Source: Streptosporangiaceae bacterium (lineage in GTDB: Bacteria > Actinomycetota > Actinomycetes > Streptosporangiales > Streptosporangiaceae). Taken from it: 12,008 nt of DNA. The notes under the pieces are model-generated. The model saw only the letters and a program-made list of their open reading frames with translations. It was not told the origin of the DNA and searched no databases. Shown here one piece after another: positions 1 through 12,008 of the stretch (its first letter is position 1; every line of letters begins with the position of its first letter). The stretch is from the NCBI GenBank assembly GCA_030050125.1, contig JASIJN010000299.1:1-12008 (forward strand), given 5' to 3'. The position numbers were made by a program, and so were the translations under genes.

Positions 1-597
1 CAGTGCCTCGGCGACGCCCTCGATGAGGGTCGACATATAGGCATTGACGACCAGTTTCATACTGCTGCCCTGGCCGGCCTCGCCCAGCCAGACGGTCTTG
101 CGGGCCATCGCGGCGAAGGCCGGGCGCGTGATCGGCTCCGCCGCGGGCGGGCCGGACGCCAGGATAAGCAGCTGGCCGGTCTCGGCGGGGCCCTTGCTGC
201 CCGACACGGGGGCGTCCACGAACAGCACGTCGGGCCGGATCTGGCCGAGCCGTTCCGCGATCTGGGCGGTCGCGGTCACGCCGATCGTCCCCATCTGGGC
301 CCACACGGCGCCCTCGGCGAAGGCCGAGACCACGCCGTCGTCGAAAATCACCGAGTTCACCACGTCACCGGTCGGCAGCATCGTGATCACCACGCCCGCG
401 TCCCGCACCGCGTCGTCCGGCGAGACGGCCGTTCGTGCCCCGGCGTCGGACAGCGGCTTCGTCGCCGACGGCGAACGGTCCCAGACAGTGGTGGGCAGTC
501 CCGCCGCGAGCAGCCTGCGAGCCATGGGCGAGCCCATGATGCCGGTCCCGAGGACCGCAACCGGCGCGTTCTCGGTGAGACGTCGCGTTCTGGCCAT
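1..597 (-). CDS. NAD(P)-dependent oxidoreductase, 3-hydroxyisobutyrate dehydrogenase family (partial, 3' end outside window)
   Basis: The first 199 codons are present and the gene runs off the left edge. The N-terminus has a Rossmann dinucleotide-binding motif, VLGTGIMGSPMA (residues about 15-26), followed by residues of the beta-hydroxyacid dehydrogenase family: the ITMLPTGD stretch (about 74-81), the substrate loop DAPVSGSKGPAETG (about 125-138), and the catalytic-lysine segment GEAGQGSSMKLVVN (about 174-187), in which the lysine is at about 183. Family members oxidise 3-hydroxyisobutyrate, tartronate semialdehyde or related hydroxyacids, or reduce imines, in the cytoplasm; the substrate cannot be read from this part. 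The start is the ATG at 597, which has a strong ribosome site (GGGAGG, 607-612) nine bases upstream. Codon use is ordinary high-GC. The gene is divergent from the exporter scrap that follows. Confidence 0.9.
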   Translation of the reverse strand, partial: MARTRRLTENAPVAVLGTGIMGSPMARRLLAAGLPTTVWDRSPSATKPLSDAGARTAVSPDDAVRDAGVVITMLPTGDVVNSVIFDDGVVSAFAEGAVWAQMGTIGVTATAQIAERLGQIRPDVLFVDAPVSGSKGPAETGQLLILASGPPAAEPITRPAFAAMARKTVWLGEAGQGSSMKLVVNAYMSTLIEGVAEAL

Positions 598-663
598 ACG
601 AACTTTCCTCCCGCAGCTTCGTCAGCGGCCCGTGGAGGCTCTATCCCCCCGCTCAGCACGCCG

Positions 664-882
664 GAACATGCCGGTGCCAGAGTAGGCGAGACCGCCACGG
701 CCGTGGTCATGATCGTCGCCGACTTCAGCCCTCGCGACGGGTGGGAGCAGCCCATCCTGCGGTTCTTTGACACGCTCATCGGCGTAGTGATCGGCGTCGC
801 CACCGCCTGGGTCAGCCTGCGCGTGATCCGGCTGCGGATCGACCGGGCCCGGCAGCCTGGTCGCTCTGAACGCCGGGCATGA
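664..882 (+). pseudogene. 3' remnant of a FUSC / aromatic acid exporter-like membrane protein
   Basis: An open frame ending in TGA at 880-882 encodes about 72 residues that begin abruptly with AGARVGETATAVVMIVADFS and continue through a hydrophobic segment, RFFDTLIGVVIGVATAWVSL, to a basic tail (RVIRLRIDRARQ). The 'RVGET' and 'R-F-x-DT-x-IG' pattern resembles the C-terminal membrane part of FUSC/aromatic-acid-exporter proteins, which are normally several hundred residues long. There is no credible start codon or ribosome site: the frame simply continues into the regulatory region of the dehydrogenase gene at 597. I read it as the 3' end of a gene whose 5' part was lost. The family assignment is from memory of the motif and is moderate; the truncation is well supported. 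Confidence 0.5.
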
Positions 883-903
883 ACGAGGGGCGTTCGGGTC
901 GCG

Positions 904-909
904 TACACT
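904..909 (+). promoter_or_regulatory. Candidate -10 box of the tRNA-Arg promoter
   Basis: TACACT lies 14 bases before the tRNA 5' end, matching 4 of 6 bases of TATAAT. A poor -35 (TGAACG, 880-885) is 18 bases upstream. The spacing suits a short leader before the mature tRNA. Confidence 0.4.
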
Positions 910-923
910 AGCGGGGCACCAGT

Positions 924-999
924 GCGCTCGTAGCTCAACGGATAGAGCATCTGACTACGGATCAGAAGGTTGGGGGTTCGAGTCCCTCCGAGCGCGCCA
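924..999 (+). tRNA. tRNA-Arg (anticodon ACG), CCA encoded
   Basis: A complete cloverleaf can be folded by eye. The acceptor stem GCGCTCG (924-930) pairs with CGAGCGC (989-995); the D arm uses GCTC/GAGC. The anticodon arm is TCTGA-CTACGGA-TCAGA with loop bases giving anticodon ACG, which reads CGU (and CGC/CGA after A34 deamination). The T arm is GGGGG-TTCGAGT-CCCTC (972-988). Discriminator G996 is followed by an encoded CCA (997-999). Its 3' half, from the anticodon loop onward, recurs at 3572-3618, the expected arrangement for an integrative element that used this gene as its attachment site and left it intact. Confidence 0.97.
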
Positions 1000-1039
1000 C
1001 CATCGCCGCACGTAGACACGTTGATCACTTGGTGACCTC
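955..1039 (+). repeat. Left direct repeat (attL-like) covering the 3' half of tRNA-Arg and 40 bp beyond
   Basis: Positions 955-1001 match 3572-3618 with a single difference (G968 versus A3585). The match then continues with 31 of 38 identical bases through 1002-1039, aligned to 3619-3656, including a shared TTGATCACT and GGTGACCTC. The near-identical core from the anticodon loop to CCA is the normal crossover zone of tyrosine integrases. The diverged extension suggests that the element carried a host-derived att region of different ancestry. Confidence 0.8.
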
Positions 1040-1052
1040 TTCGCCCTTGTAA

Positions 1053-1244
1053 AAGACCGGGGATCAGAAGACCTCGAAGGAACGAATACATCTCCACCTA
1101 GAGACCGATGACGTCGAAGCCGAAGTGAAGCGCCTCGAAGCACTCGGCGCCAGACGGTGGGATCACCAGCAGGAACGAACCTCTGACTTCTGGGTCCGCA
1201 GTCAGCCGGTACCCGCCGCAACGCGCCCACGGTGTCCGCGTTAA
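1053..1244 (+). pseudogene. VOC / glyoxalase-like domain remnant
   Basis: Between a TAA at 1050-1052 and a TAA at 1242-1244 the frame reads RIHLHLETDDVEAEVKRLEALGA, then RRWDHQQERTSDFWV. This is the signature of the C-terminal half of small VOC (vicinal oxygen chelate) proteins of actinomycetes, where the metal-ligand strand RxHLxLE is followed by the 'DDVEAEVxRLEALGA' helix and the DFWV strand. The usual following 'RDPWGNEFCVLQ' segment is absent and is replaced by unrelated SQPVPAATRP residues. The N-terminal module and any start are also missing. It is therefore broken at both ends and should not make a working protein. It lies just inside the left repeat, as cargo debris or deletion scar. 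Confidence 0.65.
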
Positions 1245-1285
1245 GCGCGACTGGCCCGGCCGTCCTCCTCGCGCCGGGCATTCTG

Positions 1286-1311
1286 TTGCCGCGTAAAGAT
1301 CACCGCGGCAA
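1286..1311. promoter_or_regulatory. Perfect inverted repeat upstream of the cation transporter gene
   Basis: TTGCCGCG (1286-1293) and CGCGGCAA (1304-1311) are exact inverse complements separated by 10 bases. The site is 57 bases before the ATG at 1369. Its position and two-fold symmetry suit an operator, for example for a metal-responsive repressor, but the bound protein is unknown and no regulator gene is adjacent. Confidence 0.35.
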
Positions 1312-1368
1312 GACCCGGCACCTATCAGGAGGACCAGGCAGAATCGAGGCACTACCACCGGGAAGCGG

Positions 1369-1980
1369 ATGAGCACGGCAGGCGAGCACACCAGGCTGAC
1401 GCGGCGCGGTTTCTGGCTGGAGTACGCGAGCATGGCCTGGATGACCGTGGAGGCGGCGGTCGCGATCACCGCAGGTGTCATCGCCTCTTCGATCGCCCTG
1501 GTCGCCTTCGGCCTGGACTCAGTGATCGAGTTCGCCGCTGCAGCCATCGTTGTCTGGCGGCTCCGCGGAGCCAGCGCAGAGCGGGAAACCCGCGCCGTGC
1601 GCCTGATCGGCGTCACCTTCTTCGTGCTTGCCGCATATCTCCTGGCCGACAGCATTCATGACCTGATCGCACAGGCAAGACCAGAGGCATCCGTTCCCGG
1701 GATCATCGTCACGGCCGCCGCGTTGCTGGTCATGCCGCTCCTAGCGCTCGCCAAGCAGCGCACCGGGTGGGCTTTGGGCAGCCGCACCCTCATCGCCGAC
1801 GCTGCCGAAAGCGCGTTCTGCGCCTTCACATCGGGCGCCGCCCTGCTGGGAGTCGGACTGAACGCCGGTCTTGGCTGGTGGTGGGCTGACCCGGCTGCCG
1901 CCCTCGTGATCGCCGCGCTGGCGGTCAGAGAAGGCATCGAAGCCTGGGAAGACGACGACGTTGACAACGAGGACGGCTGA
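1369..1980 (+). CDS. Cation efflux (CDF-like) transporter, membrane domain only
   Basis: A 203-residue, mostly hydrophobic protein with about five to six membrane segments (roughly residues 17-38, 40-63, 79-97, 109-127, 140-162 and 170-187). It resembles the transmembrane domain of cation diffusion facilitators: FGLDSVIE (47-54) and LIADAAESAFCAF (141-153) stand where the paired Asp/His metal-site helices lie. The cytoplasmic C-terminal metal-binding domain of typical 300-residue family members is absent, and the protein ends in an acidic tail (EDDDVDNEDG) that could bind cations. The probable role is export of a divalent metal by proton exchange at the inner membrane; the metal is unknown. 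The first in-frame start is this ATG. The nearby GGGAAG (1360-1365) is a weak ribosome site, while a better AGGAGG (1327-1332) lies too far upstream. It is probably cargo of the tRNA-flanked element. Confidence 0.75.
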   Translation: MSTAGEHTRLTRRGFWLEYASMAWMTVEAAVAITAGVIASSIALVAFGLDSVIEFAAAAIVVWRLRGASAERETRAVRLIGVTFFVLAAYLLADSIHDLIAQARPEASVPGIIVTAAALLVMPLLALAKQRTGWALGSRTLIADAAESAFCAFTSGAALLGVGLNAGLGWWWADPAAALVIAALAVREGIEAWEDDDVDNEDG

Positions 1981-1981
1981 T

Positions 1982-2050
1982 CCTGTAGACCCGCAGCGTG
2001 ATCGACGGATCGGCGTGCCCCAGACGGGCCGCCACCACATGAACGGACAC
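1982..2050 (-). pseudogene. C-terminal remnant of a tyrosine site-specific recombinase (integrase)
   Basis: Read on the minus strand from about 2050 the frame gives VSVHVVAARLGHADPSITLRVY. This is the C-terminal catalytic box of phage-type tyrosine integrases: the box III His in RLGH (His codon 2015-2017) and, after the usual 'xxxxITLxxY' spacing, the nucleophilic Tyr (codon 1985-1987). Right after the Tyr the frame turns to unrelated residues that overlap the 3' end of the cation transporter gene. Upstream it gives way to the NUDIX remnant. Only about 22 residues survive, so it is non-functional debris. It lies between two direct repeats of a tRNA 3' end, exactly where an integrase would be expected. 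Confidence 0.65.
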
Positions 2051-2369
2051 CCTCGACATCGAGCCCATCACTCTCACCGGCATCTACAAGAACATGCGGC
2101 GCGGCATCATCGCCCTCGTCTCCCGATGCAAGATCACCGGAGGCGAACTGAGCACCACGGACGAAGTGACCGCCTTCCGCTGGGCCACCGAAGCAGACAT
2201 CACCCAGATGACCGAGGAAGCCTATGCCATCCGCATCCTCGACGCCTTGCACGATGAGCGGCTGACAGCTGTCCGCCAGCACGACGGCGTGCTGCCACCA
2301 ACGTCCGCGTTCACTGGCGATGAGTTCGGACCGGAGGCGAGGTCGTACATGCGGGGCATGCCAGGTTGA
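2043..2369 (+). pseudogene. NUDIX hydrolase C-terminal remnant lacking the Nudix box
   Basis: After a TGA at 2040-2042 the frame reads TDTLDIEPITLTGIYKNMRRG, then IIALVSRCKITGGELSTTDE and VTAFRWATEADITQMTEEAY, ending AIRILDALHDERLTAVRQHDG and a short tail. This matches the second half of actinomycete NUDIX proteins, where 'ETGxDIEPxxLTGxYKN' follows directly after the catalytic Nudix box (GX5EX7REUXEEXGU). Here the match begins exactly past that box, at the edge of the integrase scrap. The metal-binding Glu residues are therefore missing and the product would be inactive. An ATG at 2094 could start a 91-residue peptide, but no ribosome site is evident. Confidence 0.65.
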
Positions 2370-2383
2370 GAGGGGAGAATCCC

Positions 2384-3277
2384 ATGGGCGCAGCCGAGAG
2401 TGTAAACATCTACACCGGTGACGGCCGGTTGCTTGAAGCCTTGGTGTCTGGTCCCCCAGACGGAACAGTCTTGGTGTTCCACACCGGCACCCCAGTTGGC
2501 CTGGTACCGCTTCCGGCTGGACTCGATCCGGCACCGATGGGACTCCGCACTGTGCTTTACGCCCGGCCAGGCTACGGTCGCTCCACGCCTCAACCGGGGC
2601 GCACTGTCGCTGATGCGGCTGGGGATACCGCAGCCATCCTGGACGCGTTGGGTGCTGATCAGTTCCTCAATCTGGGCTGGTCAGGGGGCGGCCCTTACGC
2701 GCTGGCCTGCGATGCTCTGCTGGCCGATCGTTGCCTGGCGACCGGGGTTATCGCCGGGATAGCGCCGTACGCTGAGGCTGAAATCTCGAGCCCGGTGCGG
2801 GCGTGGTATGAGGCCGACGTAGACAACCAGCTCGCCTTTGCGGGTGACATCGAGGGGTTCCGGCAGGCGGTTGATGCCTTTGTCGCCCAGCTCGCAAACG
2901 CCAAGGCCGAGAACATCGCTGCAGAAGCCAACAGCGATGCGGACCGTCGGTTCGTCTCCCGGGGATATGCGGAGTGGGTCGCCTCGTTCATCAGAGCAGG
3001 CGGCGCGTCAGGGAGCCACGGAGCCGCTGACGATTGCCTGGCAACCTTGCGTGACTGGGGTTTCCCCTTGGCCAGCATCCGCCAAGTCACCATCTGGCAG
3101 GGCACAGAAGACCAGCACGTGCCCCCATTTCACGCTGAGTGGCTCAAAGGCCACCTCCCCCATGCCGAACTGCGAACCCTCGAGGGCGAAGGCCACAACT
3201 CCATCGTCGATCATCTGCCCGAGATCATCACCGCCCTGCTCGCCACCGGCCAGTTAGCACAGAACCGATCCGCCTAA
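2384..3277 (+). CDS. Alpha/beta hydrolase
   Basis: A cytoplasmic alpha/beta-hydrolase-fold protein of 297 residues. The oxyanion strand VLVFHTGTP (29-37) is followed by the nucleophile elbow GWSGGG (Ser100), the acid Asp243 in WQGTEDQHVP, and the catalytic His271 in GEGHNSIV, in the canonical order and spacing. A lid region (about 125-215) lies between strand beta6 and the acid. The start is the ATG at 2384, because AGGGGAG (2371-2377) sits six bases ahead; the frame is open back to a TTG at 2366, but that lacks a ribosome site. The substrate is unknown: members of this family include esterases, haloperoxidase-like proteins and lactonases. It appears intact and is the second complete gene inside the tRNA-flanked segment. 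Confidence 0.85.
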   Translation: MGAAESVNIYTGDGRLLEALVSGPPDGTVLVFHTGTPVGLVPLPAGLDPAPMGLRTVLYARPGYGRSTPQPGRTVADAAGDTAAILDALGADQFLNLGWSGGGPYALACDALLADRCLATGVIAGIAPYAEAEISSPVRAWYEADVDNQLAFAGDIEGFRQAVDAFVAQLANAKAENIAAEANSDADRRFVSRGYAEWVASFIRAGGASGSHGAADDCLATLRDWGFPLASIRQVTIWQGTEDQHVPPFHAEWLKGHLPHAELRTLEGEGHNSIVDHLPEIITALLATGQLAQNRSA

Positions 3278-3488
3278 CCTCGGCGGGATCGGCGCCCCGC
3301 TCCGATCCGGACGGCGCCCCCGGTGCGCGTTACGAACGCACTCTCACGTCACGAGCCGCGCTCGGATGTCGCAGATCAGTTGACGGACGACTGTCGCGCA
3401 TCACCTGATGGAGGACACCAGCTACCGCGGTACTTTGATGCCGAATTAATCCGTTCTTAGGATCAAGCGGCGCCGCGCAGCGGAGCCG
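3278..3488. other. Non-coding stretch after the hydrolase gene
   Basis: I see no convincing coding frame, ribosome site or RNA in these bases. There is a locally AT-rich patch (about 3430-3470, containing AATTAATCC and TTCTTAGGATCAA) unlike the surrounding GC-rich DNA. This is consistent with degraded element DNA next to the right-hand repeat. Confidence 0.3.
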
Positions 3489-3546
3489 GGCCCGGCGTCA
3501 GCGCCTGGCTCAGCCTTGACGAGGCCCGCCAGGCGCACGCCGGGCC
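3489..3546. repeat. Long near-perfect inverted repeat (hairpin)
   Basis: The left arm GGCCCGGCGT (3489-3498) plus GCGCCTGGC (3501-3509) pairs fully with GCCAGGCGC (3528-3536) plus ACGCCGGGCC (3537-3546). The only interruption is a two-base bulge (CA, 3499-3500), giving 19 pairs around an 18-base loop. No T-run follows, so it is not a classic intrinsic terminator, although actinomycete terminators often lack one. It ends 25 bp before the tRNA repeat, so it may instead be an element-end or recombination site. Confidence 0.7.
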
Positions 3547-3571
3547 ATACCGTGCGACGACTCTAATCTTG

Positions 3572-3656
3572 CTACGGATCAGAAAGTTGGGGGTTCGAGT
3601 CCCTCCGAGCGCGCCACCGCAGCCGCAGGCAGACACCTTGATCACTCGGTGACCTC
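3572..3656 (+). repeat. Right direct repeat (attR-like): 3' half of tRNA-Arg without a 5' half
   Basis: Positions 3572-3618 repeat the tRNA-Arg sequence from the anticodon loop to just past CCA with one change (A3585). Positions 3619-3656 continue the similarity to 1002-1039. No D arm or 5' acceptor strand lies upstream, so no tRNA can form. Together with the intact gene at 924-999 this brackets about 2.6 kb. A decayed duplicate tRNA gene is the alternative reading, but the sharp 5' edge at the anticodon loop and the integrase scrap favour site-specific integration. Confidence 0.75.
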
Positions 3657-3750
3657 CCCGGGTGACTATCTTTTATCGCGGCCCTCTACTGAGGCCAAGT
3701 TGCTAACTCCGACTACTGAGCCGCAGTGTGATCCGTGCCTCTGAGGGGCA

Positions 3751-3780
3751 TGGACGCATCCAGAAGTCGAGATGTATCTT
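3751..3780 (+). promoter_or_regulatory. Candidate promoter giving a leaderless mRNA
   Basis: TGGACG (3751-3756) and TATCTT (3775-3780) are 18 bases apart and each matches its consensus hexamer at 4 of 6 positions. The A of the ATG at 3787 is seven bases after the -10 box, the usual distance to a transcription start. No ribosome site precedes that ATG, so transcription may begin on the start codon. Confidence 0.4.
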
Positions 3781-3786
3781 GTGGCC

Positions 3787-4149
3787 ATGGATCAGCTTGC
3801 GCAGGAGGACATCGCCGCTGCGGCGGCTGCGCATCGTGAACTGGGCCGCGACTACGATGACGCGGTAGCCCAGAGCCTGGTCGAGCGGATCGGCAACGAG
3901 ATTGACAAGCGAGTGGACGCCAGGCTGGGCCGACCCGACGGTGCTCCTGCACGGCGTCACCGGTCCGACGAGCTGAGCCGACCGGCCCGCGCCTCCCTCG
4001 AGACGGTTTCCCTCGCGCTCGGGTCGATGATTGTCGGCGGGATCATCTCCTGGAACGTGCTGAACGACAACCGTGGTGGCTTTGGCCTCTTCGTCTTCAT
4101 CTGGGTCGTCGTCGCTGTGATCAACATCGCTTACGCCCGGCGGCGTTGA
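3787..4149 (+). CDS. Small actinobacterial integral membrane protein of unknown function
   Basis: The 120-residue protein has a charged, helical N-terminal half containing HRELGRDYDDAVAQSLVERI and GNEIDKRVDARLG (residues about 15-47). A basic linker (ARRHRSDE) follows, then two membrane helices (about 73-95 and 98-116) separated by a short NDNRGG turn, and it ends ARRR. This arrangement, a soluble helical head with two C-terminal helices, resembles a family of uncharacterised membrane proteins widespread in actinomycetes; no activity is known to me. An in-frame ATG at 3772 would add five residues, but it falls upstream of the apparent -10 box, so I prefer 3787. It stands alone, just outside the right-hand tRNA repeat, and may be native chromosome. 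Confidence 0.7.
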   Translation: MDQLAQEDIAAAAAAHRELGRDYDDAVAQSLVERIGNEIDKRVDARLGRPDGAPARRHRSDELSRPARASLETVSLALGSMIVGGIISWNVLNDNRGGFGLFVFIWVVVAVINIAYARRR

Positions 4150-4198
4150 CTACCGGAACCCAGATGTCCCCAGGTACCGAAACTCGACACCGCGGCTT

Positions 4199-4279
4199 CT
4201 AACCGATCTTGTGGAGCCTGGCCTGCGTCCGGGCACCTTCGAGCAGGTCCTCGTCTCTGACGTGCACGTAGGTCTTCAT
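4199..4279 (-). pseudogene. Short coding remnant, possibly the start of a VapB/ribbon-helix-helix-like antitoxin
   Basis: The minus-strand frame from ATG 4279 to TAG 4199 reads MKTYVHVRDEDLLEGARTQ plus ARLHKIG, with GC-rich third positions. The pattern of a short beta strand (KTYVHV), then 'D-E-D-L-L' and an Ala/Arg helix, is like the first residues of antitoxins of the VapB or Arc type, but the body of such a protein is missing. No toxin gene is next to it. A second frame upstream (TGLDWYTPGSEYVITDTAG at about 4291-4347) also looks coding, so a frameshifted relic of one unrecognised gene is equally possible. No clear ribosome site precedes the ATG. Confidence 0.25.
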
Positions 4280-4647
4280 CCGGACGGACCGGGATGCCTG
4301 CGGTATCGGTGATCACGTACTCACTGCCGGGCGTGTACCAGTCGAGCCCGGTGGGCCCTGCCTGGCACAGGGTTTGAGCCCCTTCGCTCTGCGGTGCCCG
4401 CCTCCAGCTTGCCAGCGCGATCTTCGAGCACATCGAAGCATTACACAATGCCAGCGCCGCCATTCCGCCCTCGACTGGCAGGGTCCGATACAGTTCGAGA
4501 ATTCCGCCCGTTTCCGGGCATCGGCTCGCCAGCACCTTGTCCAGGCGACTGGGTGATGATCAGCTATCCGGCAAGCGGGGAAGCTCGGGTGCCGTCCCGC
4601 TCTACAAGATCCATCCATGCGTCGTGACAGGCGCGCCGACACCGCCC
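4280..4647. other. Degraded intergenic region without an intact gene
   Basis: Several frames are open here on both strands, but none has a plausible start with ribosome site, a recognisable domain or consistent codon bias over its length. A minus-strand stretch around 4291-4347 is the only part that looks like former coding sequence. I interpret the block as gene debris between the membrane protein and the imported repeat-protein locus. Confidence 0.3.
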
Positions 4648-4676
4648 TTGACGGCACAGGGCGCCAGCCCTCTAAT
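4648..4676 (+). promoter_or_regulatory. Strong sigma70-type promoter for the repeat-protein gene
   Basis: TTGACG (4648-4653) and TCTAAT (4671-4676) each match the consensus hexamer at 5 of 6 positions and are separated by exactly 17 bases. Transcription would start near 4683, leaving a leader of about 45 bases that contains the ribosome site GGGAGGGA (4713-4720) of the next gene. Confidence 0.6.
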
Positions 4677-4831
4677 GACTGCTGAGAGGCTCAGATTCGC
4701 ACCAATCAGGTCGGGAGGGAGTTCGAATGCCGTTCACTCCGGGACAGACGGACACCGACGACGGTGGCACCGGCACAAGTACTACCGGGCGCGGACTCGT
4801 CGGTGAGAGCACCGATCAAGCGGGCGTCGTC

Positions 4832-4874
4832 GGCACGAGCCAGAACTTCGTCGGTGTTTGGGGGAGAGCCAGAG
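4832..4874 (+). repeat. Direct repeat, copy 1 (G5 version)
   Basis: This stretch encodes GTSQNFVGVWGESQ in its intended frame and is nearly identical to copy 2 at 4967-5009. The differences are one third-position base (C4834 versus T) and the length of the G run: five Gs (4860-4864) here against six in copy 2. Confidence 0.85.
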
Positions 4875-4965
4875 TCCGGCGAGTGCCGGCCAGCCTGGCG
4901 TGTTCGGTACCAGCGCGAACTGGCAGGGTGTCCATGGTGAGAGCGTCGCTCAGGTGGGCGTGTTC

Positions 4966-5009
4966 GGTACGAGCCAGAACTTCGTCGGTGTTTGGGGGGA
5001 GAGCCAGAG
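4966..5009 (+). repeat. Direct repeat, copy 2 (G6 version)
   Basis: The same unit as 4832-4874 but with six Gs (4994-4999), which keeps the reading frame. It is the internal reference that shows copy 1 to be one G short. Confidence 0.85.
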
Positions 5010-5589
5010 CGACACCCAGCCGGGAGTTTACGGAACGGGACCTGTCATAGCCGCCAGCTTCCAAGGAAAGCTTCTGGTGAATGGCTCGGGCAGCTTCACA
5101 GGTGATGTTGAGGTGACCGGGGACGTATTGGTGGGAGGTGGCGATTGCGCGGAGGACTTCGCTGTCGTCGAAGGTGCCGCTGATTTCGGTCCTGGTACTG
5201 TGATGATCCTGACCGAGGGTGGTGCACTTCAACCGAGTCAGGACGCTTACGACAAGAAGGTGGCGGGGGTAGTTTCTGGGGCTGGGGATGCTCGGCCGGG
5301 CCTCATCCTAGGCAAAGAACACTCCTCTGAAAACCACATGCCGCTTGCGCTGGTGGGAAGCGTCTACTGTAAAGCCGATGCGCAATACGGACCAATAGAA
5401 GTGGGAGACTTGCTGACAACTTCCCCAACCGCAGGCCATGCCATGAGGGCTGCAGACCCGCTCAAGGCGTTCGGCGCGGTTATCGGGAAAGCGCTGCAAT
5501 CTCTGTCCTCAGGGCAAGGGCTAGTTCGCATACTTGTAGCCCTGCAGTAAGTCTGTCCGCCCTTCATACGCCTAGATAATCAATGCCCA

Positions 5590-5599
5590 GGAGCGCTCC
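5590..5599. repeat. Short perfect palindrome between the repeat-protein gene and the next gene
   Basis: GGAGCGCTCC is self-complementary over 10 bases and lies 40 bp after the stop at 5550, in an AT-richer stretch. It could be a binding site or part of a small terminator; there is no T-run. Confidence 0.25.
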
Positions 5600-5634
5600 C
5601 CTTCTAATGCCGCCAAGAGGAGGCTGGTAAAAGA

Positions 5635-5652
5635 ATGGATCGCCAATGTTGA
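5635..5652 (+). CDS. Five-codon leader ORF overlapping the start of the next gene
   Basis: ATG GAT CGC CAA TGT TGA starts 11 bases after AGAGGAGG, and its last codons overlap the ATG at 5646 in another frame. It may only serve to bring ribosomes to that start. Alternatively this ATG is the true start and a small indel separates it from the main frame. Confidence 0.25.
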   Translation: MDRQC

Positions 5653-6284
5653 GTCTACGTAATGCGGCCCAGGGTCACGTTAGCGCCGGTCAGCCAATCG
5701 ACGTACTAGCACTGGCTGCCGCGCTTCCGTGTCCTATCTCTAGCCCCGTGTCTGTCACGAAGCTAATTGCCGAGCTGCAACAGGACAGCTTCATATTTCC
5801 GGTGTGGAACTTCGGCGGAGGTTACTTTACTGGCTGGACACAACTGGGCTTGTGCGCTGACGGAACCGGCTCATACCGAGGCCATGCCCATGACAGCGGG
5901 CCAGTAGATTATGACTATACTGTGGCTACGGTGCTCCTAGACGTCAAGGATCAGTCTGGCAACAATCTCGCATTCGTTCATAGCGGAACTGTGCATGGGA
6001 CTGTCGAAGCCTGGGCGAGCCGAGACGATAACTGGCAGACCGACTCCTTGAGTTGTGTCGTCGCCGACAACTGGAGTGCCGTTCAGACTAGCAGGACCTG
6101 GAGTCATATACTCAACACGCAAATCGACCCGGTGGGTGTTATCGCAGCTGTTCTCGAAGCAATTCCCATCGCCCTTGGGGTAACTGGACTCGCGCTATTT
6201 GGCGGTGGAATTGCATCGACCAACTGGACCTGCCAGTGGATGCCAGCAGAACAAGGCGGAGGGCTAAAATGCGAGGGGAATTAG
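5646..6284 (+). CDS. Hypothetical protein of unknown function
   Basis: A 212-residue protein I cannot assign. The middle (about 50-155) is rich in Trp, Gly and aromatic strands, for example FPVWNFGGGYFTGWTQLGLC, HAHDSGPVDYDYTVATVLLD, VHSGTVHGTVEAWASRDDNW and VADNWSAVQTSRTW, which suggests a beta-sandwich. A hydrophobic helix (about 163-190, PVGVIAAVLEAIPIALGV) precedes a short tail with two Cys. I see no signal peptide. Codon use is less GC-biased than in flanking genes, as in the upstream repeat gene, so the two may have arrived together. The ATG at 5646 is the only start in frame after a TAA (5628-5630). It is 22 bases past a strong AGAGGAGG (5616-5623), which suits instead a five-codon leader ORF (5635-5652) overlapping it, so start by translational coupling is possible. 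Confidence 0.55.
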   Translation: MLSLRNAAQGHVSAGQPIDVLALAAALPCPISSPVSVTKLIAELQQDSFIFPVWNFGGGYFTGWTQLGLCADGTGSYRGHAHDSGPVDYDYTVATVLLDVKDQSGNNLAFVHSGTVHGTVEAWASRDDNWQTDSLSCVVADNWSAVQTSRTWSHILNTQIDPVGVIAAVLEAIPIALGVTGLALFGGGIASTNWTCQWMPAEQGGGLKCEGN

Positions 6285-6291
6285 GCGGCCC

Positions 6292-7281
6292 TTAGGTTTG
6301 TGGCATAAGGGGGGGCGGCCTGGGCGCGAGCACGATCCTGCCGAAAACCTCGCCAGCGTCCATCTTCTGGTGAGCCGCGACGGCCCGCTCCAGGGGAAGC
6401 TGCTCATGCATTACCGGGCGCAGCTCGCCACGGCCGGCGGCGGCGAACATCTCGGCGATCGCCGCGCGCCTGTCTGGTCTGGCTATGGTTTCGGTGCTGA
6501 AGGTCGCGAATGACAGCGACCTCTGGAACGCCGCGAACATCTGGGCACCGAAGTCCGCCGGCGGGTAGCCCGCGACGACCCCGACGGCCACCATGCGGCC
6601 GTTCGGGTTGAGCTTGGCGAAGAACGAGGGCATGGCTGCGCCGGCGACGATATCGATGATGACGTCGTATCCCGCGGGAGCGTCTGCGCCTCCTTCGCCG
6701 GCGCGGTCTAGCACGTGGGTCGCGCCGAGCGCGCGCAGGCGGTCGCCGCGCTCGGCCGACGACGTGGTGACCGCCAGCGCGCTGGCACCACGACGCGCCG
6801 CGAGTTGGACCGCCATAACGCCGATGCCGCCGGCCGCGCCGCGCACCAGCACGGACTCGCCGGGAGCGAAGCGGGCATGGCGCAGGCCGAAGTAGGCCAC
6901 CGCTCCGGAGCTCCCGAGCGTCACCGCGTCGGCGGCCGACATGCCCGCGGGGAGGGGTACGAGCGTCTCGGCCGGAGCGACCGCCCGTTCGGCGTAGCCG
7001 CCGCCCAGGCCCGTGAACGCCCAGACGCGCTGGCCAGTCCATGACGTGTCGACGCCATCGCCGACTGCGGTCACGGTGCCTGCGATCTCGCCGCCGAGGA
7101 CGTGACCTTCTTTGAACCCGTACGCGGCCAGAGTCCCGTTTCGGATGGTGACGTCGACCCCGCCGACGCCGATGGCCTCGGTGGCGATCAGCACCTGCCC
7201 ATGACCGGGACTCGGGTCGGGGAGGTCGACGATGGCGAGGCCCTGGGGGCTGCCGAACGCCCGGATCGCAACAGCCTTCAA
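6292..7281 (-). CDS. Zinc-independent MDR oxidoreductase (quinone oxidoreductase-like)
   Basis: A 329-residue medium-chain dehydrogenase/reductase. The N-terminal GroES-like domain (about 1-115) has the family pattern (VLIATEAIGVGGVDVTIRNG, HVLGGEIAGTV) but GGE replaces the zinc-ligand GHE. No structural-zinc Cys cluster is present, so it belongs with NADPH:quinone/enone reductases. The nucleotide-binding domain starts at ESVLVRGAAGGIG (142-154) and the protein ends with a family-typical VFGRIVL strand. It likely reduces quinones or other alpha,beta-unsaturated carbonyls in the cytoplasm with NAD(P)H. The start is a TTG at 7281 with GGAGA (7287-7291) five bases ahead. It is divergent from a TetR gene that probably controls it, and convergent with the hypothetical gene ending seven bases away. 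Confidence 0.88.
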   Translation of the reverse strand: MKAVAIRAFGSPQGLAIVDLPDPSPGHGQVLIATEAIGVGGVDVTIRNGTLAAYGFKEGHVLGGEIAGTVTAVGDGVDTSWTGQRVWAFTGLGGGYAERAVAPAETLVPLPAGMSAADAVTLGSSGAVAYFGLRHARFAPGESVLVRGAAGGIGVMAVQLAARRGASALAVTTSSAERGDRLRALGATHVLDRAGEGGADAPAGYDVIIDIVAGAAMPSFFAKLNPNGRMVAVGVVAGYPPADFGAQMFAAFQRSLSFATFSTETIARPDRRAAIAEMFAAAGRGELRPVMHEQLPLERAVAAHQKMDAGEVFGRIVLAPRPPPLMPQT

Positions 7282-7392
7282 TGTCGTCTCCGTATTGCGA
7301 GGCCGGCCGGGCTGGTCCGGGGTGCCACTCCCACAGACGCAGCCGACGCTAGCGGCCGATGGGGATCAGCGAAGCCCTCCCGCCCGCAGACG

Positions 7393-7421
7393 TTAACGGA
7401 CGCCACCGTCCGCTTAGCTAA
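7393..7421. promoter_or_regulatory. Candidate TetR operator and -10 region between the divergent genes
   Basis: CGGACG (7397-7402) and CGTCCG (7407-7412) form a perfect inverted repeat around CCAC, and flanking bases extend the symmetry to 8 of 10 positions per arm. Immediately after it is the 8-base palindrome TTAGCTAA (7414-7421), which includes TAGCTA, a possible -10 for the regulator gene. A repressor bound here would cover its own promoter and could reach that of the reductase gene. Confidence 0.45.
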
Positions 7422-7431
7422 AGTGAGAGCG

Positions 7432-8067
7432 GTGACCGGCCATTTGCCTCACACCCTGCGCTCCGACGCCCGGGACAACCGCGAACTCATCCTCGACGCG
7501 GCCCGTGCGGTGTTCGCCGCCGAGGGCCTGAACGTTCCGATGCGGGAGATCGCCCGCCGGGCCGGCGTCGGCCCCGCCACCCTGTACCGCCGCTTCCCGA
7601 CCAAGCAGGCGCTGGTCACCGAGGCCCTCGCGGGCCAGATGCGCGCGTGCCACGCCATCGTCGACGAGGGGCTCGCCGACCCCGACCCGTGGCACGGCTT
7701 CTGTCTGGTGATCGAGAAGATCTGTCAACTGCACGCACGCGACCGGAGCTTCACCGCAGCCTTCATGTCGGCCTTCCCCAACGCGATGGACTTCGCCGCG
7801 GACCGCGAATACGCGCTGCGCTCCATGGCCGGACTGGCTCGCCGCGCCAAGGATGCCGGCCGCCTTCGCGCCGACTTCGTGCTGGACGACCTGATTCTCA
7901 TGCTCATGGCCAACAGCAGCATCCGCGCCGCCTCGCCAGCCGCTGCGGTCGCGGCCTCCCGGCGTTTCGCCGCGCTCGCTATCCAGGCCTTTCAGGCCTC
8001 CCCAGAGGCCCCGGCGCTGCCGCCGGCAGCACGGCTGGCGCCGGCGCAGCGGAGTCGAAAACCTTGA
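7432..8067 (+). CDS. TetR-family transcriptional regulator
   Basis: A 211-residue repressor. The N-terminal DNA-binding domain is clear: RELILDAARAVFAAEGLN, then the helix-turn-helix VPMREIARRAGVGPATLYRR and FPTKQALVTEAL (about residues 16-65). An alpha-helical C-terminal domain of the usual size follows and presumably binds a small ligand. The start is uncertain: GTG at 7432 or GTG at 7423, both in frame. I prefer 7432 because 7423 lies too close to the possible -10 box. Neither has a good ribosome site, so the mRNA may be nearly leaderless. The frame is open far upstream, but that part lies over the divergent gene and is not credible. It probably represses the reductase at 6292-7281. Its last 30 codons overlap, on the opposite strand, the end of the methyltransferase gene. 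Confidence 0.9.
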   Translation: MTGHLPHTLRSDARDNRELILDAARAVFAAEGLNVPMREIARRAGVGPATLYRRFPTKQALVTEALAGQMRACHAIVDEGLADPDPWHGFCLVIEKICQLHARDRSFTAAFMSAFPNAMDFAADREYALRSMAGLARRAKDAGRLRADFVLDDLILMLMANSSIRAASPAAAVAASRRFAALAIQAFQASPEAPALPPAARLAPAQRSRKP

Positions 8068-9100
8068 CAATGCTCTTGGCCAGCAGGGGCGGCACCGAAT
8101 TGCCCAGCTGCGCCTGGACCGAGGCACGGCTGCCGACGAGCTCGAATTCGTCTGGGTAAGTGAACAGCCTCTTTATCTCCGCGATACGCAGCCGCCGGTT
8201 CTGCCAGTGGAACGGGCCGACATACGGCCCTGGCTGAGCCTGGATAGTAGGCGACGGTTTATCCGGAGAGAGTTTCAACAGGAACGACCAGTACTTGCTG
8301 CGCCAGCCGAAGACGGGATCGGGATGGCCGCGCTCGCTGGTGTAGAAGAGATAGTTGTCACCGGGGGGGATCGCGGGCAGGAGATGACCGTACTTGCCAT
8401 TCACTGTCTCTTCCGGCTCCGGGTCTGTCACGAGGCCAGCCAGCGCCTCCCCGGCGGTGACATGCGGACGTTGCGGATCACCGGTCACCCGCCGTTCCCA
8501 GCGCCCGCCGTGTGTCGGCGCCGGGAGAGACGGCAGAGGTTCATCCTTCGGCACGCCAATGATGAACAGGCGCGGCCGGGCCTGAGGCACGCCGTAGTCC
8601 GCGGCGTGAAGCACCTCGGCGTGGCAGTGGTATCCGGCCGCGTCGATCTCCCTCAGCAGCCGCTCGAACGCTGGCCTGCTGGCCTTGTTGTTGTACGTCA
8701 GCGCGTAGACGTTCTCCAGCACGAACCGCCGCGGCCGCGCCTCGGCCAGGATCCGGGTGTAGGCCTGCAACAAGGAGGCGCCCGGGTCCAGGCCCTCCCG
8801 CTTCCACTCCAGCCAGAACCCCGACTTGGAGAACGGCGTGCAGGGAGGTCCGCCGATCAGCAGGTCCAGCCGTTGTCCTGGCCGCAAGCCAGCCGCGCGG
8901 ATGATCTCGCGGGTTGGCGTGGCCATGATGTCCTTCTGCAGAACGGGGGAGGCGAGGTGACGGAAGTTCTTCTCCATCGTCGCCGCCGCGTCACGGTCCC
9001 ATTCGACCGCCGCCCTGACCTCATAGCCTGCCTGCTCCGCCCCCAGGTCGAGACCGCCCGCGCCAGAGAACAGGGAGATGGCGATGCCCTGAGCGCTCAC
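7979..9100 (-). CDS. DNA (cytosine-5-)-methyltransferase of a restriction-modification system
   Basis: A 373-residue m5C methyltransferase with the expected motifs in order: I SLFSGAGGLDLG (9-20, AdoMet site), IV GGPPCTPFS with catalytic Cys87, VI ENV (129-131), VIII QARPR (173-177), then a target-recognition region (about 185-295), IX SPTIQAQ, and X QLGNSVPPLLAKSI. It transfers a methyl group from AdoMet to C5 of a cytosine in a target that cannot be read from sequence. The start is GTG at 9100, preceded nine bases away by GGGAGG (9110-9115); the frame extends to a TTG at 9130, but that would place the ribosome site inside the gene. The Ala/Pro-rich last 24 residues lie beyond motif X and coincide with the overlap with the convergent TetR gene. 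It is downstream of the endonuclease gene with 75 bases between, probably one transcript. Confidence 0.95.
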   Translation of the reverse strand: MSAQGIAISLFSGAGGLDLGAEQAGYEVRAAVEWDRDAAATMEKNFRHLASPVLQKDIMATPTREIIRAAGLRPGQRLDLLIGGPPCTPFSKSGFWLEWKREGLDPGASLLQAYTRILAEARPRRFVLENVYALTYNNKASRPAFERLLREIDAAGYHCHAEVLHAADYGVPQARPRLFIIGVPKDEPLPSLPAPTHGGRWERRVTGDPQRPHVTAGEALAGLVTDPEPEETVNGKYGHLLPAIPPGDNYLFYTSERGHPDPVFGWRSKYWSFLLKLSPDKPSPTIQAQPGPYVGPFHWQNRRLRIAEIKRLFTYPDEFELVGSRASVQAQLGNSVPPLLAKSIVKVFDSAAPAPAVLPAAAPGPLGRPERPG

Positions 9101-9175
9101 GAAGACGATCCTCCCAGTAGGTAGTGACAAAGCCTGGCACCGGAGAGCCCGACACGCAGGGCGGATGACATCGGG

Positions 9176-10000
9176 TCAGCCCCCGCCTGGCTGCTGTCGT
9201 TTCCTCAGCTCGTTCAGTTCATCGTGGGCCGCCTTCAGCAGCCGCTGGAGCTGGGTTTGCACCTGCGGACTGACCCTGAAGGCGAACCGGCGCCAGTAGT
9301 CGTAGAACTCGGCGGAGGTCGCGAAGGCGCCCTCTCCTGACCGCAGCGCTTCGATGCTCGTCATTGCGCCGATGTACTCCCGGGTGGTGGAGGATCGCTC
9401 CCGGCTGGCGATGCGCCAGGGCTCCTGCACGATGATCTCCAGGTCCTCGACGCGGGCGTTGTTCCCAGGATTGAGGGTATAGATCATGATCACGTCGAGG
9501 TGCGAGCCGTAGTCGTTGAACGGGCGGATGGTTCCCGGCCAGTGCAGCTCTGGCCACTTGAAGTAGGTGTTACCGGTGTAGAGGGTGATCCTGCTCTGTG
9601 TCTTCCGCCCGTTGGGCGCCCGCCGGGCGGCCTTGATGTCCACCGCGTGAAAGCCTCCGCCGAACGTCGGGCCCGCGAACTCGAGGTCGGGATAGCCGCG
9701 CTCGCTTCCCCGGCGCACCTGCACCTGGGGAATCAGCAGCGCCCGCAGCGTCAAGAAGTTCACGATCGACACTTCTAGGACGTTTGCCAGGGCGGCCGGC
9801 TCACTGGGGAGTGGCAGCAAGTGGCCACCTTGCGTGAGCCGTTCCTCCAGTTCCGCCGGTCCGGCCGCCTCCAGCGGCCACGAGGACAGATCGCTGTCCC
9901 GCTGGAATACCCCGGCCACGTTGAACCGGTAGTCCGCACACTGCTCGCGGAGCCAGGCGCGTAGATCAAGCGGTTTCGCCACACTGCAAGAGCCTGCCAC
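9176..10000 (-). CDS. EcoRV-like type II restriction endonuclease
   Basis: A 274-residue protein with a PD-(D/E)XK nuclease core: YPDLEF (Asp105) and AVDIKAA (Asp121, Lys123). The 16-residue spacing between the two Asp and the D-I-K form equal those of EcoRV (Asp74, Asp90, Lys92). Further EcoRV-like landmarks follow in order: SRITLYTGNTYFKW (136-149), RPFNDYGSHLDVIMIY (159-174), VQEPWRIA (191-198), a variable loop SRERSSTTREYIG (199-211), and GEGAFATSAEFYDYWRRF (222-239), recalling EcoRV's GKGIFDSEDEFLDYWRNY. It should cut unmethylated DNA as a dimer with Mg2+. The loop equivalent to EcoRV's recognition loop differs, so the target need not be GATATC. The start is GTG at 10000 or GTG at 9982; neither has a clear ribosome site. 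It precedes the m5C methyltransferase, an order that would normally need regulation to avoid self-cutting. Confidence 0.82.
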   Translation of the reverse strand: MAGSCSVAKPLDLRAWLREQCADYRFNVAGVFQRDSDLSSWPLEAAGPAELEERLTQGGHLLPLPSEPAALANVLEVSIVNFLTLRALLIPQVQVRRGSERGYPDLEFAGPTFGGGFHAVDIKAARRAPNGRKTQSRITLYTGNTYFKWPELHWPGTIRPFNDYGSHLDVIMIYTLNPGNNARVEDLEIIVQEPWRIASRERSSTTREYIGAMTSIEALRSGEGAFATSAEFYDYWRRFAFRVSPQVQTQLQRLLKAAHDELNELRKRQQPGGG

Positions 10001-10029
10001 AAGTGATCAAGCCCGGGGGGTTACCTCCG

Positions 10030-10047
10030 CAGCGGCCCGGCCCGCTG
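10030..10047. repeat. Inverted repeat in the divergent region before the endonuclease gene
   Basis: CAGCGG (10030-10035) and CCGCTG (10042-10047) are inverse complements around CCCGGC. The site is 30 bp upstream of the endonuclease start and about 70 bp upstream of the isochorismatase-like gene; it could be an operator or a chance GC-rich hairpin. Confidence 0.25.
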
Positions 10048-10115
10048 TCGGTGGCCGGGTTTACCGTGGGTGGGCAAAGGCCACGTGCGCCAGGGCTCGC
10101 GATTAAAGGAGAGGC

Positions 10116-10676
10116 ATGACCACACTGGAGAACCGGCCGAACGCCGCGCTTCTCGTCATCGATGTCCAGAACGGCGTCGTCGAGGCGGCTCACGAGCGCG
10201 ACGCGGTCGTGGCGAACGTCGCCAGCCTGGTGGAGAAGGCGCGAACGCAGCGGATCCCCGTCGTCTGGGTGCGGCACTCCGACGACGACCTGCCTGCGGG
10301 CAGTGACGAGTGGCAGATCGTCCCTGAGTTGAAGCCGGGCGACGCCGAGCCGGTCGTCGAGAAGACCTATCTCGACTCCTTCGAGGACACCACGCTCGAG
10401 ACCGTGCTGTCCGGCCTCGGAGTCGGGCGCCTGGTCGTCGCCGGCGCCCAGACCGACGCGTGCATTCGCTCGACCCTGCACGGCGCTCTGGTCCGGGGCT
10501 ACGACGCGACCCTGGTCAGCGACGCCCACACGACGGAAGACCAGACCGAATGGGGAGCGCCTCCGCCCGGGCAGGTCATCGCGCACACGAACCTCTACTG
10601 GACCCATCAGACGGCGCCGGGGCGCAAGGGCGGCACGGTCAAGACCGAGGATGTCGACTTCGGCGGCCCTTCCTGA
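10116..10676 (+). CDS. Isochorismatase-like cysteine hydrolase
   Basis: A 186-residue protein of the isochorismatase-like (cysteine hydrolase) superfamily. The catalytic triad is visible: Asp16 in ALLVIDVQNGV, Lys83 in VVEKTYLDSF, and Cys116 in VAGAQTDACIRST, where the residues before the Cys form the conserved 'G-x-x-T-D-x-C-I' elbow. The last part (GYDATLVSDAHTTED) is also family-typical. Relatives hydrolyse isochorismate, nicotinamide, ureidoacrylate or other amides; which applies here is unclear. The start ATG has a good ribosome site, AAAGGAG (10105-10111), five bases upstream. It is divergent from the endonuclease gene and convergent with the SDR gene, whose stop is five bases beyond. 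Confidence 0.92.
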   Translation: MTTLENRPNAALLVIDVQNGVVEAAHERDAVVANVASLVEKARTQRIPVVWVRHSDDDLPAGSDEWQIVPELKPGDAEPVVEKTYLDSFEDTTLETVLSGLGVGRLVVAGAQTDACIRSTLHGALVRGYDATLVSDAHTTEDQTEWGAPPPGQVIAHTNLYWTHQTAPGRKGGTVKTEDVDFGGPS

Positions 10677-10681
10677 CCCGG

Positions 10682-11413
10682 TTAGTCCTTGACTCCGCCG
10701 TACCAGAACTGCTGGAGCGGCGGGTAGATCAACTCCTGGTCGCGCGGCAGTGACGCCTTGATCGACCTGGTCCGCTCGTCGGCGAGCACCTCGACCCGGC
10801 GCGCCTCGACGGCGTCGAAGGCCTGCCGGGCAACCGACTCCGGGCTGATCTTGGGCACGTCGATCCCGGCCGCCATGTCGGTGTCGATGAAGCCGGCGTG
10901 CACCCCGACCACCAGCGTGCCCTGACCGGAAAGCTCCATGCGGATGCCGTTGGTCAGCGACCATTCCGCCGACTTCGAAGCACCGTAGGAGGGGTCGAGC
11001 GGGTTGGTGAAGAAGCTGGTCACCGACAGCATGTTGACGATCGCGCCGCCGCCGTTCGCGGCCAGCACCGGCGCGAAGGCGCGGCACATCATGAGCGTGC
11101 CGAAGTAGTTGGTCTCCATCTCCAGCCGTGCGGCGTCGAGGTCCGGCGCGCCGATGAACGGGCTGGCCTTCATCACGCCGGCGTTGTTCACCAGCAGGCT
11201 CACGTCCGCGCACTGCGCCGCGACCTCCGCGACCCGCCGCGGATCGGTGATGTCGAGGGCCACCGGCGTCACCCCGGGCTCGGTAACCGTGGCCGGGTCG
11301 CGCGCTCCGGCGTAGACCTTGGCCGCGCCCCGGCTGACCAGTTCCCGGGCGAACACCCGGCCCAGCCCGCGCCCGGCTCCCGTCACCAGCGCAACCGATC
11401 CGTCGATCTTCAT
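10682..11413 (-). CDS. Short-chain dehydrogenase/reductase (SDR), classical type
   Basis: A 243-residue classical SDR with NAD(P)-binding motif TGAGRGLG (11-18), the NNAG strand (76-79), and active-site Asn102, Ser130, Tyr143 and Lys147 (YGASK). The first Rossmann strand begins a few residues after the chosen ATG at 11413, as is normal. The frame is open back to 11497, but those 28 residues have no counterpart in the family. A G-rich run (11421-11426) seven bases upstream of the ATG is a modest ribosome site. The substrate is unknown; the fold is cytoplasmic and there is no signal sequence. It stops five bases from the convergent hydrolase gene, so the two transcripts probably share a termination zone. 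Confidence 0.92.
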   Translation of the reverse strand: MKIDGSVALVTGAGRGLGRVFARELVSRGAAKVYAGARDPATVTEPGVTPVALDITDPRRVAEVAAQCADVSLLVNNAGVMKASPFIGAPDLDAARLEMETNYFGTLMMCRAFAPVLAANGGGAIVNMLSVTSFFTNPLDPSYGASKSAEWSLTNGIRMELSGQGTLVVGVHAGFIDTDMAAGIDVPKISPESVARQAFDAVEARRVEVLADERTRSIKASLPRDQELIYPPLQQFWYGGVKD

Positions 11414-11566
11414 CGCGCATCCCCCCGCGTCCAGCGTATGGGAGAGCCAGCCGCCGGCCGAGGCCGGAGCAGGCCCGTTCACGTCGCGCTCACACACCCC
11501 GATAAGGGACCTGAACGTTACGTCTCGGGGGCGACGCCGGCTCGATGGGTCAGCGGTCCGCCGCGG

Positions 11567-12007
11567 TCAGCGGACCCGGTAGTACGCGGTCGGATGCCAC
11601 CACGGGCCGAACTGGATCCAGCCGATCACCTGCCCGGCCGCGTGCGCTCCGAAGGTCCAGTCGCCGTGCGCGTAAAGCTCCACATGCCCCGAGCCGTAGA
11701 AGGCCAGGTCGCCCCTGGACGGGACGCGGACCCGCACCAGGTGCCAGCTTCGCAGCATCCCGTAGGTGGTACGCGGCAATATGATCCCGGCGTGCCGGTA
11801 GGCCTCCATGACCAGGCCGGAGCAGTCGTAGCCGGACGGCCCGGTGCCGCCGAATTCGTAGGGCTTGCCGTACTGGGTTCTGGCCCAGTAGAACGCCCGA
11901 AGCCGGGCGGGCAGGACCGATGCCCTGGACCGGTCCGAGGCGGCATGCGTGCCGGCCGATGAATGGGCCGACGCGGCGACGGCCGGGCCGGCGGTGAAGG
12001 TCAGGGC
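11567..12007 (-). CDS. Secreted NlpC/P60 peptidoglycan endopeptidase (partial, N-terminus outside window)
   Basis: The last 146 residues of a protein whose 5' end is beyond the right edge. The first visible residues (ALTFTAGPAVAASAHSSAGT) look like the end of a signal peptide with an Ala-x-Ala cleavage site. A NlpC/P60 domain follows: YGKPYEFGGTGPSGYDCSGL with the catalytic Cys, LPRTTYGM, then PSRGDLAFYGSGHVELYAHG with the catalytic His, and GAHAAGQVIG. These enzymes cut D-Glu-diaminopimelate bonds in cell-wall stem peptides outside the membrane. The domain is close to the minimal size, with no extra wall-binding module after it; any such module would have to be upstream. It ends with a TGA at 11567-11569. 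Confidence 0.9.
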   Translation of the reverse strand, partial: ALTFTAGPAVAASAHSSAGTHAASDRSRASVLPARLRAFYWARTQYGKPYEFGGTGPSGYDCSGLVMEAYRHAGIILPRTTYGMLRSWHLVRVRVPSRGDLAFYGSGHVELYAHGDWTFGAHAAGQVIGWIQFGPWWHPTAYYRVR

Positions 12008-12008
12008 G

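What the first reader, a model, noticed from the sequence alone, without database searches (positions are those of the whole stretch)
9176..10000. EcoRV-like endonuclease next to a cytosine-5 rather than adenine methyltransferase
The nuclease shows the EcoRV core (D-x16-D-I-K) and a C-terminal G-x-G-x-F...EF-x-DYWR block. EcoRV's own partner is an adenine-N6 methyltransferase, but the only methyltransferase here is a full m5C enzyme 75 bp downstream in the same direction. Either the system protects a site through m5C (for example the outer C of a GATATC-like target), or it recognises a different, perhaps GC-richer, sequence. Mixed-class partnering in this nuclease family would be a new R-M arrangement as far as I know.
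Basis: partly seen in the sequence, partly recalled or inferred. Interest (0 to 1): 0.72.

Follow-up and report, generated by a model that had tools for sequence, protein, structure and literature searches.

The report
EcoRV-family nuclease with cytosine-5 methyltransferase partner
A bacterial genome fragment carries what looks like a two-gene DNA-defence system whose cutting enzyme is a distant cousin of the laboratory enzyme EcoRV but whose protective partner marks cytosine instead of adenine; the pairing recurs in many bacteria and probably serves a different, still unknown DNA site.

The parts
9176..9982 (-). EcoRV-family nuclease gene, likely 268-aa start at GTG 9982 (longer ORF from GTG 10000, 274 aa)
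7979..9100 (-). cytosine-5 DNA methyltransferase gene, likely start GTG 9100 (373 aa); ORF extends to TTG 9130
   Evidence: PF00145 181.8 bits, TIGR00675 159.5 bits; homologue P0121 of 373 aa
9101..9175 (-). 75-bp intergenic gap with a GGGAGGA ribosome-binding-like stretch just before the MTase start
   Evidence: sequence read
9632..9634 (-). codon of catalytic Lys123 (EcoRV Lys92), 274-aa numbering; position worked out from the ORF start and the sequence
   Evidence: Lys invariant
9365..9397 (-). R-loop region RSSTTREYIGA (residues 202-212), in place of EcoRV AGSGNTTNIGS (181-191); position worked out from the ORF start and the sequence
9686..9706 (-). Q-loop region SERGYPD (residues 99-105), in place of EcoRV QQNHYPD (68-74); position worked out from the ORF start

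Best explanation
A Type II restriction-modification system. The nuclease is a PD-(D/E)XK enzyme of the EcoRV family that probably works as a homodimer and cuts the centre of a palindromic site to blunt ends (inferred from EcoRV). Its sequence-reading parts have been rebuilt, so the site is probably not GATATC but one containing a cytosine, probably GC-richer. The adjacent m5C methyltransferase methylates a cytosine in that same site and so protects the host. Shown: family, predicted fold, catalytic residues, conserved pairing, conserved divergence of the reading loops. Inferred: enzymatic activity, shared site, blunt cut, m5C blocking cleavage.
Against: No activity, methylome or cleavage data. 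Palindrome avoidance gave no common target. Distribution is sporadic: 5 of 148, 1 of 149, 3 of 59 and 3 of 297 genomes, each including the genome the draw was centred on. Within the MTase, residues 201-280 (presumed part of the target-recognition region) are less conserved across the branch (0.55-0.71) than the catalytic parts, so one shared target is not certain. A close MTase relative exists without a nuclease relative beside it (Amycolatopsis plasmid), so the MTase can stand alone.
Confidence: 0.84

Rival explanations
1. The nuclease is an EcoRV isoschizomer (GATATC or GATATC-like) and the MTase protects it by methylating the outer C (GATAT-m5C).
For: Same family, predicted fold and catalytic spacing; the site does contain a C. 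A half-site model gave GATATC a combined z of -3.36 in six carriers against controls.
Against: R-loop residues from EcoRV Gly182 to Asn188 differ except Ser183, and the new residues hold in 39 of 39 rows apart from one position that is T, K or M; Q68, Q69, N70 and H71 are replaced; Lys38, invariant in the five-row canonical alignment, is Ala69 here, invariant in 22 rows. By the Markov model GATATC is not avoided: O/E 0.94 in carriers, 1.06 in controls; the ratios behind the z scatter from 0.20 to 1.94.
Confidence: 0.06
2. Nuclease and m5C MTase have different targets; an adenine MTase elsewhere in each genome protects the nuclease site.
For: Carriers often have other MTases: PF01555 in 9 of 18, PF02086 in 5 of 18.
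Against: The m5C neighbour is present in 40 of 43 loci across five phyla and several gene orders; D12/Dam profiles find nothing beside the nuclease in 43 loci and the window; 7 of 18 carriers have neither PF02086 nor PF01555 (Type I and other adenine MTase families were not searched).
Confidence: 0.05
3. The m5C mark does not block but directs the nuclease (a modification-dependent enzyme).
For: None found here; such nucleases with PD-(D/E)XK folds exist (recalled).
Against: A modification-dependent nuclease beside the gene that makes the mark would cut its own host.
Confidence: 0.02
4. The target is AGCGCT (cut AGC/GCT), from weak palindrome depletion; a special case of the best explanation.
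For: Six Mycobacteriaceae carriers: 402 observed against 659 expected (O/E 0.61), 15 control chunks 108 against 119 (0.91), z -3.74.
Against: Picked after looking at all palindromes; Gordonia (0.64 vs 0.70) and Microbacterium (0.69 vs 0.66) show no clear difference; control chunks at the start of contigs over 4 Mb give 1.02 but draft controls 0.77, and carrier first chunks 0.78, so chunk position may explain much of it.
Confidence: 0.07

Closest known systems
EcoRV R-M system (E. coli plasmid pLG13, L242)
   Different: Dam/D12 adenine MTase instead of m5C; an HTH regulator gene between the two, absent here; R loop, Q loop and Lys38 replaced here; about 23% identity in the structural alignment
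NlaIV R-M system (GGNNCC, blunt cutter)
   Different: not matched by sequence; a separate nuclease family
HincII and SwaI
   Different: HincII has a gamma-class adenine MTase (PMC4081073, passage); no sequence match
M.HaeIII and other bacterial m5C MTases
   Same: the MTase catalytic half matches M.HaeIII best in the PDB (E 2.5e-26)
   Different: the phmmer alignment leaves out most of residues 207-309, so no specificity can be carried over

Membership tests
EcoRV homology family (Pfam PF09233) | profile match above the curated cut-off | tested here: met
   45.6 bits vs 25; also 16 of 16 relatives searched
EcoRV homology family (Pfam PF09233) | catalytic residues E45, D74, D90, K92 with EcoRV spacing | tested here: met
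   E76, D105, D121, K123; invariant or at least 90% conserved
EcoRV homology family (Pfam PF09233) | EcoRV fold (predicted model) | tested here: met
EcoRV isoschizomer group (GATATC R-M) | R loop GSGNTxNIG and Lys38 (taken from the canonical alignment) | tested here: not met
   SSTTREYIG and Ala69 here; canonical forms invariant in five-row A3
EcoRV isoschizomer group (GATATC R-M) | Dam/D12 adenine-N6 MTase partner | tested here: not met
   m5C partner in 40 of 43 loci, D12/Dam profiles 0 hits there; canonical 17 of 32 loci with D12/Dam, 15 with none found
EcoRV isoschizomer group (GATATC R-M) | cleavage at GATATC | not testable with these tools
   needs an assay
Type II R-M system | adjacent nuclease and DNA MTase genes, conserved as a pair | tested here: met
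Type II R-M system | both enzymes act on the same site | not testable with these tools
   no assay or methylome
C5-cytosine DNA MTases (PF00145) | near full-length profile match with the catalytic motifs (FSGAGG, GGPPC, ENV, QLGNS; motif roles recalled) | tested here: met
   residues 18-356 match 4-320 of 324; motifs read in the ORF

The most novel reading that the evidence does not exclude
The m5C branch of the EcoRV family recognises a GC-rich palindrome, perhaps with a central CG or GC step, through a rebuilt R loop (Arg207/Glu208) and Q loop (Glu100/Arg101). It does so without the minor-groove Lys38 that EcoRV drives into the centre of GATATC. One nuclease family would then have moved from indirect readout of a bendable TA step to another way of reading its centre, and changed its methyltransferase class with it.
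Probability: 0.4. Interest if true: 0.6.

Novelty: new variant of a known kind. Interest (0 to 1): 0.42.

Why it matters
EcoRV is a textbook case of indirect readout and of the difficulty of changing a restriction enzyme's specificity. A natural, widely spread branch with the same catalytic core but replaced reading loops, no Lys38, and a different protecting chemistry gives a direct comparison for asking how a restriction family changes site and partner together. It may also supply a new specificity for laboratory use.

Tried and rejected
Target by palindrome avoidance: maximum-order Markov counts of 64 six-base palindromes in six carriers, against pooled controls, 37 other loci pooled without controls, 1328 plain and gapped palindromes by a half-site model, two further carriers, per-chunk comparison, bootstrap and position check. 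No palindrome stood out in all carriers against controls. GAGCTC is strongly depleted in only two sister species, G008 and G016 (345 and 309 sites; 1081-1805 in the other four Mycobacterium carriers). Those two share further m5C MTase genes, one pair beside a Vsr-like ORF (Vsr named by eye), so the depletion cannot be assigned to this system. TCCGGA, lowered in all six carriers by the half-site model, failed in one of two new carriers (0.78 and 1.11). AGCGCT is kept only as a weak lead. In some searches chunks under 15 kb were dropped (15 of 20 Mycobacterium control chunks kept; also 5 of 10 Gordonia and 9 of 10 Microbacterium).

A shared site near the MTase start as a hint of target: no palindrome in more than 5 of 23 tandem loci (24 tried; L001 failed the search pattern).

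Specificity from MTase relatives: six plasmid records match, four were opened. The closest (67%) has no nuclease beside it that Pfam or PADLOC names; by eye its upstream neighbour looks like a methionine synthase relative (recalled). Two others sit beside HNH or PLD-type nucleases, one among unnamed genes. Phages gave none. No characterised MTase with a matching target region was found. The plasmid collection holds no nuclease relative; the phage collection only two records of one halovirus at 29% identity.

A first motif scan for [DN]PPY was too blunt: it would have missed the MTases of L055-L057. I replaced it by profile and BLASTP searches.

Literature: of eight searches, six bear on the pairing and two on MTase specificity. 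Their listings (at most 20 titles each) show no paper describing an EcoRV-family nuclease with an m5C partner. I read the EcoRV section and passages of PMC4081073, the abstract and outline of PMC2890505, and passages of PMC3388099, PMC1189080 and PMC548270; the rest only as search listings. REBASE was not available, so an entry there cannot be excluded.

Full report
What is there. The window holds a two-gene unit on the minus strand. The first gene (stop at 9176, start GTG 9982 or 10000) encodes a nuclease that passes the curated cut-off of Pfam PF09233, restriction endonuclease EcoRV, with 45.6 bits against 25; all 8 distinct PDB sequences it matches at E up to 10 are EcoRV. The second (7979 to GTG 9100) encodes a complete cytosine-5 DNA methyltransferase (181.8 bits to PF00145). 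The gap is 75 bp and carries a GGGAGGA stretch before the MTase start. One detail of the finding is off by one: the active-site spacing is D-x15-D-x-K, the same as EcoRV's D74, D90, K92.

Its reading parts differ. [quoted passage not shown] By the alignment and the EcoRV sequence, EcoRV 182-188 GSGNTTN corresponds here to SSTTREY; Q68-Q69-N70-H71 to S-E-R-G; Lys38 to Ala69. In 22 rows (the window and 21 relatives) Ala69 and residues 202-212 are invariant. In 39 rows taken from genomes (window included) the R loop reads RSS[TKM]TREY[IL]GA and the Q loop xERxYPD throughout. In five canonical relatives GSGNT and the Lys at the Lys38 position are invariant. So the change marks a branch, not one protein.

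The pairing is conserved. A scan of one genome per species with a 22-row alignment returned 43 loci. An m5C MTase lies next to the nuclease in 40; L043 has a fragment; L026 and L042 lie at contig ends and have none. L024's MTase is the most divergent (37% over 194 residues) but scores 151 bits to PF00145. Hosts include Actinomycetota, Pseudomonadota, Myxococcota, Thermodesulfobacteriota and Binatota. Of 39 rows analysed (L031, L040 and L043 dropped for broken or partial frames; L026 and L042 have no MTase; window added), 24 are nuclease-then-MTase in tandem, 12 are on opposite strands, and 3 have the MTase upstream. The distance matrices of the two proteins correlate (r 0.43, 0 of 2000 permutations as high); this does not remove shared ancestry. 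Profiles built from 13 D12/Dam-type MTases of the canonical loci find no match at E 0.1 among 2731 frames of the 43 loci and the window, while recovering all 17 in the canonical loci. N4-cytosine and other amino-MTase families beside the nuclease were not searched by profile.

The contrast. Canonical EcoRV-type loci came from whole genomes (widened), plasmids (7 of 12 records opened), virus contigs and one halovirus: 32 loci. All five genome loci, all seven opened plasmid loci (including EcoRV itself on pLG13) and five of 19 virus-contig loci carry a Dam or D12 class MTase next door: 17 of 32. Four of these MTases were scanned and all four match PF02086; the rest rest on record annotation or likeness by BLASTP and profile. 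The other 14 virus contigs and the halovirus show no MTase relative in the DNA held. None of the 32 matches the window's m5C MTase by BLASTP at 1e-5. A tree of 58 nucleases puts all 39 m5C-partnered ones on one side of a branch (SH-aLRT 100) and needs one change of partner class, the four solitary viral rows left uncounted. It is a quick tree without bootstraps, and my sampling of the family is not exhaustive.

How it most likely works. A Type II R-M system: the nuclease cuts a palindromic site, the MTase protects it by methylating a cytosine within it. The shared site, blunt cut and activity are inferred. MTase residues 281-300 have the highest mean conservation across the 39 rows (0.85) apart from the gap-rich tail, but residues 201-280 are lower (0.55-0.71); within the tandem group these are 0.92 and 0.68-0.81. 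If, as in other m5C MTases (recalled), this stretch reads the DNA, one target is likely for the tandem group and less sure for the whole branch. In 10 of 23 carriers searched the partner is the only PF00145 match in the genome (8 of 15, 2 of 8). 7 of 18 carriers have neither a D12 (PF02086) nor an N6_N4 (PF01555) MTase. Other adenine MTase families were not searched, so a remote adenine partner is unlikely but not excluded.

The target is unknown. I looked for avoided palindromes in up to eight carriers, with same-genus controls. Nothing common emerged. By the Markov model GATATC is not avoided: 89 observed, 94 expected in carriers; a cruder half-site model gave it a combined z of -3.36 with ratios from 0.20 to 1.94, which speaks against my reading but rests on few sites. 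GAGCTC is depleted in two sister species that share further m5C systems. AGCGCT is lower in six Mycobacteriaceae carriers than in controls (0.61 vs 0.91), but not clearly in the other two genera, and the position of the control chunks confounds it. Carriers are scattered: 5 of 148, 1 of 149, 3 of 59, 3 of 297 genomes. These counts include the genomes the draws were centred on, and two hits (G747, G1185) are fragments. Recent gain would explain a missing signal.

Known or new. Beta-class (EcoRV-like) restriction enzymes already include systems with different MTase classes: HincII has an adenine MTase (PMC4081073 passage), while m5C for NlaIV and N4-cytosine for PvuII are recalled. The principle of mixed partners is therefore not new. 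Within PF09233 itself I found no printed description of an m5C-partnered branch in six searches that bear on it (open-access papers only, listings capped); REBASE could not be consulted and may list such genes as putative. I file it as a new variant of a known kind.

Noticed in passing
window 924-1039 and 3566-3656: A tRNA-Arg gene (924-999) whose 3' part plus about 40 bp of flank is repeated 2617 bp further on (91 nt, 89% identical), as might be left by integration of a small element at a tRNA.
   Followed up: partly
window 4858-5550: ORF with repeated G-V-[FWH]-G-type motifs and no Pfam match at E 0.01.
   Followed up: no
L228-L240 and L044 (Halogranum tailed virus 1): Short solitary EcoRV-family nucleases in virus contigs, without an MTase relative in the held DNA: 13 contigs 94-100% alike, plus a haloarchaeal virus with a canonical-type loop GSGTTNNIG.
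   Followed up: partly
G008 and G016 genomes (L190, L195, L210, L211): Two Mycolicibacterium species with five-fold depletion of GAGCTC share extra m5C MTase genes, one pair next to a Vsr-like ORF; perhaps another R-M target.
   Followed up: partly
G747:C1:637657-643439 (L139-L143): Mycobacterium genome with two sets of pieces matching the nuclease alignment, about 5.3 kb apart, perhaps a decayed and duplicated copy.
   Followed up: no
L218 (Amycolatopsis sp. AA4 plasmid), 5001-6074: MTase 67% identical to the window's without a nuclease relative beside it: a possible orphan descendant of the system.
   Followed up: partly
L055-L057 and L059 against L058 and L223-L227: Canonical EcoRV-type nucleases pair with two different D12 subtypes, one Dam-like and one with a QGSK start region.
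   Followed up: no
L222 (IMG/VR contig, 36118 bases): One putative viral contig holds the tandem nuclease and m5C MTase pair; identities equal those of the Lentzea locus L005, so it may be the same region called a provirus.
   Followed up: no
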